Shown here: positions 1 through 64,000 of the stretch, in pieces
Layout: each line of letters starts with the position of its first letter
How positions within the stretch are numbered: position 1 is the stretch's first letter
Assembly (NCBI RefSeq): GCF_001514235.1
Contig: NZ_KQ948933.1
Coordinates: 118,694-182,693 of the forward strand
Source of the DNA: Streptomyces caeruleatus
GTDB lineage: Bacteria > Actinomycetota > Actinomycetes > Streptomycetales > Streptomycetaceae
Reading direction: 5' to 3'
Length of the DNA stretch: 64,000 bases
The notes under the pieces: generated by a model
The model's database searches: none
The model's input: only the letters and a program-made list of their open reading frames with translations
Told to the model about the DNA's origin: nothing
Made by a program: the position numbers and the translations under genes

Positions 1-612
1 CAGGGGGGCGGGGGCCAGGGGGGTGAGGGCCGGGGGGGTGCTGTGAACAGTCGGCGGGGTGGATTCGGGCGCGGGGGTGTTCACAGTCGCGGTAACCCCG
101 GTCGCGGTCCCGCTGTGAACACCGTCATCACCGCTCCGGCCACCGCGGCCACCGTGGCCGCCGTGGCCGCCGTGGCCGCCGTGGCCGCCGCCACCCCCTC
201 CCCCACGCCTGGCCACCGCACCGAACCTCGGCACCAGTACCTCCTCCAGCGCCCCGGGCAGCATCGCCGCGAGCCGCTCGTCGGAACCGGCGGCGATCTC
301 CAGCCAGACGGTGGGCCGGTCATGGATCAGCAGGAGGACGCAGCCGGCGTGGAGCAGTGCCGTGACCGGGCCCTCGGGGTGGCCGGCGAGCTGCTGCCAG
401 ACGCGTTCCCGCAGCGGCACCTCGGCGAGTTTGCCCTGCTCGCGCAGCCAGGCCTCGACCTCGGCGAGGGCGAAGGAGGGGCTGGTCTCGGTGCCGCCGA
501 CCGGCTTGGGGAAGTCGGCGTGACGGCGGCGCCAGTTGCTGACGGCGGCCCGGCCGACACCGGCGAGCCGGGCGATCCCGGCGGCGGTCACCTCCGTCGC
601 GTTGTCCTGCAT
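1..612 (-). CDS. N-terminal part of a probable N-6 DNA methylase with winged-helix start (partial, runs off the window)
   Basis: The frame is open from an ATG at 612 to base 1 (204 codons, no stop), so the C-terminal part lies outside. It begins MQDNATEVTAAGIARLAGVG, and residues 9-40 read as a helix-turn-helix with the RAAVSNWRRRH recognition helix, followed by FPKPVGGTETSPSFAL. This opening is what I know from large Streptomyces N-6 adenine methylases, in which the catalytic domain comes later. Around residues 144-162 there is a Gly/His linker (GGHGGHGGHGG). The methylase domain itself is not visible here, so the function rests on recognition of the N-terminus. The next gene is divergent, and an operator-like inverted repeat lies between them. 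Confidence 0.6.
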   Translation of the reverse strand, partial: MQDNATEVTAAGIARLAGVGRAAVSNWRRRHADFPKPVGGTETSPSFALAEVEAWLREQGKLAEVPLRERVWQQLAGHPEGPVTALLHAGCVLLLIHDRPTVWLEIAAGSDERLAAMLPGALEEVLVPRFGAVARRGGGGGGGHGGHGGHGGHGGRGGRSGDDGVHSGTATGVTATVNTPAPESTPPTVHSTPPALTPLAPAPL

Positions 613-730
613 CCGCCCACTCCCCTCGTCATCCGCGGTCGTCCGCGTCGTCGCCGCGTCCGCGTGTGGCGCCGAGCATACCGAGGTACGCAAGATCGAC
701 CCATTCACGGCCGTGTACACACGACATCGC

Positions 731-754
731 GTGAACCGTGTTGACTCGGTTCAC
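731..754. promoter_or_regulatory. Inverted repeat overlapping a sigma70-like promoter
   Basis: GTGAACCG (731-738) and CGGTTCAC (747-754) are perfect reverse complements around an 8-base spacer. A TTGACT -35 box (741-746) sits in the spacer, and with 17 bases spacing a TCTTAT -10 (764-769) points at the gene starting at 836. A dyad covering the -35 box suggests repressor control of this divergent intergenic region; the regulator is not known. Confidence 0.5.
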
Positions 755-835
755 ACGCTCTGCTCTTATTGACGCAGCGAACGAGCGACTGCCGATTCGG
801 CGGTGGTCGCCGCGCGTAGGGGAGGGGACACCGTC

Positions 836-1528
836 ATGGGCATGAAGGGCAAGATCGCGCTGGGCGCCGTCGTGGGGATCGTCGTCATCGGTGCCGTGTC
901 GGCGAACGCCGGAGACGGGGGCAGCGGCGGCTCCGGCAGCGGCGACAAGGCCTCTTCGTCGTCCGGGGAGCGCACGACCGGCGGGGAGAAGGGGAAGGAC
1001 ACCGCCGAGGCCGCCGAGAAGAAGGCCGCGTTCGCGGGGGACGGCGACTTCCAGGTCGGTTCGGACGTGAAGCCCGGCACCTACCGCACCACCGGCAACA
1101 CCGACGGCATGTGCTACTGGGAGCGGGCCAAGGACTCCTCGGGGGAGATGGACTCGCTGCTGGCCAACGACAACGTGACGGGCACCAGCTACGTCACCGT
1201 CAAGGCCACCGACAAGCTCTTCTCGTCGAGCGGCTGCAAGGACTGGGAGGCCCTCGACGAGAAGGCGAAGGCCGACGGCTCCCCCGCCACGAAGATGTCC
1301 GGCGACGGCGGCATGTTCAGAGTCGGCGTCGACATCGCCCCCGGCACCTACAAGTCCGCCGGCAACACCGACGACTCCTGCTACTGGGAGCGCACCAAGG
1401 ACGCAGCCCACGGACTGGAGTCGATCATCGCGAACGACAACGTGACCGGTTCGGCCGTCGTCACGATCAGCTCCTCGGACGCGTACTTCAAGACCACGGG
1501 CTGCCAGGACTGGAAGAAGTCCGGCTGA
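836..1528 (+). CDS. Secreted or membrane-anchored protein with two tandem CYWER domains
   Basis: 230 residues. An earlier GTG exists in the frame, but the ATG at 836 follows a strong GGGGAGGGGAC ribosome site. Residues 1-25 form a hydrophobic leader after MGMKGK, ending in ANA, followed by a Gly/Ser/Lys-rich linker to about residue 65. Then comes a duplicated domain of about 75 residues, each copy with the pattern VG.D..PGTY...GN.D..CYWER.KD ... NDNVTG ... GC.DW. Each copy has two cysteines, plausibly one disulphide each outside the cell. The enzyme or binding role is not recognisable; a cell-wall or small-ligand binding role would be a guess. Confidence 0.75.
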   Translation: MGMKGKIALGAVVGIVVIGAVSANAGDGGSGGSGSGDKASSSSGERTTGGEKGKDTAEAAEKKAAFAGDGDFQVGSDVKPGTYRTTGNTDGMCYWERAKDSSGEMDSLLANDNVTGTSYVTVKATDKLFSSSGCKDWEALDEKAKADGSPATKMSGDGGMFRVGVDIAPGTYKSAGNTDDSCYWERTKDAAHGLESIIANDNVTGSAVVTISSSDAYFKTTGCQDWKKSG

Positions 1529-1571
1529 CCCGGCGTCGCGGGGCGCGTCGCCGGGCGCCGCCGGGCCTGGC

Positions 1572-2315
1572 TCACAGCGGGTGGCGCATCCACACGTTGG
1601 GCTCGACGTACACCGCGTGGTCCCGCTCCGGCTCGCACCGCACCGGCACCAGCGCGCCCGGCACCTCGATGTCACCGGCCGTGTCGAAGGGCAGTCCGGT
1701 CCAGCCACGCCACTGCTCCAGCGAGCCGGCGACGGTCATCGAGGCCGGGGCGACGGAGTCGACGGTGGCGCCGGCGCGGGCGTGGACGCGCAGCCACGGG
1801 TCGTGGGGCAGGCCGTCGGGGCGTACGCGACGGGCGTACTCCTCCATGGGGGTGTGCGGTTCGAGGTGCTTGGCGCTGGGGCGGACGGGGGCGACGACCT
1901 CGTTGAAGCCGTGGGCACGGGCGTTGTCGCGCAGCGCGGAGAGCATACGGGCGGACAGGCCGGCGCCCTGGGCGTGCGGGGCGATGACGACGGAGATGGC
2001 GCTGACGGTGTCGGGCGGGGTGCCGCGGCGCAGGTCGGTGAAGGCCCACACCAGCACCTCGTCCCAGCCCCGGGCGGGCAGCCGCCCCCGGCCTTCGGCG
2101 GCGAGGGCGAACGGGACGCCGAAGGCGTGGGCGACGACCTCGCCCCGCTCGTCCTCGGCGAACAGCGCGTACTTGGGGAGTTCACGGGGGATCCGGCCGT
2201 AGTGGGCGTTGCCCACGGGGTCCTGGGTCGTGAACGCGGGCCAGGTGTCCGGCATTTCCATGACCCGGTCGAGCATCTCGGGGCGTTCGGCGAGGCTCGA
2301 TACCTTCAGCTCCAT
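1572..2315 (-). CDS. GNAT-family N-acetyltransferase
   Basis: 247 residues from the ATG at 2315 (MELKVSSLAERPEMLDRV). The central VSAISVVIAPHAQGAGLSA segment followed by RMLSALRDNARAHG matches the acetyl-CoA pyrophosphate-binding loop (Q/RxxGxG/A) of GNAT enzymes. The C-terminal part is an acceptor-binding region ending VYVEPNVWMRHPL, typical of a Streptomyces GNAT subgroup. The substrate cannot be read. The frame is open 61 codons further upstream through a 15-bp tandem repeat, which would add a repetitive AGRKT tail at the N-terminus. I prefer 2315 because the family starts there and the upstream part is pure repeat. Confidence 0.7.
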   Translation of the reverse strand: MELKVSSLAERPEMLDRVMEMPDTWPAFTTQDPVGNAHYGRIPRELPKYALFAEDERGEVVAHAFGVPFALAAEGRGRLPARGWDEVLVWAFTDLRRGTPPDTVSAISVVIAPHAQGAGLSARMLSALRDNARAHGFNEVVAPVRPSAKHLEPHTPMEEYARRVRPDGLPHDPWLRVHARAGATVDSVAPASMTVAGSLEQWRGWTGLPFDTAGDIEVPGALVPVRCEPERDHAVYVEPNVWMRHPL

Positions 2316-2354
2316 ACCCGCCACCGTAGGAGCGGGGCGACGGCGCCGACCAGC

Positions 2355-2489
2355 GGTTTCCCGCCCGGCGGTTTCCCGCCCGGCGGTTTTCCGCCCGGCG
2401 GTTTTCCGCCCGGCGGTTTTCCGCCCGGCGGTTTTCCGCCCGGCGGTTTTCCGCCCGGCGGTTTTCCGCCCGGCGGTTTCCCGCGCGCC
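2355..2489. repeat. 15-bp tandem repeat, nine copies
   Basis: Nine head-to-tail units of GGTTTTCCGCCCGGC. The first two carry a C instead of the fourth T, the last (2475-2489) is degenerate, and units 3-8 are identical. It fills the gap between the end of the HNH lipoprotein gene and the start of the GNAT gene. Each unit holds an imperfect dyad (CCGCC/GGCGG). Being a multiple of three, it stays open in the GNAT frame whatever the copy number. Confidence 0.95.
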
Positions 2490-2514
2490 GCCCGACATCG
2501 CGGCGCACGCCGGG

Positions 2515-3291
2515 TCAGCCTCCGCAACGGCCCAGCATCATCTCCTTGTCGGCGGCGGTCACCGGGAGTTCGTACTTCAGCGACACCTGGGCGAAGCGCA
2601 CCGCGTACGAGCAGCGGATCTGCTTGTTCGGGGGCAGCCAGGAGGCGGGTCCGGAGTCGCCCTTGGAGCTGTTGGTGGGGCCGTCGACCGGTATGAGGTT
2701 GAGGGGGTCGTTGGCGATGTCCTGGCGCTTGCCCTTCGGCCAGCGCGAGGCGCCCATCTGCCAGTCGTACGACAGCGGCATGACGTGGTCGATCTGCACG
2801 GTGGTGGCGCGGGACTTGGCCCAGTCGATGGTCCGACCCGTGTAGGGGTCGTGCAGGGTCATCGAGGCCACGACGCAGTCCGAGCCGGAGCGGAAGCGGA
2901 CGTCCTCGCCGTCGCGCTGAAGGAGGTCGTTGCGGGTGTCGCAGCCGTTGCGGGCGAACGGGATGCCGCCCGGGACCGAGTCCATCCAGGCGTAGCCGAA
3001 CTTGTCCCGCTCGTAGCCCGTCTTCGGGCCGCGGCCCTTGGTCGCCACCTTCTCGATGAGGGCCCGCGCCTCGGCCCGGTCGGCGTCCGAGGTGAGGGGC
3101 GCGAGTCCGGGTTTGGTGCCGTCGGGGTTGTCCAGTGGGCTCACCGCGCGGCCGGTGCCCTCGGCGGGGGCGGAGCCGGAGGGCTCGGCTCCGGCCGACG
3201 GCAGGTCGACGTTCTCGCAACCCGCGAGTACCAGCACCATGCCGAGCATCGCCGCGGCGCCTGCCGCCCCGCCCTTTCGACGCGTCACCAT
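2515..3291 (-). CDS. Secreted HNH-type nuclease lipoprotein (DUF1524 / GmrSD C-terminal type)
   Basis: 258 residues from the ATG at 3291, which follows a GGGGAGGGGAC site; the frame is open further upstream without a signal. Residues 1-25 form a lipoprotein signal peptide with an LAGC lipobox, so the protein should be tethered outside the membrane. The body carries the HNH signature TTVQIDHVMPLSYDW (His of the DH pair), then NDPLNLIPVDGPTNSSKGDS and the conserved WLPPNK...RCSYAVRFAQVSLKY. This is the secreted DUF1524-type HNH family of actinobacteria, probably a nutritional or defensive extracellular nuclease. Four cysteines in the body may pair. It stands alone. Confidence 0.8.
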   Translation of the reverse strand: MVTRRKGGAAGAAAMLGMVLVLAGCENVDLPSAGAEPSGSAPAEGTGRAVSPLDNPDGTKPGLAPLTSDADRAEARALIEKVATKGRGPKTGYERDKFGYAWMDSVPGGIPFARNGCDTRNDLLQRDGEDVRFRSGSDCVVASMTLHDPYTGRTIDWAKSRATTVQIDHVMPLSYDWQMGASRWPKGKRQDIANDPLNLIPVDGPTNSSKGDSGPASWLPPNKQIRCSYAVRFAQVSLKYELPVTAADKEMMLGRCGG

Positions 3292-3496
3292 GCCGTCCCC
3301 TCCCCTTGCGCCCCGGTCCGCTCCGCCTCGCACAGGCGGGTCTTCCCGGTTTTCCCCGGGCACACCGTCGTGCACACGGTAGCGACCCGGCGCACGGCGG
3401 CATTCAAGAGGTCCAGACCTCATTCCGACCAAGCGCGCATACCTCACATGCCGGGCGTATGGTCGGTGGTGAGTCACCTCCGGAAGGAGCTCTTGG

Positions 3497-3682
3497 ATGG
3501 GCATCTTCGACAGGTTCAAGAACCGTCACGCGCAGGACAAGGCCCGGGACATGTCCGACGCCGCGGAGCGGCAGGCCAACGAGAAGACGGGCAGCAAGTA
3601 CGAGAGCCAGGTCGACGACGCGCAGCAGCGCATGGAGCGCGGCATCGGCATGGACCGCGACCGGCCGCCCGAGCAGCAGTAG
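3497..3682 (+). CDS. Small MT0933/Rv0909-like antitoxin-type protein
   Basis: 61 residues, strongly charged, beginning MGIFDRFKNRHAQDKARDMSDAAER. The opening MGIFDRFK and the amphipathic helical body resemble the mycobacterial Rv0909-like family that Pfam labels antitoxin. No toxin gene is next to it, so an antitoxin role is not supported by context; members without partners are common in actinobacteria. AAGGAG at 3484-3489 lies seven bases before the ATG. Confidence 0.65.
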   Translation: MGIFDRFKNRHAQDKARDMSDAAERQANEKTGSKYESQVDDAQQRMERGIGMDRDRPPEQQ

Positions 3683-3839
3683 AGGCCGAGGCCGGAGGAG
3701 CACGAGCCCTGTCGGGCACGGTACCGACGACGCCGTCCGCGGAGACCCAGCTCGCGCGGACGGCTTCGGCCGCCGGGGCCGGGGCGCCACCTCGCCCGCC
3801 CACCGGCCTCGCCCGCCCACCGACCGCCCCCGACCCCCT

Positions 3840-3863
3840 TGACCTCAAGTCCACTTGAGGTCA
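3840..3863. promoter_or_regulatory. Perfect SoxR/MerR-type operator in a 19-bp-spaced promoter
   Basis: Arms TGACCTCAAGT (3840-3850) and ACTTGAGGTCA (3853-3863) are perfect reverse complements around CC. The core CCTCAAGT..ACTTGAGG matches the SoxR-box pattern. A TTGACC -35 (3839-3844) and a CAGAGT -10 (3864-3869) are 19 bases apart, the overlong spacing typical of MerR-family activated promoters, with the operator filling the spacer. The predicted start point falls on or next to the ATG at 3877. Confidence 0.8.
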
Positions 3864-3876
3864 CAGAGTGATCGGC

Positions 3877-4344
3877 ATGACCACCGAAACAGCGGACATC
3901 AAGGCCGACGGGACCACTGCCGACGCGGACGCGGACGCGGACCTCAGGGCCATCACCGAGGTCGTCGCGACCGTCGAACGCACCCAGCGCGCCAAGGACG
4001 CCGAAGGCTTCCTCGCCCTCTTCCACCCCGACGCCCTGTGGACGACCGGCCACGGCAAGGTCCTCTTCGGCTTCGACGCCATCGCGGAGTTCACCCGTGC
4101 CGTGCTGCCCGCCGCGAGCTGGGACGGCGAGGTCACCTACGAGGTGACGCACACGCGGTTCCTGCGGCCCGACGTGGCGGCCGTCAAGGTCCGGCAGGTC
4201 TACCACTCACCGGACGGCGAGGCCGACACCGAGGGCGCCCCGCTCTACGTCATGACCAGGCAGCCCGACGGGCGCTGGCTGCTGCACGCCTGCCAGAACA
4301 CCGAGGTACGAAGCGAGGTACGGGGCGAGGTACGGGGCGACTAG
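3877..4344 (+). CDS. SgcJ/EcaC-type SnoaL-like protein (NTF2 fold)
   Basis: 155 residues from the ATG at 3877; a GTG at 3868 would overlap the -10 box. The transcript is probably leaderless. After an acidic Asp/Ala N-terminal stretch, residues from about 24 read ADLRAITEVVATVERTQRAKDAEGFLALFHPDALW...GHGKVLFG, the layout of the SgcJ/EcaC subfamily of NTF2-like proteins. These are often called oxidoreductases, but their chemistry is mostly unknown. The end is a repeated EVR(S/G) motif. The MerR/SoxR-type operator suggests induction by redox-active compounds or another small molecule; no MerR gene is adjacent. Confidence 0.75.
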   Translation: MTTETADIKADGTTADADADADLRAITEVVATVERTQRAKDAEGFLALFHPDALWTTGHGKVLFGFDAIAEFTRAVLPAASWDGEVTYEVTHTRFLRPDVAAVKVRQVYHSPDGEADTEGAPLYVMTRQPDGRWLLHACQNTEVRSEVRGEVRGD

Positions 4345-4362
4345 GGCACGCCCGCCTGCCGG

Positions 4363-7300
4363 TCACGCCCCCAGGATCGACGCCAGGAACTCCCCGACCC
4401 AGCCCAGCAACTCCCGCCCGACCAGCGGCTTTCCGCCCACCTTCGCGGTCTTCGGACGCGGCACCAGCAGCTGGTGCGCCGCCGGCTTGATGACGGTGCC
4501 GGGGTAGAGGCGCTTGACCCGCAGCTCCTGGGACTCGCGCAACTCCACCGGCGCGAAGCGGATGTTGTTGCCCTGGAGGACGATCTCGCCGACGCCGCAC
4601 GCGCGGGCCAGCATCCGCAGGCCCGCCACCAGCAGGAGGTTCTCGACCGGTTCGGGCAACTTGCCGTAGCGGTCGACCAGTTCCTCGCGTACGGCCTTGA
4701 TGTCCTCCTCCGTGTTGGCGGAGGCGATGGCGCGGTAGGCCTGGAGGCGGAGCCGCTCGCCCGGCGCGTAGTCGTGCGGGACGTGGGCGTCGACCGGGAG
4801 CTCGATCTTGACCTCGAGCGGCGGCTCCTCCTCCACGCCGCCCTCCAGCGAGGCGCGGTAGTCGGCGACGGCCTCGCCGACCATGCGGACGTACAGGTCG
4901 AAGCCGACGCCCGCGATGTGGCCGGACTGCTCGCCGCCCAGCAGGTTGCCGGCGCCGCGGATCTCCAGGTCCTTCATGGCGACGTACATGCCCGCACCCA
5001 TCTCGGTGTGCTGGGCGATGGTGGCCAGGCGCTCGTGGGCCGTCTCCGTCAGCGGCTTCTCCGGCGGGTAGAGGAAGTACGCGTATCCGCGCTCGCGTCC
5101 GCGCCCGACCCGGCCGCGCAGCTGGTGCAGCTGGGAGAGGCCGAAGTTGTCGCCGCGCTCGACGATCAGGGTGTTGGCGTTGGAGATGTCGATGCCGGAC
5201 TCGACGATCGTGGTCGAGACGAGGACGTCGAACTTCTTCTCCCAGAAGTCGACGACGACCTGCTCCAGGGCCTGCTCGGACATCTGGCCGTGCGCCGTCG
5301 CGATACGGGCCTCGGGGACGATCTCGCGCAGGCGGGCGGCCGCCCGGTCGATGGACTCGACCCGGTTGTGGATGTAGAAGACCTGGCCCTCGCGCAGCAG
5401 TTCGCGGCGGATCGCGGCGCCGATCTGCTTCTCCTCGTAGGGGCCGACGAAGGTCAGGACCGGGTGGCGCTCCTCCGGGGGTGTCGTGATCGTCGACATC
5501 TCCCTGATGCCGGTGACCGCCATCTCCAGGGTTCGGGGGATCGGGGTCGCGGACATCGTGAGTACGTCGACGTTCGCGCGCAGCTTCTTCAGCTGCTCCT
5601 TGTGCTCTACGCCGAAGCGCTGCTCCTCGTCGACGATGACCAGGCCCAGGTCCTTGAACTTGGTCTCCGACGAGAACAGCCGGTGCGTGCCGATCACGAT
5701 GTCCACCGAGCCCTCGCGCAGGCCCTCCAGGGTCGCCTTCGCCTCGGTGTCGGTCTGGAAGCGGGACAGGGCCCGGGTGTTGACCGGGAACTGCGAGTAC
5801 CGCTCGGAGAACGTGCCGAAGTGCTGCTGGACGAGGAGGGTCGTCGGCACCAGTACGGCCACCTGCTTGCCGTCCTGCACCGCCTTGAACGCGGCCCTGA
5901 CCGCGATCTCCGTCTTGCCGTAGCCGACGTCGCCGCAGATCAGGCGGTCCATCGGGACCGACTTCTCCATGTCCTCCTTGACCTCGGCGATGGTGGTCAG
6001 CTGGTCGGGCGTCTCCGCGTAGGGGAAGGCGTCCTCCAGCTCGCGCTGCCAGGGGGTGTCCGAGCCGAAGGCGTGCCCGGGGGCCGCCATGCGCGCGCTG
6101 TACAGCTTGATCAGGTCGGCCGCGATCTCCTTGACGGCCTTCTTCGCGCGTGCCTTGGTCTTCGTCCAGTCGGCGCCGCCCAGCCGGTGCAGCGTGGGCG
6201 CCTCGCCGCCGACGTACTTGGTGATCTGCTCCAGCTGGTCGGTGGGGATGTAGAGGCGGTCGCCGGGCTGGCCGCGCTTGGCGGGGGCGTACTCGACGAC
6301 GAGGTACTCGCGCGTGGCGCCCTGCACGGTGCGCTGCACCATCTCGATGTAGCGGCCGACGCCGTGCTGCTCGTGGACGATGTAGTCGCCCGTCTCCAGG
6401 GTGAGCGGGTCGATGGTCTTGCGGCGGCGGGCCGGCATCCGGGCGCCGTCCTTGCCGGCCGCCTTCTGCCCGGACAGGTCGGTCTCGGTCAGGACCGCCA
6501 GCCGGAGCGCGGGGTCGACGAAGCCGTAGTCGATCGAACCGCAGGCGACATGGACGATCGCGGGGGAGATCTCCGCCAGGTCGGTCTCCAGGCGAGCCGC
6601 GACGCCCTCGCCGCCGAGCACCTCGACGGTGCGGGCGGCCGGGCCGTGGGCCTCGGTCACGAAGACCGTGCGCCAGCCGTCGGCGAGCCAGCCCTTGGTG
6701 TCGGCGAGGGCCTTCGCGGTGTCGCCGCGGTACGACTCGGGGGCGTGCATGCCGAGCTTCAGGGTGTCCGCGTCCAGCGTTTCGTCGGCCGCGAACGGCG
6801 AGACCGACCACCACATCATCTCCAGCTCGCGGGCGCGGTCACGGACGTCCGCGATGGACCACAGGGAGGCCGCGCCGACGTCGATGGGCGCCTCGCCGCC
6901 GCCGGCCGTGGCGGCCCAGGACGCCTGGAGGAACTCCTGCGAGGTGGCCACGAGATCGGCGGCGCGCGTGCGGACCCGCTCCGGGTCGCACACGACGGCC
7001 ATGGCGCCCTTGGGCAGCACGTCGAGCAGCAGTTCCATGTCGTCGACGAGGACGGGAGCGAGGGACTCCATGCCCTCGACCGCGATGCCCTCGGCGATCT
7101 TGCCGAGCAGTTCGCCGAGCTCCGGGTGCTCTTCGGCGAGGGCACGCGCGCGTGCGCGGACGTCGTCGGTGAGGAGGAGTTCGCGGCAGGGCGGCGCCCA
7201 CAGGCCGTGCTCGGCGACTTCGAGGGAGCGCTGGTCGGCGACCTTGAAGTACCGGATCTCCTCGACGTCGTCGCCCCAGAACTCGATGCGCAGGGGGTGC

Positions 7301-7893
7301 TCTTCGGTGGGCGGGAAGACGTCCAGGATGCCGCCTCGTACGGCGAACTCGCCGCGCTTCTCGACCAACTCCACGCGCGCGTACGCGGCCGCCGCGAGGG
7401 ACTCGACGATCTCGTTCAGGTCGGCGGTCTGTCCGGTGCGCAGGGCCACCGGTTCCAGGTCGCCGAGGCCCTTGACCTGGGGCTGGAGGACCGAGCGGAC
7501 CGGGGCCACGACGACGGAGACCGGGCCCGTCTCGGGGTCGTCGGGCCGGGGGTGGGCCAGGCGGCGCAGGACCGCGAGGCGGCGGCCGACGGTGTCGCTG
7601 CGGGGGCTGAGGCGCTCGTGCGGGAGGGTCTCCCAGGACGGGTACTCCACGACGCCCTCCGAGGGGAGGAGCGAGCGCAGGGCCGCCGCCAGGTCCTCGG
7701 CCTCTCGGCCCGTCGCCGTCACCGCGAGGACCGGACGGTCGGTCTCGCGGGCGAGGGCGGCGATGGCGAAGGGGCGGGCCGCCGGGGGGCCGACCAGGTC
7801 GACGTGCATGCGGTTGCCGTCTGCGGCCGCCGTGATCGCTTCCGCGAGGGCGGTGTCCTTGACTACGGCGTCGAGCAGACCGTGCAGGCTCAT
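4363..7893 (-). CDS. mfd: Transcription-repair coupling factor
   Basis: 1176 residues, normal length for Mfd. It removes RNA polymerase stalled at DNA lesions and recruits UvrA, using ATP-driven translocation on duplex DNA. In order: UvrB-like N-terminal modules (about 1-350), the RNA-polymerase interacting CarD-like domain (TGDYIVHEQHGVGRYIEM, about 480-580), the helicase core with Walker A GDVGYGKTE, DEEQ box (VIVDEEQRFGVEHKEQL) and the SATPIPRTL motif, the second RecA domain ending with the QLHQLRGRVGRG motif, and the TRCF C-terminal domain. The gene ends 19 bases from the end of the convergent SnoaL gene, with no clear terminator between them. Confidence 0.97.
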   Translation of the reverse strand: MSLHGLLDAVVKDTALAEAITAAADGNRMHVDLVGPPAARPFAIAALARETDRPVLAVTATGREAEDLAAALRSLLPSEGVVEYPSWETLPHERLSPRSDTVGRRLAVLRRLAHPRPDDPETGPVSVVVAPVRSVLQPQVKGLGDLEPVALRTGQTADLNEIVESLAAAAYARVELVEKRGEFAVRGGILDVFPPTEEHPLRIEFWGDDVEEIRYFKVADQRSLEVAEHGLWAPPCRELLLTDDVRARARALAEEHPELGELLGKIAEGIAVEGMESLAPVLVDDMELLLDVLPKGAMAVVCDPERVRTRAADLVATSQEFLQASWAATAGGGEAPIDVGAASLWSIADVRDRARELEMMWWSVSPFAADETLDADTLKLGMHAPESYRGDTAKALADTKGWLADGWRTVFVTEAHGPAARTVEVLGGEGVAARLETDLAEISPAIVHVACGSIDYGFVDPALRLAVLTETDLSGQKAAGKDGARMPARRRKTIDPLTLETGDYIVHEQHGVGRYIEMVQRTVQGATREYLVVEYAPAKRGQPGDRLYIPTDQLEQITKYVGGEAPTLHRLGGADWTKTKARAKKAVKEIAADLIKLYSARMAAPGHAFGSDTPWQRELEDAFPYAETPDQLTTIAEVKEDMEKSVPMDRLICGDVGYGKTEIAVRAAFKAVQDGKQVAVLVPTTLLVQQHFGTFSERYSQFPVNTRALSRFQTDTEAKATLEGLREGSVDIVIGTHRLFSSETKFKDLGLVIVDEEQRFGVEHKEQLKKLRANVDVLTMSATPIPRTLEMAVTGIREMSTITTPPEERHPVLTFVGPYEEKQIGAAIRRELLREGQVFYIHNRVESIDRAAARLREIVPEARIATAHGQMSEQALEQVVVDFWEKKFDVLVSTTIVESGIDISNANTLIVERGDNFGLSQLHQLRGRVGRGRERGYAYFLYPPEKPLTETAHERLATIAQHTEMGAGMYVAMKDLEIRGAGNLLGGEQSGHIAGVGFDLYVRMVGEAVADYRASLEGGVEEEPPLEVKIELPVDAHVPHDYAPGERLRLQAYRAIASANTEEDIKAVREELVDRYGKLPEPVENLLLVAGLRMLARACGVGEIVLQGNNIRFAPVELRESQELRVKRLYPGTVIKPAAHQLLVPRPKTAKVGGKPLVGRELLGWVGEFLASILGA

Positions 7894-8044
7894 GGAGGGG
7901 CGCTTCCGTCCGGGGGGGTTGGCAACACGAAGGGCCCGACGCGGGTGGCAGGCCGGGGGCTTCCAGCGTACGTCGCTGCGCGGGCGGGTGCCGGGCCTGT
8001 GGAAAACGTCCGTTCTCTGGTGTCCGGCGTTGACGTGAGGTCGT

Positions 8045-8142
8045 GCAGGGGCTCCGCCCCTTCGACCCCGCTGGGGCTGCCGCCCCGGACCCCGCTGTCG
8101 GCCCTTCGGGCCTCGTCCTCAAACGCCGGACGGGCTGAAAGG
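8045..8142. repeat. Dispersed Streptomyces intergenic repeat, copy 1
   Basis: GC-rich element starting GGGGCTCCGCCCC, containing several short dyads, and ending with CTCAAACGCCGGACGGGCTG. The same element recurs at about 51877-51974 in this window and in degenerate form just after it. It lies in the 299-bp gap between mfd and the DUF2079 gene, which are divergently transcribed. I see no ORF in this gap. Confidence 0.8.
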
Positions 8143-8192
8143 AGCCGGGCCTGCGTCGACAAGGGCCACGCCGCACCACGTAAGGTCCCCCC

Positions 8193-9647
8193 ATGCCCAC
8201 CCCCGCCACCTCCGCGACGCCGGACACGTCCTCGGACCCCCACATATCGGCGCCCGTCACGGGACCGGAAGGGCACGCTCGGCCCGGTCCCGGGCGGCGT
8301 GACCCCTGGCTGCTGGCCGTCGCGCTCTTCGTGGGCTATGCGATCGTCTCGGTCGGTCGTTACCGGCATCTGGGGCAGCGTTCGTGGGATCTGGGGATAT
8401 TCGAGCAGGTCATTCGGTCGTACGCGCACCTTCAGGCGCCGATCGCGGATCTCAAGGGGCCGGGGTTCAACATCCTCGGCGATCACTTCAGCCCGGTGAC
8501 GGTGCTGCTCGCGCCGTTCTACCGGGTGTTCCCCTCGCCGGTCACCCTTCTCGTGGCGCAGGCCGTGCTGTTCGCGCTGTCCGCCGTGCCGGTCACCCGG
8601 GCCGCGGCCCGGCTGCTGGGGCGGTGGCGTGGGCTCGCGATCGGGGTGGCGTACGGGCTGTCGTGGGGGCTTCAGCAGGCCGTCGACTTCGACTTCCACG
8701 AGATCTGCTTCGCCGTACCGCTGATCGCGTTCAGCCTGGAGGCGTTGCTCGCGCGGCGTTGGCGTGGGGCCCTGCTGTGGGCGCTGCCGCTGGTCCTGGT
8801 GAAGGAGGACCTGGGGATGACCGTCGCGGCGATCGGCGTGGTCGTCGCCCTGCGGGCCCGCCAGGACTCCGCGCGGGCGGCGCGGTACGCGATGGGCGTC
8901 GCCGTGTTCGGCGTGGCGGCCGTCGCGGTCACCCTTGTGCTGGTCATCCCGAGCTTCAACAGCGGCGGAACGTACGACTACTGGAACAAGGTGAGCGAGT
9001 CGGGCGGCGGCGGCCCCTTCGACGGTCTCGACACCAAGCTCCGTACGCTCGGCTGGCTGCTCGTCCCCACCACCGGGCTGCTCGCGATCCGCTCGCCGCT
9101 GCTGCTGATCGCCCTGCCCACCGTCGGCTGGCGTTTCGTCTCCTCGTACGCGCAGTACTGGGGCACCGACTGGCACTACAACGCCGTCCTCATGCCCGTC
9201 GTGACCCTCGCACTCGTCGACGCCCTCTCCGCCGCACGGCACAGCACGCGCGCGTGGCTGCGGTCGTACGCGGAGCACCTGCCCGCCGCCGTGGCGGCCG
9301 CCTCGGTCGCGCTGACCACCTCGCTGCCGCTCGCCGCGCTGACCGAGAGCGAGATCTACCGCAAGCCCGCGCGCGTGACGGCCGTCGAGCGGCTCCTCGC
9401 CCAGGTTCCCGACGACGCCTCCGTCGAGGCGAACATAGCGCCGATCAGCCGGCTCACGTCCCGCTGCCGGGTCTTCTGGATCAGCAACACGCGCGGCATC
9501 GATCCCGACTACATCGCCCTCGACAACTCCCGCAAGCGCTACAGGGACGTCGAGGCCTACGCCCGGGAGCTCCACCCCGACGCCCGCTACATCGTCACGG
9601 GCACCGCCTACGGGTTCGTACTCCTGGAGCGACAGCCCTCCGGGTGA
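8193..9647 (+). CDS. DUF2079 polytopic membrane protein
   Basis: 484 residues. A hydrophilic N-terminus of about 40 residues is followed by many hydrophobic segments (for example LLAVALFVGYAIVSVG, LLVAQAVLFALSAVPV, AVFGVAAVAVTLVLVI). The stretch SWDLGIFEQVIRSYAHLQAPIADLKGPG followed by NILGDHFSP is the signature of DUF2079 proteins, a GT-C-like family of unknown activity. The C-terminal hydrophilic part (SVEANIAPISRLTSR...) resembles the extracytoplasmic domain of such glycosyltransferase-like proteins. AAGG lies a few bases before the ATG. It is separated from the convergent ABC permease by a strong terminator. Confidence 0.8.
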   Translation: MPTPATSATPDTSSDPHISAPVTGPEGHARPGPGRRDPWLLAVALFVGYAIVSVGRYRHLGQRSWDLGIFEQVIRSYAHLQAPIADLKGPGFNILGDHFSPVTVLLAPFYRVFPSPVTLLVAQAVLFALSAVPVTRAAARLLGRWRGLAIGVAYGLSWGLQQAVDFDFHEICFAVPLIAFSLEALLARRWRGALLWALPLVLVKEDLGMTVAAIGVVVALRARQDSARAARYAMGVAVFGVAAVAVTLVLVIPSFNSGGTYDYWNKVSESGGGGPFDGLDTKLRTLGWLLVPTTGLLAIRSPLLLIALPTVGWRFVSSYAQYWGTDWHYNAVLMPVVTLALVDALSAARHSTRAWLRSYAEHLPAAVAAASVALTTSLPLAALTESEIYRKPARVTAVERLLAQVPDDASVEANIAPISRLTSRCRVFWISNTRGIDPDYIALDNSRKRYRDVEAYARELHPDARYIVTGTAYGFVLLERQPSG

Positions 9648-9679
9648 CCGTAGATGCGCCGGGGTGACCGTACATGTGT

Positions 9680-9723
9680 CGGGCCCGGTCCGCAGGCAGT
9701 GGATCTCCTGCGGACCGGGCCCG
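9680..9723. terminator. Bidirectional terminator hairpin
   Basis: Perfect 17-bp stem CGGGCCCGGTCCGCAGG (9680-9696) / CCTGCGGACCGGGCCCG (9707-9723) with a 10-base loop, between the convergent DUF2079 and ABC permease genes. There is no T-tract, as is usual in Streptomyces. Confidence 0.85.
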
Positions 9724-9757
9724 TCCCCCGCAACCCCCGTGTGCGGTGGCTCCTCGG

Positions 9758-12328
9758 TTATTCGGTCGCGATGGCGTTCAGTACGTTCATCCGGCCCGCC
9801 CTGAACGCCGGCACCAGGGCCGCGAACAGGCCCACGAAGGCCGAGGCGATGAAGACGCCGATGATCGTCGGCCACGGGATGTCGAGGACGTTCAGGCCCT
9901 CCAGGGCGAGCAGCTTCTGGGCCGTCGCGCCCCAGCCCATGCCGAGTCCGAGGCCGAGCAGGGCGCCGAACAGGGCGATCACCACCGACTCCAGGCGGAT
10001 CATGCGGCGCAGCTGGCGGCGGGAGAGGCCGATGGCGCGCATCAGGCCGATCTCGCGGGTGCGTTCCACCACCGACAGGGCCAGGGTGTTCACCACGCCG
10101 AGGACGGCGACGATGATCGCCAGGGCGAGCAGGCCGTAGATCATGTTCAGGAGCTGGCCCATCTGGTCCTTGAGCTCCTGCTTGTAGTCGGTCTGGTCGC
10201 GGACCGGGTACTGCGGGTAGTCGTGCAGCGACTTCTTCAGGGCCGCGTACGCCGCCTCCTCCTGGCCGTCCTTCGCCTTGGCGAGCAGCATGTCGCTCTG
10301 CGGGATCCGGTCGGCGGGCAGGTACCGCTCCAGGGTGGCGATGCTGATGTAGCGCGCGCCCTGGTCGAAGGCGGTGTCGTCGTCCGTGATGGCCGTGACC
10401 TTCAGCTTCGCCGTCTCGCCGCCCTTGAAGGCGACGGAGACGGTGTCGCCGACGTGCACCCCGTGCTTCTTGGCGTAGTCGGACCCGACCGACATGGCGT
10501 CCTTGCCGTAGGCGGCGGACAGGGTGCCTTCCGTGGTGGCGCGGCGCAGGTCCTCGGCGTACGTCGGGTCGGCCGCCGTGAGCCCGGTGTCGTCGGTCTT
10601 GCCGTCGGGCGAGGTCAGCGTGGCGTCGACCTGCTTGGAGCGGGAGACGTGCTCCAGGCCCGGCGTCTGCCGCATCGCCTGCTCGGCGTCCGCGACGATG
10701 GACTGCTGGCCGCGCATGACGATGAAGTCCGCGCCGACCGACTTGTCGAGCTCGCCCGTCGCCGAGGCGACCATCGAGGAGCCGACCACCGACAGGCAGG
10801 CCACCAGGGCGAGGCCGATCATCAGGGCGGCGCCCGTGGCACCGGTACGGCGCGGGTTGCGCAGGGCGTTGCGCTCGGCCATGCGGCCGACGGGGCCGAA
10901 GGCGCGCAGCAGGACCGCGCTGATCACCCGGACCACGGCGCCCGCGAGCAGCGGGCCGATGACCACGAAGCCGATCAGGGTCAGCACCACGCCGCCGCCC
11001 AGCATCAGCGCGCCGTCGCTCGCCTTGTCGGCCGTGGCAGCCGCGAACAGGGCGAAGGTGCCGGCGCCCGTGAGGACGAGCCCGATCAGGCCGCGGAGCC
11101 GGCCGGCCTTGATGTCGGCCGGGGTCCCGGCGTCGCGCAGGGCGGCCATCGGGGAGACCTTGCCGGCGCGGCGGGCGGGGAGATAGGCGGCGAGGACGGT
11201 GACGACGACGCCGAGGATCAGGCCGATGGCCGGGGTCGTCACCTTCACCGTCAGGTCGTCGGTGGAGAGGTTCATGCCGGCCATCGACATCAGCTTCATC
11301 AGGCCGACGGCGATGCCGACACCGGCTCCGACGCCCAGGACGGATCCGACGACGCCGAGCAGCAGGGCCTCCACCAGCACGGACCGGTTGACCTGCCGGC
11401 GGGAGGAGCCGATGGCCCGCATGAGGCCGATCTCTCGGGTGCGCTGGGCGACCAGCATCGAGAAGGTGTTGATGATCAGGAAGATGCCCACCAGGAACGC
11501 GATCCCGGCGAAGCCGAGCATGGCGTACTTGATGATGTCCATGAACTCGCCGACGTCCTTGCGGTTGTCGTCAGCGTTCTCCTTGGCCGTCTGGATCTTG
11601 TACGAGCCGTTCAGGGACTGCGCGATGTCCTGCTTGAGCTGGGTGTCGCTCACGCCGGCCGCGGCGGTGACGGCGACCTGGGTGAAACGGCCGGTGGCGC
11701 CGAGGAGGCCGCGCTGGGCGGTCTCGGTGTCGAAGTAGACGACGGCCGCGCCGGGGTTGGTGACCTTCCAGGAGGCGATGCCGACGATCCGCGCGCGGAT
11801 GTCGCCGGTGGCGGCGATGGTGCGCAGTTCGTCGCCGAGCTTGAGGTCGTGCTTGTCGGCGGTGTCGGCGTCGACCATGACCTCGGTGGGCCCGCGCGGG
11901 GCGTGCCCGGAGGTGATCTCCATGGCCTTCAGGTCGTTCTTGGTCCAGTTGCCGGCGATGGTGGGCGCGCCGGTGGAGGAACCCATGTTCTCGTTCTCGG
12001 AGTTGACGACGGTCACGCTCATGGAGGCGACCGCGCCCTCGGCCTGCTTGACGCCGTCGACGGCGGCGACCTGCTCGACGGTGGAGGCGGGCAGCGAGAC
12101 CGGGCGGCCGGTGCCGCCGCCGTCGTCCTCGTCCTCGGCCGTCCTGGGGCTGACGGTGACGTCGGAGGCGGTGACGGCGAAGAGCTTGTCGAAGGTGGTG
12201 TTCATCGTGTCGGTGAACACGAGCGTGCCGCTGACGAAGGCCACCGACAGCAGGACGGCCACGGCCGACAGGGCCATGCGTCCCTTGTGCGCGAAGAAGT
12301 TGCGCATCGAGGTCTTCAGGACGGTCAT
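9758..12328 (-). CDS. ABC transporter permease, FtsX/MacB type
   Basis: 856 residues. It starts TSMRNFFAHKGRMALSAVAVLLSV, the first membrane helix, followed by a MacB-like periplasmic domain to about residue 260. Two FtsX blocks follow: TREIGLMRAIGSSRRQV in the middle and TREIGLMRAIGLSRRQL near the end, each with the usual set of helices, and a second extracytoplasmic domain between them. This duplicated single-chain architecture is common in actinobacterial MacB-type exporters. It overlaps the upstream ATPase gene by four bases (12325-12328), so the two are translationally coupled. The substrate is not known; peptides, lipids or antibiotics are typical for the family. Confidence 0.92.
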   Translation of the reverse strand: MTVLKTSMRNFFAHKGRMALSAVAVLLSVAFVSGTLVFTDTMNTTFDKLFAVTASDVTVSPRTAEDEDDGGGTGRPVSLPASTVEQVAAVDGVKQAEGAVASMSVTVVNSENENMGSSTGAPTIAGNWTKNDLKAMEITSGHAPRGPTEVMVDADTADKHDLKLGDELRTIAATGDIRARIVGIASWKVTNPGAAVVYFDTETAQRGLLGATGRFTQVAVTAAAGVSDTQLKQDIAQSLNGSYKIQTAKENADDNRKDVGEFMDIIKYAMLGFAGIAFLVGIFLIINTFSMLVAQRTREIGLMRAIGSSRRQVNRSVLVEALLLGVVGSVLGVGAGVGIAVGLMKLMSMAGMNLSTDDLTVKVTTPAIGLILGVVVTVLAAYLPARRAGKVSPMAALRDAGTPADIKAGRLRGLIGLVLTGAGTFALFAAATADKASDGALMLGGGVVLTLIGFVVIGPLLAGAVVRVISAVLLRAFGPVGRMAERNALRNPRRTGATGAALMIGLALVACLSVVGSSMVASATGELDKSVGADFIVMRGQQSIVADAEQAMRQTPGLEHVSRSKQVDATLTSPDGKTDDTGLTAADPTYAEDLRRATTEGTLSAAYGKDAMSVGSDYAKKHGVHVGDTVSVAFKGGETAKLKVTAITDDDTAFDQGARYISIATLERYLPADRIPQSDMLLAKAKDGQEEAAYAALKKSLHDYPQYPVRDQTDYKQELKDQMGQLLNMIYGLLALAIIVAVLGVVNTLALSVVERTREIGLMRAIGLSRRQLRRMIRLESVVIALFGALLGLGLGMGWGATAQKLLALEGLNVLDIPWPTIIGVFIASAFVGLFAALVPAFRAGRMNVLNAIATE

Positions 12329-13113
12329 GACGTACGCCCCCGGGCGTCGAAGTCCTTCATGCGGTCCAGGACGGCGTCGGCGGTGGGCTTGTGCATCTCG
12401 TCGACGATGCGCCCGTCGGCGAGGTACAGCACCCGGTCCGCGTAGGAGGCGGCTACGGGGTCGTGGGTGACCATCACGATGGTCTGCCCGAGTTCGTCCA
12501 CGGAGCGGCGCAGGAAGCCCAGTACCTCGGCGCCCGCGCGCGAGTCGAGGTTTCCGGTCGGCTCGTCACCGAAGATGATCTCGGGCCGGGCGGCCAGGGC
12601 GCGGGCCACGGCGACGCGCTGCTGCTGGCCGCCGGAGAGCTGGGTCGGCCGGTGCCTGAGCCGGTCGGACAGGCCGACCGTGTCGACCACCCGCGCGAGC
12701 CACTGCTTGTCGGGCTTGCGGCCCGCGATGTCCATGGGCAGCGTGATGTTCTCCAGGGCGTTGAGCGTCGGCAGCAGGTTGAACGCCTGGAAGATGAAGC
12801 CGATCCGGTCCCGGCGCAGCTGGGTGAGCTTCTTGTCCTTCAGCCCGGTGATCTCGGTGTCGTCGAGGTGGATCTGGCCGCCGGTGACGGTGTCGAGCCC
12901 GGCGAGGCAGTGCATCAGGGTGGACTTGCCGGACCCCGAGGGGCCCATGATCGCGGTGAACTGCCCCCGAGCGATGTCCACGTCCACATGGTCGAGCGCG
13001 ACGACCCGGGTCTCCCCCGACCCGTACGCCTTGACGACCTGCCGCGCCCGCGCGGCAACGGCCGTCCGCCCTCCAGTGCCCCCGTGCCTGGGAATGGTCA
13101 CAGCCGATGTCAC
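12325..13113 (-). CDS. ABC transporter ATP-binding protein (MacB/LolD type)
   Basis: 262 residues from the GTG at 13113, chosen because AGGAGA lies eight bases before it; the frame is open further upstream but that stretch lacks start signals. Walker A GPSGSGKST is at residues 57-65, the Q-loop IGFIFQAFNLLPTL, signature LSGGQQQRVAVARAL, Walker B IIFGDEPTGNLDS and H-loop VMVTHDP follow. The family powers FtsX-type permeases such as the partner gene that overlaps its end. Confidence 0.95.
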   Translation of the reverse strand: MTSAVTIPRHGGTGGRTAVAARARQVVKAYGSGETRVVALDHVDVDIARGQFTAIMGPSGSGKSTLMHCLAGLDTVTGGQIHLDDTEITGLKDKKLTQLRRDRIGFIFQAFNLLPTLNALENITLPMDIAGRKPDKQWLARVVDTVGLSDRLRHRPTQLSGGQQQRVAVARALAARPEIIFGDEPTGNLDSRAGAEVLGFLRRSVDELGQTIVMVTHDPVAASYADRVLYLADGRIVDEMHKPTADAVLDRMKDFDARGRTS

Positions 13114-13578
13114 GGTATGTCTCCTAAGTCGGTTATGAGTCGGCGTACTGAGCCGTGGGCCGGTACGTCGATGACTGGGTACGTCGTTGAGTCTGGCGCC
13201 GGAGCGGGGTCCGGCGCGCTGGTGCCGAGCCCCGTCTTGTACGGGGGAAAACCCCACCCCCGCCGGTTCGGCCGGCCGCCCCCCAGCGGCGTAAAGCCAG
13301 GTTAAGGACAGCCCCCGTGGCGTCTCGTCCTCCGGCGGTACCAACCCTCCCCGAGACCTAGTACGGAGGTACCCCTAAGGGCTCTCCACCCTTCGGTGGA
13401 GCGCACGTCGGGGTTCTCTCCACCCTGCGGTCCATCAAGGCTCCACCCTCCCGCGACAATCAGCAGGTGCCGCGCGAAGCGCGTCGTTGAGGGGTGGTGG
13501 TCGGGCGACGGGAGGGCCAAGTGGGAAGCTGTTCGGCGGCAGTTAGGTGCAAGGGGAACGCATCAGGAGAGGAACCCG
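13114..13578. other. 465-bp divergent control region (ABC exporter / MFS exporter)
   Basis: No gene supported. Upstream of the ABC operon there are two direct GGTACGTCG elements (13162-13170 and 13178-13186, 16 bases apart) that could be activator or repressor half sites. A hairpin CTCCACC/GGTGGAG with CTTC loop lies at 13384-13401, and a second CTCCACCCT follows 35 bases later. Paired GGTACC palindromes lie near 13337 and 13371. No promoter can be assigned with certainty. Confidence 0.45.
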
Positions 13579-15093
13579 GTGGGCAGTACGAGACCCGCGA
13601 TACGCGACACCGCACAGCGCACCGGAACGGAGAGACGGTCGGCCGTGGTCGCGGCCCTGATGCTGTCGATGGCGCTGGCGGCGCTCGACTCCACCATCGT
13701 CTCCACGGCCGTACCGCAGATCGTGGGCGACCTCGGCGGCTTCTCGGTCTTCTCCTGGCTGTTCTCCGGCTATCTGCTCGCCGTGACCGTGACCCTGCCG
13801 GTGTACGGCAAGCTCTCCGACACCTTCGGCCGCAAGCCGGTGCTGATCGTCGGCGCGGCGCTGTTCCTGCTGGGCTCGCTGCTGTGCGCGCTGGCCTGGA
13901 ACATGGCGGCGCTGATCGCGTTCCGGATCGTGCAGGGGCTGGGCGGCGGGGCGCTCCAGGGGACGGTGCAGACGCTGGCGGCCGACCTGTACCCGCTGGA
14001 GGAACGGCCCAGGATCCAGGCCCGGTTGTCCACGGTGTGGGCCGTGTCGGCGGTGGCGGGGCCCGGGTTGGGCGGGGTCCTGGCGGCGTACGCGGACTGG
14101 CGCTGGATCTTCCTGATCAACCTGCCGATCGGGGCGGTGGCCCTGTGGCTGATCGTGCGGCATCTGCACGAGCCGAAGCGCGCCCCGGACCCGCAGGCGC
14201 CGGCCACGCGCGCGCGTGTCGACTGGGCCGGCGCGCTGGCGGTGTTCGCGTGCGGGGGCGTGCTGTTGACGGCGGTGGTGCAGGGCGGGGTGGTCTGGCC
14301 GTGGCTGTCGGGGCCGTCGCTCGCCCTGTTCGGTACGGGACTCGCACTGGTGGCGGTCGTGGTGGTCGTGGAGCGCCGGGCGGCCGAGCCGATCATCCCG
14401 GGCTGGGTGTGGCGGCGCCGGACGATCGCGGCGGTGAACCTGGCGCTGGGCGCACTCGGGTTGCTGATGGTGGCGCCGGCGGTGTTCCTGCCGACGTACG
14501 CCCAGTCGGTCCTCGGACTCGCCCCGATGACGGCCGGGTTCGTGCTGTCGGTGTGGACGTTGAGCTGGCCGCTGTCGGCGGCGTGCAGTCAGCACGTCTA
14601 CCGCAGGATCGGCTTCCGCAACACGGCGATGCTGGGCATCGGGACGGCGTCGCTGATCCTCCTCGCCTTCCCCTTCCTGCCCTACCCCGGGCAGGCGTGG
14701 CAGCCGGCCCTGCTGATGCTGCTGCTGGGGGCGGCCCTCGGGCTGTTCCAACTGCCGCTGATCGTGGGCGTGCAGTCGACGGTCGGCTGGTCGGAGCGGG
14801 GCACGGCGACCGCGTCGGTGCTGTTCTGCCGGCAGACGGGCCAGACGATGGGCGCGGCACTCTTCGGCGCCGTCGCGAACGGCGTACTCGCCTCCCGGCT
14901 CGGCGGCGCGAGCGACCTGGACTCGGTGACCCGCGCCCTGGACTCCGGCGGCACGGCCCCGGAGGCCACCAGACGCGCCATCGCCGAGGCGGTGCACGCC
15001 GTCTACCTGGGTGCGTCCGGCGCGGCGGCACTGGCCTTCCTGGTCCTGTTGCTGCTGGCACCGAGGCGGTTCCCGGTACTGGAGGAGAACTGA
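13579..15093 (+). CDS. MFS drug exporter, DHA2 (14-helix) family
   Basis: 504 residues from the GTG at 13579, preceded by CAGGAGAGGAA; an upstream extension in the same frame is not hydrophobic and lacks a start site. The first helix ends with LDSTIVSTAVPQIVGDLGG, the DHA2 motif that follows TMS1, then the YLLAVTVTLPVYGKLSDTFGRKP loop (motif A), the RIVQGLGGGALQ motif B and a VSAVAGPGLGG motif C antiporter signature. Fourteen hydrophobic segments fit the EmrB/QacA group. It is a proton-coupled efflux pump of unknown substrate. No TetR or MarR gene is adjacent. Confidence 0.92.
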   Translation: MGSTRPAIRDTAQRTGTERRSAVVAALMLSMALAALDSTIVSTAVPQIVGDLGGFSVFSWLFSGYLLAVTVTLPVYGKLSDTFGRKPVLIVGAALFLLGSLLCALAWNMAALIAFRIVQGLGGGALQGTVQTLAADLYPLEERPRIQARLSTVWAVSAVAGPGLGGVLAAYADWRWIFLINLPIGAVALWLIVRHLHEPKRAPDPQAPATRARVDWAGALAVFACGGVLLTAVVQGGVVWPWLSGPSLALFGTGLALVAVVVVVERRAAEPIIPGWVWRRRTIAAVNLALGALGLLMVAPAVFLPTYAQSVLGLAPMTAGFVLSVWTLSWPLSAACSQHVYRRIGFRNTAMLGIGTASLILLAFPFLPYPGQAWQPALLMLLLGAALGLFQLPLIVGVQSTVGWSERGTATASVLFCRQTGQTMGAALFGAVANGVLASRLGGASDLDSVTRALDSGGTAPEATRRAIAEAVHAVYLGASGAAALAFLVLLLLAPRRFPVLEEN

Positions 15094-15147
15094 TCCCACC
15101 GCTTGTACGGTGGCCCGAACTCCCGCTGTCCCGAAGGAGATTCCGCG

Positions 15148-15438
15148 ATGCCCAGGCTCACGCGCACCCTCGCGGCCACGGCCCTTGCGGTCGCGGTCGC
15201 CGGGTACGCCGCGACCGAGTACCTCAACGCGAGCACCCCCACGGCCCGCCCCTCCAGCCCCTACGCCCCGGAGCCGTCGTCCGCCCCGGAACCGTCGCCC
15301 CCGGACTGCACCCGGGCGTCCCTGGCCACCGCGCTTCCCACGACGCTCCCCACGGCCCTTCCGACCGCCTCCCCCTGGGACTCCGCGGTCGAGGCCCACC
15401 TGTGCGTCGGATGGCACGCCACGGTCGAGAAGCGGTGA
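15148..15438 (+). CDS. Small secreted or anchored proline-rich protein
   Basis: 96 residues from the ATG at 15148, preceded by GAAGGAG. Residues 1-28 (MPRLTRTLAATALAVAVAGY...) form a signal peptide or anchor. The body is rich in Pro, Ser, Thr and Ala with two cysteines. No family recognised. It follows the MFS gene by 54 bases and may be cotranscribed. Confidence 0.55.
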   Translation: MPRLTRTLAATALAVAVAGYAATEYLNASTPTARPSSPYAPEPSSAPEPSPPDCTRASLATALPTTLPTALPTASPWDSAVEAHLCVGWHATVEKR

Positions 15439-15470
15439 AGGCGGCTTCCGGACCGCCCGCTCGACCGGCG

Positions 15471-16448
15471 CTACGGCAGCGTGACGCGCGCGACGACCGG
15501 CAGATGGTCGCTGCCGGTCGCGGACAGCGTACGGATGTGGCCGACCGTCGCCGAACGGGCCATGACCTGGTCGATCCGGGCCAACGGCAGGCCTGCCGGG
15601 AAGCTGAACGCGAAGCCCCGCTCCGCCACGTTCATCCGTGAGGTCAGCGGCGCGAGCCCACGGTCGTCGACCGTGCCGTTGAGGTCGCCCAGCAAAATCA
15701 CCGTCCGCACCCGCTCGGCGGCGACGGCCTCGCCCAGCAGACCGGCGCTCTCGTCCCGCCGGGCGGACGCGAGCCCGCCGGCCCGGACGCGGACCGAGGG
15801 CAGGTGCGCGACGTACGCCGCGACGTCGCCGTACGGCGTGCGCACCACGGCCCGCAGCCCGCGGCTCCAGTCCTCCTGGACCCCACGGGGCCTGATGTCC
15901 ACGAGCCGCACGCCGCCGAGCGGATGCCTCGACCAGAGCCCGACGGTGCCCCGCACCGCGTGATACGGGAAGTCCTCGCCGAGCGCCTCCTCATACGCCG
16001 GCAGGGCCCCGGGCACCAGTTCCTCCAACGCGATGAGGTCGGGCTCGGCGTCGGCCAGGGCGCGGGCCGTGCCCGCCGGGTCGGCGTTCTCGTCGCTGAC
16101 GTTGTGCTGCACGACGACCAGGTCGCGCGCGCCGGGCCGCGGCGCGGGCAGCAGCAGCCCGCCGAAGAGGTACGTCCAGGCCGCCACGGGCAGCAGCAGC
16201 GCCACCAGCGCGACGGCGGAGCGGCGCAGCAGGGCGAGCCCGAGCAGCGGCATGACCACCGCGCCGAGCCAGGGCAGGAAGGACTCCAGCAGACTCCCCG
16301 CGCGCCCCACCGCGTTGGGCACGGCCCGGTGGAACCCGAGCAGTACCGCCGTCAGCACGGCGCACGCGGCGAGCACGCGTCCGCGGACCGGCCACCGCGC
16401 CACCCACCGGGGCGCCGCTTCCTGCACCGTCGATGTCACGCCTGCCAA
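15471..16448 (-). CDS. Membrane-anchored endonuclease/exonuclease/phosphatase-family protein
   Basis: 325 residues. Three hydrophobic helices occupy about residues 25-105 (VLAACAVLTAVLLGF, FLPWLGAVVMPLLGLALL, ALVALLLPVAAWTYLFGGLLL). The C-terminal domain shows EEP motifs in order: VVQHNVSDENAD, DLIALEEL (metal-binding Glu), LPSVR, VILLGDLNGT (catalytic Asp/Asn), RIDQVM and GSDHLPVVARV (catalytic Asp-His). These three-helix EEP proteins are widespread in actinobacteria; the extracytoplasmic substrate (phosphodiester or phospholipid) is unknown. Confidence 0.87.
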   Translation of the reverse strand: MAGVTSTVQEAAPRWVARWPVRGRVLAACAVLTAVLLGFHRAVPNAVGRAGSLLESFLPWLGAVVMPLLGLALLRRSAVALVALLLPVAAWTYLFGGLLLPAPRPGARDLVVVQHNVSDENADPAGTARALADAEPDLIALEELVPGALPAYEEALGEDFPYHAVRGTVGLWSRHPLGGVRLVDIRPRGVQEDWSRGLRAVVRTPYGDVAAYVAHLPSVRVRAGGLASARRDESAGLLGEAVAAERVRTVILLGDLNGTVDDRGLAPLTSRMNVAERGFAFSFPAGLPLARIDQVMARSATVGHIRTLSATGSDHLPVVARVTLP

Positions 16449-16682
16449 GACGATCCGCCGGGCGGATCAGTTTCGCCGACTTCACCTGTGCCCAAAAGTC
16501 TGAGTTAACGCCGGTAACACACCAGGTCAGACACGATTTGATGGCGATAGCGCATACCGACCACTCAGTTTGATGAAACCCTCGCCTATCTCGGTACCGC
16601 CGAGTAACGTGCGTGGCTCGCCCGCCCCCCACCTCCCTGCGGTCCGCCGCAACCGGACCCGAGCCACGCAAGGAGCAACGGG
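16449..16682. other. Divergent intergenic region, no gene
   Basis: 234 bases. An imperfect dyad GTTAAC.GCC.GGTAAC lies near 16504-16518 upstream of the EEP gene. The AT-richer block 16530-16590 is the likely promoter region of the DUF485 gene, but no box can be assigned with confidence. Confidence 0.35.
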
Positions 16683-17180
16683 ATGTCCCCGTCCTTCGAC
16701 CCGTCACCGCCGTACCAGTACGGCCAGGGCGACACATCACCGTCGTACGGCACATCACCGTCGTACGGCACATCACCGTCGTACGACACCTACCCCTGGC
16801 AGACCCCCACCCCGCCGGGGCCACCACCCCCACGACAGCGGACCCCCGACCACCCACCCCTCGGACACCACAGCGACCTGCGGATCCTGCGCACCGCCTA
16901 CCGCTGGCAGCGGCGCGTGGCGACGCTCACCGCGCTCGGCTACTTCACCCTCTTCCTGATCCTGTCCGCCTTCGCGCCCGGGTTCATGTCGAGCACGGTC
17001 ACCGACGGACTGCCCGCCGGTCTGCTGCTCGCCCTGATCCAACTGCCCGTCACCTGGCTGGCGATAGGCCTGTACGAGCACACCGCCCGCCGTTACGTCG
17101 ACCCGCTCGCGGACCGCATCCGCAAGCTGGCCGAGGTGGACGCCAAGCGGGAGACCGGGAACCGGGGGCCGCGGCGATGA
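16683..17180 (+). CDS. DUF485 membrane protein, partner of the following symporter
   Basis: 165 residues. Two helices (TLTALGYFTLFLILSAFAPG and GLLLALIQLPVTWLAIGLY) followed by YEHTARRYVDPLADRI form the DUF485 (YjcH-like) signature. In enterobacteria YjcH is encoded with the acetate permease ActP, and here too the stop overlaps the ATG of an SSS symporter. The N-terminal 60 residues are an unusual Tyr/Ser/Pro stretch with the hexapeptide TSPSYG repeated, encoded by an 18-bp DNA repeat (16734-16793). CAAGGAGCAACGGG precedes the ATG. Confidence 0.85.
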   Translation: MSPSFDPSPPYQYGQGDTSPSYGTSPSYGTSPSYDTYPWQTPTPPGPPPPRQRTPDHPPLGHHSDLRILRTAYRWQRRVATLTALGYFTLFLILSAFAPGFMSSTVTDGLPAGLLLALIQLPVTWLAIGLYEHTARRYVDPLADRIRKLAEVDAKRETGNRGPRR

Positions 17181-18787
17181 CCGACTTCAGCGGAGACGCA
17201 CAGGCGATGTCGCTGGTCGCGTTCTGTGCCGTGGCCACCGTCACGCTGCTGCTGTGCGTGATGACCGGCCCGGACCGGGACGACCTCGACGAGTTCTACA
17301 CGGGCTACAGCTCCCTGTCCCCCATCCGCAACGGCCTCGCCATCGCGGGCGACTACATCAGCGCCGCGACCGTACTGGGCACCACCGGCGTCGTCGCCCT
17401 GTGCGGCTACGACGGCATCGTGCTGGCGCTGAGCACGGCCCTGTCACTGATGCTGCTGATGTTCCTGCTGGCCGAACCCCTGCGCAACGCGGGCCGGTTC
17501 ACCATGGGCGACGCGCTGGCGCGGCGGATGCCGGGGCGGGGCGTGCGGATCGCGGCGTGCGCGGTGACGCTGGCCGCGCTGGTGCCGCTGATGCTGGTGC
17601 AGCTGGCCGGCACCGGACAGCTGCTGGCGTTCATCCTCGGCTTCTCGAGCGACAGCCTCAAGACGGGGTGCATCATCGGCCTCGGCGTCCTGATGATCAG
17701 CTACGCGGCGATCGGCGGGATGAAGGGCACCGCCCTCATCCAGATCCTGAAGATGGTGATGCTGCTCGGCTCGGGCGCCGTGGTCGCCCTGCTGGTGCTG
17801 GCCCGGTTCGACTGGAACCCGGGCGCGCTGTTCGACGCCGCGGCACAGCAGAGCGGGGTCGGCTCGGCGTTCCTGGAGTCGGGTCTGCAGTTCGCGGGCG
17901 GCCCGCACCCCCGCCTCGACATGATCAGCTCCCAGCTCGCCGTCGTCCTCGGCGGTGCCGTGCTGCCGCACATCACCATGCGCATGTACACGGCGACCGG
18001 CGCACGTCAGGTGCGGCGCTCGATGTCCTGGGCGGTGTCGAGCGTGGCACTGTTCGTGCTGGTCATCACGGTCGTCGGCTTCGGCGCGACGGCGCTGATC
18101 GGGCGGGAGGTGATCGCCGGCGCGGACCCGCAGGGCAACACCGCGTATCTGCTGGGCTCCCGGGCCGCGTTCGGCGCCGAGGTCTCCACCGCGGAGACCC
18201 TGCTCTTCACCGCGGTCACCACGGCCATCTTCCTCACGGTGCTCGCCTCGGTCGCCGGCATGATCCTGGCCTGCGCGAACTCCCTCGCCCATGACGTTTT
18301 CGCCGTGCGGGTACGGGAGCTGTCGGGCCGCCGCGAGATGACGGTGGCGCGGCTGTCGGCGCTGGCGGTGGGGGTGCCGGCGATCGTGCTGGCGACGATG
18401 GTCCAGCACCGCAGTCTCCAGCCGCTGGTGACCCTGTCCTTCACGCTGGGCGCCTCGGCCATCGCCCCGGCCCTCGTCTACAGCCTCTTCTGGCGCCGGT
18501 ACACCCGGTCGGGCCTGCTGTGGACGCTGATCGGCGGCTCGGTGGTGGTGCTGGTGCTGATGCCGGGGACGAACCTGGTCTCCGGTTCACCGGTCTCGGC
18601 GTTCCCGGACGCCGACTTCAACTGGTTCCCGTTCACGACACCCGGCCTGGTGTCGGTACCGGCCGGCTTCGCCCTCGGATGGCTGGGGACGGTCCTGTCG
18701 GGGCGGGGGGAGTCGGAGGAACAGCGACGGCAGTACGAGGCCGTCGAGGGGTGGATTCTCGCGGGGGCGGTGCGCAGGGGGGACTGA
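17177..18787 (+). CDS. Sodium:solute symporter, acetate-permease (ActP/MctP) type
   Basis: 536 residues from the ATG at 17177, which overlaps the DUF485 stop (ATGA). About 13 hydrophobic segments; DEFYTGYSSLSPIRNGLAIAGDYISAA is the opening motif of SSS transporters of the acetate/pyruvate type, and ISYAAIGGMKGTALIQILKMVMLLG with the later LPHITMRMYTA are the central conserved parts. Coupling with DUF485 supports monocarboxylate uptake driven by sodium or protons. Confidence 0.9.
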   Translation: MTDFSGDAQAMSLVAFCAVATVTLLLCVMTGPDRDDLDEFYTGYSSLSPIRNGLAIAGDYISAATVLGTTGVVALCGYDGIVLALSTALSLMLLMFLLAEPLRNAGRFTMGDALARRMPGRGVRIAACAVTLAALVPLMLVQLAGTGQLLAFILGFSSDSLKTGCIIGLGVLMISYAAIGGMKGTALIQILKMVMLLGSGAVVALLVLARFDWNPGALFDAAAQQSGVGSAFLESGLQFAGGPHPRLDMISSQLAVVLGGAVLPHITMRMYTATGARQVRRSMSWAVSSVALFVLVITVVGFGATALIGREVIAGADPQGNTAYLLGSRAAFGAEVSTAETLLFTAVTTAIFLTVLASVAGMILACANSLAHDVFAVRVRELSGRREMTVARLSALAVGVPAIVLATMVQHRSLQPLVTLSFTLGASAIAPALVYSLFWRRYTRSGLLWTLIGGSVVVLVLMPGTNLVSGSPVSAFPDADFNWFPFTTPGLVSVPAGFALGWLGTVLSGRGESEEQRRQYEAVEGWILAGAVRRGD

Positions 18788-18811
18788 GGCACGCGCCTGG
18801 CGCCCGGAGTC

Positions 18812-18880
18812 GGGGCGGGGTGGGCCGGAGGGGCGGGGTGGGCCGGAGGGGCGGGGTGGGCCGGAGGGGCGGGGTGGCGG
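18812..18880. repeat. 18-bp G-rich tandem repeat, three copies plus a partial
   Basis: Units of GGGGCGGGGTGGGCCGGA at 18812-18829, 18830-18847 and 18848-18865, with a partial fourth to 18880. It lies in the convergent gap between the SSS symporter and the coiled-coil gene. G-runs of three to four bases at short spacing on the plus strand satisfy a G-quadruplex pattern. Confidence 0.9.
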
Positions 18881-18927
18881 CTGGTCGGAGGGCGGGGTGC
18901 TCGCCGGTCCGGCGGCCCTGCCCCGGT

Positions 18928-19815
18928 TCACTCCATCGCCGCCTGGCGCTCCAGGGTCGACAGACTGTTGCGCATCTGGTCCATCTGCAGGCGCACCTCG
19001 TCCCACATCTCCCCGTGCTCGCGCAGCACCCGCTCCGTCTCCCGGGCGACCCGCTCCGTGCGCTGCCGGGCCTGTTCGAGGAGCTCGGCCGCGCGTACCG
19101 CCGCCTCCTCCTGCAAGCGCTCCGCCGAGGCCCGCGCGTCGGCGAGCTCCTGCTGCGCCTCGGCCAGCGAGGCCTCGGCCCGCGCCGTCCGCTCCGTCTC
19201 CGACTTCTCCAGCGCGGCCAGCCGCCGCTGGGCCTCCCGCTCGGCCTCCGCCAACCGCTCGGCGTGCTCCTTGGCCTGCCGCGCGACCAGGCCGGCGGTC
19301 TGCTGCCGCACCTGACGCAACGGGCCGAGCACCTCGCCGCGCTCCTCCTTCACATCGCGCCGGGCGGCGATCCGGGTCTCGCCCGCCTCGGCGCGCGCCG
19401 CGAGCAGCCGCTGCCGGACCCACTCCTCGGACGCGGCGGTCACGGCGTCGGCGTGCGACTGCGCCGCGTCCCGCAGCTCGTCCGCGTACGCCTGCGCCTC
19501 CTCCATCAGTCGCTGCGTCTCCTGCCGCGCCCCCTCCCGCACGGCCGCGGCCTCCTCCTCCACCAGCTCGAACAGCCGCCGCGCCCGCTCCCCGAGCTCC
19601 TCGTACGTCTGCGGAGCGAGCCCCGCGACCACGTCCCGCAGCCGCCGCGCCTCGTCGTCCATCTCCCGGGCGAGCACGGTGAGCCGGGCGGCCCGCTCCC
19701 AGGCGGCGTCACGGTCCCGGAAGAGGGCGTCGATGTAGGCGTCGACCTGTTCGGGACGGTAGCCACGCCCTCGTACGACCACGAAGTCGTAGAGCGGGAC
19801 CGGTGCGCTGCTCAT
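18928..19815 (-). CDS. DivIVA-like coiled-coil protein ('cellulose-binding' type)
   Basis: 295 residues from the ATG at 19815; the frame extends upstream but MSSAPVPLYDFVVVRGRGYRPEQVDAYIDALFRDRD is the conserved start. This N-terminal block is a DivIVA-like membrane-curvature segment (GYRPEQVDAYI). The rest, residues 45-290, is almost pure Ala/Glu/Arg coiled coil without helix breakers. Streptomyces has several such proteins in the polarisome and septum apparatus; those annotated cellulose-binding are the same group. Expected role: cytoskeletal scaffold at hyphal tips or septa. Confidence 0.82.
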   Translation of the reverse strand: MSSAPVPLYDFVVVRGRGYRPEQVDAYIDALFRDRDAAWERAARLTVLAREMDDEARRLRDVVAGLAPQTYEELGERARRLFELVEEEAAAVREGARQETQRLMEEAQAYADELRDAAQSHADAVTAASEEWVRQRLLAARAEAGETRIAARRDVKEERGEVLGPLRQVRQQTAGLVARQAKEHAERLAEAEREAQRRLAALEKSETERTARAEASLAEAQQELADARASAERLQEEAAVRAAELLEQARQRTERVARETERVLREHGEMWDEVRLQMDQMRNSLSTLERQAAME

Positions 19816-20156
19816 CCTGGAACCCCTCTCCGCCGAACGGATGCGAAATGATGATTTAGCGCACATCTTGATGTATCGGGCGGAAGCGTTCATAACGCGA
19901 CACTCCGCGCAGCCGACACCGCACAGGGACACGGAGGCACGCAGGCACGCCGAGCGGCGCACACGAAGACCAGCGGCGCACGGAAGGTCGAACGGCGCGC
20001 GAAACGGCCAAGAGCGCATACGAAAGGGCCGGCTCCCGGTAGTACCACCGGAAGCCGGCCCCTCTCACGCCCGCACGCCGCACTCGGCGACGGTCCGCGG
20101 CAACCGGGTGACATCACCCGGCTGCCGTCATCTCACGACAAACAGCCGAACGGCCG
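19816..20156. other. 341-bp intergenic region with a terminator
   Basis: No gene supported. It contains the terminator hairpin at 20024-20064. The AT-rich stretch 19846-19895 (GATTTAGCGCACATCTTGATG) is the probable promoter zone of the coiled-coil gene. Confidence 0.5.
20024..20064 (-). terminator. Terminator of the deaminase/SUKH unit
   Basis: Stem GGGCCGGCT.CCGGT / ACCGG.AGCCGGCCC with a loop of six bases (AGTACC), flanked by AAAG and CCTCT. It lies about 95 bases after the stop of the 948-residue gene on the minus strand. Confidence 0.8.
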
Positions 20157-23003
20157 TCACAGCAGCCCGTCCCACATCTGCTCCAGCAGCACCGACCACC
20201 AGCTCTCCGGCGACCCCAGCGCCGCCGGGTCGAGCGCGGCCAGCTGAGCCTGGAAGTCGACGGTCCAACGCCCCGCCTGCTCCTGGTTCAGACCGAAGCG
20301 AAGCCGCCACATCCGGCCCAGCAGCGCCAGACAGCGCTGGAACTCGGGCAGCCCGGTGTTCACGAACTGCGGCGGTACGGGCGCACCGCCCGGACCCGCC
20401 TCCACCGGCACGGCGACGATGTGCGCCGTCCCGTACTGCACACACAGCGCCTTGCCGAAGTCGCTGCCCATGACCAGGTACGAGCCCGCGTCCGACGCCG
20501 GCTGCACCCCGCGCTCCTGCGCCAGCTCCGCCAGCGTCGGCACCGGCCGCCCCGGCTGGGCCTGCGCCCAGAAGAAGGGGCCGATGTCCATCGGCAGACC
20601 GCCCACCATCAGGCTGTGCGCCACGACCGGCGGCACGCCCTGCCGCGACACGGCGGCCTGCTCGAACCGGAACAGCCCCGGCCCGAACGCCGCCGCCAGC
20701 TCCTGCGCCACACCCTCCGGCGGAATCGGCGGCACCACCTGCACCTGCGGCAACGGCGCCCGCACCGGCGCCGGCCGGGCGGGCCCGTCGGCCACCTGGT
20801 GCAACTCGCCCTGGTGGGCGATCAGTTGCTGCATGCCCTGCTGGCGGCTCGCGTGATCCGTGCCGTACGGCGCGATCGACGTGATCCGCGCCTGCGGCCA
20901 CTGCTCCCGGATCATCCGCGCACAGTACGCACCCGGCAGCTCGCACGACTCCAGCTCCGTGTGCAGCTCCAGCACCTGGTCCGAGGGCACGTTCATGCCC
21001 CGCAGCTCATGGAAGATCTGCCACTCCGGGTGCGGCGTACCCGGCGCCGAACGCCGGATCAGCTGCTGCTCCGACCCGTCCTGCGCGCGGTAGCGCAGAA
21101 CGGCCTGGTAGCCGGGGCCGACGGTCGGCTGCCCGGTGGGCTGCTGGGGGTAGCCGTACGCCGGGGGCTGACCGGGCTGACCGGGCGCGGGGTGGCCCGG
21201 CTGACCGGGCGGCGGGATCGCACCCGGGGGCATGGGGGCCTGGGGAGCACCGGGACCGGCAAGTGGCATACCGGGGCCGCCCGAAGGCATCCCCGGAACC
21301 CCGGGCGGCTGAGGCGCACCGGGAGCAGGCGGCGGCGGAGGCACGCCGGGGCCGCCCACCGGGGGCGCCGCCAGCATGGTCTCCGCATGATGTACGGCCC
21401 CGCGAGCACCGCCCGAGGACCGCGGGCCACCAGGAGCACCCGGAGCGCCGGGCATCCCAGGGGGACCCGGAGGCTGCGGCGCGCCGGGGCCACCGGCACC
21501 CTGCGCACCCGGCACCCCGGGGGGACCCGGAGGCTGCGGCGCGCCCGGCATGCCCGGAGCACCCGGAGCACCGGGCGGGCTGGGGATACCGGGTGGGTTG
21601 GGGATACCGGGCGGGTTGGGGATACCGGGCGGATTCGGCGCCCCAGGGGCACCGGGCGCACCGGGCGGTCCCGGAGGGCCGGGCGGCTGCGGCGCGCCAC
21701 CCATCTGGCTCGGGTCGGCCAGCACGGTGGCGGCATGGTGCACCCCGCCCGCGGGCGTACCACCCGGCGTACCGGGCGGGTTGGGGGCGCCCGGAGGATT
21801 CGGCGCACCGGGCGCACCCGGAGCACCGGGAACACCGGGCGGCGGCGGAACCCCCGGCCCCGCCACACCCTCGGGCCCCTCGGGACCGAGCGCCGACACG
21901 AGCTGCGTCGGAACGTACCCGCCCCCCGGAGCACCCGGCGTACCGGGAGCCCCCGGAGTGCCCGGCGCCGACGACGGCGCAGGAGGCGCAGGAGGCGTTC
22001 CCCCCGCACCCGGAACCCCCGGAGCTCCCGGAACCCCCGGCGGAGGCGGCGGCACCGACCCGCTCCGAGGGCGCGGCGCCGCCTTGCTCGTCGCGGCGTC
22101 GGCGATGTCCCCGGCGTTCGGCGGGAGCGGCCGCCCCGGCGTCTCGGGACCGCCCTGCGGATAGCCGTACGAAGGGGCGGACGGCGGCGTGAAACCCGGT
22201 GGAGGCGTGTCCGCCGCACCGGGAGCACCAGGAGCACCCTGCGGATAGCCGTACGAAGGCGCCCCCGGAGGCACAGGCGGCGCGGGCGGCGCGTTCGGCT
22301 CGTCGAGCGCCGGTTCGATCGCCGTCGACGGAAGCCGGCTGCCACCCGACATCAGCGCGGTCTTGGCGTCCGGCGGCGCGGCGTCGTCCCCGCTCAGCGG
22401 CGGCGCGAACACCGTCTCCGGCAGCGGCACGGAACGGTCCTCACCGGGACCGGGGTTGGTGTCCGTACCGGCCCAGGGAGTCGCCCCGTCCGGCACCCCC
22501 GGCACACTCGGCACCGGCGGAGCGGCCGACGAAGCCCTGGCCGCACCCTCATCGGCACCATGCTCGGGCTCGGACTCGGACTCGGACGCCGAGCCCGAAC
22601 CCCCGTCCCGGCCCTGGATCCCCAGCTTGTCCGCCGCCTCCTGCAGCCACTCCGGAGGCGTCAACAGGAACGACGTCTGATTCAGATCCACCCGGGCCGG
22701 AGCGGCCGGCGCCGGTTCCGCGACCGCGTCCCCACGGCCGTACTCCTCCTCGTACCGGCGGATCACCTCACCCACCGGCAGCGACGGCCACAGCGTGGCC
22801 TCCCCGCTGTCCCGGGCGATCACCAGCCGCTGCGCGCCCCCGTCCGAACGGGGCCCGTCCGCACGGTCCTCGGCCCACACCACGAACCCGAGGCCGAACT
22901 CCCGCACCCGCACCTCACGATGCTGGTACGACGGCACCTCGCCGTTGATCCACTCTTCCGCACGCTCCTGCGCCTGCGCGAACGTCACCATCGCGAAGCT
23001 CAC
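20157..23003 (-). CDS. Large multidomain protein: Imm35/YrhB-like start, Pro-Gly-Ala-rich linker, nucleotide-deaminase-like segment, SUKH-4-like C-terminus
   Basis: 948 residues. The GTG at 23003 overlaps the previous stop (GTGA); an in-frame ATG at 22991 is an alternative. Residues 1-90 (AQERAEEWING...GFVVWAEDR...GEVIRRYEEEYG) resemble YrhB/Imm35-type domains. Residues 120-625 are low complexity, with long runs of GAPGAP and NPPGIPNPPG and two embedded copies of VHHA(A/E)T. From 628 a folded part begins: LELHTELESCELPGAYC at 678-694 has an HxE plus paired cysteines, the zinc-site pattern of cytidine-deaminase-fold toxins. Residues about 750-948 (LPMDIGPFFWAQ, YLVMGSDFGKALCVQYG, QFVNTGLPEFQRCL) look like a SUKH-4 immunity domain. 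Toxin-like and immunity-like parts in one chain are unusual. Confidence 0.65.
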   Translation of the reverse strand: MSFAMVTFAQAQERAEEWINGEVPSYQHREVRVREFGLGFVVWAEDRADGPRSDGGAQRLVIARDSGEATLWPSLPVGEVIRRYEEEYGRGDAVAEPAPAAPARVDLNQTSFLLTPPEWLQEAADKLGIQGRDGGSGSASESESEPEHGADEGAARASSAAPPVPSVPGVPDGATPWAGTDTNPGPGEDRSVPLPETVFAPPLSGDDAAPPDAKTALMSGGSRLPSTAIEPALDEPNAPPAPPVPPGAPSYGYPQGAPGAPGAADTPPPGFTPPSAPSYGYPQGGPETPGRPLPPNAGDIADAATSKAAPRPRSGSVPPPPPGVPGAPGVPGAGGTPPAPPAPSSAPGTPGAPGTPGAPGGGYVPTQLVSALGPEGPEGVAGPGVPPPPGVPGAPGAPGAPNPPGAPNPPGTPGGTPAGGVHHAATVLADPSQMGGAPQPPGPPGPPGAPGAPGAPNPPGIPNPPGIPNPPGIPSPPGAPGAPGMPGAPQPPGPPGVPGAQGAGGPGAPQPPGPPGMPGAPGAPGGPRSSGGARGAVHHAETMLAAPPVGGPGVPPPPPAPGAPQPPGVPGMPSGGPGMPLAGPGAPQAPMPPGAIPPPGQPGHPAPGQPGQPPAYGYPQQPTGQPTVGPGYQAVLRYRAQDGSEQQLIRRSAPGTPHPEWQIFHELRGMNVPSDQVLELHTELESCELPGAYCARMIREQWPQARITSIAPYGTDHASRQQGMQQLIAHQGELHQVADGPARPAPVRAPLPQVQVVPPIPPEGVAQELAAAFGPGLFRFEQAAVSRQGVPPVVAHSLMVGGLPMDIGPFFWAQAQPGRPVPTLAELAQERGVQPASDAGSYLVMGSDFGKALCVQYGTAHIVAVPVEAGPGGAPVPPQFVNTGLPEFQRCLALLGRMWRLRFGLNQEQAGRWTVDFQAQLAALDPAALGSPESWWSVLLEQMWDGLL

Positions 23004-23995
23004 TCCCCCACAGCCGCGGCAGCCACGGGCACCGCGCGCGCGAACCCACCGTCCACCATCAGATTCGCCACCGTCTCCAACTCCGGCGGAGACCCCGCCA
23101 GCCGGGACAGAAACGCGTCGAAGTCCTCACCGCACGGCATCAGCAGCCGCTCCACCCGCTCCGCCGGCGGCCACGAGGGATCCACGTCCCGCGCGTCGTC
23201 CCACGCGCAGAACCACACCGAACCCAGCCGCTCGCCCTTCACCTTCACGGCCAGCAACCCGCCCTGCACGAACCCGACACCCAGGTAGTCCTTGGTCAGA
23301 TGGTCCCGCAGGCACTTGTTGACATACACCAGGTCATTGACGGCGGCCTCGTCCCGCACCGTGAACAGCGGCTGATCGACCAGCAGCCCCAACTCCGCGT
23401 CCAGCGCCGTCCCCACCGGCGCACAACCGCCCGCCGCCTTCAGGAACGACCGGTACGCGCCCGGCAGCCGGTACCCGAGGTCCTCCTCGACGCCCAGCGC
23501 CTGCGCCTCCGTCACCGCCACGCCCGACTTCGGCAGCCGGAAGTGCGCGGGCCGCGTCTCCTGCAACGGCCGCGTCCCCCGCTTCTCGTGAGCCACCGCC
23601 GACGTGGCGATCCCACCGTGGTGCCGCAGCAACGCCTTCACCTCGACCGGAACCAGCTCCAGCCGCCGCGAACCCACCACGTGATGCCACGTCCAGCCGT
23701 GCGGCGTCGCCACCGCCGGGATCGTGTCCCACAACTCGTGGCCGGACGCCGCCAGCGCCGCGTTCGCCGACACATAGTCCGTCAGCCGCAGCTCATCGAC
23801 ACCGAAACCCTCCGGCGGCTCCGCGATCTCCGCCGCCGCCCGCGCGTACGGCGAGAAATCGGGGTAACCACGCCCGTCAACCCGTACCCCTCTCGGGTGA
23901 CGGGTCGCCCGCACCGGATCCGGGAAATGCACGACCTGCCCGGCGTAGGCCGCGTTCGGCGGCGCGGCTTGCTGCCCGAGCCGACCTGTCGTCAT
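23000..23995 (-). CDS. WHH-type HNH nuclease domain fused to a SMI1/KNR4 (SUKH) domain
   Basis: 331 residues from the ATG at 23995, which has AGGGGG eight bases upstream; an ATG at 24040 is possible. Residues 20-128 match the WHH nuclease family of polymorphic toxins: YPDFSPYARAAAEI, a middle DYVSANAAL, then GWTWHHVVGSRRLELVPVEV with the WHH triad at 103-105 and LLRHHGG. From about residue 155 a SMI1/KNR4 domain follows (GVEEDLGYRLPGAYRSFLKAAGG). In typical systems these two domains are on separate proteins as toxin and antidote. No signal peptide or RHS core is present. It overlaps the deaminase/SUKH-4 gene by four bases. Confidence 0.75.
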   Translation of the reverse strand: MTTGRLGQQAAPPNAAYAGQVVHFPDPVRATRHPRGVRVDGRGYPDFSPYARAAAEIAEPPEGFGVDELRLTDYVSANAALAASGHELWDTIPAVATPHGWTWHHVVGSRRLELVPVEVKALLRHHGGIATSAVAHEKRGTRPLQETRPAHFRLPKSGVAVTEAQALGVEEDLGYRLPGAYRSFLKAAGGCAPVGTALDAELGLLVDQPLFTVRDEAAVNDLVYVNKCLRDHLTKDYLGVGFVQGGLLAVKVKGERLGSVWFCAWDDARDVDPSWPPAERVERLLMPCGEDFDAFLSRLAGSPPELETVANLMVDGGFARAVPVAAAAVGE

Positions 23996-24306
23996 GGCGG
24001 TTGCCCCCTGCGGCGTTCTGATACGCGCCGCCATGACCACTCTCGGTCACAACGCCACGTATCGACTGTCTCGTCTGCGTCCACGCGTCACCGCATGGAA
24101 AGCGGTGCCGACAGCCTATGCGGTACGACGACACCGGTCACCGGCGCCGGTCGTCGCCCCCTCCGCCTCCGTGACCAGCCGTCACCCCGCCGTGACAGCC
24201 CGCCCAAACCCGGGCGTGTCGCGACGCCCCAGCTTCCGCACCCGCCACGGCATTTGGCACTCTGTGACCTCCGAGAGCATGCCCGGGGGATGCTCGGGAG
24301 GGGATG
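23996..24306. other. Divergent intergenic region between two toxin-like units
   Basis: About 310 bases with no gene. The relatively AT-rich stretch around 24035-24075 (CGGTCACAACGCCACGTATCGACTG) may hold promoter elements of the minus-strand pair. No perfect dyad seen. Confidence 0.35.
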
Positions 24307-24828
24307 ATGAACATGAACGCGACGCAGACAGGCGCCCACGCGCCCAGGTCAGGCGACCCCCGCATCGGCTGGAGCGCCACGGAAACTCCGCACGCCCCCG
24401 CCCTTCTGCACCGCCGCGACGGCATACTCCCCACCGTCGCCGCCGCCCTGTCCGTCCGCGGCGCCACCCTCACCGGCACCGCCGCCCGCGGCGACCAGCC
24501 CCCGCAGCTGCACCACCTCGTCCAGGACTTCCTCGACACCCTCACCAGCTCCGAACGGGACCGCTTCACCGGCCGCTGCGCCGAGACCATCCTCATCTCG
24601 CGCCACATCGCCACCGCCGACGCCGCCCGCAGCAAACGCTCCGCCCGCAAACCCATGACCAACGGCGAAGCCCGCAAAGCCCTCAAACAGGCCAAGCTCA
24701 CCGCCCGCCGCATCCGCGAGGACGGCGACCCCCTGCACGGCAGTTTCGCCACCCCCTGCCGCGCCTGCACCGCGCTCAGCGCCCACTTCGGCGTCCGCAT
24801 CGTCGACCCGACGACCACCGACGGCTAG
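24307..24828 (+). CDS. YwqJ-type deaminase (toxin-domain-only protein)
   Basis: 173 residues. Three nearby ATGs share the frame (24304, 24307, 24313); GGAGG at 24297-24301 fits 24307 best. The C-terminal domain has the deaminase zinc site: GRCAETILISRHI with CxE at residue 91 and TPCRACTALSAHFGV with PCxxC at 151-154. This pattern and the QDFLDTLTSSERDRF lead-in match YwqJ-like nucleic-acid deaminases of polymorphic toxins. There is no export signal, RHS core or WXG segment, so it is either an orphan tip or an intracellular enzyme. The SUKH-3 gene 55 bases downstream is its probable antidote. Confidence 0.8.
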   Translation: MNMNATQTGAHAPRSGDPRIGWSATETPHAPALLHRRDGILPTVAAALSVRGATLTGTAARGDQPPQLHHLVQDFLDTLTSSERDRFTGRCAETILISRHIATADAARSKRSARKPMTNGEARKALKQAKLTARRIREDGDPLHGSFATPCRACTALSAHFGVRIVDPTTTDG

Positions 24829-24883
24829 CCCGTCCCTCCCACCTCACCAGGCACATCCGTAGGCACCGACGAACGAAGGGCAG

Positions 24884-25378
24884 ATGCACACCGACCGCAC
24901 CTCCACCACCCGCTTCCCCGTCCCCGTGGACGCCGCCTTGCGCGCCGCCGGCTGGCAACCCGGCCGCTGGGACATCAAGCAGGCCGAGATCTGGGCCGAC
25001 GCCCTGCGCGAGCACACCTCACCGGCCGGCCACACCCACGCGGTCTTCCCCGCCGCCGTGGAGGCCTGGGCCGAATTCGGCGGCCTCCACATCACCCCCG
25101 CCGGCCCCGGCCGCCAGGTCGCCCCCGCGGCCCTGCACTTCGATCCCCTCCACGGCCTCCACATGGCCCGCACCCTCGGCGACCTCGGCCGCGCCCTCGA
25201 CACCGAGGTCTGCCCCCTCGGCGCAGAGACCGACACCCAGGCGCTCCTCGCCATCGACACCGAAGGCCGTATCTACGCCCTCGACCACACCGGCGACTGG
25301 TACCTCGGCCCCGACATCGACCAGGCCCTCGCCGCCCTCGTCGCCGGCATAGAACCGGCACGCCTCACCGCCGGCTGA
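24884..25378 (+). CDS. SUKH-3 family immunity-type protein
   Basis: 164 residues; GAAGGGCAG precedes the ATG. AALRAAGWQPGRWDIKQAEIW at residues 18-38 and VEAWAEFGGLHITPAGPG followed by FDPLHGL are the SUKH-3 signature, with the late ALLAIDTEGRIYALDHTGDWYLGPDIDQAL block. SUKH-3 proteins are immunity proteins against diverse toxins, very often YwqJ-type deaminases, which is exactly the neighbour here. Probably one transcript with the deaminase. Confidence 0.85.
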   Translation: MHTDRTSTTRFPVPVDAALRAAGWQPGRWDIKQAEIWADALREHTSPAGHTHAVFPAAVEAWAEFGGLHITPAGPGRQVAPAALHFDPLHGLHMARTLGDLGRALDTEVCPLGAETDTQALLAIDTEGRIYALDHTGDWYLGPDIDQALAALVAGIEPARLTAG

Positions 25379-25417
25379 CCACGGGGACGGCACCGGGAAC
25401 GGCAACCGGAACGCCCC

Positions 25418-26755
25418 CTACGCCGCCGGGATCACCGCCGACACCCGAAAACCCCCCGCATCCGTCGGCCCGGACACGAACACCCCGCCCAGCGCCACGA
25501 CCCGCTCCTTCATCCCCACCAGACCGTTGCCCCCCGACGGCAACCGCGCCGACGACGCCGACGCCAACTCCGGCGGCGGCTCGTTCTCCACCTGCATCGC
25601 GATCTCCGACACCCGATGCGCGAGCCGCACGTACGTCTTCGCCCCCGCCGCGTGCTTGTGGACGTTCGTCAACGCCTCCTGCACCACCCGGAACGCGGTC
25701 TGCTCGATCGCCGGCGCGTACGACCGCGTCTCCCCCTCCACCGACAGATCCACGACCATCCCCGCGGCCGCCGACTGCCCGATCAACGCGTCCAGCTCCG
25801 ACAGACAAGGCCCGTCGGCAGCCCCCTCGTCCTCACCGTCCCGCTCGCGATCAGCCACCGCGGCCGCTGCGACCCCCACAGCGGCCAACGGCACCACGGC
25901 CCCGGGCGACCGATCAGCCGCCCGCACGCCTCCGCTGCGCAGCACCCCGAGCATCTCCCGCAACTCGGTCAACGCCTGCCGCCCCATGTCCCCCACCAAC
26001 GCGGCGTTCCGCACCGCCTTGTCGGGATCCTTCCGGGCCACGGCCTGCAACGCGGCGGAGTGCACCACCATCAGGCTCACCCGATGCGCGACGACGTCAT
26101 GCATCTCCCGCGCGATCCGCGTCCGCTCCTCGTTCCGCGCCCACTCCGCACGCTCCTCGGCCCGCTCGGCCAGCAACTGAAGCTCCCGCTCCAGACTGTC
26201 CGCCCGCTCCCGCAGACTCTCCATCAACCGCCGCCGGGCCCCCACGTACAGCCCCAGCAGCAGAGGAGGCGCCGTCACCCCGATAGCGGTCGTCACCGAA
26301 GCGAACGGAACCACCCAGTCCCCGACCGTCAGGTTCCCCCGCGCCACGTCCTGCCGCACCCACACGAACGTGACGATCAACGCGCCGACGAACGACATCC
26401 CCGCCAACGCGGCGATGATCCGCCGGGGCAGCTCGGACGCGGCGAGCGTGTACAGCCCGACGACGCCCATCAGGAAGCCCATCTGGGCCGGCATCACCGC
26501 GATCGACACCAGCACGACGGCGATCGGCCACCGGCGCCGCAACACCAGCACCGAGCCCGCCAGAACCCCGAACACCACTCCCGCGGCCTGCGGGATCCCC
26601 GCGTCCCCCGCGAACCGAACCCCCTCGAAACCGCACTCCACCGCGGACGCCACGCCCAGACTCACGTCCAGCACGGCACCGCGCACCCTGCCCCACCACC
26701 ACGGCCCCGCCCTCGGTGGCGGCACCTCTGCGTGGGCTTCCCCCGTCGTGGTCAT
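25418..26755 (-). CDS. Orphan NarL-class sensor histidine kinase
   Basis: 445 residues. Four to five membrane helices at about 50-170, then a coiled coil (RRRLMESLRERADSLERELQLL) and a HisKA_3 dimerisation domain with phospho-acceptor His219 in TRIAREMHDVVAHRVSL. The ATPase part has an N-box (VVQEALTNVHKHA) and a G-box (SGGNGLVGMKERV). The short sensor suggests an intramembrane signal. No response regulator is next to it; two lone LuxR-type regulators occur later in the window but are far away. It converges with the SUKH-3 gene. Confidence 0.9.
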   Translation of the reverse strand: MTTTGEAHAEVPPPRAGPWWWGRVRGAVLDVSLGVASAVECGFEGVRFAGDAGIPQAAGVVFGVLAGSVLVLRRRWPIAVVLVSIAVMPAQMGFLMGVVGLYTLAASELPRRIIAALAGMSFVGALIVTFVWVRQDVARGNLTVGDWVVPFASVTTAIGVTAPPLLLGLYVGARRRLMESLRERADSLERELQLLAERAEERAEWARNEERTRIAREMHDVVAHRVSLMVVHSAALQAVARKDPDKAVRNAALVGDMGRQALTELREMLGVLRSGGVRAADRSPGAVVPLAAVGVAAAAVADRERDGEDEGAADGPCLSELDALIGQSAAAGMVVDLSVEGETRSYAPAIEQTAFRVVQEALTNVHKHAAGAKTYVRLAHRVSEIAMQVENEPPPELASASSARLPSGGNGLVGMKERVVALGGVFVSGPTDAGGFRVSAVIPAA

Positions 26756-26907
26756 GACTCCAGCCTACGGGCGCCCGGCCCCCGTTTTCCGGTGACTTTT
26801 ACGGACTGGCCTACACCACATCGCGTAACCGGACGTAAGCGGGAACACCCGCGCTCAGGAAGCGTGTCTCACGCTCAATCACGTCTCCGGTAAGGTCTGA
26901 CTCGCTG

Positions 26908-26983
26908 TCCCCCGTGGTGTAACTGGCAGCACACTGGTTTTTGGTACCAGCAGGACAAGGTTCGAATCCTTGCGGGGGAGCCA
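26908..26983 (+). tRNA. tRNA-Gln (anticodon TTG)
   Basis: Full cloverleaf: acceptor TCCCCCG / CGGGGGA with discriminator G and encoded CCA (26981-26983). Anticodon stem CTGGT/ACCAG (26934-26938, 26946-26950) with loop TTTTGGT, anticodon TTG at 26941-26943. T-arm CAAGG TTCGAAT CCTTG. Confidence 0.97.
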
Positions 26984-27000
26984 CAGCACACAAGACCTCG

Positions 27001-27034
27001 GAGCGGGCCCTGACAGCCAAGTCAGGGCCCGCTC
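27001..27034 (+). terminator. Terminator after tRNA-Gln
   Basis: Perfect 14-bp stem GAGCGGGCCCTGAC / GTCAGGGCCCGCTC with loop AGCCAA, followed by TCATGTCCC, separating the tRNA from glmU. Confidence 0.9.
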
Positions 27035-27106
27035 TCATGTCCCCCACGAAACACCCCGGTATCCTGCGGATGTCACCCCACCCCCTCCACAGCCGAAGGG
27101 CATCCC

Positions 27107-28555
27107 GTGAGCGCCATTCGCCCGGCAGCCGTCGTCGTTCTCGCAGCGGGTGAGGGCACCCGTATGAAGTCGTCCACACCCAAGGTTCTGCACGAGCTCT
27201 GTGGACGCAGCCTCGTCGGTCATGTGCTGGCCGCCGCGGGTGAGTTGCGGCCCGAGAACCTGGTCGTGGTCGTGGGGCACGCGCGGGAGAAGGTGTCCGC
27301 GCATCTCGGTGAGATCGACCCCGGAGTACGCACCGCCGTGCAGGCGGAGCAGAACGGTACGGGTCACGCCGTACGGATGGCTCTGGAGGAGCTCGGCGGG
27401 ACCGTGGACGGAACCGTCGTGGTCGTCTGCGGTGACACTCCCCTTCTCACCGGCGAGACCCTGACCCGCCTCGCGGCCACGCACTCCGCGGACGGCAACG
27501 CGGTGACCGTGCTGACGGCCGAGGTCCCGGATGCGACGGGGTACGGGCGGATCGTGCGGGACGGGGCGTCCGGTGCGGTGACGGCGATCGTCGAGCACAA
27601 GGACGCCTCCGAGTCGCAGCGGGCGATCCGTGAGATCAACTCCGGGGTCTTCGCCTTCGACGGGCAGCTGCTGGCCGACGCCCTCGGGAAGGTGCGTACG
27701 GACAACAGCCAGGGCGAGGAGTACCTGACCGACGTTCTCGGGATCCTGCGTGAGGCCGGCCATCGGGTCGGTGCCTCCGTCGCCGCCGATCACCGTGAGA
27801 TCGCCGGCATCAACAACCGTGTGCAGCTCGCCGAGGCCCGTCGGATCCTGAACGACCGGCTGCTGACGGCCGCCATGCTGGCCGGCGTCACCGTGGTCGA
27901 TCCGGCGACGACGTGGGTCGACGTGACCGTCACGTTCGAGCAGGACGCCGTCGTCAACCCCGGTACCCAGCTCCAGGGCTCGACGCATCTCGGTGAGGGT
28001 GCGGAGGTCGGTCCGAACAGCCGGCTGAAGGACACCCGGGTGGGCGCGGGGGCGCGGGTCGACAACACCGTGGCCGACGGCGCCGTGGTCGGGGCGCAGG
28101 CGTCCGTGGGGCCGTTCGCGTATCTGCGGCCGGGGACGCGGCTGGGCGCGAAGGGCAAGATCGGTACGTATGTCGAGACGAAGAACGCCTCGATCGGTGA
28201 GGGGACGAAGGTGCCTCACCTTTCGTACGTCGGTGACGCGACGATCGGCGACTTCTCGAACATCGGTGCCGCGAGTGTCTTCGTGAACTATGACGGACAG
28301 GACAAACACCACACGACGGTCGGCTCTCACTGCCGTACCGGTTCGGACAACATGTTTGTGGCTCCTGTCACGATCGGGGACGGCGCCTACACCGCGGCGG
28401 GCTCCGTGATCACGAAGGACGTGCCGCCCGGCTCGTTGGCCGTGGCCCGCGGTCAGCAGCGGAATATCGAGGGTTGGGTGGCTCGTAAGCGTCCAGGCAG
28501 CGCGGCGGCGAAGGCGGCCGAGGCGGCGTCGCGGCAGGTCGAGAGCGAAGACTGA
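27107..28555 (+). CDS. glmU: Bifunctional GlcNAc-1-P uridyltransferase / GlcN-1-P acetyltransferase
   Basis: 482 residues. It acetylates glucosamine-1-phosphate and converts it to UDP-GlcNAc for peptidoglycan. N-terminal nucleotidyltransferase: [25 protein letters not shown], the uridine-binding QNGTGHAV and GDTPLLTG. The C-terminal left-handed beta helix shows hexapeptide repeats with [20 protein letters not shown], the acetyl-CoA site region [19 protein letters not shown] and [16 protein letters not shown] start with GAAGGG six bases before. It heads the glmU-prs-rplY-pth group. Confidence 0.97.
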
Positions 28556-28630
28556 CCGGAAACGGGTGCGCCAAACACGGCGTACCGTGATAAGTGCACA
28601 CCCTGTTGAGACACCTCTGAGGAGACAGCT

Positions 28631-29611
28631 GTGACCGGGATCAAGACGACCGGCGAGAAGAAGTTGATGTTCTTCTCCGGCCGCGCCCACCCCGAGCTTG
28701 CCGAGGAGGTCGCCCAGCAGTTGGGTGTCGGGGTTGTCCCGACGAAGGCCTTCGACTTCGCCAACGGTGAGATCTACGTCCGTTATCAGGAGTCGGCGCG
28801 TGGTGCGGACTGCTTCGTGATCCAGAGCCACACGGCTCCGATCAACCAGTGGATCATGGAGCAGCTGATCATGATCGACGCGCTGAAGCGCGCGTCGGCC
28901 CGCTCCATCACGGTCATCGTGCCGTTCTACGGTTATGCGCGGCAGGACAAGAAGCACCGTGGGCGTGAACCGATCTCGGCGCGTCTGATCGCGGACCTGA
29001 TGAAGACGTCGGGCGCGGACCGGATCCTGACCGTGGATCTGCACACGGACCAGATCCAGGGGTTCTTCGACGGCCCGGTCGACCACCTCTTCGCGCTTCC
29101 GCTGCTCGCGGACTACGTGGGCCGCAAGGTCGAGCGGGAGAAGCTGACCGTGGTGTCCCCGGACGCCGGGCGTGTGCGGGTCGCGGACCGTTGGTGTGAC
29201 CGGCTCGGTGCTCCCCTCGCCATCGTGCACAAGCGGCGGGACAAGGACGTCGCGAACCAGGTGACCGTCCACGAGGTCGTGGGTGAGGTCAAGGGCCGGG
29301 TGTGTGTGCTGGTCGACGACATGATCGACACCGGTGGCACCATCTGCGCGGCCGCCGACGCGCTGTTCGCGCACGGCGCGGAGGACGTCATCGTCACCGC
29401 GACGCACGGTGTGCTGTCGGGTCCCGCGGCGGACCGGCTGAAGAACTCCCGGGTGAGCGAGTTCGTGTTCACGAACACGCTGCCGACGCCGGGTGAGCTG
29501 AGCCGGGACCTCGACAAGCTGACGGTGCTGTCGATCGCGCCGACGGTCGCGAACGCGGTACGCGAGGTGTTCGAGGACGGTTCGGTGACGAGCCTGTTCG
29601 ACGAGCAGTAG
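28631..29611 (+). CDS. prs: Ribose-phosphate pyrophosphokinase (PRPP synthase)
   Basis: 326 residues, GTG start after GAGGAGACA. It makes PRPP from ribose-5-phosphate and ATP. FANGEIYVRYQESARGADCF, the flexible catalytic loop YGYARQDKKHRGREPISARL, the DLHTDQIQGFF motif and the PRPP-binding VLVDDMIDTGGTI are all present. It lies 75 bases after glmU. Confidence 0.97.
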   Translation: MTGIKTTGEKKLMFFSGRAHPELAEEVAQQLGVGVVPTKAFDFANGEIYVRYQESARGADCFVIQSHTAPINQWIMEQLIMIDALKRASARSITVIVPFYGYARQDKKHRGREPISARLIADLMKTSGADRILTVDLHTDQIQGFFDGPVDHLFALPLLADYVGRKVEREKLTVVSPDAGRVRVADRWCDRLGAPLAIVHKRRDKDVANQVTVHEVVGEVKGRVCVLVDDMIDTGGTICAAADALFAHGAEDVIVTATHGVLSGPAADRLKNSRVSEFVFTNTLPTPGELSRDLDKLTVLSIAPTVANAVREVFEDGSVTSLFDEQ

Positions 29612-29640
29612 GAATCCGCGGTAAAGATCCTTTTGGGTGC

Positions 29641-29688
29641 GGCCTCCCTGTCCGAGTAGACTGCTTCAGTTGCTCGGCGAGGGAGGCC
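29641..29688 (+). promoter_or_regulatory. Long hairpin and possible promoter in front of rplY
   Basis: Arms at 29641-29656 (GGCCTCCCTGTCCGAG) and 29673-29688 (CTCGGCGAGGGAGGCC) pair in 14 of 16 positions around a 16-base loop. It may be the terminator of prs or a leader structure. A TTGGGT (29633-29638) and a TAGACT (29657-29662) spaced 18 bases could form the rplY promoter, with the -10 inside the loop. Confidence 0.5.
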
Positions 29689-29799
29689 GTACCTGTTGGT
29701 TCAGGTGCCGGCTGTCCGTTATCGACGCGCTCTTCGTAGCAGGCCGTTCGTGGCCGGGTGACCACGTCCGTCTCTAGTTTTCTACGAGGAGTGATCCGT

Positions 29800-30393
29800 A
29801 TGTCCGAGGTCAAGATCTCCGCTGAGACCCGTACCGAGTTCGGTAAGGGTGCCGCCCGTCGTATCCGTCGTGACAGCAAGGTTCCCGGTGTGCTGTACGG
29901 CCACGGCGCGGACCCGCTGCACCTCACGCTTCCCGGCCACGAGCTGCTGCTGGCGCTGCGTACGCCGAACGTCCTGATCGCGCTGGACATCGACGGCAAG
30001 TCGAACGAGCTGGCGATCCCGAAGGCCGTGCAGCGTGACGCGATCAAGGGTTTCCTTGAGCACGTCGACCTGCTGCTGGTGAAGCGCGGCGAGAAGGTCA
30101 CGGTCGAGATCCCGGTGCACACCGAGGGTGAGCTGGCGGCGGGTGGCAACCTGCTGGAGCACGTGCTGAACGCGCTGCCGGTCGAGGCCGAGGCCACGCA
30201 CATCCCGGAGTCGGTCACGGTCTCCGTCGAGGGCCTGGAGGCCGGCGCCTCCGTCCTGGCGAAGGACATCACGCTGCCGAAGGGCACCACGCTGGCCGTC
30301 GAGGAGGACGCTGTCGTCCTTCAGGTGCTGGCCGCGCAGGCCGAGGAGGCCGCGGGCGAGGCCGCCGAGGGCGAGGAAGTCGCCGAGGCCTGA
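29800..30393 (+). CDS. rplY: 50S ribosomal protein L25 / general stress protein Ctc type
   Basis: 197 residues from the ATG at 29800, preceded by GAGGAG. The N-terminal L25 domain (VKISAETRTEFGKGAARRIRR, VPGVLYGHG) binds 5S rRNA. The C-terminal TL5 beta domain (LLLVKRGEKVTVEIPVH...) and an acidic Glu/Ala tail make it the long Ctc/TL5 form rather than the short enterobacterial L25. It is followed by a hairpin and pth. Confidence 0.96.
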   Translation: MSEVKISAETRTEFGKGAARRIRRDSKVPGVLYGHGADPLHLTLPGHELLLALRTPNVLIALDIDGKSNELAIPKAVQRDAIKGFLEHVDLLLVKRGEKVTVEIPVHTEGELAAGGNLLEHVLNALPVEAEATHIPESVTVSVEGLEAGASVLAKDITLPKGTTLAVEEDAVVLQVLAAQAEEAAGEAAEGEEVAEA

Positions 30394-30412
30394 TCCTCGC
30401 TGTCATCGGTTG

Positions 30413-30447
30413 GTCGGCCGCTGTTCCCGTGCGGGGCAGCGGCCGAC
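30413..30447 (+). terminator. Hairpin between rplY and pth
   Basis: Perfect 11-bp stem GTCGGCCGCTG / CAGCGGCCGAC with a 13-base loop, 20 bases after the rplY stop and just before the pth ribosome site. It may be a terminator or attenuator lowering pth expression. Confidence 0.65.
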
Positions 30448-30469
30448 GTGTATCAAGGGAGACGTGGAC

Positions 30470-31066
30470 GTGACTACCGGCGCCAATGACCCGTGGCTGA
30501 TCGTGGGCCTCGGCAATCCCGGGCCCGAGTACGCCATGAACCGGCACAACGTCGGGTTCATGGTGGCCGATCTGCTGGCCGATCGGCTCGGGGGGAGGTT
30601 CAAGCGGGCCGGCCGGGCTCAGGCGCAGGTGGTGGAGGGCCGTATCGGTCCGCCGGGGCCGTTGAACCGGCGGGTGATTCTCGCGAAGCCGATGTCCTAC
30701 ATGAACCTCTCGGGCGGGCCGGTGAACGCCCTGCGCGAGTTCTACAAGGTGCCGCTCGCGAACATCGTCGCGATCCATGACGAGCTGGACATCGACCACG
30801 GCACACTGCGGCTGAAGCTCGGCGGCGGTGACAACGGGCACAACGGCCTGAAGTCGATGACGAAGGCGATGAGTGCCGACTACCACCGGGTGCGGTTCGG
30901 CATCGGGCGCCCTCCGGGTCGTATGCAGGTCGCGGACTTCGTGCTGAAGGACTTCTCGTCCGCGGAGCGCAAGGAGTTGGACTACTTCGTGGACCGGGCC
31001 GCGGACGCGGTGGAGTGCCTGGTGATCGAGGGGTTGGAGCGGGCGCAAAGCACGTACAACTCGTGA
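30470..31066 (+). CDS. pth: Peptidyl-tRNA hydrolase
   Basis: 198 residues. Two GTGs (30464, 30470) share the frame; AAGGGAG fits the second better. It frees tRNA from peptidyl-tRNA dropped by the ribosome. Seen: IVGLGNPGPEYAMNRHNVGF with catalytic His26, KPMSYMNLSG, HDELDIDHG with the catalytic Asp, and GGGDNGHNGLKSM. The C-terminal RAQSTYNS is typical. Confidence 0.97.
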   Translation: MTTGANDPWLIVGLGNPGPEYAMNRHNVGFMVADLLADRLGGRFKRAGRAQAQVVEGRIGPPGPLNRRVILAKPMSYMNLSGGPVNALREFYKVPLANIVAIHDELDIDHGTLRLKLGGGDNGHNGLKSMTKAMSADYHRVRFGIGRPPGRMQVADFVLKDFSSAERKELDYFVDRAADAVECLVIEGLERAQSTYNS

Positions 31067-31131
31067 CTTGTCCGGCCGGTCGGCCGGGCCGAGGTTGACC
31101 GGGCGTAGGGGCATGGCCAAGGATCGCGGCC

Positions 31132-31620
31132 ATGCCTTCTGCCGTTGTCTCCAGTCAGGGCGCTTTCACGGCGCTGCGGTTCGGGCGGTTCGCGGCGATG
31201 GGTACGGTCGCGGTGCTGATTCTGATCGCGGGCGTGTGGGCGTCGTGGGGCAGCGCGCAGCACGTGATGCTCACGAAGGGCCGGGAGAGCGGCACGATCA
31301 AGGTGACGCGGTGTGGCGCGGACACGTGCAGTGGGCCGTACGCGCCGATCTCGGCGGGGTCGCGGGCGCGCGGGTCGGTGGTCATCGAGAAGACCGTGGC
31401 GGTGCGCAAGGGGCAGACGTACACGGTTGTGGTGAAGCCGGGCAGTGACGACGTCGTGCGGTCGGGGCCGGCGGGTGTGCTGTACGCGTGGGTCCCGCTG
31501 GGTGGCGCCTTGTTGCTGGCCGCGGTCGTCGTCGCAGGTGGGCTGCGGCGGACGCGGATGGCGTGGGTGCTGGCGGGGTCGGGGATCGCGTTGCTGACGG
31601 CGGCGTTCGTGACGGTCTGA
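31132..31620 (+). CDS. Small membrane protein of unknown function
   Basis: 162 residues. One helix near the N-terminus (MGTVAVLILIAGVWASWG), a central extracytoplasmic stretch with two cysteines (TRCGADTCSGPYAPIS), and two C-terminal helices (AWVPLGGALLLAAVVVAGGL, MAWVLAGSGIALLTAAFV). No family recognised. It is 65 bases after pth in the same direction. Confidence 0.65.
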   Translation: MPSAVVSSQGAFTALRFGRFAAMGTVAVLILIAGVWASWGSAQHVMLTKGRESGTIKVTRCGADTCSGPYAPISAGSRARGSVVIEKTVAVRKGQTYTVVVKPGSDDVVRSGPAGVLYAWVPLGGALLLAAVVVAGGLRRTRMAWVLAGSGIALLTAAFVTV

Positions 31621-31741
31621 GGTCCTGGCCGTTCTCCATGTCTGTGGAGGATCTGAGTGTTGTCTGTTCGTGATTGACCGGGGGTCAGTCCGGGCTGGAT
31701 GCTGAGCCGCCCCCTCCACATCTTCCCGTTCCTTCTCGAAG

Positions 31742-32434
31742 ATGGACTACTGCCTCATGCGTACCCTCAACCGCGTCGGCGCTCTGTCCGCCGTCGCCGC
31801 GGCCGCGTTGCTGTCCGCGCCGGCCGCCGCCCACGCCACAGCGACTGCCTCCGGTGGCGACAACGGCACCGTCAAGATCCATGACGCCACCACTGGCGAG
31901 GAACTGCGCAAGAACGAGCCGCACGTGTGCGAGTTCTACCTGGACGCGTTCGGTTTCGACAGCGTGCAGCAGGTCTCCTGGCACATCGAGGCCTGGGCGC
32001 CGACGGCCGCCGTGAAGGGCGAGACCGTGAAGTCCGGTGCGATCACGCTGGACGGCGAGGGTCATGGCCGTACGGCGGACATGACACTGCCCGACGGGCA
32101 CTACAAGCTGTTCTGGAACTTCGAGGGCGAGAACGGGTCCGCGAAGCACAAGGTGTTCTGGACGGACTGCGAGGACGAGGAGGAGGGCGGCGGTACGACC
32201 GCGACGCCGTCCGCGTCGGCGTCGCCTTCCGAGACGCCGGGCGAGTCCACGGAGGAGCCTTCCGCGAGCCCGTCGGCGCCGGGCGAGGCGGCCGCGTCGC
32301 CGTCGCCGCAGGGCGGTGGTGAGGGCGACCTCGCCGAGACCGGGAACGGCGCGCCGGTGGGCCTGCTGTCCGCGGCGGCCGCCGCGCTGCTGGGCGCGGG
32401 CGGCTACCTGGCGTTCCGGCGTCGTAGGGCCTGA
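31742..32434 (+). CDS. LAXTG sortase-anchored surface protein
   Basis: 230 residues from the ATG at 31742; an ATG at 31757 (MRTLNRVG) is equally possible and gives a more typical signal peptide. A signal peptide ends at about AHA; the folded part has two cysteines (HVCEFYLDAFG and WTDCEDEEE). A Ser/Pro/Glu-rich stalk is followed by LAETGNG, a hydrophobic helix and RRRRA. LAxTG is the motif used by Streptomyces class E sortases, so this should be covalently anchored to the cell wall. No sortase gene is visible here. No recognisable binding domain. Confidence 0.8.
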   Translation: MDYCLMRTLNRVGALSAVAAAALLSAPAAAHATATASGGDNGTVKIHDATTGEELRKNEPHVCEFYLDAFGFDSVQQVSWHIEAWAPTAAVKGETVKSGAITLDGEGHGRTADMTLPDGHYKLFWNFEGENGSAKHKVFWTDCEDEEEGGGTTATPSASASPSETPGESTEEPSASPSAPGEAAASPSPQGGGEGDLAETGNGAPVGLLSAAAAALLGAGGYLAFRRRRA

Positions 32435-32453
32435 CGGCCCGGGTGGTGAGACG

Positions 32454-32490
32454 AACGGTGCCCCCTGCTCGCACGAGCAGGGGGCACCGT
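32454..32490. terminator. Strong bidirectional terminator
   Basis: Stem CGGTGCCCCCTGCTCG / CGAGCAGGGGGCACCG with only CA between the fully paired arms (in practice a loop of six), flanked by AA and TCGTT, between the convergent surface protein gene and ppc. Confidence 0.93.
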
Positions 32491-32505
32491 CGTTCTTCCA
32501 GTGCG

Positions 32506-35247
<2,742 letters not shown>

Positions 35248-35419
35248 AGGTGCGGCTCCTTGCAGTGTTGAAGCTCGTCCGGGAGGGGAACCCGGCGCCT
35301 GGGGCCGCGCGGCTGGGCCGCATACGGCTCCTGACATCCGGGAAGAAATCAGAGCGGACCGCGCTGTCCGACCGACTCCAAGGATAGGTGTCCATGCGGA
35401 CGCGCAGTCTCTCGGGCTC

Positions 35420-35447
35420 TTGCCGCCGGGCGACGCACTGCCATACT
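35420..35447 (+). promoter_or_regulatory. Promoter of the desaturase-TetR operon
   Basis: TTGCCG (35420-35425) and CATACT (35442-35447) spaced 16 bases. The expected start point near 35454 lies inside the first operator dyad. Confidence 0.6.
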
Positions 35448-35474
35448 TACGACGCCGTAGGTTACGGAACCGTA
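35448..35474. promoter_or_regulatory. Tandem TACGG palindromes, probable TetR operator
   Basis: TACGACGCCGTA (35448-35459) and TACGGAACCGTA (35463-35474) are two 12-bp dyads 15 bases apart; a further TAACGGAACC follows at 35484-35493. Position right after the -10 and the TetR gene in the same operon suggest autogenous repression. Confidence 0.65.
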
Positions 35475-35556
35475 GGGACCGATGTAACGGAACCTGGGAA
35501 CAGTTCCAGCGACCCCGGCACCTGCCACAACCCTCGAAACCCCACAGGGGACGCCC

Positions 35557-36567
35557 ATGACCACGAGCTCCGATGTGATCGAAGACGCCCCGAAGGCGAA
35601 CGACGACACCCAACTGCCCTCAGCCACGCTCGGCGGCGAGAAGAAGGGGTCGCTCGAGCAGTTCGCGCTTCTCCTCTTCATCGTCGTCCCGTTCCTGGCG
35701 CTCGCCGCCGCGGTGCCGCTGGCGTGGGGCTGGGGAGTGAGCTGGCTGGACCTCGGTCTGCTGGTCTTCTTCTACTTCTTCGCCTGCCACGGCGTCACGA
35801 TCGGCTACCACCGCTACTTCACCCACGGTTCCTTCAAGGCGAACCGTCCGCTGCGGATCGCGCTCGCCGTCGCGGGCTCGATGGCGGTGGAGGGCCCGCT
35901 GGTCCGCTGGGTCGCCGACCACCGCAAGCACCACAAGTTCTCCGACGCGGAGGGTGACCCGCACTCGCCGTGGCGGTACGGCGAGACGGTCCCGGCGCTG
36001 ATGAAGGGCCTGTGGTGGGCGCACATCGGCTGGATGTTCGACGAGGAGCGGACGTCGCAGGAGAAGTACGCGCCGGATCTGATCAAGGACCGGGCGATCC
36101 GCGGCATCTCCCGTCAGTTCCTCTGGTGGACCGTGCTGTCGCTGGCCCTGCCGGCGCTGATCGGCGGTCTGGTGACGATGTCCTGGTGGGGCGCGTTCAC
36201 CGGCTTCTTCTGGGGCTCCCTGGTCCGGGTGGCCCTGCTGCACCACGTGACCTGGTCGATCAACTCGATCTGCCACGCGGTGGGCAAGCGGCCGTTCAAG
36301 TCGCGTGACCGCTCGGGCAACGTGTGGTGGCTGGCGGTGCTCTCGTGCGGTGAGTCCTGGCACAACCTGCACCACGCCGACCCCACCTCCGCGCGGCACG
36401 GTGTGGAGCGGGGCCAGATCGACTCCTCGGCCCGGTTCATCCGCTGGTTCGAGATGCTGGGCTGGGCGTCCGACGTGCGCTGGCCGTCACGCTCGCGTAT
36501 CGATTCGCGCCGGAACACCGGGGAAGGCGGCTCCCGGCGCCGGAAGGAGCCTGTCAAGGCGGCATGA
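35557..36567 (+). CDS. Acyl-CoA (stearoyl-type) delta-9 desaturase
   Basis: 336 residues. A membrane di-iron enzyme that introduces a double bond in saturated acyl chains. The three histidine boxes are present: HRYFTH (85-90), HRKHH (122-126) and the later SWHNLHH, together with GDPHSPW. Four hydrophobic segments surround them. A basic C-terminal tail ([19 protein letters not shown]) is added. It shares the ATGA with the TetR gene, so the repressor is translationally coupled to it. Confidence 0.94.
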
Positions 36568-37241
36568 TTGACGCCGTGGCGACCGACTCGAGCAGTACTC
36601 CCAGCAACGACAAGCCTCGGCGGACCCGCCGTACCCGGATGACCGGTGCGGAGCGGCGCCAGCAGTTGCTGGAGATCGGTCGCACGCTGTTCGCCGCGAA
36701 GGGCTTCGAGGGCACGTCGGTGGAGGAGATCGCGGCGAAGGCCGGGGTCTCCAAGCCGGTGGTGTACGAGCACTTCGGCGGCAAGGAGGGGCTGTACGCG
36801 GTGGTGGTGGACCGCGAGATGCGGCGCCTGCTGGACATGGTGACCAGCTCCCTGACGGCCGGCCACCCGCGTGAGCTGTGCGAACAGGCGGCGTTCGCGC
36901 TCCTGGACTACATCGAGGAGTACACGGACGGTTTCCGGATCCTGGTCCGTGACTCGCCCATCCCCCAGTCGACGGGTTCCTTCGCCTCGCTGATCTCGGA
37001 CATCGCGACCCAGGTGGAGGACATCCTGGGCCGCGAGTTCAAGAGCCGCGGCTTCGACCCCAAGCTCGCCCCGCTGTATGCGCAGGCCCTGGTCGGGATG
37101 GTCGCCCTGACCGGCCAGTGGTGGCTGGACGTCCGCCGTCCGAAGAAGGCGGAGGTGGCGGCGCATCTGGTGAACCTGGCCTGGCACGGGCTGGACGGGC
37201 TGGAGGCGAAGCCGCGCTTGATAGGGCACCGCAAGAGCTGA
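36564..37241 (+). CDS. TetR-family regulator, probably of the upstream desaturase
   Basis: 225 residues. After a basic N-terminal stretch, the helix-turn-helix reads RRQQLLEIGRTLFAAKGFEGTSVEEIAAKAGVSKPVVYEHFGGKEGLYAVVVDRE. The C-terminal ligand domain is hydrophobic, fitting an acyl-chain or acyl-CoA ligand. The ATG overlaps the desaturase stop, and operator-like dyads precede the operon. TetR repressors of desaturases sensing fatty acyl-CoA are known in actinobacteria; the ligand here is inference. Confidence 0.88.
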   Translation: MIDAVATDSSSTPSNDKPRRTRRTRMTGAERRQQLLEIGRTLFAAKGFEGTSVEEIAAKAGVSKPVVYEHFGGKEGLYAVVVDREMRRLLDMVTSSLTAGHPRELCEQAAFALLDYIEEYTDGFRILVRDSPIPQSTGSFASLISDIATQVEDILGREFKSRGFDPKLAPLYAQALVGMVALTGQWWLDVRRPKKAEVAAHLVNLAWHGLDGLEAKPRLIGHRKS

Positions 37242-37242
37242 C

Positions 37243-37327
37243 GTGCTCAGTGCTTGGACGTGCTCAGCGCTTGGCCGTGCTCAGCGCTTGGCCGTGCTCA
37301 GTGCTTGGCCGTGCTCAGTGCTTGAAG
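37243..37327. repeat. 17-bp tandem repeat, five copies
   Basis: Units of GTGCTCAGYGCTTGGMC at 37243, 37260, 37277, 37294 and 37311. They fill the convergent gap between the TetR and CsbD genes, and the last copy supplies the stop and final two codons of the CsbD gene. Copies 2 and 3 are identical, as are 4 and 5 except at the end. Confidence 0.93.
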
Positions 37328-37488
37328 GTGTCCTTGCCCTTCTCCTTCGCCTGCCGGGCGTCGCCCTTCATCTGGTCGGCCTTGCCCTCGGCGGTCATCC
37401 GCTCGTTGCCGGCCATACGGCCCATGGCTTCCTTGGCCTTGCCCTTGACCTGTTCCTTCTTGGCGCGGGTCTTCTCTTCCTTCGCCAC
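37315..37488 (-). CDS. CsbD-family stress protein
   Basis: 57 residues from the GTG at 37488, which follows GAGGAGTGAGG. KKEQVKGKAKEAMGRMAGNERMTAEGKADQMKGDARQAKEK is the CsbD signature (alternating KxKE and GK/GD). CsbD proteins are small hydrophilic general-stress proteins of unknown biochemical function; in B. subtilis under sigma-B control. The last codons lie inside a 17-bp repeat. Confidence 0.88.
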   Translation of the reverse strand: MAKEEKTRAKKEQVKGKAKEAMGRMAGNERMTAEGKADQMKGDARQAKEKGKDTFKH

Positions 37489-37616
37489 GTTCCTCACTCC
37501 TCGCGAGGGTCGACGTCGGGTCACTGGGCGGGTGACCTGACATCGCGGCGCTTAAACAGTGCGCCCGGACCTGAACTCAATGGACTGCAAGATTAACCTT
37601 GTGCCATCATGTGCGC

Positions 37617-37871
37617 ATGACTGAGATCACGATCAGCTCGGCCCGTTCCCAGCTCGGCGACCTGGTCCGGCGCGCGGCGCACAGCCGCGAGACCATCGCC
37701 ATCACCGACCACGGGCACGTGGCGGCGCTGCTCGTCTCGCCGCAGGTGATAGAGGATCTCGAAGACGCCCTGGCCGTCGCGGACTATCAGCGACGCAAGG
37801 CGGAGGGCACGCTCGGACCGGGCATCCCCATGGCCGAGGTTCGCAAGCGACTGGGGCTTGAGCGTCCGTGA
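37617..37871 (+). CDS. Phd/YefM-type antitoxin
   Basis: 84 residues from the ATG at 37617. ITISSARSQLGDLVRRAAHSRETIAITDHGHVAALLVSPQVIEDLEDAL is the Phd/YefM DNA-binding fold; the C-terminal part wraps the toxin. It overlaps the RelE-type toxin gene by four bases. It probably represses its own promoter in the AT-rich stretch 37570-37616, and no clear ribosome site is present. Confidence 0.9.
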   Translation: MTEITISSARSQLGDLVRRAAHSRETIAITDHGHVAALLVSPQVIEDLEDALAVADYQRRKAEGTLGPGIPMAEVRKRLGLERP

Positions 37872-38116
37872 CCTACGAGATCATCTTCGAACCGCACGCC
37901 CTCGACGCCGCCGCCCGCTTCCTGAAGGAAGACCCGAGAGGTCTGGCCGCGACTCTGAACGCCATCGACGGGCTGGCGCACAATCCTCGCCCCGTCAACT
38001 CCGTCGCCTACGGCGTCGACATCCGCCGCCTCCGTGTCGGCGACTACCGCGTCCTGTACGTCATCGACGACGAAGTGATCCATATCCTCGTCACCCATCT
38101 GGGCCGCACATCCTGA
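37868..38116 (+). CDS. RelE/ParE-superfamily toxin
   Basis: 82 residues, GTG start overlapping the antitoxin stop. YEIIFEPHALDAAARFLKEDPRG, then VDIRRLRVGDYRVLYVIDDEVIHILVTHLGRTS: the RLRVGDYRVLY core with basic residues is that of ribosome-dependent mRNA interferases of the RelE group. Compact two-gene toxin-antitoxin unit. Confidence 0.9.
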   Translation: MTYEIIFEPHALDAAARFLKEDPRGLAATLNAIDGLAHNPRPVNSVAYGVDIRRLRVGDYRVLYVIDDEVIHILVTHLGRTS

Positions 38117-38140
38117 GCCCCGCCCTGTAACGGCGAGCGA

Positions 38141-38950
38141 TCACCGCACCCCCTTACCGGCCACCGCGAAAATACGCCGGAACGGAAAGGGGGTGCCGTG
38201 CGGGCCGGCCGGATAGGCCTCGCGCAAAGCCTCCCGGTACTCACCGAGGAAGGCGTCCCGCGTCTCGGGTTCGTCGGCGAGGGCGGTGAGGACCGGCCGT
38301 AGCCCCGTCCCCTTCACCCAGTCCAGCACCGGATCCTCACCGGTCAGGAGGTGGACGTACGTCGTCTCCCACACGTCCGCCGTGCAGCCGAGGTCGACCA
38401 GTCGGGCCAGGTAGTCCCGCGGGGCCAGGACGGCGTCGTCGTGGCGCAGGGTGTCGGTGAGGCCGTGGCGGTGGGCGAGGTCGCGCATGAGGCGGTGGCT
38501 GGGGGCGTCGAAGTTGCCGGGGACCTGGAAGGCGAAGGTGCCGCCGGGCCGCAGACCCGCCACCCAGGCGCCGAAACGCTCCACATGGTCCGGCACCCAC
38601 TGCAGCGTGGCGTTGCTGACGATCAGGTCGTACGGCTCGTCGGGCGTCCAGGTCCGTACGTCGGCGTGGGCGAAGTCGAGGCGGCCGCCGCCCGGGGTGG
38701 GGCCCTCGTGCTCGACGTGGGCCCTGTCGAGCATCTCGGCGGAGTTGTCGTAGCCGGTGATGTGGGCGCCGGGCCAGCGTTCGGCGAGCAGGGCGGTGAC
38801 GTTGCCGGGTCCGCAGCCGAGGTCGGCGATGCGGGGGTGGTCGCCGGGGAGGTCGGGGACCTGGGCGAGGAGGTCGACGAAGGGGCGGGCTCGGTGGCCG
38901 GCGTGACGCAGGTACTGGGCGGGGTCCCAGGTGGGGGCGGCGGCGGACAT
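38141..38950 (-). CDS. tam: Trans-aconitate 2-methyltransferase
   Basis: 269 residues from the ATG at 38950, with AGGAGG before it. Class I SAM-dependent methyltransferase: PTWDPAQYLRHAGHRARPFVDLLAQV, motif I IADLGCGPGNVTALL, GYDNSAEMLDRA, IVSNATLQWVPDH and the C-terminal FPFRRIFAVAGKG typical of Tam. It methylates trans-aconitate, which inhibits aconitase, and is divergent from a MarR regulator as in the tam/tamR pair described for S. coelicolor. Confidence 0.92.
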   Translation of the reverse strand: MSAAAPTWDPAQYLRHAGHRARPFVDLLAQVPDLPGDHPRIADLGCGPGNVTALLAERWPGAHITGYDNSAEMLDRAHVEHEGPTPGGGRLDFAHADVRTWTPDEPYDLIVSNATLQWVPDHVERFGAWVAGLRPGGTFAFQVPGNFDAPSHRLMRDLAHRHGLTDTLRHDDAVLAPRDYLARLVDLGCTADVWETTYVHLLTGEDPVLDWVKGTGLRPVLTALADEPETRDAFLGEYREALREAYPAGPHGTPFPFRRIFAVAGKGVR

Positions 38951-39003
38951 GGGAAGGCCTCCTGACGCTCGGTCGGTCGCCCTCCAGCCTGCCCTTCTGG
39001 ATA

Positions 39004-39017
39004 TCTTGACGTCAAGA
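39004..39017. promoter_or_regulatory. TamR operator palindrome
   Basis: TCTTGACGTCAAGA is a perfect 14-bp palindrome in the 102-bp divergent gap between tam and the MarR gene. It fits the type of site reported for TamR. Confidence 0.85.
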
Positions 39018-39052
39018 GACTTCACGTCGACACAACCACTACACTGATCGTC

Positions 39053-39550
39053 ATGGAGGACGAGGTCGATCGGCTGGTCGCAGCGTGGCGCCGGGAGCGC
39101 CCGGACCTCGACGTGGAACCGCTCGAGGTGCTCAGCCGGGTCAGCAGACTGGCCCGGCATCTGGACCGCGCCCGGCGGCTGGCCTTCTCCGAGCACAGCC
39201 TGGAGCCCTGGGAGTTCGACGTACTGACCGCGCTCCGGCGCGCCGGGACGCCGTACCAGCTCTCCCCCGGCCAGCTCCTGACCCAGACCCTGGTCACCTC
39301 GGGCACGATGACGAACCGCATCGACCGCCTGGCCAAGAAGGGCCTGGTGGAACGCCTCCCCGACCCCAGCGACCGACGCGGAGTCCTGGTCCGTCTCACC
39401 CCCGAGGGCCGCGACCGCGCCGACCAGGCCCTCGCCGGCCTCCTCGACCAGGAACGCGCGATCCTCGCGGAACTCTCCCGCGCCCAGCGCGGCGAACTGG
39501 CGGGCCTGCTGCGCCAGCTGACGGCGCCGTTCGACAACATCCCCGGGTAG
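39053..39550 (+). CDS. tamR: MarR-family regulator TamR
   Basis: 165 residues. Winged helix at about 60-125: WEFDVLTALRRAGTPYQLSPGQLL, SGTMTNRIDRLAKKGLVERLPDPSDRRGVLVRLTPEG. A long N-terminal helix (VSRLARHLDRARRLAFSEHSLEPWE) is typical of the UrtR/TamR subgroup. In S. coelicolor TamR responds to citrate, trans-aconitate and related acids and controls tam; the gene order and palindrome here agree. Confidence 0.9.
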   Translation: MEDEVDRLVAAWRRERPDLDVEPLEVLSRVSRLARHLDRARRLAFSEHSLEPWEFDVLTALRRAGTPYQLSPGQLLTQTLVTSGTMTNRIDRLAKKGLVERLPDPSDRRGVLVRLTPEGRDRADQALAGLLDQERAILAELSRAQRGELAGLLRQLTAPFDNIPG

Positions 39551-40052
39551 GGCGTCGGCAGGGGCCCCGCCGAGTTCCGCCGTGCCGGCGCGGTGGCAGG
39601 TCCGGGCTGTCGGCGGGCCGGCCGGTGTGCGCTCCGCGGTCGCAGGGTCGTGTCGTTGCTCGGCCCGTCCGGCGGATGTGGTCCAGCGGGGCCCAGCGCC
39701 CGGCCCGACGCAGTCGCCCGCGTCCCAGCGAGGGCTTCACGCGAGGCGGGTCGTGGAGCCGGCCCTCACTCGCCTCGCGAACCGGCCGCATTGCCAGGCC
39801 GAGGGCGGCCGCGGTGGCGGCGAGGCCTGCTCGACCAGTCTCCGACAGGCTCTCCCGACCCGGCCCCCGCACGGCGCGCGGTGCTCCACCTCGCGGACCC
39901 CGAAGGCGGCCTCGACGACACTGCCCAGGCCTTCGCCGACCTGCCGCGGCAGCCGACCGCCCGGCGGACAACACCCCCGGCGCGGCGGCTCGCGCCCCCG
40001 AAACCAGCTCCAGGTCGAGGTCCAGGTCCAGGTCCAGGTCCAGCTGCGCCCC
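39551..40052. other. 502-bp stretch without a supported gene
   Basis: Open frames exist on both strands, but none has recognisable domains or a good start. The minus-strand reading 39780-39990 (VEAAFGVREVEHRAPCGG) looks like decayed coding sequence without a clear family. A hexanucleotide CAGGTC microsatellite lies at about 40011-40047. Confidence 0.5.
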
Positions 40053-40820
40053 CTACGCCAACTGCCCGCCCCGCTCGACAACATCCCCCGTCAGATCCAC
40101 CGGCCCCACCCCAGCCCGGCGCGCGAGCGCGACCGCGGCGAGGGTCGAGTGGACGCCCAGTTTGCCGAGGACGTTCTGCATGTGGGTGCGGACGGTGTGG
40201 GGGGAGAGGTAGAGGCGTTCGGCGACGGCCTTGCGGCCGAGGCCGGCGACCATGCAGCGCAGGACCTCGCGTTCGCGTGGGGTCAGGGACTCCACGAGGC
40301 GTTCGCTCTCGGTGCGGTGTTTGCGCGCGGCCGTCAGCTCGCGCAGGACGCCCGTGAGCAGGGCGGGCGGCAGATGGGTCTCGTCGCGCAGCACCCCGCG
40401 GATGACGGTGAGCAGCCGGGACAGCGAGCAGTCCTTGGCCACCCACCCGGAGGCCCCGGCCTGGAGGGCGAGCGCGGCCCGGCGCGGATCGTCCTTCTCG
40501 GCGAGGACGACGATCCGTACCGCGGGCTGCGCGGTGCGGACCCCGGCGACGAGCGAGATGCCGTCGACGAGCCCGTCCTCGCTCACCTCCTGGACCGGCA
40601 CGGCGGGGCGGATGCCCTGGACGTTGCCGCCCAGGTCGGCGTCGACGAGGAGCACGTCGAACCGACGTCCCTCGGCGGCCGCCCGCTCCAGGCTGCGCAG
40701 CGCCGCCGGACCGCTGCCGGCGGCGGAGACGTCGACGTCGGGCTCGGCCGCCAGGGCGGCGGCGAGCGACTCGGCGAAGATGCGATGGTCGTCGACGACC
40801 AGGACTCGGATGCGAACCAC
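40053..40820 (-). CDS. Orphan NarL/LuxR-type response regulator
   Basis: 255 residues. Receiver domain with the acidic pair DDH (10-12), phospho-acceptor Asp60 in FDVLLVDADLGG, and Lys in WVAKDCSL. The C-terminal LuxR helix-turn-helix reads SLTPREREVLRCMVAGLGRKAVAERLYLSPHTVRTHMQNVLGKLGV. No kinase is adjacent. Confidence 0.9.
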   Translation of the reverse strand: MVRIRVLVVDDHRIFAESLAAALAAEPDVDVSAAGSGPAALRSLERAAAEGRRFDVLLVDADLGGNVQGIRPAVPVQEVSEDGLVDGISLVAGVRTAQPAVRIVVLAEKDDPRRAALALQAGASGWVAKDCSLSRLLTVIRGVLRDETHLPPALLTGVLRELTAARKHRTESERLVESLTPREREVLRCMVAGLGRKAVAERLYLSPHTVRTHMQNVLGKLGVHSTLAAVALARRAGVGPVDLTGDVVERGGQLA

Positions 40821-41101
40821 GGAACCCCCTTCCCCAAGCTCCCGAAGACTCGAAGAGCAGGGGATACCCCATCGTCATGAGGACGACACCGGGGAGACGA
40901 ACACCGTCGCGGGCACGACGCCCGAAGCGTGGATGGCCGCACGGCCGCCGCCGTGCAGGAACCGCTACCCCCACTTCGGGCGTCGAACCCGACCTGTCTC
41001 GCCCCCTGATCAGCACCGGCCCCCACCGGTGCCGTTCATCAGAGTACGGCCGGGTGGCGGGAGCGGAAGGTAATTTGCAGAACTGGTTGGCCGACGCGTT
41101 T

Positions 41102-41557
41102 ATGGTGAGCCGCATGTTTCGTCTGGAGACAGAAGTCGACAAATCACGGCACGATCTGCTCCGTCGGCGGTTGCGGGACACCAACACCGCGGCCTCCCCG
41201 ATCCTGCGCGCCCTGCGCGGAACCCCAGGTGAACGCGAACGTCCGCTCCAGGTCTGGGCGTTGGACGACGCCGGCGCAGTGGCGGGCGGACTCGTCGGTC
41301 ACACCTGGACCACCTGGCTCCATGTCACGTACCTCTGGGTCGACGAACACCACCGCGGCGCCCGCCTCGGTTCGCGACTGCTCGCGCACGCCGAGCGCGC
41401 GGCCCGCGACGAACGGGGCTGCACGGCCGTACGCCTGGAGACGTGGGACTTCCAGGCGCCGGAGTTCTACAAGAAGCAGGGGTACGACGTGGTGTGCGTG
41501 ATCCCGGACTATCCGCCGGGGATCACGGAGTACACGCTCACGAAGCGGCTGGGGTGA
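41102..41557 (+). CDS. GNAT-family N-acetyltransferase
   Basis: 151 residues from the ATG at 41102; an ATG at 41114 is an alternative and neither has a good ribosome site. The acetyl-CoA loop is VTYLWVDEHHRGARLGSRLL (RGxxxGS), followed by CTAVRLETWDFQAPEFYKKQGYDVVCVI, the common C-terminal beta strands with the tyrosine of the YKKQGY motif. Substrate unknown. Confidence 0.82.
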   Translation: MVSRMFRLETEVDKSRHDLLRRRLRDTNTAASPILRALRGTPGERERPLQVWALDDAGAVAGGLVGHTWTTWLHVTYLWVDEHHRGARLGSRLLAHAERAARDERGCTAVRLETWDFQAPEFYKKQGYDVVCVIPDYPPGITEYTLTKRLG

Positions 41558-42036
41558 GCCGCGGGGGCGGCCAGGCGTGGTGGCGCAGCAGGCCGTGCTG
41601 GGCGAGGGCGAACGGGGTCAGGCGGACGGCCGCGTCGCGTACGGCGACGGCGACCGGGTGGGTGAGCCGGTGCCCCATGCGCCCGGCCCGCCGCGCGGCC
41701 CGCGCGACCGCCTGACTGCGGGGGGCGTCGCTCGGCGTCGTAGCGGGCGAGGGCCTGCTCGGCCGTGGGCTCGGTCGTGAGCGCGGCGGCCAGGACGACC
41801 GCGTCCTGAAGTGCTGGCAGGCGCCCTGCCCGAGGTTCGAGGTCATGGCGTGGGCGGCGTCGCCGAGCAGGGCGACCCGGCCGGCGGTGTAGGACGGTAG
41901 CGGGACGGCGAGTTCGTGGACGTCGTGGTGGAGGACGTCGGTGGGGCGGGTGGCCGCGAGGAGGGCGGGGACGGGGTCGTGCCAGGTGCCGAAGCGGCGG
42001 CGTACGGCGTCCAAGGGGGCGGAGTACCGCTTCAAC
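41555..42036 (-). pseudogene. Decayed FAD-dependent monooxygenase (C-terminal part, two frameshifts)
   Basis: Reading on the minus strand, TAGRVALLGDAAHAMTSNLGQGACQ is the FAD/DG motif of aromatic-ring hydroxylases. A one-base deletion near 41815 shifts to LQDAVVLAAALTTEPTAEQALARYDAERRP; a one-base insertion in the six-G run at 41720-41725 returns to RSQAVARAARRAGRMGHRLTHPVA. Roughly 230 N-terminal residues, including the GxGxxG FAD fold, are missing; only traces can be read to about 42130. The neighbouring NACHT gene starts just beyond. Confidence 0.82.
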
Positions 42037-42192
42037 GGGCGACCGGGCGGAGGGTGGCGCGGGGCGAGGTCGAAGGGCTGGTGGTGGCGGCTCTTCGGGG
42101 GGCCGGGGAGGAACCGTGCCCCGGATCCCCTCCGCGCCCCGATGATCCGTCACCCTATGGACGGCCAGGTTGAGTTGGGATTTCATGACTGC

Positions 42193-44319
42193 ATGACAAG
42201 CAGAGAGCGGTGGACCATGGCTCTCTGGCTGGCCGGGATCGCCGTGGCCGTCTGGGCGGTGATCCGGTTCGGACTGGAGCCGGTGACGGCGGCCCTGGGG
42301 ATCGGCGGGACCCTGCTGATCGCCTCACCGGCCAGATCCCTCGTCCAGCGCACCTGGGCGTGGAACGCCGAGCGCAGCGAGGGTGAACGGCTCGACGCCG
42401 CCGCGGCCGCGTTGAACCACGCGGTCGAGCGGCACTGGACGACCGAGGCCGGCCGCCGCAAGCAGCATCTCGCGGTGGACCGCATCCCCGTGCTGTGGGA
42501 CACCGTCCGTGAACCCCGCTCCCGCACGCCCGCCGGCACCCCTGCTGGTGCCCCGTCGACCCGGCACGGCACGCTCGACACCCTGATCGACGACTACCTC
42601 GCCCGCCCCTCCCGCCTGGTCGTCGTCGGTGACGCCGGCTCCGGCAAGACGGGCCTGTGCGTCGATCTGACCCTCGCGCTGTGCCGCCGGGGCGACCTGC
42701 GACGCATCCCCGTGCTGCTCCAGTTGTCCGCGTGGGACCCGGAGACGAGCTTCCAGGACTGGATCGTCCGCCGTCTCACCGAGGACTACGGCTTCCTCGG
42801 CGACACGACGAAGTACGGCAGCGGCGCGGCCAGGGAACTCCTCGTCCACCGCCGGCTGCTGCCGCTCCTCGACGGCCTCGACGAACTGCCTCCCGAGGCG
42901 CGGGGCCAGGTGCTGCGCGCGCTGCGGGAGAACACACACCTGCCGACGGACACCGTCCTGACCTGCCGTACGGAGCAGTTCCACGCGACGACGGCCGAGG
43001 AGCCCCTGCCGGACACCCGAGTCGTACGGCTGCTGCCCGTCGCCGCCGAGGACACCGTCACGTATCTGGAGTCCCACTTCCCCGACGACCTGGAGCGCTG
43101 GGATCCGGTCCTGCGCAGTCTGCGCAGCGATCCGACGGGACCGCTGGCCACCGCCCTGTCCCGGCCGTTGATGCTGTTCCTGGCCCGTGCCACCTACCAG
43201 CCCCGCGGCAGCACCCCGCGTGACCTGCTGGACTCCGGTCGGTTCGGTACGAGCGAGGCGATCGAGGCGTATCTGCTCGACATGTTCGTCCCGGTCCTCT
43301 TCGAGTCACCGCCCGTGGGGGCCGACGACGGCAATCCGGGGCGGCCCGCCCGCTACTGGCCGGCGCCCGCGGCCCTCGGGTACCTCCGGTTCCTCGCGTC
43401 CCGGCTGGACTCCCGGCGCCGCGACGGCGAGCACGGTGCCGCGGACCTGAGCTGGTGGGAACTGCGCGGGCTGGCCGGGGTGCCCCGCTACCCGTTCGTC
43501 GTGGTCCCCGGTGTGATCGGCACGGTGAGCTGCTGCCTCCTCGGCCTGCTGCTGTTCGGTCTCTTCGGGCGGCCCGCGTTCGGCGCCCTCTTCGGCGCGG
43601 GCGTCGGCGTCGTCTTCAGCCCGCTCCTCGGCCTGCTGCGCACCGAGCCGCCCCGGCGCTTCGTGCCCCGCCGCACCGCACAGCAGCCCCGGCTGGTCCT
43701 GCGCCCCCTGCTGCTCGACCTCGGCTTCGGCCTGATCGGGCTGGTCACCGGCGGTCTGATCGCCGGACTGCTGTACTCGGTGACGTACGGGATCGCGGCC
43801 GGGCTCGCCTTCGGTGTCGTCTTCGCGACCGCGCGCCGGTTCACCCGCCCCACCGAGCCGAAGCACGCGATCACCCCGCGAAGGTCACTGCGGGACGACC
43901 GGGACGCGGTGCTGTACGCGTGGCTGTTCGGCTCCCTGGCGGGTGCGGCCGTGGGCGGTTTCCTCGCCACGGCCGGGATCCACAAGGCGCGCTACGACCT
44001 GGTGTTCTCGGCCTCCGCAGCGACGACGGGCGTGGTCGGCGCCCTGGTCGGCGCGCTGCTCGCCGGGGTCGGGCTCGGCATGGTGGTGCTGTCGACCAGC
44101 GCCTGGGGCCACTTCAACACGGCCCGGTGGTGGCTGGCCTGGCACCGCCGTACGCCCTGGCACCTGGTGACCTTCCTCGACGACGCGTACCGGCTGGGCG
44201 TGCTGCGCTCCACGGGCGCGCACTACCAGTTCCGGCACGCCAGCCTCCAGCACCACCTGGCCGCGGACCGTCCGACGGGCTCCCCGGACCCCCTAGCCGA
44301 TCAGTCGGCCGCCGGCTGA
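42193..44319 (+). CDS. Membrane NACHT-type NTPase
   Basis: 708 residues from the ATG at 42193; the frame is open upstream through the decayed monooxygenase. Two helices at 9-45, then a NACHT ATPase: Walker A GDAGSGKT at 146-153, RIPVLLQLSAWDP, Walker B RLLPLLDGLDELP at 221-233, sensor TCRTEQF, and RPLMLFLARATY. The C-terminal half holds about six glycine-rich helices (VVVPGVIGTVSCCLLGLLLFG, FGLIGLVTGGLIAGLLYSVTYGIAAGLAFGVV), ending with YQFRHASLQHHLA, the common NACHT tail motif. No leucine-rich or TPR sensor domain is seen. Members act in signalling or phage defence. Confidence 0.85.
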   Translation: MTSRERWTMALWLAGIAVAVWAVIRFGLEPVTAALGIGGTLLIASPARSLVQRTWAWNAERSEGERLDAAAAALNHAVERHWTTEAGRRKQHLAVDRIPVLWDTVREPRSRTPAGTPAGAPSTRHGTLDTLIDDYLARPSRLVVVGDAGSGKTGLCVDLTLALCRRGDLRRIPVLLQLSAWDPETSFQDWIVRRLTEDYGFLGDTTKYGSGAARELLVHRRLLPLLDGLDELPPEARGQVLRALRENTHLPTDTVLTCRTEQFHATTAEEPLPDTRVVRLLPVAAEDTVTYLESHFPDDLERWDPVLRSLRSDPTGPLATALSRPLMLFLARATYQPRGSTPRDLLDSGRFGTSEAIEAYLLDMFVPVLFESPPVGADDGNPGRPARYWPAPAALGYLRFLASRLDSRRRDGEHGAADLSWWELRGLAGVPRYPFVVVPGVIGTVSCCLLGLLLFGLFGRPAFGALFGAGVGVVFSPLLGLLRTEPPRRFVPRRTAQQPRLVLRPLLLDLGFGLIGLVTGGLIAGLLYSVTYGIAAGLAFGVVFATARRFTRPTEPKHAITPRRSLRDDRDAVLYAWLFGSLAGAAVGGFLATAGIHKARYDLVFSASAATTGVVGALVGALLAGVGLGMVVLSTSAWGHFNTARWWLAWHRRTPWHLVTFLDDAYRLGVLRSTGAHYQFRHASLQHHLAADRPTGSPDPLADQSAAG

Positions 44320-45129
44320 CGAGTCGGCCGGTGCGGCGGGCAGCCCGTCGGGCGACGCCGTGAAGAGCAGGGGTTCGCCCAGGACCCAGAAGGTGGTGCG
44401 GCTCGGCCAGTACCCGCCCTGCCGGCCGGGCGGGGTCTCGGCGTGGTAGGCGGCGGTGGGGAAGCGGACCCTGCCGCAGGGCAACTGCCGGTCGGTGACG
44501 ACCAGTTCGACGTCCGTGAGGTCCGCGTGCGCCGCCGCGAGCGCCTCGTACTGCCGGCCGGGCAGCGCGAACCGGAACTCGACGGTCACCTTGGACGACC
44601 GGCCCGACTTCCGTTCCGCCGTCTGCCGGGCGAGGAGTTCGCGTACGTCCTCGCGGGACGCCAGCTCGTAGCCCGACTCCTCCCAGCGTCCCTGCCCCGG
44701 CCCCTGCCGGTGCCGCACCGTGCAGCGCACGACCTCGAACCAGGTGTCCCGCAGGGCCGCGGTCTGCCCCGCGAGCCACCGCTGCTCGTACTGGCGCTGC
44801 CGCTTCTCGGTCCGGCCCAGCGCGAACACCCGGGCCAGCAGCCACAACGCCAGTGCCGCGGCGGCCCACGTCAGGTACGGCCGCGCCCCGGGGCCGACCG
44901 CGAACTGCGCGGCGGCCCAGAGCACCAGGATCAGGGCGAAGCCCCGCCGCGTCGACCGTTGCGCCTCGGCGAAGCGGGGCGTGCGCAGCCGTACGAGCAG
45001 CGCTCTGGCCACGGCCGCCGGTCGTGAACCCGGTGGATACAGCGGTACTTGCAGGTCAGGCCGTGGCACGGCGCCCCGACGGCCGCCGGGCGGGCCTGAC
45101 GGTTCGACTGCTCCTGGTGAAGTCTCCAC
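44293..45129 (-). CDS. Membrane protein of unknown function
   Basis: 278 residues. A proline-rich N-terminus, two adjacent helices at about 62-100 (GFALILVLWAAAQFAVG, WAAAALALWLLARVFAL), a charged coiled stretch and a C-terminal soluble domain. No family recognised. Its 3' end overlaps the end of the NACHT gene by 27 bases, tail to tail. Confidence 0.6.
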   Translation of the reverse strand: METSPGAVEPSGPPGGRRGAVPRPDLQVPLYPPGSRPAAVARALLVRLRTPRFAEAQRSTRRGFALILVLWAAAQFAVGPGARPYLTWAAAALALWLLARVFALGRTEKRQRQYEQRWLAGQTAALRDTWFEVVRCTVRHRQGPGQGRWEESGYELASREDVRELLARQTAERKSGRSSKVTVEFRFALPGRQYEALAAAHADLTDVELVVTDRQLPCGRVRFPTAAYHAETPPGRQGGYWPSRTTFWVLGEPLLFTASPDGLPAAPADSSAGGRLIG

Positions 45130-45276
45130 ATCCGACCGTCCATTCCGGACCGGTTGTTCCCCCGTTTAGACCGTACCCGAACGCCGCGCGGCCTCACCCC
45201 CTGTCGGACGCGCGAGGGGCGCACGGCGCGCATCCGGATGGACTACGCGCGCTGGGCCACGGTAAGGCTTCACGGC

Positions 45277-46269
45277 ATGGGGGAGGCCAGGAGCGACACA
45301 CGACGTGATGCGGTGGCGGTCTTACGGTGTGCGGTCGCGGCGCGGGGCTGGGGTTCGCTCGTCCGGTTCCTGTGCGTCGACTCCCGGCAGTTGGTGCCCG
45401 CGTACGACCGTGCGGTGCTCCCGCTCGTCGAGCGCACCGTGCCCGACGCCGAGGAGCGGCGCCGGATCCACGCGACCCTGCTCAGCACCGGCGTGAAGGT
45501 GGGCTTCGCCCTGTGGGGATACGCGTCCATGGCCCGCGTGCCCTTCGACGCCGAACTGACCGTCCTGGGCAGCTCGTTCACCCGCCTCTACGACGACCTC
45601 GTCGACCACGGCGACCGCGCGGGCCTGGACACGGACCTGGCCTCGCTGTTCGCGGGCGAGCCCTTCGCCCCGCACAGCCGCCTGGAGGAACTGCTGCTCC
45701 TGCTGCACGACGCCATCGCCGTACGCCTGCCCCACCCGCCCGACGACCCGGTCCATCCCGTCCTGCGGGAACTGCACACCTTCCAGCTGCGCTCCCGAGC
45801 CCAGCGCGACCCGGGCCTCCCCCTGCCGGAGGTCCTGGAGATCACCAGAGGAAAGGGCGGCCTCGGCATGGTCGCCCTGCTCTCCTTGCTCCGCCCCGGC
45901 ATGTCAGCGCCGGAACGCGCCCTGCTCACCGAGCTGGGGTACGTCTTCCAACTCCTCGACGACCTCCACGACCTCCCCCTCGACCGCGCCGAGGGCCTCA
46001 CCACCAGCGCCACCCTGCACGCCTTCTCCCTCACCGACCTGGCCACCCGGATCCAGCGCCTGCGCGCCCGCTTCCGCGCCCACTACGGAACCGCGGACCC
46101 CCTGACCGCCCACCTGGCCCTGACCCTCGTCGGCGCACTTCTGGCACCCCACCGCGGGCCGGCCCGCCCGGACCGCCCCCGCCGCCTTCCGAGGACGGGT
46201 GCGCTCCCTCTGCTCTTCTCCCGCGCGGGAAACATCCGCCCGGGCACGAGGACGGGGCCGCTCCCTTAG
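45277..46269 (+). CDS. Isoprenoid-synthase class 1 fold protein, TTA-containing
   Basis: 330 residues from the ATG at 45277; an ATG at 45238 shares the frame. Two Asp-rich motifs, DDLVD at 106-110 (FTRLYDDLVDHGD) and DDLHD at 228-232 (QLLDDLHDLPLDRAEG), spaced and set in helices as in trans-prenyl transferases and terpene synthases. The basic pyrophosphate-binding residues of true prenyl transferases are not obvious, so it may be a terpene-synthase-like enzyme. Codon 16 is TTA (45322-45324), the codon read by the bldA tRNA. A hairpin follows the gene. Confidence 0.65.
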   Translation: MGEARSDTRRDAVAVLRCAVAARGWGSLVRFLCVDSRQLVPAYDRAVLPLVERTVPDAEERRRIHATLLSTGVKVGFALWGYASMARVPFDAELTVLGSSFTRLYDDLVDHGDRAGLDTDLASLFAGEPFAPHSRLEELLLLLHDAIAVRLPHPPDDPVHPVLRELHTFQLRSRAQRDPGLPLPEVLEITRGKGGLGMVALLSLLRPGMSAPERALLTELGYVFQLLDDLHDLPLDRAEGLTTSATLHAFSLTDLATRIQRLRARFRAHYGTADPLTAHLALTLVGALLAPHRGPARPDRPRRLPRTGALPLLFSRAGNIRPGTRTGPLP

Positions 46270-46279
46270 GAACGGCCCC
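46254..46279. terminator. Terminator hairpin between convergent genes
   Basis: GGGGCCG (46254-46260) and CGGCCCC (46273-46279) with a 12-base loop, between the isoprenoid-synthase-like gene and galK. Confidence 0.6.
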
Positions 46280-46296
46280 GACCTCCACGCCTCGAC

Positions 46297-47460
46297 TCAG
46301 CCGACCCGCCGGGCCCCCGCCGCCGGTACCGCCTCGAAGACCCTCGGTGCCGTGAACCCGGCCGCCGCGAAGGCCTCTTCGACCGCCTTGGTGACGGTCT
46401 CGACGTCGGTCGCCTCCGCCAGCACGATCGCGGAGCCGCCGAAGCCGCCGCCCGTCATCCGGGCGCCCAGGGCGCCGGCCGTGTTCGCCGCCCGCACGAC
46501 GAGGTCCAGCTCGGGGCAGGAGACCTGGAAGTCGTCCCGCAGCGAGGCGTGGCCCTCGGTCAGGACCGGGCCTATCGCCCGGGTCTCACCGGACTCCAGC
46601 AGGGCGACGACCCGCTCGACGCGCTGGTCCTCGGTGACGACGTGGCGCACCAGGCGGCGCACCTCCTCGTCGTCGCCGAGCCGGTCGAGCGCCGCGTCCA
46701 GGTCGTCGTAGGCGACGTCCCGGAGCGCGTTCACGCCGAGCAGCGCCGCGCCCTTCTCGCAGCCCGCGCGGCGCTTGCCGTACTCGCCCTCGCTGTGGGA
46801 GTGCTTGACCTGGGTGTCGACGACCAGCAGGCGCAGCCCCAGGGCCGCGAGGTCGAAGGGGATCTGCTTCTGGGAGAGGTCCCGGGTGTCGAGGAACAGG
46901 GCGTGGCCGGCCTCGCAGCACGCGGACGCCGTCTGGTCCATGATCCCGACCGGGGCGCCGACGTACATGTTCTCGGCGCGCTGGCACAGCCGGGCCAGCT
47001 GCCAGCCCTTCTGGCCGAGGTCGTACAGGTCGTTGAGCGCGAGCGCGACCACGACCTCCAGGGCCGCCGACGACGACAGACCCGCGCCCGCCGGGACCGT
47101 CGAGGACAGATGGATGTCGGCGCCGGTCACCGCGTGCCCGGCGGCGCGCAGTGCCCAGACCACACCCGACGGGTACGCCGTCCAGTTCCGGTCCGACTCG
47201 GGTTCGAGCTCCTCGACGCGCAGCTCGACCACCCCGCCCTCGACGTCCGCCGAGTGCAGGCGCAGCACGCCGTCCTCGCGTCGTGAGACCGCGGCGAGCG
47301 CGGTGTGCGGCAGTGCGAACGGCATGACGAAGCCGTCGTTGTAGTCGGTGTGCTCGCCGATCAGGTTGACCCGGCCCGGCGCGGCCCACACTCCTTCCGG
47401 CTCGGCCCCGTACAGCTCCTTGAACCGCTCGGCGACCGCGGCTGCCGTGTCGACGCTCAT
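46297..47460 (-). CDS. galK: Galactokinase
   Basis: 387 residues from the ATG at 47460; the open frame continues upstream without sense. It phosphorylates galactose at C1. Seen: the GalK signature GRVNLIGEHTDYNDGFVMP, the ATP site PAGAGLSSSAALEV, GIMDQTASACCE, and the GHMP motif 3 TGGGFGGSAIVL. Last gene of the galT-galE-galK operon, with 77 bases between galE and galK. Confidence 0.97.
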   Translation of the reverse strand: MSVDTAAAVAERFKELYGAEPEGVWAAPGRVNLIGEHTDYNDGFVMPFALPHTALAAVSRREDGVLRLHSADVEGGVVELRVEELEPESDRNWTAYPSGVVWALRAAGHAVTGADIHLSSTVPAGAGLSSSAALEVVVALALNDLYDLGQKGWQLARLCQRAENMYVGAPVGIMDQTASACCEAGHALFLDTRDLSQKQIPFDLAALGLRLLVVDTQVKHSHSEGEYGKRRAGCEKGAALLGVNALRDVAYDDLDAALDRLGDDEEVRRLVRHVVTEDQRVERVVALLESGETRAIGPVLTEGHASLRDDFQVSCPELDLVVRAANTAGALGARMTGGGFGGSAIVLAEATDVETVTKAVEEAFAAAGFTAPRVFEAVPAAGARRVG

Positions 47461-47537
47461 CCCCTGACCCTGACCTTCCCTGCTGTACCGGCCGCAGCGG
47501 CCGTGGAACGTACGGCCGTCCGTACCGGCCGTAGAAC

Positions 47538-48500
47538 TTAACCTGCGCGCCGCTGCGTGAACTCCCACGCGTCGGCGACGATCCCCGCGAGGTCCGCGCG
47601 GGACGGGTTCCAGCCGAGCCGCTCGCGGGCGGTGTCGGCGGAGGCGACCAGGACGGCGGGGTCGCCGCCGCGGCGCGGGGCCACGACCTCGGGGATCGGG
47701 TGCCCGGTGACCTGGCGGACGGTCTCGATGACCTGGCGGACGGAGAAGCCGTTGCCGTTGCCGAGGTTGCAAATGAGGTGCTCGCCGGGCTTGGCGGCCT
47801 TCAGCGCGAGCAGGTGGGCCTCGGCGAGGTCGGCGACGTGGATGTAGTCGCGCACGCAGGTGCCGTCGGGCGTCGGGTAGTCGTCGCCGTAGACGGAGAT
47901 CGCGTCGCGCCTGCCCTGGGCGACCTGGAGGACGAGCGGGATGAGGTGCGACTCGGGGTCGTGGCGCTCACCGCAGTCGCCGTAGGCACCGGCGACGTTG
48001 AAGTACCTCAGTGACACGGCGCCGAGTCCGTGGGCCGCCGCCTCGCCGGTGATCATGTGGTCGACGGCGAGCTTGGAGGCGCCGTACGGCGAGGTCGGAG
48101 CCGTGGGGTCGGTCTCGGTGATCGGCGTGCTGACGGGCTCGCCGTACGTGGCCGCCGTCGACGAGAACACGAGCTTGCGCACGCCCGCCTCGCGCATGGC
48201 GCCGAGCAGCGCCATGGTGCCGCCGACGTTGTTGTCCCAGTACTTTTCGGGCTTCACGACCGACTCGCCGACCTGCGAGAACGCGGCGAAGTGCAGCACG
48301 GCGTCGAAGGAGGAGTCGAGCCACTTGGCGGCGTCGCGGATGTCGCCCTCGATGAAGGAGGCCCCGGCCGGCACGCCCTCGCGGAAGCCGGTGGAGAGGT
48401 TGTCGAGCACGACGACCTCGTCACCCGCCTCCAGCAGATGCTGGGCGACCACGCTGCCCACATAGCCGGCGCCACCGGTGACCAGGTACTTCCCACTCAT
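47538..48500 (-). CDS. galE: UDP-glucose 4-epimerase
   Basis: 320 residues. SDR epimerase with NAD motif GGAGYVG (9-15), the catalytic YGASK, the Ser/Thr region [12 protein letters not shown], and [24 protein letters not shown]. It interconverts UDP-galactose and UDP-glucose. The ATG overlaps the galT stop by four bases. Confidence 0.97.
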
Positions 48501-49579
48501 GAACTCGCTACCTCTCGCAGTCGCTCGGCCGCGCGCTCCGGCGGCACGTCGTTGATGAACACACTCATGCCGGACTCGGAACCCGCGAGAAACTTCAGCT
48601 TGCCGGAAGTGCGGCGAATGGTGAAAAGCTCAAGGTGAAGCGCGAAGTCGTCCCGCACGACACCCTCGAAGTCCTCCAGCTGCCCGAACGGCGCCTGGTG
48701 CCAGGCGGCGATGTACGGCGTCGGAGGCTCGCCTTCCCCGAAGATCCGGTCGAAGCGCCTCAAGAGTTCCAGATAAACCTTGGGGAACTCTGAGCGCGCC
48801 TCCTCGTCGAGCGCGAGCAGATCGGGCACCCGGTTCCTCGGGTACAGGTGGACCTCGTACGGCCAGTGCGCGGCGTACGGCACGAAGGCCACCCAGTGTT
48901 CACTCTCCAGGACGACCCGCTCGTCGGCGAGTTCACGCTCCAGGACGGCATCGAAGAGGTTCTCCCCGCCGGTGGCGTCCTTGTGCGCGGCGACGGAGCG
49001 CAACATCAGGGCGGTGCGCGGCGTGGTGAACGGGTAGGCGTAGACCTGCCCGTGCGGATGCCCCAGGGTCACGCCGATCTCGGCACCGCGGTTCTCGAAG
49101 CAGAACACCTGCTCCACGGAAGGCAGAGATGACAGCTCTGAGGTCCGGTCGGTCCACGCGTCGAGCACGAGCCGCGCCTGCTCCTCGGTCAGGTCGGCGA
49201 AGGACGCGTTGTGGTCGGAGGTGAAGCAGACGACCTCGCAGCGCCCGGAGTCGCCGGCGAGCGAGGGGAAACGGTTCTGGAAGACGACGACGTCGTACGA
49301 CGAGTCGGGGATCTCGCTCAGCCGGTCGCCCTGGGAGGGGCACAGCGGGCACTCGTCGGCCGGCGGGTGGTAGGTCCGCCCCTGCCGGTGCGAGGCGATG
49401 GCGACACTGTCGCCGAGCAACTCGTCCCGCCGGACCTCGGACGTCGTGACGGTCCGGTCCAGCGGACGGCGGTCGACGGCGTCCCGCACGGTGTCGTCGC
49501 GCAGGTCGTAGTAGACGAGCTCACGACCGTCGGCCAGCTGGGTCGAGGTCTTCTTCACGGCGGACTCCATTCGAGCCAC
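48497..49579 (-). CDS. galT: Galactose-1-phosphate uridylyltransferase
   Basis: 360 residues from the GTG at 49579 (an ATG at 49570 also fits). Seen: the zinc ligands in [40 protein letters not shown] with the catalytic HPH triad, and WHQAPF. It exchanges UMP between UDP-glucose and galactose-1-phosphate. First gene of the gal operon. Confidence 0.97.
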
Positions 49580-49757
49580 TCAGATCTTCCGAGACTCCTC
49601 CGAGCCTCCATCAAACATAACCAAACACAGAAAAACACAACTCACCACGAACGTCAACATCACAATCAAACAAAGAGCATCACTCGACGTGTTCAATTAC
49701 TGAACGCAACCGCGTAGGTTCCGCTCTGTATCGGTTCGCGCAACGAAGCGAGTACTT
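49580..49757. promoter_or_regulatory. AT-rich divergent gal control region
   Basis: 178 bases, strikingly AT-rich against its surroundings. On the galT strand it carries several T/G-rich direct repeats (TGTTTGATTGTG, TGTGTTTTTCTGTGTTTGG, TATGTTTGATGG). Direct hexamer repeats and galactose control are known for galP1 in S. lividans, in the same position. It should serve both galT and the divergent symporter. Confidence 0.75.
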
Positions 49758-51455
49758 ATGCAAACCCCCACACAAACCCCCACCTACCTCGCCGCCGAGC
49801 TACGGCTCCCCACGAACTGGCTCGACTACACGCTGCTGGGCATCTACTTCGTCGTCGTCCTCGGCATCGGCTTCGCGGCCCGCCGCTCGGTGAAGACCAG
49901 CCTCGACTTCTTCCTCTCCGGCCGCTCCCTGCCCGCCTGGGTCACGGGCCTCGCCTTCATCTCCGCCAACCTGGCGGCGACCGAGATCCTCGGCATGGCG
50001 GCGAACAGCGCGCAGTACGGCGCCTACACGGTGCACTGGTACTGGATCGGCGCCATCCCGGCCATGGTCTTCCTGGGCCTGGTGATGATGCCCTTCTACT
50101 ACGGCAGCAAGGTCCGCTCGGTACCGGAGTTCCTGCTCCTGCGCTTCGACAAAGGGGCACACCTGCTCAGTTCGATCCTGTTCGCCTTCGCGGCGATCCT
50201 GATCGCGGGCGTGAACCTCTACGCCCTCGCGATCGTCGTCGAGGCCCTCCTCGGCTGGCCCCAGTGGGTGGCGATCGTCGTGGCGGGCTTCTTCGTCCTG
50301 GCCTACATCACCCTCGGCGGCCTGTCCTCGGCGATCTACAACGAGGTCCTGCAGTTCTTCGTGATCCTGGCGGCCCTGATCCCGATCACCGTCCTGGCCC
50401 TGAAGAAGGTGGGCGGCTGGGACGGCCTGACCGAAAAGCTGACCCAGTCCCACGGCGACGACTTCGTCACCGCGTGGGGCGGCACCGGCATCGGCGAGGC
50501 GAACCCGCTCGGCGCGAACTGGCTGACCATCGTCCTCGGCCTCGGATTCGTCCTCTCCTTCGGCTACTGGACGACGAACTTCGCGGAGGTCCAGCGCGCC
50601 CTGTCCGCGAAGAACCTCTCAGCGGCCCAGCGCACCCCGCTGATCGCGGCGTTCCCCAAGATCTTCATCGTGTTCCTGGTGATGATCCCCGGTCTGGCCG
50701 CCGCGGCCCTGGTCCCCGGCTTCGGCACGGAGGAGTCGGGCTACCAGTACAACGACGCCATCCCCTACCTCATGCAGGGCCTGCTCCCCAACGGCGTCCT
50801 CGGCATCGCGGTGACCGGTCTCCTCGCGGCCTTCATGGCAGGCATGGCGGCGAACGTGTCGTCCTTCAACACGGTGTTCACGACGGACATCTGGGCGAAG
50901 TACGTGGTGAAGGACCGCGAGGACGCCTACTACGTCCGCTTCGGCCGCCTGATCACGGCGATCGGAGTCCTGGCATCCATCGGAACGGCCTTCCTGGCCT
51001 CCTCCTTCTCCAACATCATGAGCTACCTCCAGACCCTGTTCTCCTTCTTCAACGTGCCGATGTTCGTCGTCTTCGTCGTCGGCATGTTCTGGAAGCGGGC
51101 ATCCATGAAGTCAGGCTTCTGGGGCCTCCTGGCGGGCACGACGGCCGCGATGATCAACTACTTCGTCCTCTACAAGCAGGACGTCATCAGCATCCCCTCC
51201 GACCAGGGCGCGAACTTCGTCTCGGCCATCGCGGGCTTCGTGGCCGGCGCGGTCGTCATGGTGGCCGTCTCTCTCTTCACGGCGCCCAAGCCGACGGAGG
51301 ACCTCCAGGGGCTGGTCTACGGCACCCGTTCCCCCGGCATGGCCGAGCCGCCGGCCGAGGGGGACGACGCGTGGTACCGGAAGCCGGCGCTGCTGGGCTG
51401 GGGCGCGGTGGTGCTGGCGGCCGCCTGCTACATCCCGTTCTCGTTCTCGCTCTGA
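49758..51455 (+). CDS. Sodium:solute symporter, sugar type (probable galactose uptake)
   Basis: 565 residues, about 14 helices. LPTNWLDYTLLGIYFVVVLGIGFAARRSVKTSLDFFLSGRSLPAWVTGLAFISANL is the SSS opening, with the sodium-site region and GLSSAIYNEVLQFFVILAALIP, the SGLT-type motif. It is divergent from galT across a shared AT-rich control region, which points to galactose or glucose as substrate. It is not related closely to the acetate-type SSS protein at 17.2 kb. Confidence 0.9.
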   Translation: MQTPTQTPTYLAAELRLPTNWLDYTLLGIYFVVVLGIGFAARRSVKTSLDFFLSGRSLPAWVTGLAFISANLAATEILGMAANSAQYGAYTVHWYWIGAIPAMVFLGLVMMPFYYGSKVRSVPEFLLLRFDKGAHLLSSILFAFAAILIAGVNLYALAIVVEALLGWPQWVAIVVAGFFVLAYITLGGLSSAIYNEVLQFFVILAALIPITVLALKKVGGWDGLTEKLTQSHGDDFVTAWGGTGIGEANPLGANWLTIVLGLGFVLSFGYWTTNFAEVQRALSAKNLSAAQRTPLIAAFPKIFIVFLVMIPGLAAAALVPGFGTEESGYQYNDAIPYLMQGLLPNGVLGIAVTGLLAAFMAGMAANVSSFNTVFTTDIWAKYVVKDREDAYYVRFGRLITAIGVLASIGTAFLASSFSNIMSYLQTLFSFFNVPMFVVFVVGMFWKRASMKSGFWGLLAGTTAAMINYFVLYKQDVISIPSDQGANFVSAIAGFVAGAVVMVAVSLFTAPKPTEDLQGLVYGTRSPGMAEPPAEGDDAWYRKPALLGWGAVVLAAACYIPFSFSL

Positions 51456-51474
51456 CGCCGGAGGCCGACCGACC

Positions 51475-51813
51475 ATGACAGACAACTCCGACCACCCCCG
51501 CCACCCCGGCTACTCCGGCTACTCCGAGAAGGACGTCCAGCGCGAGGTCACCGAACTGGAGAGCAAGTCCGAGACCGCCGCCCGGCTGTTCGACATCCGG
51601 CGGATCATCGGCGGGCTCTTCGTGATCTACGGCGTCATCGTCACGATCGTCGGGCTCACGGACGACGACGCCGCGATCGACAAGGCCGAGGGCGTCAACA
51701 TCAACCTCTGGACCGGCCTCGGCATGCTGCTCCTCGGCCTCTTCTTCCTGACCTGGCTGAAGCTGCGGCCCACGGCGCCGCCGCCGCCCAGGACGGACGA
51801 CGAGACCCCCTGA
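51475..51813 (+). CDS. Small two-helix membrane protein
   Basis: 112 residues, 19 bases after the symporter, GGAGG upstream. Hydrophilic start with SGYSEKDVQREVTELESKSETAARLFDIRRII, then two helices (GGLFVIYGVIVTIVGL, WTGLGMLLLGLFFLTWL). No family known to me; context suggests cotranscription with the symporter. Confidence 0.7.
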   Translation: MTDNSDHPRHPGYSGYSEKDVQREVTELESKSETAARLFDIRRIIGGLFVIYGVIVTIVGLTDDDAAIDKAEGVNINLWTGLGMLLLGLFFLTWLKLRPTAPPPPRTDDETP

Positions 51814-52182
51814 CCGCCCGGCGGGGGCGAGCCAGAACTCCCTCGCCCCCGCCGCCCCTACCCGTCCCATCCCCAGGGGCTCCGCCCCTTCGACCCCGCC
51901 AGGGGGCTCCACCCCCTGCACCCCCATCGGCCTGAACGGCCTCGTCCTCAAACGCCGGACGAGCTGGAAGTGCCCGGACCGGCGTAGCACCCTGCGGGTG
52001 GGCGCGGGCTAGGGACGGCCTCGCGCTCGAACCCCGGCCGACCGAAAGATCCGAACCGGCACAGCCCCCTGCGGATGGGCGGGGGCTGAGGATGGGCTTG
52101 TTCTCGAACGCCGGAGGGGCTGGGGGTATTTGGGGTGGCGTCGCCCCCTGCGCGTGGGCGGGGGGGCTGAGGGCGGTGTCGA
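51814..52182. repeat. 369-bp repeat-rich gap: dispersed repeat copy 2 and degenerate copies
   Basis: 51877-51974 is a second copy of the element at 8045 (GGGGCTCCGCCCCTTCGACC, ending CTCAAACGCCGGACGAGCTG). Degenerate parts follow: about 52000-52085 and 52090-52165 (CTCGAACGCCGGAGGGGCTG, then CGCGTGGGCGGGGG). No gene supported. It lies between convergent genes. Confidence 0.75.
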
Positions 52183-52851
52183 CTACTTCTGCACTACTCC
52201 GCCGGCACCGGTGAGCTGTACGGCGGAGACGGCGCGGACGACGAAGATGCCGGCCACGGCGGCGCCGATGACGGCCGTGTCCGAGGCGAGGAGCATCCAC
52301 AGGTCCGTGTAGGCGCGGACGATGAGCTGGTCGGTGTCGTCGCCGTACATCAGGCCCACCCCGCTGAGGAGCCCGATCAGCCACAGGCCCCACCACACGT
52401 TCAGGGAGCGTGGCAGCCGCTCGCCCGGGGCGCTGTCCTGGTGGGCGTCCGCCACGATGCCGCGCGGAATCCACAGGTTGACGATGGGGATCAACCAGCC
52501 CGCGTAGAGCCAGAAATCGGAGTACCGCGGCTTCCGCCCGGACAGGCTGCGGGCGTTGTCACGCACCTTGCCCAGCCACAGCAGGAAGACGATCGCGCAG
52601 ACCAACGTCGCGCCACCGCCCACAGCGCTGACCAAGTGGTACGAGTCCTCCAGCGAGGTCAACGGCCGGTGCACACCCTCCCCCTGGTCCGGTGGCCCGG
52701 AGGCAGGTTCCCCGGTCACGGCGAGCCGGATCTCCCAGACGGCCCGTAGGGCCCAGACGGTCCCGGACAGGGCAAGGCCGGCAACGGCGAGCCGGGCCGC
52801 GCCGCGGACAGGGCTCAGAGCAGGTGTGGGGGGAGTTATGTGATCGTTCAC
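52183..52851 (-). CDS. DUF4328 membrane protein
   Basis: 222 residues from the GTG at 52851; an upstream in-frame extension to 52878 is possible. Four to five helices; FWLYAGWLIPIVNLWIPRGIVADAHQDSAPGE followed by NVWWGLWLIGLL is the DUF4328 core. Function unknown; common in Streptomyces, often near signalling genes. Confidence 0.8.
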   Translation of the reverse strand: MNDHITPPTPALSPVRGAARLAVAGLALSGTVWALRAVWEIRLAVTGEPASGPPDQGEGVHRPLTSLEDSYHLVSAVGGGATLVCAIVFLLWLGKVRDNARSLSGRKPRYSDFWLYAGWLIPIVNLWIPRGIVADAHQDSAPGERLPRSLNVWWGLWLIGLLSGVGLMYGDDTDQLIVRAYTDLWMLLASDTAVIGAAVAGIFVVRAVSAVQLTGAGGVVQK

Positions 52852-53211
52852 CGGGTCATCTTCGCCGACGCCGAGCACCGTCCACCAGACGGCTCGCCCG
52901 CCCCGGTGGCCCCACGAACCCGCGGCCGCCGACGGCGAGAAGGGGACGCGCCGGGGGGTGTCCGCCCGCAGAGTCCGGTGTCAAGGAACAGGGTCTCTCG
53001 CGCAAGTCCAAGCACCGGACCGAGGACGGACACCCCCCGACACGGCCCCGACCCACCCACTCACCAAACCGCGCTACGCGAACCCCCACCGGACAGGCAC
53101 AGGCCGCCGCAGGCATGGGCCCGAGCGCACACCCGGGGCAAGCCCCCGCCGCACCCACCCACCGAACCCGCTACACGCACCCCCGCCCCACCGCACGTGC
53201 CGCCGCAGGCA
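52852..53211. other. 360-bp gap with no supported gene
   Basis: Pro/Arg-type overlapping frames only, no start signals or motifs. It lies upstream of the DUF4328 gene and downstream of the regulator ending at 53212. Confidence 0.4.
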
Positions 53212-53904
53212 TCACGGCTCAACCGGCGGCGCCAACGGCACCGGACCGGCCCGGTCCAGCAACCCCGTCCGAGCCGCCAGCGCAGCAGCCTCCAGCCGCG
53301 ACCCGACGCCCAGTTTCATCAGCACCCGTTGGACATGCGTACGCGCAGTCGACGGCGCGATCCCCATCCCCGCGGCGATCAGCCGGGTGTCCTCACCGTC
53401 CGCGACCCGGACCAGGACCTCGACCTCCCGAGGGGTGAGCATCTGCAGCAACCGCTGCCCCTCGTCGTCGGGTTGGGCCGCCGGGTTGAGCAACTCGCTG
53501 AAGGCGCCCTGCAGAAGAGAGGGCGCCACGGCCGCCTCCCCCGCCCGAGCCTTCATGATCGCCCGCTCGACGCCCTCTATACGTTCGTCATGCCGCACAT
53601 AGCCGGAGGCCCCCGCCGCGAACGCCGCCGCGATCCCGCGAGGACTCGGCACCGGCCCCAACACCAGCACAGCCACCTGCGGCCGCTCCCGCTTGATCTT
53701 CACCACCGGATCGAACATCCCCGGCTCCGCGGGCGAAGCGGTCCCCAGCAGACACACCTCGGGCGCCCGCGTGATCACCAACTCCGCCGCCCCCGCGGCC
53801 GGCGCCGCCGCGGCCAGCACCCGGTGCCCCCTCAGCTTCAGCGCCGAGGCCAACGCCTCCGCGAGCAATCGGTGGTCGTCGACCACCATGAGCCGCACTC
53901 CCAT
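53212..53904 (-). CDS. LuxR-type regulator with receiver lacking the phospho-acceptor Asp
   Basis: 230 residues from the ATG at 53904. The receiver keeps the DDH acidic pair (9-11), but where the phosphorylated Asp should stand the sequence is PEVCLLGTASPAEPG, with Gly54. The output domain is intact: MLTPREVEVLVRVADGEDTRLIAAGMGIAPSTARTHVQRVLMKLGV. This makes it an atypical, phosphorylation-independent regulator, perhaps ligand or protein controlled. Like the regulator at 40.1 kb it has no kinase partner. Confidence 0.87.
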   Translation of the reverse strand: MGVRLMVVDDHRLLAEALASALKLRGHRVLAAAAPAAGAAELVITRAPEVCLLGTASPAEPGMFDPVVKIKRERPQVAVLVLGPVPSPRGIAAAFAAGASGYVRHDERIEGVERAIMKARAGEAAVAPSLLQGAFSELLNPAAQPDDEGQRLLQMLTPREVEVLVRVADGEDTRLIAAGMGIAPSTARTHVQRVLMKLGVGSRLEAAALAARTGLLDRAGPVPLAPPVEP

Positions 53905-54607
53905 CGAGAAACCCCCCAGTCCCCCAAGTCCCCTCCACACGGACAGAAGGAGCCCCCCTGCTCCCCCGCCCTCATGCCCCCGGAAGCTACACGCTTGTTC
54001 GACGTTGCGCTCCCCCTACTGGTGAGAAGTGCCCCGGAACGACGGTCTTCCCGCGCACTGGGATCCCTGCGCGGGAAGATTTGGTAGGCCCCCACTTTGG
54101 ATGGCGTCCCGACATAGGTGTAGCCGATCAAGCAAGCAGAATGCCCAGGCCACATCCCCAATAGCCCATGCTGGCGCCGACGTTGCAGCTCAGTCGCCGA
54201 GACAGGCGGGGATTGGCGAGTCACATGGGGTACGCGGCGGCAGGGCCGGGCCGGGCCGGAGGCAGCGGCCGCGTTTCTGTGTGCACGTCCAGACCACCAT
54301 GCCCGCCAGCCGAAACGGGATTCAGCCCGGAATGCCGCGGCCGTCCCGCAGCGCCGGGAGTTCGTAGGGGGGCGCCTCGATGAATCGAGCGTCTCGATGA
54401 ATCGTGCGTGGGGACCGGGGATGCCTTTCGCAGGTGTGTTCCTCCCGTGTCGGAGAGAGGCCGCTCGATTCCTTCGGCGGTTTGCTCAAGCCAAGTACGT
54501 GTAGACACACCTGAACTGCTTGGAACACTGCCAGACCTCTGAGTTACAGTACCGATTTGCGTCAGCGGTGATCAAAGTCGATCGGATTCTTGCCTGAAGC
54601 TGTGCGC
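53905..54607. other. 703-bp intergenic region, boundary of the toxin island
   Basis: No gene supported. The DNA from about 54060 is noticeably less GC-rich and mixed. Direct repeat CTCGATGAATCG at 54376-54387 and 54393-54404 (17-base period). The likely promoter of the SseB-like gene lies in the AT-rich stretch 54540-54590. Confidence 0.45.
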
Positions 54608-55063
54608 ATGCCAAGCGGTGAATCGACGACGGGGGCCGACGTGAGCGCCGACGCATTGCGGCTGCTACTGACGGATCTGGCGGAGACCGGGCACGGCGAT
54701 CTGAGGGCGGCGGTGGGGGAGTTCCGGCGTAGCGAGGTGCGGGTGCCGGTGGAGGACGACTCGGTCGTCTCGGTGGAGGCGGGCGGTATTCGCTGGCTCT
54801 TCGCGTTCACGGATGATGCGGCGCTGGCACGTTTCGCCGAGGCGCGAGGGGAGACGCTCGATGAGCGCGTCCTGGTGTACGGCGCATGGCTGCTGGACCG
54901 GGTGATCCCGCGCGTAGGTGGGCCAGTCGGGATCGCGGTGGATGCGGGCAGCGCCACAGGCATGGCCCTGCCGCCCGCGGCGGGCATCGTGCCGGATTCG
55001 GCGGTTGCGGTGGCAGTGCCGGTCGCCGTGGAGGGTACGGGTGTGCGGGGGGCGGGCGCGTGA
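54608..55063 (+). CDS. SseB-like domain protein, first gene of the RHS toxin unit
   Basis: 151 residues from the ATG at 54608; a GTG at 54641 is an alternative. ADALRLLLTDLAETGHGDLRAAVGEFRRSEVRVPV...GGIRWLFAFTDDAALARFAEARGE fits the SseB N-terminal domain fold. In Streptomyces such genes often precede WXG/RHS toxins; SseB in type III systems is a secretion-linked protein, but the name here is only a family label. The stop overlaps the next GTG. Confidence 0.68.
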   Translation: MPSGESTTGADVSADALRLLLTDLAETGHGDLRAAVGEFRRSEVRVPVEDDSVVSVEAGGIRWLFAFTDDAALARFAEARGETLDERVLVYGAWLLDRVIPRVGGPVGIAVDAGSATGMALPPAAGIVPDSAVAVAVPVAVEGTGVRGAGA

Positions 55064-55665
55064 GTGGGAGTGGTTATCGGGTTGATCCGGAGGCGCTGGA
55101 GCGGATCACTCGGGGCATCAACCAGGCGATGAGCGAGCTGAAGGAGCTGGGCTTCGACACCAACGCCAATCTGGGACTCGGTTTCGACGAGTTGGAGTTG
55201 GCGGGTCTGGAGGTGGGGGATGCCGGCCTGCGTCAGGTCTTCGCCGACTTCTGCGAACGGTGGGGCTGGGGGGTGCGCTCGCTGCTGCAGGACGCCAACC
55301 AGTTCGCGGAGCGGCTGAACCTGTCGGCGGGGATGTATCACGAGCAGGAGCAGTACGTCTCGAACACCCTGAAGACGGTGTGGTCATCGACCATGGGCAC
55401 GCCTTCCCTGACCGAGACCCCGGAGGAGATCGCCCAGCGTTCCTGGTCGGACACGTTGCAGGACAACCCCGTATCCCAGGCCATGAACCCGGACTTCAGC
55501 GCGGAGTCCGTGCGGGCGGCCGACGAGGCGTCCAAGCATGCCTGGGATCAAGCCATGAAGGACGTGGCGACTTCGACGCTGACCCCGGACGCGCCATTCG
55601 ACCCGAACACGGAGTGGCAGCCGGATGGCCCATCGCAGGCCTCGTTCGGGGAGGTTGAGCGCTGA
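55060..55665 (+). CDS. WXG100-like helical protein, partner of the RHS toxin
   Basis: 201 residues, GTG start overlapping the SseB-like stop (GTGA), stop overlapping the next ATG. YRVDPEALERITRGINQAMSELKEL followed by FADFCERWGWGVRSLLQDANQFAERLNLSAGMY is a helix-turn-helix-hairpin of ESX/WXG type with a WGWG turn. The C-terminal 90 residues are polar. Likely forms the export complex or chaperone of the following toxin for type VII secretion. Confidence 0.75.
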   Translation: MSGSGYRVDPEALERITRGINQAMSELKELGFDTNANLGLGFDELELAGLEVGDAGLRQVFADFCERWGWGVRSLLQDANQFAERLNLSAGMYHEQEQYVSNTLKTVWSSTMGTPSLTETPEEIAQRSWSDTLQDNPVSQAMNPDFSAESVRAADEASKHAWDQAMKDVATSTLTPDAPFDPNTEWQPDGPSQASFGEVER

Positions 55666-58600
55666 TGGGCCTGGGGGACTTGGTCAACGACGTCGGCGAC
55701 GGACTGGACAGTGTCGCCGACAGTGTGCAGAAGGGCGTCGGCGAGGCCGTCAACTGGAGTACGGACAAGGCCGCGGACGGCCTGTCAGCGGTCGGCGCGG
55801 ACTCCGCGGCCGAGGGGGTCCGCGACTTCGGGGAGGGGGTGAACAACCGACTGGGCGGCGACGTCGCCGAGCGCCAGTTGGGAGAGAGCGAGGGCCCCAA
55901 GGAACTGGTCCACGGCAGCCCGCAAGCTCTGGAGGAGCGGGCCCGGCACCTGCGCGACTTTTCCCGGTCGTTCGAGAACGTCGGCCAGGGGATGCGTTCG
56001 TTGGACGGCGACGGCTGGCAGGGCCAGGCGGCGGACGCCTTCCGTGAGAAGTTCGACATGCATCCCAAGCAGTGGCTGACGGCGGCTGACGCCTGTGAGG
56101 CGGCTGCCAAGGCACTTGAGGCATACGCGGACACGGTGCGCTGGGCCCAGCAGCAGGCGCAGGTGGCGATCGACACCTACCGCAAGGCGCAGGATGCCAG
56201 TCGGCAGGCGGTGGACTCGCACAACGTCCGGGTGGCGGCGTACAACCAGGCTGCCGAGCTGTACAACGCCGCCGTGACGACGGGGCGCAACCCGGGACGG
56301 AAACCGACCGAACCCGGTGACTTCGTCGATCCGGGTGTGGCGCGTCGGCAGGAGGCGGAGGACACCCTGGCCGAGGCGCGCCGTCAGCGCACCGATGCCG
56401 CCCGCGACGCGCAGCGCCGGGTGGCGGCCGCCCTGGAGATGGCTCCGCCGAAGCCGGACTTCACCGACCGGTTGAAGGCCGACGTCGTGGACGGCGCCGT
56501 GAGCATGTCGCTGAACCAGACTCACCTGGTGGGCGGTTTCCTCAAGGGGGGCGCGGAGCTGGTGAAGCTGGTCCGCATCGTCAACCCGTATGACCCCTAC
56601 AACCTCACTCACCCCGGCGACTGGCAAAAGAACACCAACATGCTGCTGGCCGGGTTGGTGGGGACCGCCGCCCACCCCGAACGCCTGCCCAAGGCCATCA
56701 TCGGCACCGGCTGGAGCAGCGACCCGGCCGACTCCATGGGCTACCTCGCCTCCAACCTGATCGGTGCCAAGGGCGCGACCGGCGTGGCCCGAGGAGCCGC
56801 GCGAGGAGCTGCGGAGGGGGCGGCGACCGGAGCCGCGCGCAGGAGCGTCGGCCAGGCGATCAAGGATTTCGCCAGACAGAACAAGTGCAAGTGGTTCGGC
56901 GACCCCATCGACATGGCCACCGGCCGGATGGCGCTGCCGCAGACCGATGCAACCCTGCCCGCCAAGCTGCCCCTCGCCTTCTCCCGGCAGTTCGAGTCGT
57001 CGTACGAGGCCGGCCGCTGGTTCGGCCCGAGATGGACCTCCACCGCCGACCAGCGCCTGGAGATCGACGCGGAAGGCGTCATCTTCATCCGCGAGAACGG
57101 CGCACTGCTCGCCTACCCGCACCCCGCACCGGGCGTACCGACCCTGCCCCTGGAGGGCGGCCGGTACCCGCTGACCATCGATGCCTACGGCGACTACGCC
57201 GTCACCGACCCCGCTGCCAGCCGCACCTGGCACTTCGCGGCCCCGGGTGGTGACGGCAACGGCATCGCCCTGCTGGAGCAGATCACCGACCGCTCGGGCC
57301 AGTGGATCACCTTCGAGTACGACCACGAGGGCGCTCCCACGGCGATCGTGCACTCCGCCGGTTACCACCTGAAGATCGAGACGGCCGGGGACCGGATCAC
57401 GGCCCTGCACCTCGCCGCCGCCGCTCCCGACGGCGGCGATCAGGAACTGGTGCGCTTCGGCTACGACGCGCACGGCCACCTTGCGGCGGTGACCAATTCG
57501 TCCGGCATACCGACCCGTTTCACCAACGACGAACTAGGCCGTATCACGGCCTGGACCGACACGAACGAGTCGTCCTACCGCTACGTCTACGACGACGAGG
57601 GCCGCTGCACGTCCCAGTCGGGTGACGCGGGCCATCTGCGCAACACATTCGTCTACGGCGACATCGACCCGGAGTCCGGCCACCGCACCATCACCGCGAC
57701 CAACTCACTCGGCCACAGCACGAGCTACCAGGTCAACAGGGATCTCCAGGTGGTAGCCGAGACGGGCCCCGACGGAGCGACGACCCGCACGACGTACGAC
57801 CGCTCCGAACGCCCGCTGACGGTCACCGACCCGCTCGGCCGCACCACCAGCTACGCCTACGACAACGCGGGCCGCCCGGTCATGGTTGTCCAACCCGACG
57901 GCCGTTACAGCAGCGTCGGCTACGACGACCGGGGCCTGCCCGTCTCCATATCCGGTGCCGATGGCACGTATGTCAGCCAGCAGTTCGACGAGTTCGGCAA
58001 CCGCACAGCCGTGACCGACGGGGCCGGGAAGACGACCCGCTTCACATACGACGCCCTTGGCCACCTAACAGCGGTAACGGACGCGACGGATGCGACGACC
58101 ACGGTCCGCTGCAATGCCGCGGGCCTGCCCTTGGAGGTCACGGACCCGCTGGGCGCCGTGACACGCTACGAGCGCGACGCCTTCGGCCGCCCGACGACGA
58201 TCACGGACCCCCTCGGCGCGATCACCCGCCTGGAGTGGACGATCGAGGGCAAGCCGGCCCGCCGCACCGCACCGGACGGCACCACCGAATCCTGGACGTA
58301 CGACGGCGAGGGCAACTGCACCAGCCACACCGACGCCATGGGCATGGTCTCCCGCTACGAGTACACCCACTTCGACCTGATGTCGGCCCGCACGGGTCCG
58401 GACGGCGTCCGTTACGCCTTCACCCACGACACCGAGCTACGCCTGACCCAGGTCACGAACCCCCAGGGCCTGACCTGGAGTTACGAGTACGACCCGGCGG
58501 GCCGCTTGGTGGCGGAGACGGACTTCGACAACCGCACGCTCACGTACACGCACGACGCGGCAGGCCAACTGAGGGCCAGCACCACGGCCTCGGGCCAGAC

Positions 58601-60329
58601 CGTCGGCTTCGAGCGGGACGTGCTGGGCCGGGTGGTGCGCAAGGACGCGGCCGGAGCGGTCACCACGTACACATACGACGCGACGGGCGGTCTGGCTCAG
58701 GCAACGAGCCCGGACGCGGTCCTGACCTTGCGGCGGGATGAGTCGGGCCGCCTGATATCCGAGACGGTCAACGGCCGCACGCTCACGTACACGCATGACG
58801 CGCTGGGCCGCCGCACCGGCCGCACCACGCCCACAGGCGCCACCAGCACCTGGACCTACGACGCGGCAGGCAACCGCACCGAACTCACCACCGCCGGCCG
58901 CACCCTCACCTTCACCCACGACGCCGCAGGCCGCGAACTCATCCGCCACCTCGGCGACACCCTCACCCTCACCCACGCTTTCGACCCCCTGGGCCGCCTG
59001 ACCAAACAGGAACTCACCGGGCCCACCGGCCAGCACCTCCAGCACCGCGCCTACACCTACCGAGCCGACGGCAACCTGACCGGCATAGACGACTCCCTGG
59101 GTGGCGCCCGCCGCTTCGACCTCGACGCGGCGGGCCGGGTGACAGCCGTCCACGCCGCGAACTGGACGGAGTCCTACGCCTACGACTCCGCGGGCAACCA
59201 GACCCACGCCACCTGGCCGGACTCCATGCCGGGCCAGGAAGCGACCGGCGCCCGCGCTTATGCCGGGACCCGGATCACCCGCGCGGGCAGCGTCCGCTAC
59301 GAACACGACGAAGCGGGCCGCGTCACCCTGCGCCAGAAGACCCGCCTGTCCCGTAAGCCGGACACCTGGCGCTACACGTGGGACGCCGAAGACCGCCTGA
59401 CGTCCGTGATCACCCCCGACGGCACGACGTGGCGCTACCGGTACGACCCCCTGGGCCGCCGCATCGCCAAGCAACGCCTCGCCTCAGACGGCGAAACCGT
59501 CGTGGAGCAGACGGACTTCACGTGGGACGGCACGATCCTCACGGAACAGACCACCCACACCTCTGACAGCACCCAGCCCGCCATCATCCTCACTTGGGAC
59601 CACCAGGGTCTGCACCCCCTGGCCCAGACCGAACGCAAAACCGCTACCGCTGCCGGCGTGCTCCAGGAAGAGATCGACTCCCGCTTCTACGCCATCGTCA
59701 CAGACCTGATCGGCACCCCCACCGAACTCGTCGACGAACACGGCGACATCGCCTGGCACACCCGCACCACCCTCTGGGGCACCACCACCTGGAACCGCAC
59801 CGCCACCGCCTACACTCCGCTGCGTTTCCCCGGCCAGTACCACGACCCCGAAACCGGCCTCCACTACAACTACTTCCGCCACTACGACCCAGCTACAGCC
59901 AGATACCTCTCTTTGGATCCTCTCGGTCTCACCGCAGGAACCAACCCGTCGATATACGTCCCAAATCCGCAAAACTCATCGGATCACCTTGGGCTTGCTC
60001 CAGACGCGTGCTCTCCGTTAACGCAAATCCGAGAACCTTCAACCAAGAACGGCCCATTCGGCGTCATCGGAGAACGACACGATGCCCGGGCTGCTCTCGG
60101 ATGGGAGGGACACGATGTCCTCAACGTAAGACCTTGGGACTTCGACATCAATGACGCCTGGATACAGAAAATAATAGACGAGCGGAGAGATGTTTATTTG
60201 GCGTCCCCGCAAACCCCGAACACCCTCACCAACGAATGGGGAAGTTCGGTCTTCGCTCGCGAACTTGAACAGCTTCGTAACGCTGGATACATTGAATCGG
60301 GAGACTACCTGCTTGCTCCGGATAGTTAA
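55665..60329 (+). CDS. WXG/RHS polymorphic toxin with unknown C-terminal tip
   Basis: 1554 residues. N-terminal helical region with a WXG turn (DGWQGQAADAFREKF, W118-G120), the type VII-like export part. A DUF6531-type CKWFGDPIDMATGRMALPQTD leads into the RHS barrel, with many YD repeats (for example YDNAGRPVMVVQPDGRYSSV) from about 520 to 1400. The core ends with FPGQYHDPETGLHYNYFRHYDPATARYLSLDPLGL and a DHLGLAP junction. The tip, residues 1447-1554, is low-GC, has a TTA codon at 1452 and no recognised catalytic motif. The core and tip are expected to be encapsulated until delivery into a neighbouring cell. Confidence 0.9.
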   Translation: MGLGDLVNDVGDGLDSVADSVQKGVGEAVNWSTDKAADGLSAVGADSAAEGVRDFGEGVNNRLGGDVAERQLGESEGPKELVHGSPQALEERARHLRDFSRSFENVGQGMRSLDGDGWQGQAADAFREKFDMHPKQWLTAADACEAAAKALEAYADTVRWAQQQAQVAIDTYRKAQDASRQAVDSHNVRVAAYNQAAELYNAAVTTGRNPGRKPTEPGDFVDPGVARRQEAEDTLAEARRQRTDAARDAQRRVAAALEMAPPKPDFTDRLKADVVDGAVSMSLNQTHLVGGFLKGGAELVKLVRIVNPYDPYNLTHPGDWQKNTNMLLAGLVGTAAHPERLPKAIIGTGWSSDPADSMGYLASNLIGAKGATGVARGAARGAAEGAATGAARRSVGQAIKDFARQNKCKWFGDPIDMATGRMALPQTDATLPAKLPLAFSRQFESSYEAGRWFGPRWTSTADQRLEIDAEGVIFIRENGALLAYPHPAPGVPTLPLEGGRYPLTIDAYGDYAVTDPAASRTWHFAAPGGDGNGIALLEQITDRSGQWITFEYDHEGAPTAIVHSAGYHLKIETAGDRITALHLAAAAPDGGDQELVRFGYDAHGHLAAVTNSSGIPTRFTNDELGRITAWTDTNESSYRYVYDDEGRCTSQSGDAGHLRNTFVYGDIDPESGHRTITATNSLGHSTSYQVNRDLQVVAETGPDGATTRTTYDRSERPLTVTDPLGRTTSYAYDNAGRPVMVVQPDGRYSSVGYDDRGLPVSISGADGTYVSQQFDEFGNRTAVTDGAGKTTRFTYDALGHLTAVTDATDATTTVRCNAAGLPLEVTDPLGAVTRYERDAFGRPTTITDPLGAITRLEWTIEGKPARRTAPDGTTESWTYDGEGNCTSHTDAMGMVSRYEYTHFDLMSARTGPDGVRYAFTHDTELRLTQVTNPQGLTWSYEYDPAGRLVAETDFDNRTLTYTHDAAGQLRASTTASGQTVGFERDVLGRVVRKDAAGAVTTYTYDATGGLAQATSPDAVLTLRRDESGRLISETVNGRTLTYTHDALGRRTGRTTPTGATSTWTYDAAGNRTELTTAGRTLTFTHDAAGRELIRHLGDTLTLTHAFDPLGRLTKQELTGPTGQHLQHRAYTYRADGNLTGIDDSLGGARRFDLDAAGRVTAVHAANWTESYAYDSAGNQTHATWPDSMPGQEATGARAYAGTRITRAGSVRYEHDEAGRVTLRQKTRLSRKPDTWRYTWDAEDRLTSVITPDGTTWRYRYDPLGRRIAKQRLASDGETVVEQTDFTWDGTILTEQTTHTSDSTQPAIILTWDHQGLHPLAQTERKTATAAGVLQEEIDSRFYAIVTDLIGTPTELVDEHGDIAWHTRTTLWGTTTWNRTATAYTPLRFPGQYHDPETGLHYNYFRHYDPATARYLSLDPLGLTAGTNPSIYVPNPQNSSDHLGLAPDACSPLTQIREPSTKNGPFGVIGERHDARAALGWEGHDVLNVRPWDFDINDAWIQKIIDERRDVYLASPQTPNTLTNEWGSSVFARELEQLRNAGYIESGDYLLAPDS

Positions 60330-60358
60330 CCACGAGCAAGCTCAAAAATGGAGAGAGC

Positions 60359-60646
60359 ATGACGCTGACCCCACGCATCAAAAAGCGAATCGCGCAAGAA
60401 TACGCCGAGCAAGACCAGCAGGCCGTCGAGGACCTGCTCCTCGAACTCATAGGGGAGCTGGAACAAGAAGTGGAAGAAGAAAGGATCATAGCAGCCGCAC
60501 TCCTCTGCGCCCAGGGGCGGGTGGACGGACTCCTCAATGCGGCGGAGACAACCCGCAGGGATTGGCGGAACATCTTGGCGGCTGCCGGTCTCGCACACAA
60601 GGATTGGCCCGAGCGTTTGGATTCAGAGTTCGGGGCAAATGCCTAA
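60359..60646 (+). CDS. Probable immunity protein for the RHS tip
   Basis: 95 residues, low-GC like the tip. Highly charged and helical (IAQEYAEQDQQAVEDLLLELIGELEQEVEEERI, then GRVDGLLNAAETTRRDWRNILAAAGL). It sits 29 bases after the toxin stop with no other function visible; position, size and acidity fit an antidote. No family recognised. Confidence 0.65.
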   Translation: MTLTPRIKKRIAQEYAEQDQQAVEDLLLELIGELEQEVEEERIIAAALLCAQGRVDGLLNAAETTRRDWRNILAAAGLAHKDWPERLDSEFGANA

Positions 60647-60679
60647 CCATCGTCACGCCTTGGTCCGGGGGCGGGGGAA

Positions 60680-61182
60680 CCACGTGGGCTGGCACCCGCC
60701 CCGAACCCGGCGACATATGCGATCAAACCGCACTCGCATGCGGACCCCTTTGGCCTCGCCCCATGTGAGATAGAAGGCCCCAAGAGTGCAAAAGGGCTCC
60801 GGAACTCTCCTGGTGCCGTGACAGGCGGCCGTTCATTGCCGGACGTCGATAGACCCTGGCTTAGGGGATCAGAAGGGAACGCAGGAAGGATCCGGGGCAG
60901 GTTGCGAGAGAGCTGCACGGAAGAGAGTTTGAGAGTTTCGACAAGTTCCGCGAATCTTTCTGGAAGGAAGTCTCTCGGCACGAAGAGCTTGCCGGGCAAT
61001 TCGATAGATCAGTGCAAACTGCAATGGCGAACGGAAAGGCCCCCTTCGCCCCTACGACGCAACACCACGGACAGGGCCGGTATGTCCTGCACCACATACA
61101 CCCCATCCAGCACGGAGGTAGCGTATATGACCTCACCAACCTGGTGGCGGTCACACCTCGCTATCACAAAGCAAAAGGATAG
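60680..61182 (+). pseudogene. Displaced RHS tip: RHS core end fused to a colicin-type HNH DNase, frameshifted
   Basis: Read from 60686: GLAPAPNPATYAIKPHSHAD followed by PFGLAPCEI, the end of an RHS core, then LPDVDRPWLRGSEGNAGRI in one frame to 60892. The continuation PGQVARELHGREFESFDKFR, then FWKEVSRHEELAGQFDRSVQ and HHIHPIQHGGSVYDLTNLVA to the stop at 61180-61182 is in the next frame; one base is missing at 60892. This is the colicin/pyocin DNase HNH motif with its metal-binding histidines. No start or core precedes it, so it is an orphan silent tip. Confidence 0.85.
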
Positions 61183-61186
61183 GCAG

Positions 61187-61399
61187 GTGGCAAGGAAGTC
61201 ACGTGACGAATTGATCCGAATGGTTCAGCAGCTGATCGATGCGGACCTTCCCGAAGAGGGAGAAGATCAGCTCGTCGAGGAGCTGAGGTCGAACGTATTG
61301 CATCCACGCATTACTGACCTGATCTACTACAGCACTCCTAAGCTGGCGGCAGAAGAAGTTGTGGACAGGGCTCTCGCCTACCGTCCCATCGAGCTGTAA
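61187..61399 (+). CDS. Colicin-DNase-type immunity protein
   Basis: 70 residues from the GTG at 61187, four bases after the toxin remnant's stop; AAAGGA precedes it. ARKSRDELIRMVQQLIDADL and HPRITDLIYYSTPKLAAEEVVDRALAYRPIEL match the Im7/Im9-type family (HPRxxDLIYYP ... RALxYxP). Intact although its toxin is broken, so it could still protect against siblings carrying the active tip. Confidence 0.85.
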   Translation: MARKSRDELIRMVQQLIDADLPEEGEDQLVEELRSNVLHPRITDLIYYSTPKLAAEEVVDRALAYRPIEL

Positions 61400-61404
61400 G
61401 TTTC

Positions 61405-61590
61405 CTTGCATACGGCCAGCTGGCGCATCAGGTGTGACGCGTGCTCCGTCCGTGAGATTGAGCTCGCGCAGGGCGTCGGCCGGGCAGTTTCGGTATTGGT
61501 CGTGTACGGCCGCGTTGTTCTTCCATCCGGCGAATTGGGCGAGGGTGGTCGCCAAACTGCGGAAGGTGGCGAAGGCGCGCCGAGGGCATC
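61405..61590 (-). pseudogene. Remnant of a transposase C-terminus
   Basis: Minus-strand reading FATFRSLATTLAQFAGWKNN, then PADALREL, resembles the end of ISAs1/IS4-type transposases (ATxRxLA ... AGxxNxA). No ends, no other domain. The 316-bp stretch 61400-61715 holds nothing else. Confidence 0.4.
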
Positions 61591-61715
61591 ACAGAGGTTT
61601 CCGGGGCACGTCGTACGGCCGTCCGCCCTGCACACTCCGCCGGATGAGGCGGACGGCCCTCTATGGATGTGCTTAACCGGAGGACGACCTGACTGCCGCC
61701 TACCCCGGCGCCGGC

Positions 61716-62303
61716 CTACAAGAGGTCGAACACGTCGGGCGGTGGCGGGAAGTGGGGCGCGCAGTCGCCGCACGCGTACACGTTGAAGCCGGGCCCGGAG
61801 TTCTGGTGCACCTCGGAGATGAGGACCGGGGTGTCGGTGGTCCGGTCGCAGCGCACGCACATCCGCACGGGGCGGCGTGCGACGGCCAGCGCGCCGCTGC
61901 GTGCGCACCGTCGGCAGACCTGCCGGTGCCGGACGATTCCACCGCCGTCCGTGGTGTCGGGCGCGTGCGGCTGCTCGGCCGACCCGCACGTCTCGCATTC
62001 ACCGGCCCACTCGCGCTCGGTGACGTCGCGGTGCTGGCCGTCGTGCCCCACGGGCCGCAGACATGCCGGCCCCGGTGCGCCAGGGAGCGGCGCACCGCAT
62101 TCCGCCGCGTCTGGCCCTTGCAGCCAGGCGTGACCAAAGGCGTCGCGGTGGTCTCCGTCGTGGCCGTGCCCCAGGGCGCAGGGCAGACGGTGCGGTCCGC
62201 AGCCCTGCCGCTCCCACCCGGGACGGCGAGCGCCGCACAGCTGGGTGCCAGTGCCGCGGTCCGGGCCGGGGACAGTGCCGGGGTCAGTACCGGTTGCGGT
62301 CAT
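61716..62303 (-). CDS. Cys-rich zinc-ribbon-like protein of a Streptomyces accessory module
   Basis: 195 residues. CGPHRLPCALGHGH, CETCGSAEQPH, CRRCARSG and MCVRCDRTTD are CxxC-type pairs in the second half. The ending VLISEVHQNSGPGFNVYACGDCAPHFPPPPDVFDLL recurs in Streptomyces accessory regions next to small GntR genes. ATG overlaps the upstream stop by four bases. Confidence 0.6.
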   Translation of the reverse strand: MTATGTDPGTVPGPDRGTGTQLCGARRPGWERQGCGPHRLPCALGHGHDGDHRDAFGHAWLQGPDAAECGAPLPGAPGPACLRPVGHDGQHRDVTEREWAGECETCGSAEQPHAPDTTDGGGIVRHRQVCRRCARSGALAVARRPVRMCVRCDRTTDTPVLISEVHQNSGPGFNVYACGDCAPHFPPPPDVFDLL

Positions 62304-62626
62304 CAGGCTGCCCTCCGCGCGCCGATCACGTGCTGATCGAGATCGATGCCGAAGTCCGCGGCCAGGACCAGAGCGAGGCGACGTTCCCGCTGCCGCTGCC
62401 TCTCCTCGAACGCGACCAGGTAGGGGCGGACCAGGGCGGTTTCCTCGCCTTTGAGCGGGGACTCCAGGCCGTAGGGGCTCCTTGGCGACGTGGACCGGTG
62501 TGCCGGGCGGGTGGGAGGGGCGAGCAGCTGCGGCACCGTGGCCGCACGCTCGGCGCGGTGCCGGCCCCGCGGGCGCGGGCCGAACACTTCCATCACCCAG
62601 CAGAGGAGGGCATGGATAATGCCCAT
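62303..62626 (-). CDS. Small conserved accessory protein
   Basis: 107 residues from the ATG at 62626 (an ATG at 62632 is possible). MGIIHALLCWVMEVFGPRPRGRHRAE, then RSPYGLESPLKGEETALVRPYLVAFEERQRQRERRLALVLAADFGIDLD: a Streptomyces protein seen as partner of the zinc-ribbon gene. Function unknown. Confidence 0.6.
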   Translation of the reverse strand: MGIIHALLCWVMEVFGPRPRGRHRAERAATVPQLLAPPTRPAHRSTSPRSPYGLESPLKGEETALVRPYLVAFEERQRQRERRLALVLAADFGIDLDQHVIGARRAA

Positions 62627-62716
62627 CGTCATCAACTCCAGAGGTTGGTGGCCACGCCCCCGGGCCGTTCCAGCGGTCGCGGGGGTCCTTGTTATGGGCG
62701 AGGATAGCGACACCTG

Positions 62717-62739
62717 GTCATGCCATGCCATGGCATGAC
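62717..62739. promoter_or_regulatory. Operator dyad between the accessory pair and GntR
   Basis: GTCATGCCA (62717-62725) and TGGCATGAC (62731-62739) are perfect reverse complements around TGCCA. It lies in the divergent gap and fits autoregulation by the GntR protein. Confidence 0.7.
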
Positions 62740-62780
62740 ACAGATTAATCAGGCTTTCCCTGCCCTCGTACGTTCAGACC

Positions 62781-63089
62781 ATGACTGAGATCCCCGAGGG
62801 GTACGGTCCCGATGACGAGCTGGACCGCGACGCACCGGACCCCGTTTACCTACAACTGGCTGCTGTCCTGGTGACCCGCATCGAGCGCGGCGACTACCCG
62901 CCTCGCCGTGCCGTGCCGGGCGTCGACCGCCTGGTCCAGGAATTCGGGGTAGCCCGTGGCACTGCCCGGAAGACCTTGGTCCTCCTCGCGGATCTCGGCA
63001 TCGTACGGACCGTTGTCGGGAAGGGGTCGTTTGTCGTCGAGCAGCCGCCCAAAGCGGAGCAGGCCGACGAGGAACAACCGAAGACATAG
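62781..63089 (+). CDS. Short GntR-type winged-helix regulator
   Basis: 102 residues, only a winged helix: PVYLQLAAVLVTRIERGDYPPRRAVPGVDRLVQEFGVARGTARKTLVLLADLGIVRTVVGKGSFVV. The usual C-terminal effector domain is absent. Divergent from the two-gene module over a perfect dyad. Confidence 0.85.
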   Translation: MTEIPEGYGPDDELDRDAPDPVYLQLAAVLVTRIERGDYPPRRAVPGVDRLVQEFGVARGTARKTLVLLADLGIVRTVVGKGSFVVEQPPKAEQADEEQPKT

Positions 63090-63490
63090 AGACGCGGGGC
63101 CTCCACGTACGCCACCGGGCAGGTGCTCGCCATCCGAGATCGACCCTGTCGACTGAGCCGCCGACTGACTCTCAGTGCGCCCCTTCAAGCCATCGCCGTA
63201 CCTACGGAGAAGGCAAACGTGGCGGATGGCACCCACCCCGCACGGGGCCGCTGTTACCGGCGGACGACAGTGAAGTGCTTGTCTCCTGCGCCGCGTCACG
63301 GTGACGGGGCGGGTGCGACGGCCCGTGAGTGTGAGTGAGCCGTGGCGGACAATTCACAGGAGTACCTGGGGCGTTGCTCGGGACGGCCGATAAAGTCGTA
63401 CAGAAGAGCGGAAGGCAGCTGGGATGGCCGCTTAGATGACCTTGCGGCCACGGCGTTGCACCGGTGAACGGGGAGAGGGGCTGACTCGCG
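63090..63490. other. 401-bp gap before the second toxin locus
   Basis: No gene supported. A promoter is expected before 63491, but no box stands out. Confidence 0.4.
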
Positions 63491-63826
63491 GTGGCGAGCG
63501 GACGCTACAGAGTTGATCTGAGCGAGTTGGACGAGGTCGTCAAGAAGCTCAACTGGGTCATATCGGACCTGGGTGACGCGAAATCCGACTCCAAGTACAA
63601 GACGTACCTGCCGCCAGGGGCACTGGGCGAGAGCGTCCCGGGCGCGACGTTCGTCGAGGCGGAGAAGCTCCACGTCGCGCATACGGAGATGAAGACGCAT
63701 CTCGAGGACATCGTGGAGCACATCCACGACCTGATGGACGACTTCGGCACCAAGACGAAGAAGACGCACGGCGCCTACCAGGACCAGGAAGCCGACGTGA
63801 CGAAGTCGATGCAGGGCGGGGAGTGA
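63491..63826 (+). CDS. WXG100-like protein, partner of the following toxin
   Basis: 111 residues, GTG start. ASGRYRVDLSELDEVVKKLNWVISDLGD resembles the start of the protein at 55060 (YRVDPEALERI). All-helical, with VEAEKLHVAHTEMKTHLEDIVEHIHDLMDDF. No WXG itself. Seven bases separate it from the next gene. Confidence 0.7.
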   Translation: MASGRYRVDLSELDEVVKKLNWVISDLGDAKSDSKYKTYLPPGALGESVPGATFVEAEKLHVAHTEMKTHLEDIVEHIHDLMDDFGTKTKKTHGAYQDQEADVTKSMQGGE

Positions 63827-63833
63827 CCAGGCC

Positions 63834-64000
63834 ATGAGCGGCGGCAAGAACGACGGCTACACATACGAGTACCAGCCGGCGACCATGTGCTACAACGCCT
63901 CGCACGAGTCGGACTTCGCGCACATGGACATGGACCAGATGAAGGCCATGGTCCGCAACGCCAAACCGGTCGAGGTACACAACGTCGCCAGGGGCTGGAC
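63834..64000 (+). CDS. N-terminus of a second type VII-type toxin (partial)
   Basis: Starts at the ATG at 63834 and runs out of the window after 55 codons: MSGGKNDGYTYEYQPATMCY, then HMDMDQMKAMVRNAKPVEVHNVARGW. The MKAMVRNAKPVEVHNVARGW segment is the WXG-type export helix of Streptomyces polymorphic toxins. The rest is outside. Confidence 0.6.
   Translation, partial: MSGGKNDGYTYEYQPATMCYNASHESDFAHMDMDQMKAMVRNAKPVEVHNVARGW

Follow-up and report, generated by a model that had tools for sequence, protein, structure and literature searches.

A probable SoxR-activated promoter abutting the start codon of an ecaC orthologue, predicted to encode an SgcJ/NTF2-type protein, in Streptomyces caeruleatus

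The window, i.e. the whole 64-kb stretch of S. caeruleatus DNA that was analysed, contains beside mfd a gene for a small SgcJ/EcaC-family protein, preceded by a compact promoter built around an inverted repeat. The features of this locus are as follows.

3839-3844, + strand: -35 element TTGACC, read from the sequence and nearly invariant across the 59 boxed loci described below
3840-3863, + strand: perfect 11-2-11 dyad, the proposed SoxR operator, read from the sequence; the box is conserved in 59 of 66 loci
3843-3860, + strand: 18-bp soxbox core, inside the dyad
3864-3869, + strand: -10 element CAGAGT, 19 bp from the -35 element; its A (position 2) and T (position 6), i.e. xAxxxT, are invariant in 59/59 boxed loci
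3875-3877, + strand: expected transcription start (leader of 0-2 nt), deduced from the -10 spacing and the conserved ATG
3877-3879, + strand: start codon ATG of the ecaC orthologue, 7 nt after the -10 element
3877-4344, + strand: ecaC orthologue encoding a stand-alone SgcJ/EcaC-family (DUF4440, NTF2-like) protein of 155 aa, assigned by TIGR02246, PF14534, fold and tree clade
4184-4202, + strand: exact match, within this gene, to the SCO1178 forward qPCR primer
4342-4344, + strand: stop codon TAG of the ecaC orthologue

A small gene upstream of ecaC (3497-3682) gave a weak match to an MT0933-like antitoxin (PF14013, 31.4 bits).

Direct reading of the sequence confirmed the earlier note's description of a perfect dyad with 11-bp arms and a SoxR core, filling the 19-bp spacer between TTGACC and CAGAGT. 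The dyad is an exact inverted repeat, TGACCTCAAGT-CC-ACTTGAGGTCA, located between the -35 and -10 elements as in SoxR promoters, and the spacer is over-long, as is typical of this type. It contains CCTCAAGTCCACTTGAGG, the classical soxbox in its E. coli form. An in-frame GTG (3868-3870) overlaps the -10 element. With up to three mismatches allowed, CCTCAAGTNNACTTGAGG has a single match in the window, with 0 mismatches, while dinucleotide shuffles gave a mean of 0.12 matches (a match in 12 of 100 shuffles). The perfect 16-base soxbox occurs once in the 10.29-Mb genome, compared with approximately 0.0005 copies expected from base composition. A perfect 11-2-11 dyad is not in itself unique in the window, since a second, GC-rich one, possibly a terminator stem, lies at 32461-32484. 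This second dyad could be taken to mean that the repeat at 3840-3863 arose by chance, a reading whose probability is practically negligible in view of the rarity of the soxbox genome-wide and the conservation of both its sequence and its spacing at 59 of 66 loci.

These loci come from a search for relatives of the gene at E 1e-20 or better, which identified 66 places in 63 of 295 genus genomes, all of which were analysed. The pattern TTGACCTCAA-N6-TTGAGG, with at most two mismatches, is present at 59 of them; the seven loci without it are L087 and six in which an epimerase domain lies upstream. A stricter 16-base box was scored at the best 80 of 89 loci from genome_contigs (partly from the same genomes as the 66-locus set): 74 had at most 4 mismatches and six had 5 to 8, and the boxed loci in this sample include Kitasatospora, Wenjunlia and the S. 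lavendulae plasmid pSA3239. The location beside mfd was found at 11 of the 66 loci, all within one clade of 12 (97/86). The promoter and the gene therefore stay together, while their genomic place varies by lineage.

In some relatives (L108-L113, the same genes as L102-L107), an NAD-epimerase domain is fused to an SgcJ/EcaC domain at the C-terminus. Approximately 2 kb upstream of each of these six fusion loci were searched, and no strict box with fewer than 5 mismatches was present. The fusions hint at a substrate common to SgcJ-type proteins and reductases.

The spacing downstream of the box is also conserved. Relative to the box, the start codon is ATG at +38 in 54 of the 59 boxed loci, ATG at +37 in two and GTG at +38 in one, with neither in the remaining two. 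As only 7 nt separate the -10 element from the ATG at 3877, there is no room for a ribosome-binding site, and since 56 of 59 boxed loci have their ATG at +37 or +38, a leaderless ecaC mRNA is likely. The conserved spacing thus supports the prediction of a leaderless gene made in the earlier note, which had placed the start point on the ATG itself; the first base of the ATG does fall within the expected range, which we would widen to 3875-3877. Alternatively, transcription may start further upstream, or translation may begin at GTG 3868, so that the mRNA would not be leaderless. In agreement with this possibility, an in-frame GTG or ATG occurs at +29 in 44 of 59 ecaC loci, and three of the six boxed genes start further from the box both in the window genome (+70 to +98, the ABC transporter, ecaC and SnoaL_4 genes having +37/+38 starts) and in the related genome G246 (+66 to +71, with +37/+38 starts in the FMN reductase, ABC transporter and ecaC genes). 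However, the +29 codon sits within the -10 element and is missing from the other loci of the 59, and this alternative also accords poorly with the conserved ATG and the short distance to it; we consider it unlikely.

The identity of the gene was established by comparison with EcaC (SCO1178), a confirmed SoxR target in S. coelicolor: SoxR binds its promoter, and its expression in a soxR mutant is 52-fold lower by RNA-Seq and 60-fold lower by qRT-PCR (PMC4146615). Both primers of the SCO1178 qPCR pair printed in PMC5826349 have an exact match in two of 146 related loci, L059 (genome G246) and L055 (G118), in each case within the stand-alone SgcJ gene; the reverse primer has 4 mismatches in the window gene. 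Downstream of the SgcJ gene in L059 lies a GntR-type gene in convergent orientation, and such a convergent neighbour has been described for SCO1177 and ecaC (PMC4146615). In G246 the core box occurs with at most one mismatch at six places (reverse readings not counted), in front of genes which, named from their sequences, encode an MDR oxidoreductase, an FMN reductase, an ABC transporter, an ABM monooxygenase, the SgcJ-type protein and a quinone oxidoreductase. Each of them has its counterpart among the six genes of the published regulon, the SgcJ gene occupying the slot of ecaC. The box of the quinone oxidoreductase gene lies approximately 309 kb from the far end of the 8,629,698-base contig, close to the published position of SCO0320ext at 319.6 kb (PMC4146615). 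Because the published primers match and the six boxes fit the six published genes, EcaC itself is, on sequence evidence, a stand-alone SgcJ-type protein. In a tree of 66 rows the window gene and those of L055 and L059 fall into one clade of 29 rows (support 100/97, many inner forks unresolved), and we identify the window gene as an ecaC orthologue, although its neighbourhood (mfd) differs from that of L059 (DUF/GntR-type neighbours).

The suggestion in the earlier note that SgcJ-type genes are unknown among published SoxR targets, and that the gene may be an added regulon member, must therefore be withdrawn, as ecaC already belongs to the published regulon (PMC4146615). The possibility that EcaC is an epimerase-SgcJ fusion was also considered and rejected: no strict box with fewer than 5 mismatches lies upstream of the fusion loci, and it is the stand-alone gene that the primers match. 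By its locus-tag number, S. scabiei SCAB_5581, an ecaC homologue according to PMC4146615, is probably the SgcJ gene located near 626 kb in NC_013929.1 (L190). The window protein matched 35 plasmid records, none of them from S. clavuligerus, which speaks against p0595 of this species being a close SgcJ gene, if its plasmid is in the searched collection.

In print, EcaC is labelled an epimerase or NAD-dependent epimerase/dehydratase (in the available text of PMC4146615, PMC5826349, PMC7674942, PMC13407594 and PMC13170358), and this label, together with the existence of epimerase-SgcJ fusions among the relatives, is what speaks for such a product. The properties of the 155-aa window protein make this extremely improbable. 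It scores 123 bits with TIGR02246 (SgcJ/EcaC family; curated cut-off 33.95), its only NCBIfam match, and its only Pfam matches are to DUF4440 (PF14534)/SnoaL models; an epimerase/Rossmann domain is absent at Pfam E 0.001 and NCBIfam E 0.01. An AlphaFold2 model built from 18 sequences (pLDDT 84.6, pTM 0.77) resembles SgcJ (Z 16.1, rmsd 2.5, 126 residues aligned), SgcE6 (Z 16.2) and other NTF2-like chains, among them LinA, scytalone dehydratase-like proteins, NTF2 itself and S. coelicolor ActVI-ORFA (14.5). The 50 solved structures listed have Z 14.4 to 16.4, these scores being a re-examination of Foldseek's own ranking. Likeness of a modelled fold would not by itself establish the function of EcaC. 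Our guess is that the epimerase label arose by annotation transfer from the epimerase-SgcJ fusions.

Several observations point to SoxR as the regulator. The SoxR model has 14 matches in the genome, of which one (239 bits, contig C20) exceeds the cut-off, and this protein carries the iron-sulphur cysteine motif C-X2-C-X-C-X5-C of a 2Fe-2S SoxR. In the genome, TTGACCTCAA-N6-TTGAGG is matched exactly at five sites and with one mismatch at a sixth (reverse readings not counted), and at all six a 19-bp spacer is followed by an xAxxxT hexamer. When up to three mismatches were allowed, the whole genome gave 20 rows and the backward control 9, which marks most of the weak sites as noise. The six boxed genes are:

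C1:324617: ABC transporter, ecaA-type (named from sequence), with an exact core box and ATG at +38
C4: ABM monooxygenase (protein scanned against family models)
C10: ecaC orthologue (3877-4344 of the window)
C10:279082-279570: SnoaL_4 protein (scanned against family models)
C16: zinc-type quinone oxidoreductase-like protein (scanned against family models)
C10: NADPH-dependent FMN reductase-like protein (named from sequence)

The ABC transporter, ABM monooxygenase, zinc-type oxidoreductase and FMN reductase seen behind these boxes belong to the classes of confirmed targets in the six-gene SoxR regulon of S. coelicolor (PMC4146615). The single clear SoxR, the recurrence of this box in front of other SoxR-target classes and the conservation described above support a SoxR-type promoter, in line with the earlier note, and make SoxR the best-supported regulator of 3839-3869. 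That note had also allowed for another MerR protein, whose action through the dyad would be in keeping with a layout common to MerR-type operators and with the 30 MerR_1 matches in the genome. Nevertheless, no box with 0 or 1 mismatch lies within approximately 1.5 kb of any of these 30 loci, two of which have 2-mismatch matches only (at +480 and +1411 of the locus match). Moreover, only one protein passes the SoxR cut-off, the box is common to SoxR-target classes, and binding of SoxR has been demonstrated at the ecaC promoter of S. coelicolor (PMC4146615). Control by a different MerR-family activator is thus very unlikely, and the 3839-3869 region is, with high probability, a SoxR-activated promoter of the ecaC gene of this strain.

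Published expression data from S. lincolnensis contain a similar set of genes. In an lmbU deletion mutant the log2 change is -4.76 for an SgcJ/EcaC gene, -5.35 for an ABM monooxygenase, -4.23 for a zinc-binding dehydrogenase, -4.09 for an FMN reductase and -3.74 for an MdlB-type ABC transporter (PMC7014725, Table 2). These five genes of SoxR-regulon classes are among 19 lowered non-lmb genes, the other 14 being outside the set, and SoxR is not mentioned in the accessible text of that paper. We infer that the five genes represent a SoxR-regulon signature.

The SnoaL_4 gene, which lies outside the window (region G000 C10:279045-279570; L129, L227), has an exact core soxbox and its ATG at +37. 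Thirty of the 63 matches listed were analysed. All 22 copies with at least 70% identity (L227-L248, its own included) have a box with at most two mismatches and an ATG at +37 or +38; among eight more distant relatives, six have no box, L249 (49%) keeps both the box and the ATG at +37, and in L254 a one-mismatch box is combined with a start at +90. The gene is not among the six SoxR-regulon genes as given in PMC4146615, and a search of mostly open-access literature found no SnoaL-type SoxR target in Streptomyces. It may therefore be regarded as a candidate second SnoaL-type SoxR target. In addition, a 2-mismatch box with 19-bp spacing precedes an NmrA/SDR-like gene outside the window (G000 C6:142767-142788, L134), which is a possible further SoxR target.

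The probable course of events can be outlined from the established SoxR/MerR mechanism. A SoxR dimer would occupy the dyad between the -35 and -10 elements, whose 19-bp spacing would leave them out of register for RNA polymerase. Redox-active compounds, such as actinorhodin in S. coelicolor, oxidise the 2Fe-2S cluster of SoxR, and the oxidised protein would then distort the spacer so that the two elements line up. Transcription would begin at the ATG or at most 2 nt away, yielding a leaderless mRNA, and the product would be a small pocket protein of NTF2/SnoaL fold, not a Rossmann-type epimerase. The most likely role of EcaC is to bind or modify quinone-like metabolites, in parallel with the regulon's reductases, monooxygenase and ABC exporter. 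More broadly, the Streptomyces SoxR response may include two NTF2-fold proteins, EcaC and SnoaL_4, expressed from SoxR promoters abutting the start codon; as small pocket proteins binding redox-active polyketides or reshaping them, they would give the response a portable arm, and selection would have favoured the leaderless layout because it keeps them translated under antibiotic stress. We judge the chances for and against this broader proposal to be evenly balanced.

The site in the window is of a known kind: it is, with high probability, the SoxR-controlled ecaC promoter of a further species. What our analysis adds is the recognition of EcaC as an SgcJ/NTF2-type protein, the conserved layout in which the promoter abuts the start codon, and a second SnoaL-type candidate target. 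The record of EcaC is thereby corrected, as a SoxR target labelled epimerase/dehydratase appears to be a stand-alone NTF2/SnoaL-type protein, which directs functional work away from NAD chemistry, and the SnoaL_4 gene, whose promoter is arranged in the same way, offers a testable further candidate.

Among known systems, many iota-carbonic anhydrases are annotated as SgcJ/EcaC and are NTF2-like, as is the window protein, but they have an HHSS motif (PMC8425729), which was searched for in the window protein and is absent from it. SgcJ of the C-1027 enediyne cluster (PDB 4ovm) shares the family model and the fold (25% identity over the alignment given above); it sits in a biosynthetic cluster, whereas the window gene is a lone gene adjoining mfd. 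Within the same genome, the ecaA-type ABC transporter promoter has the same exact core box, 19-bp spacer and ATG at +38, and differs in its -10 element (TACGGT instead of CAGAGT) and in its product. The window gene differs from the primer-matched genes in genomic place, and its box is better than that of ecaC in G246 (0 versus 1 core mismatch). The closest counterpart is ecaC of S. coelicolor, known here through the SCO1178 primers and the primer-matched relatives, which is alike in the box between the -35 and -10 elements, the 19-bp spacer, the ATG at about +37/+38, the stand-alone SgcJ-type product and the clade.
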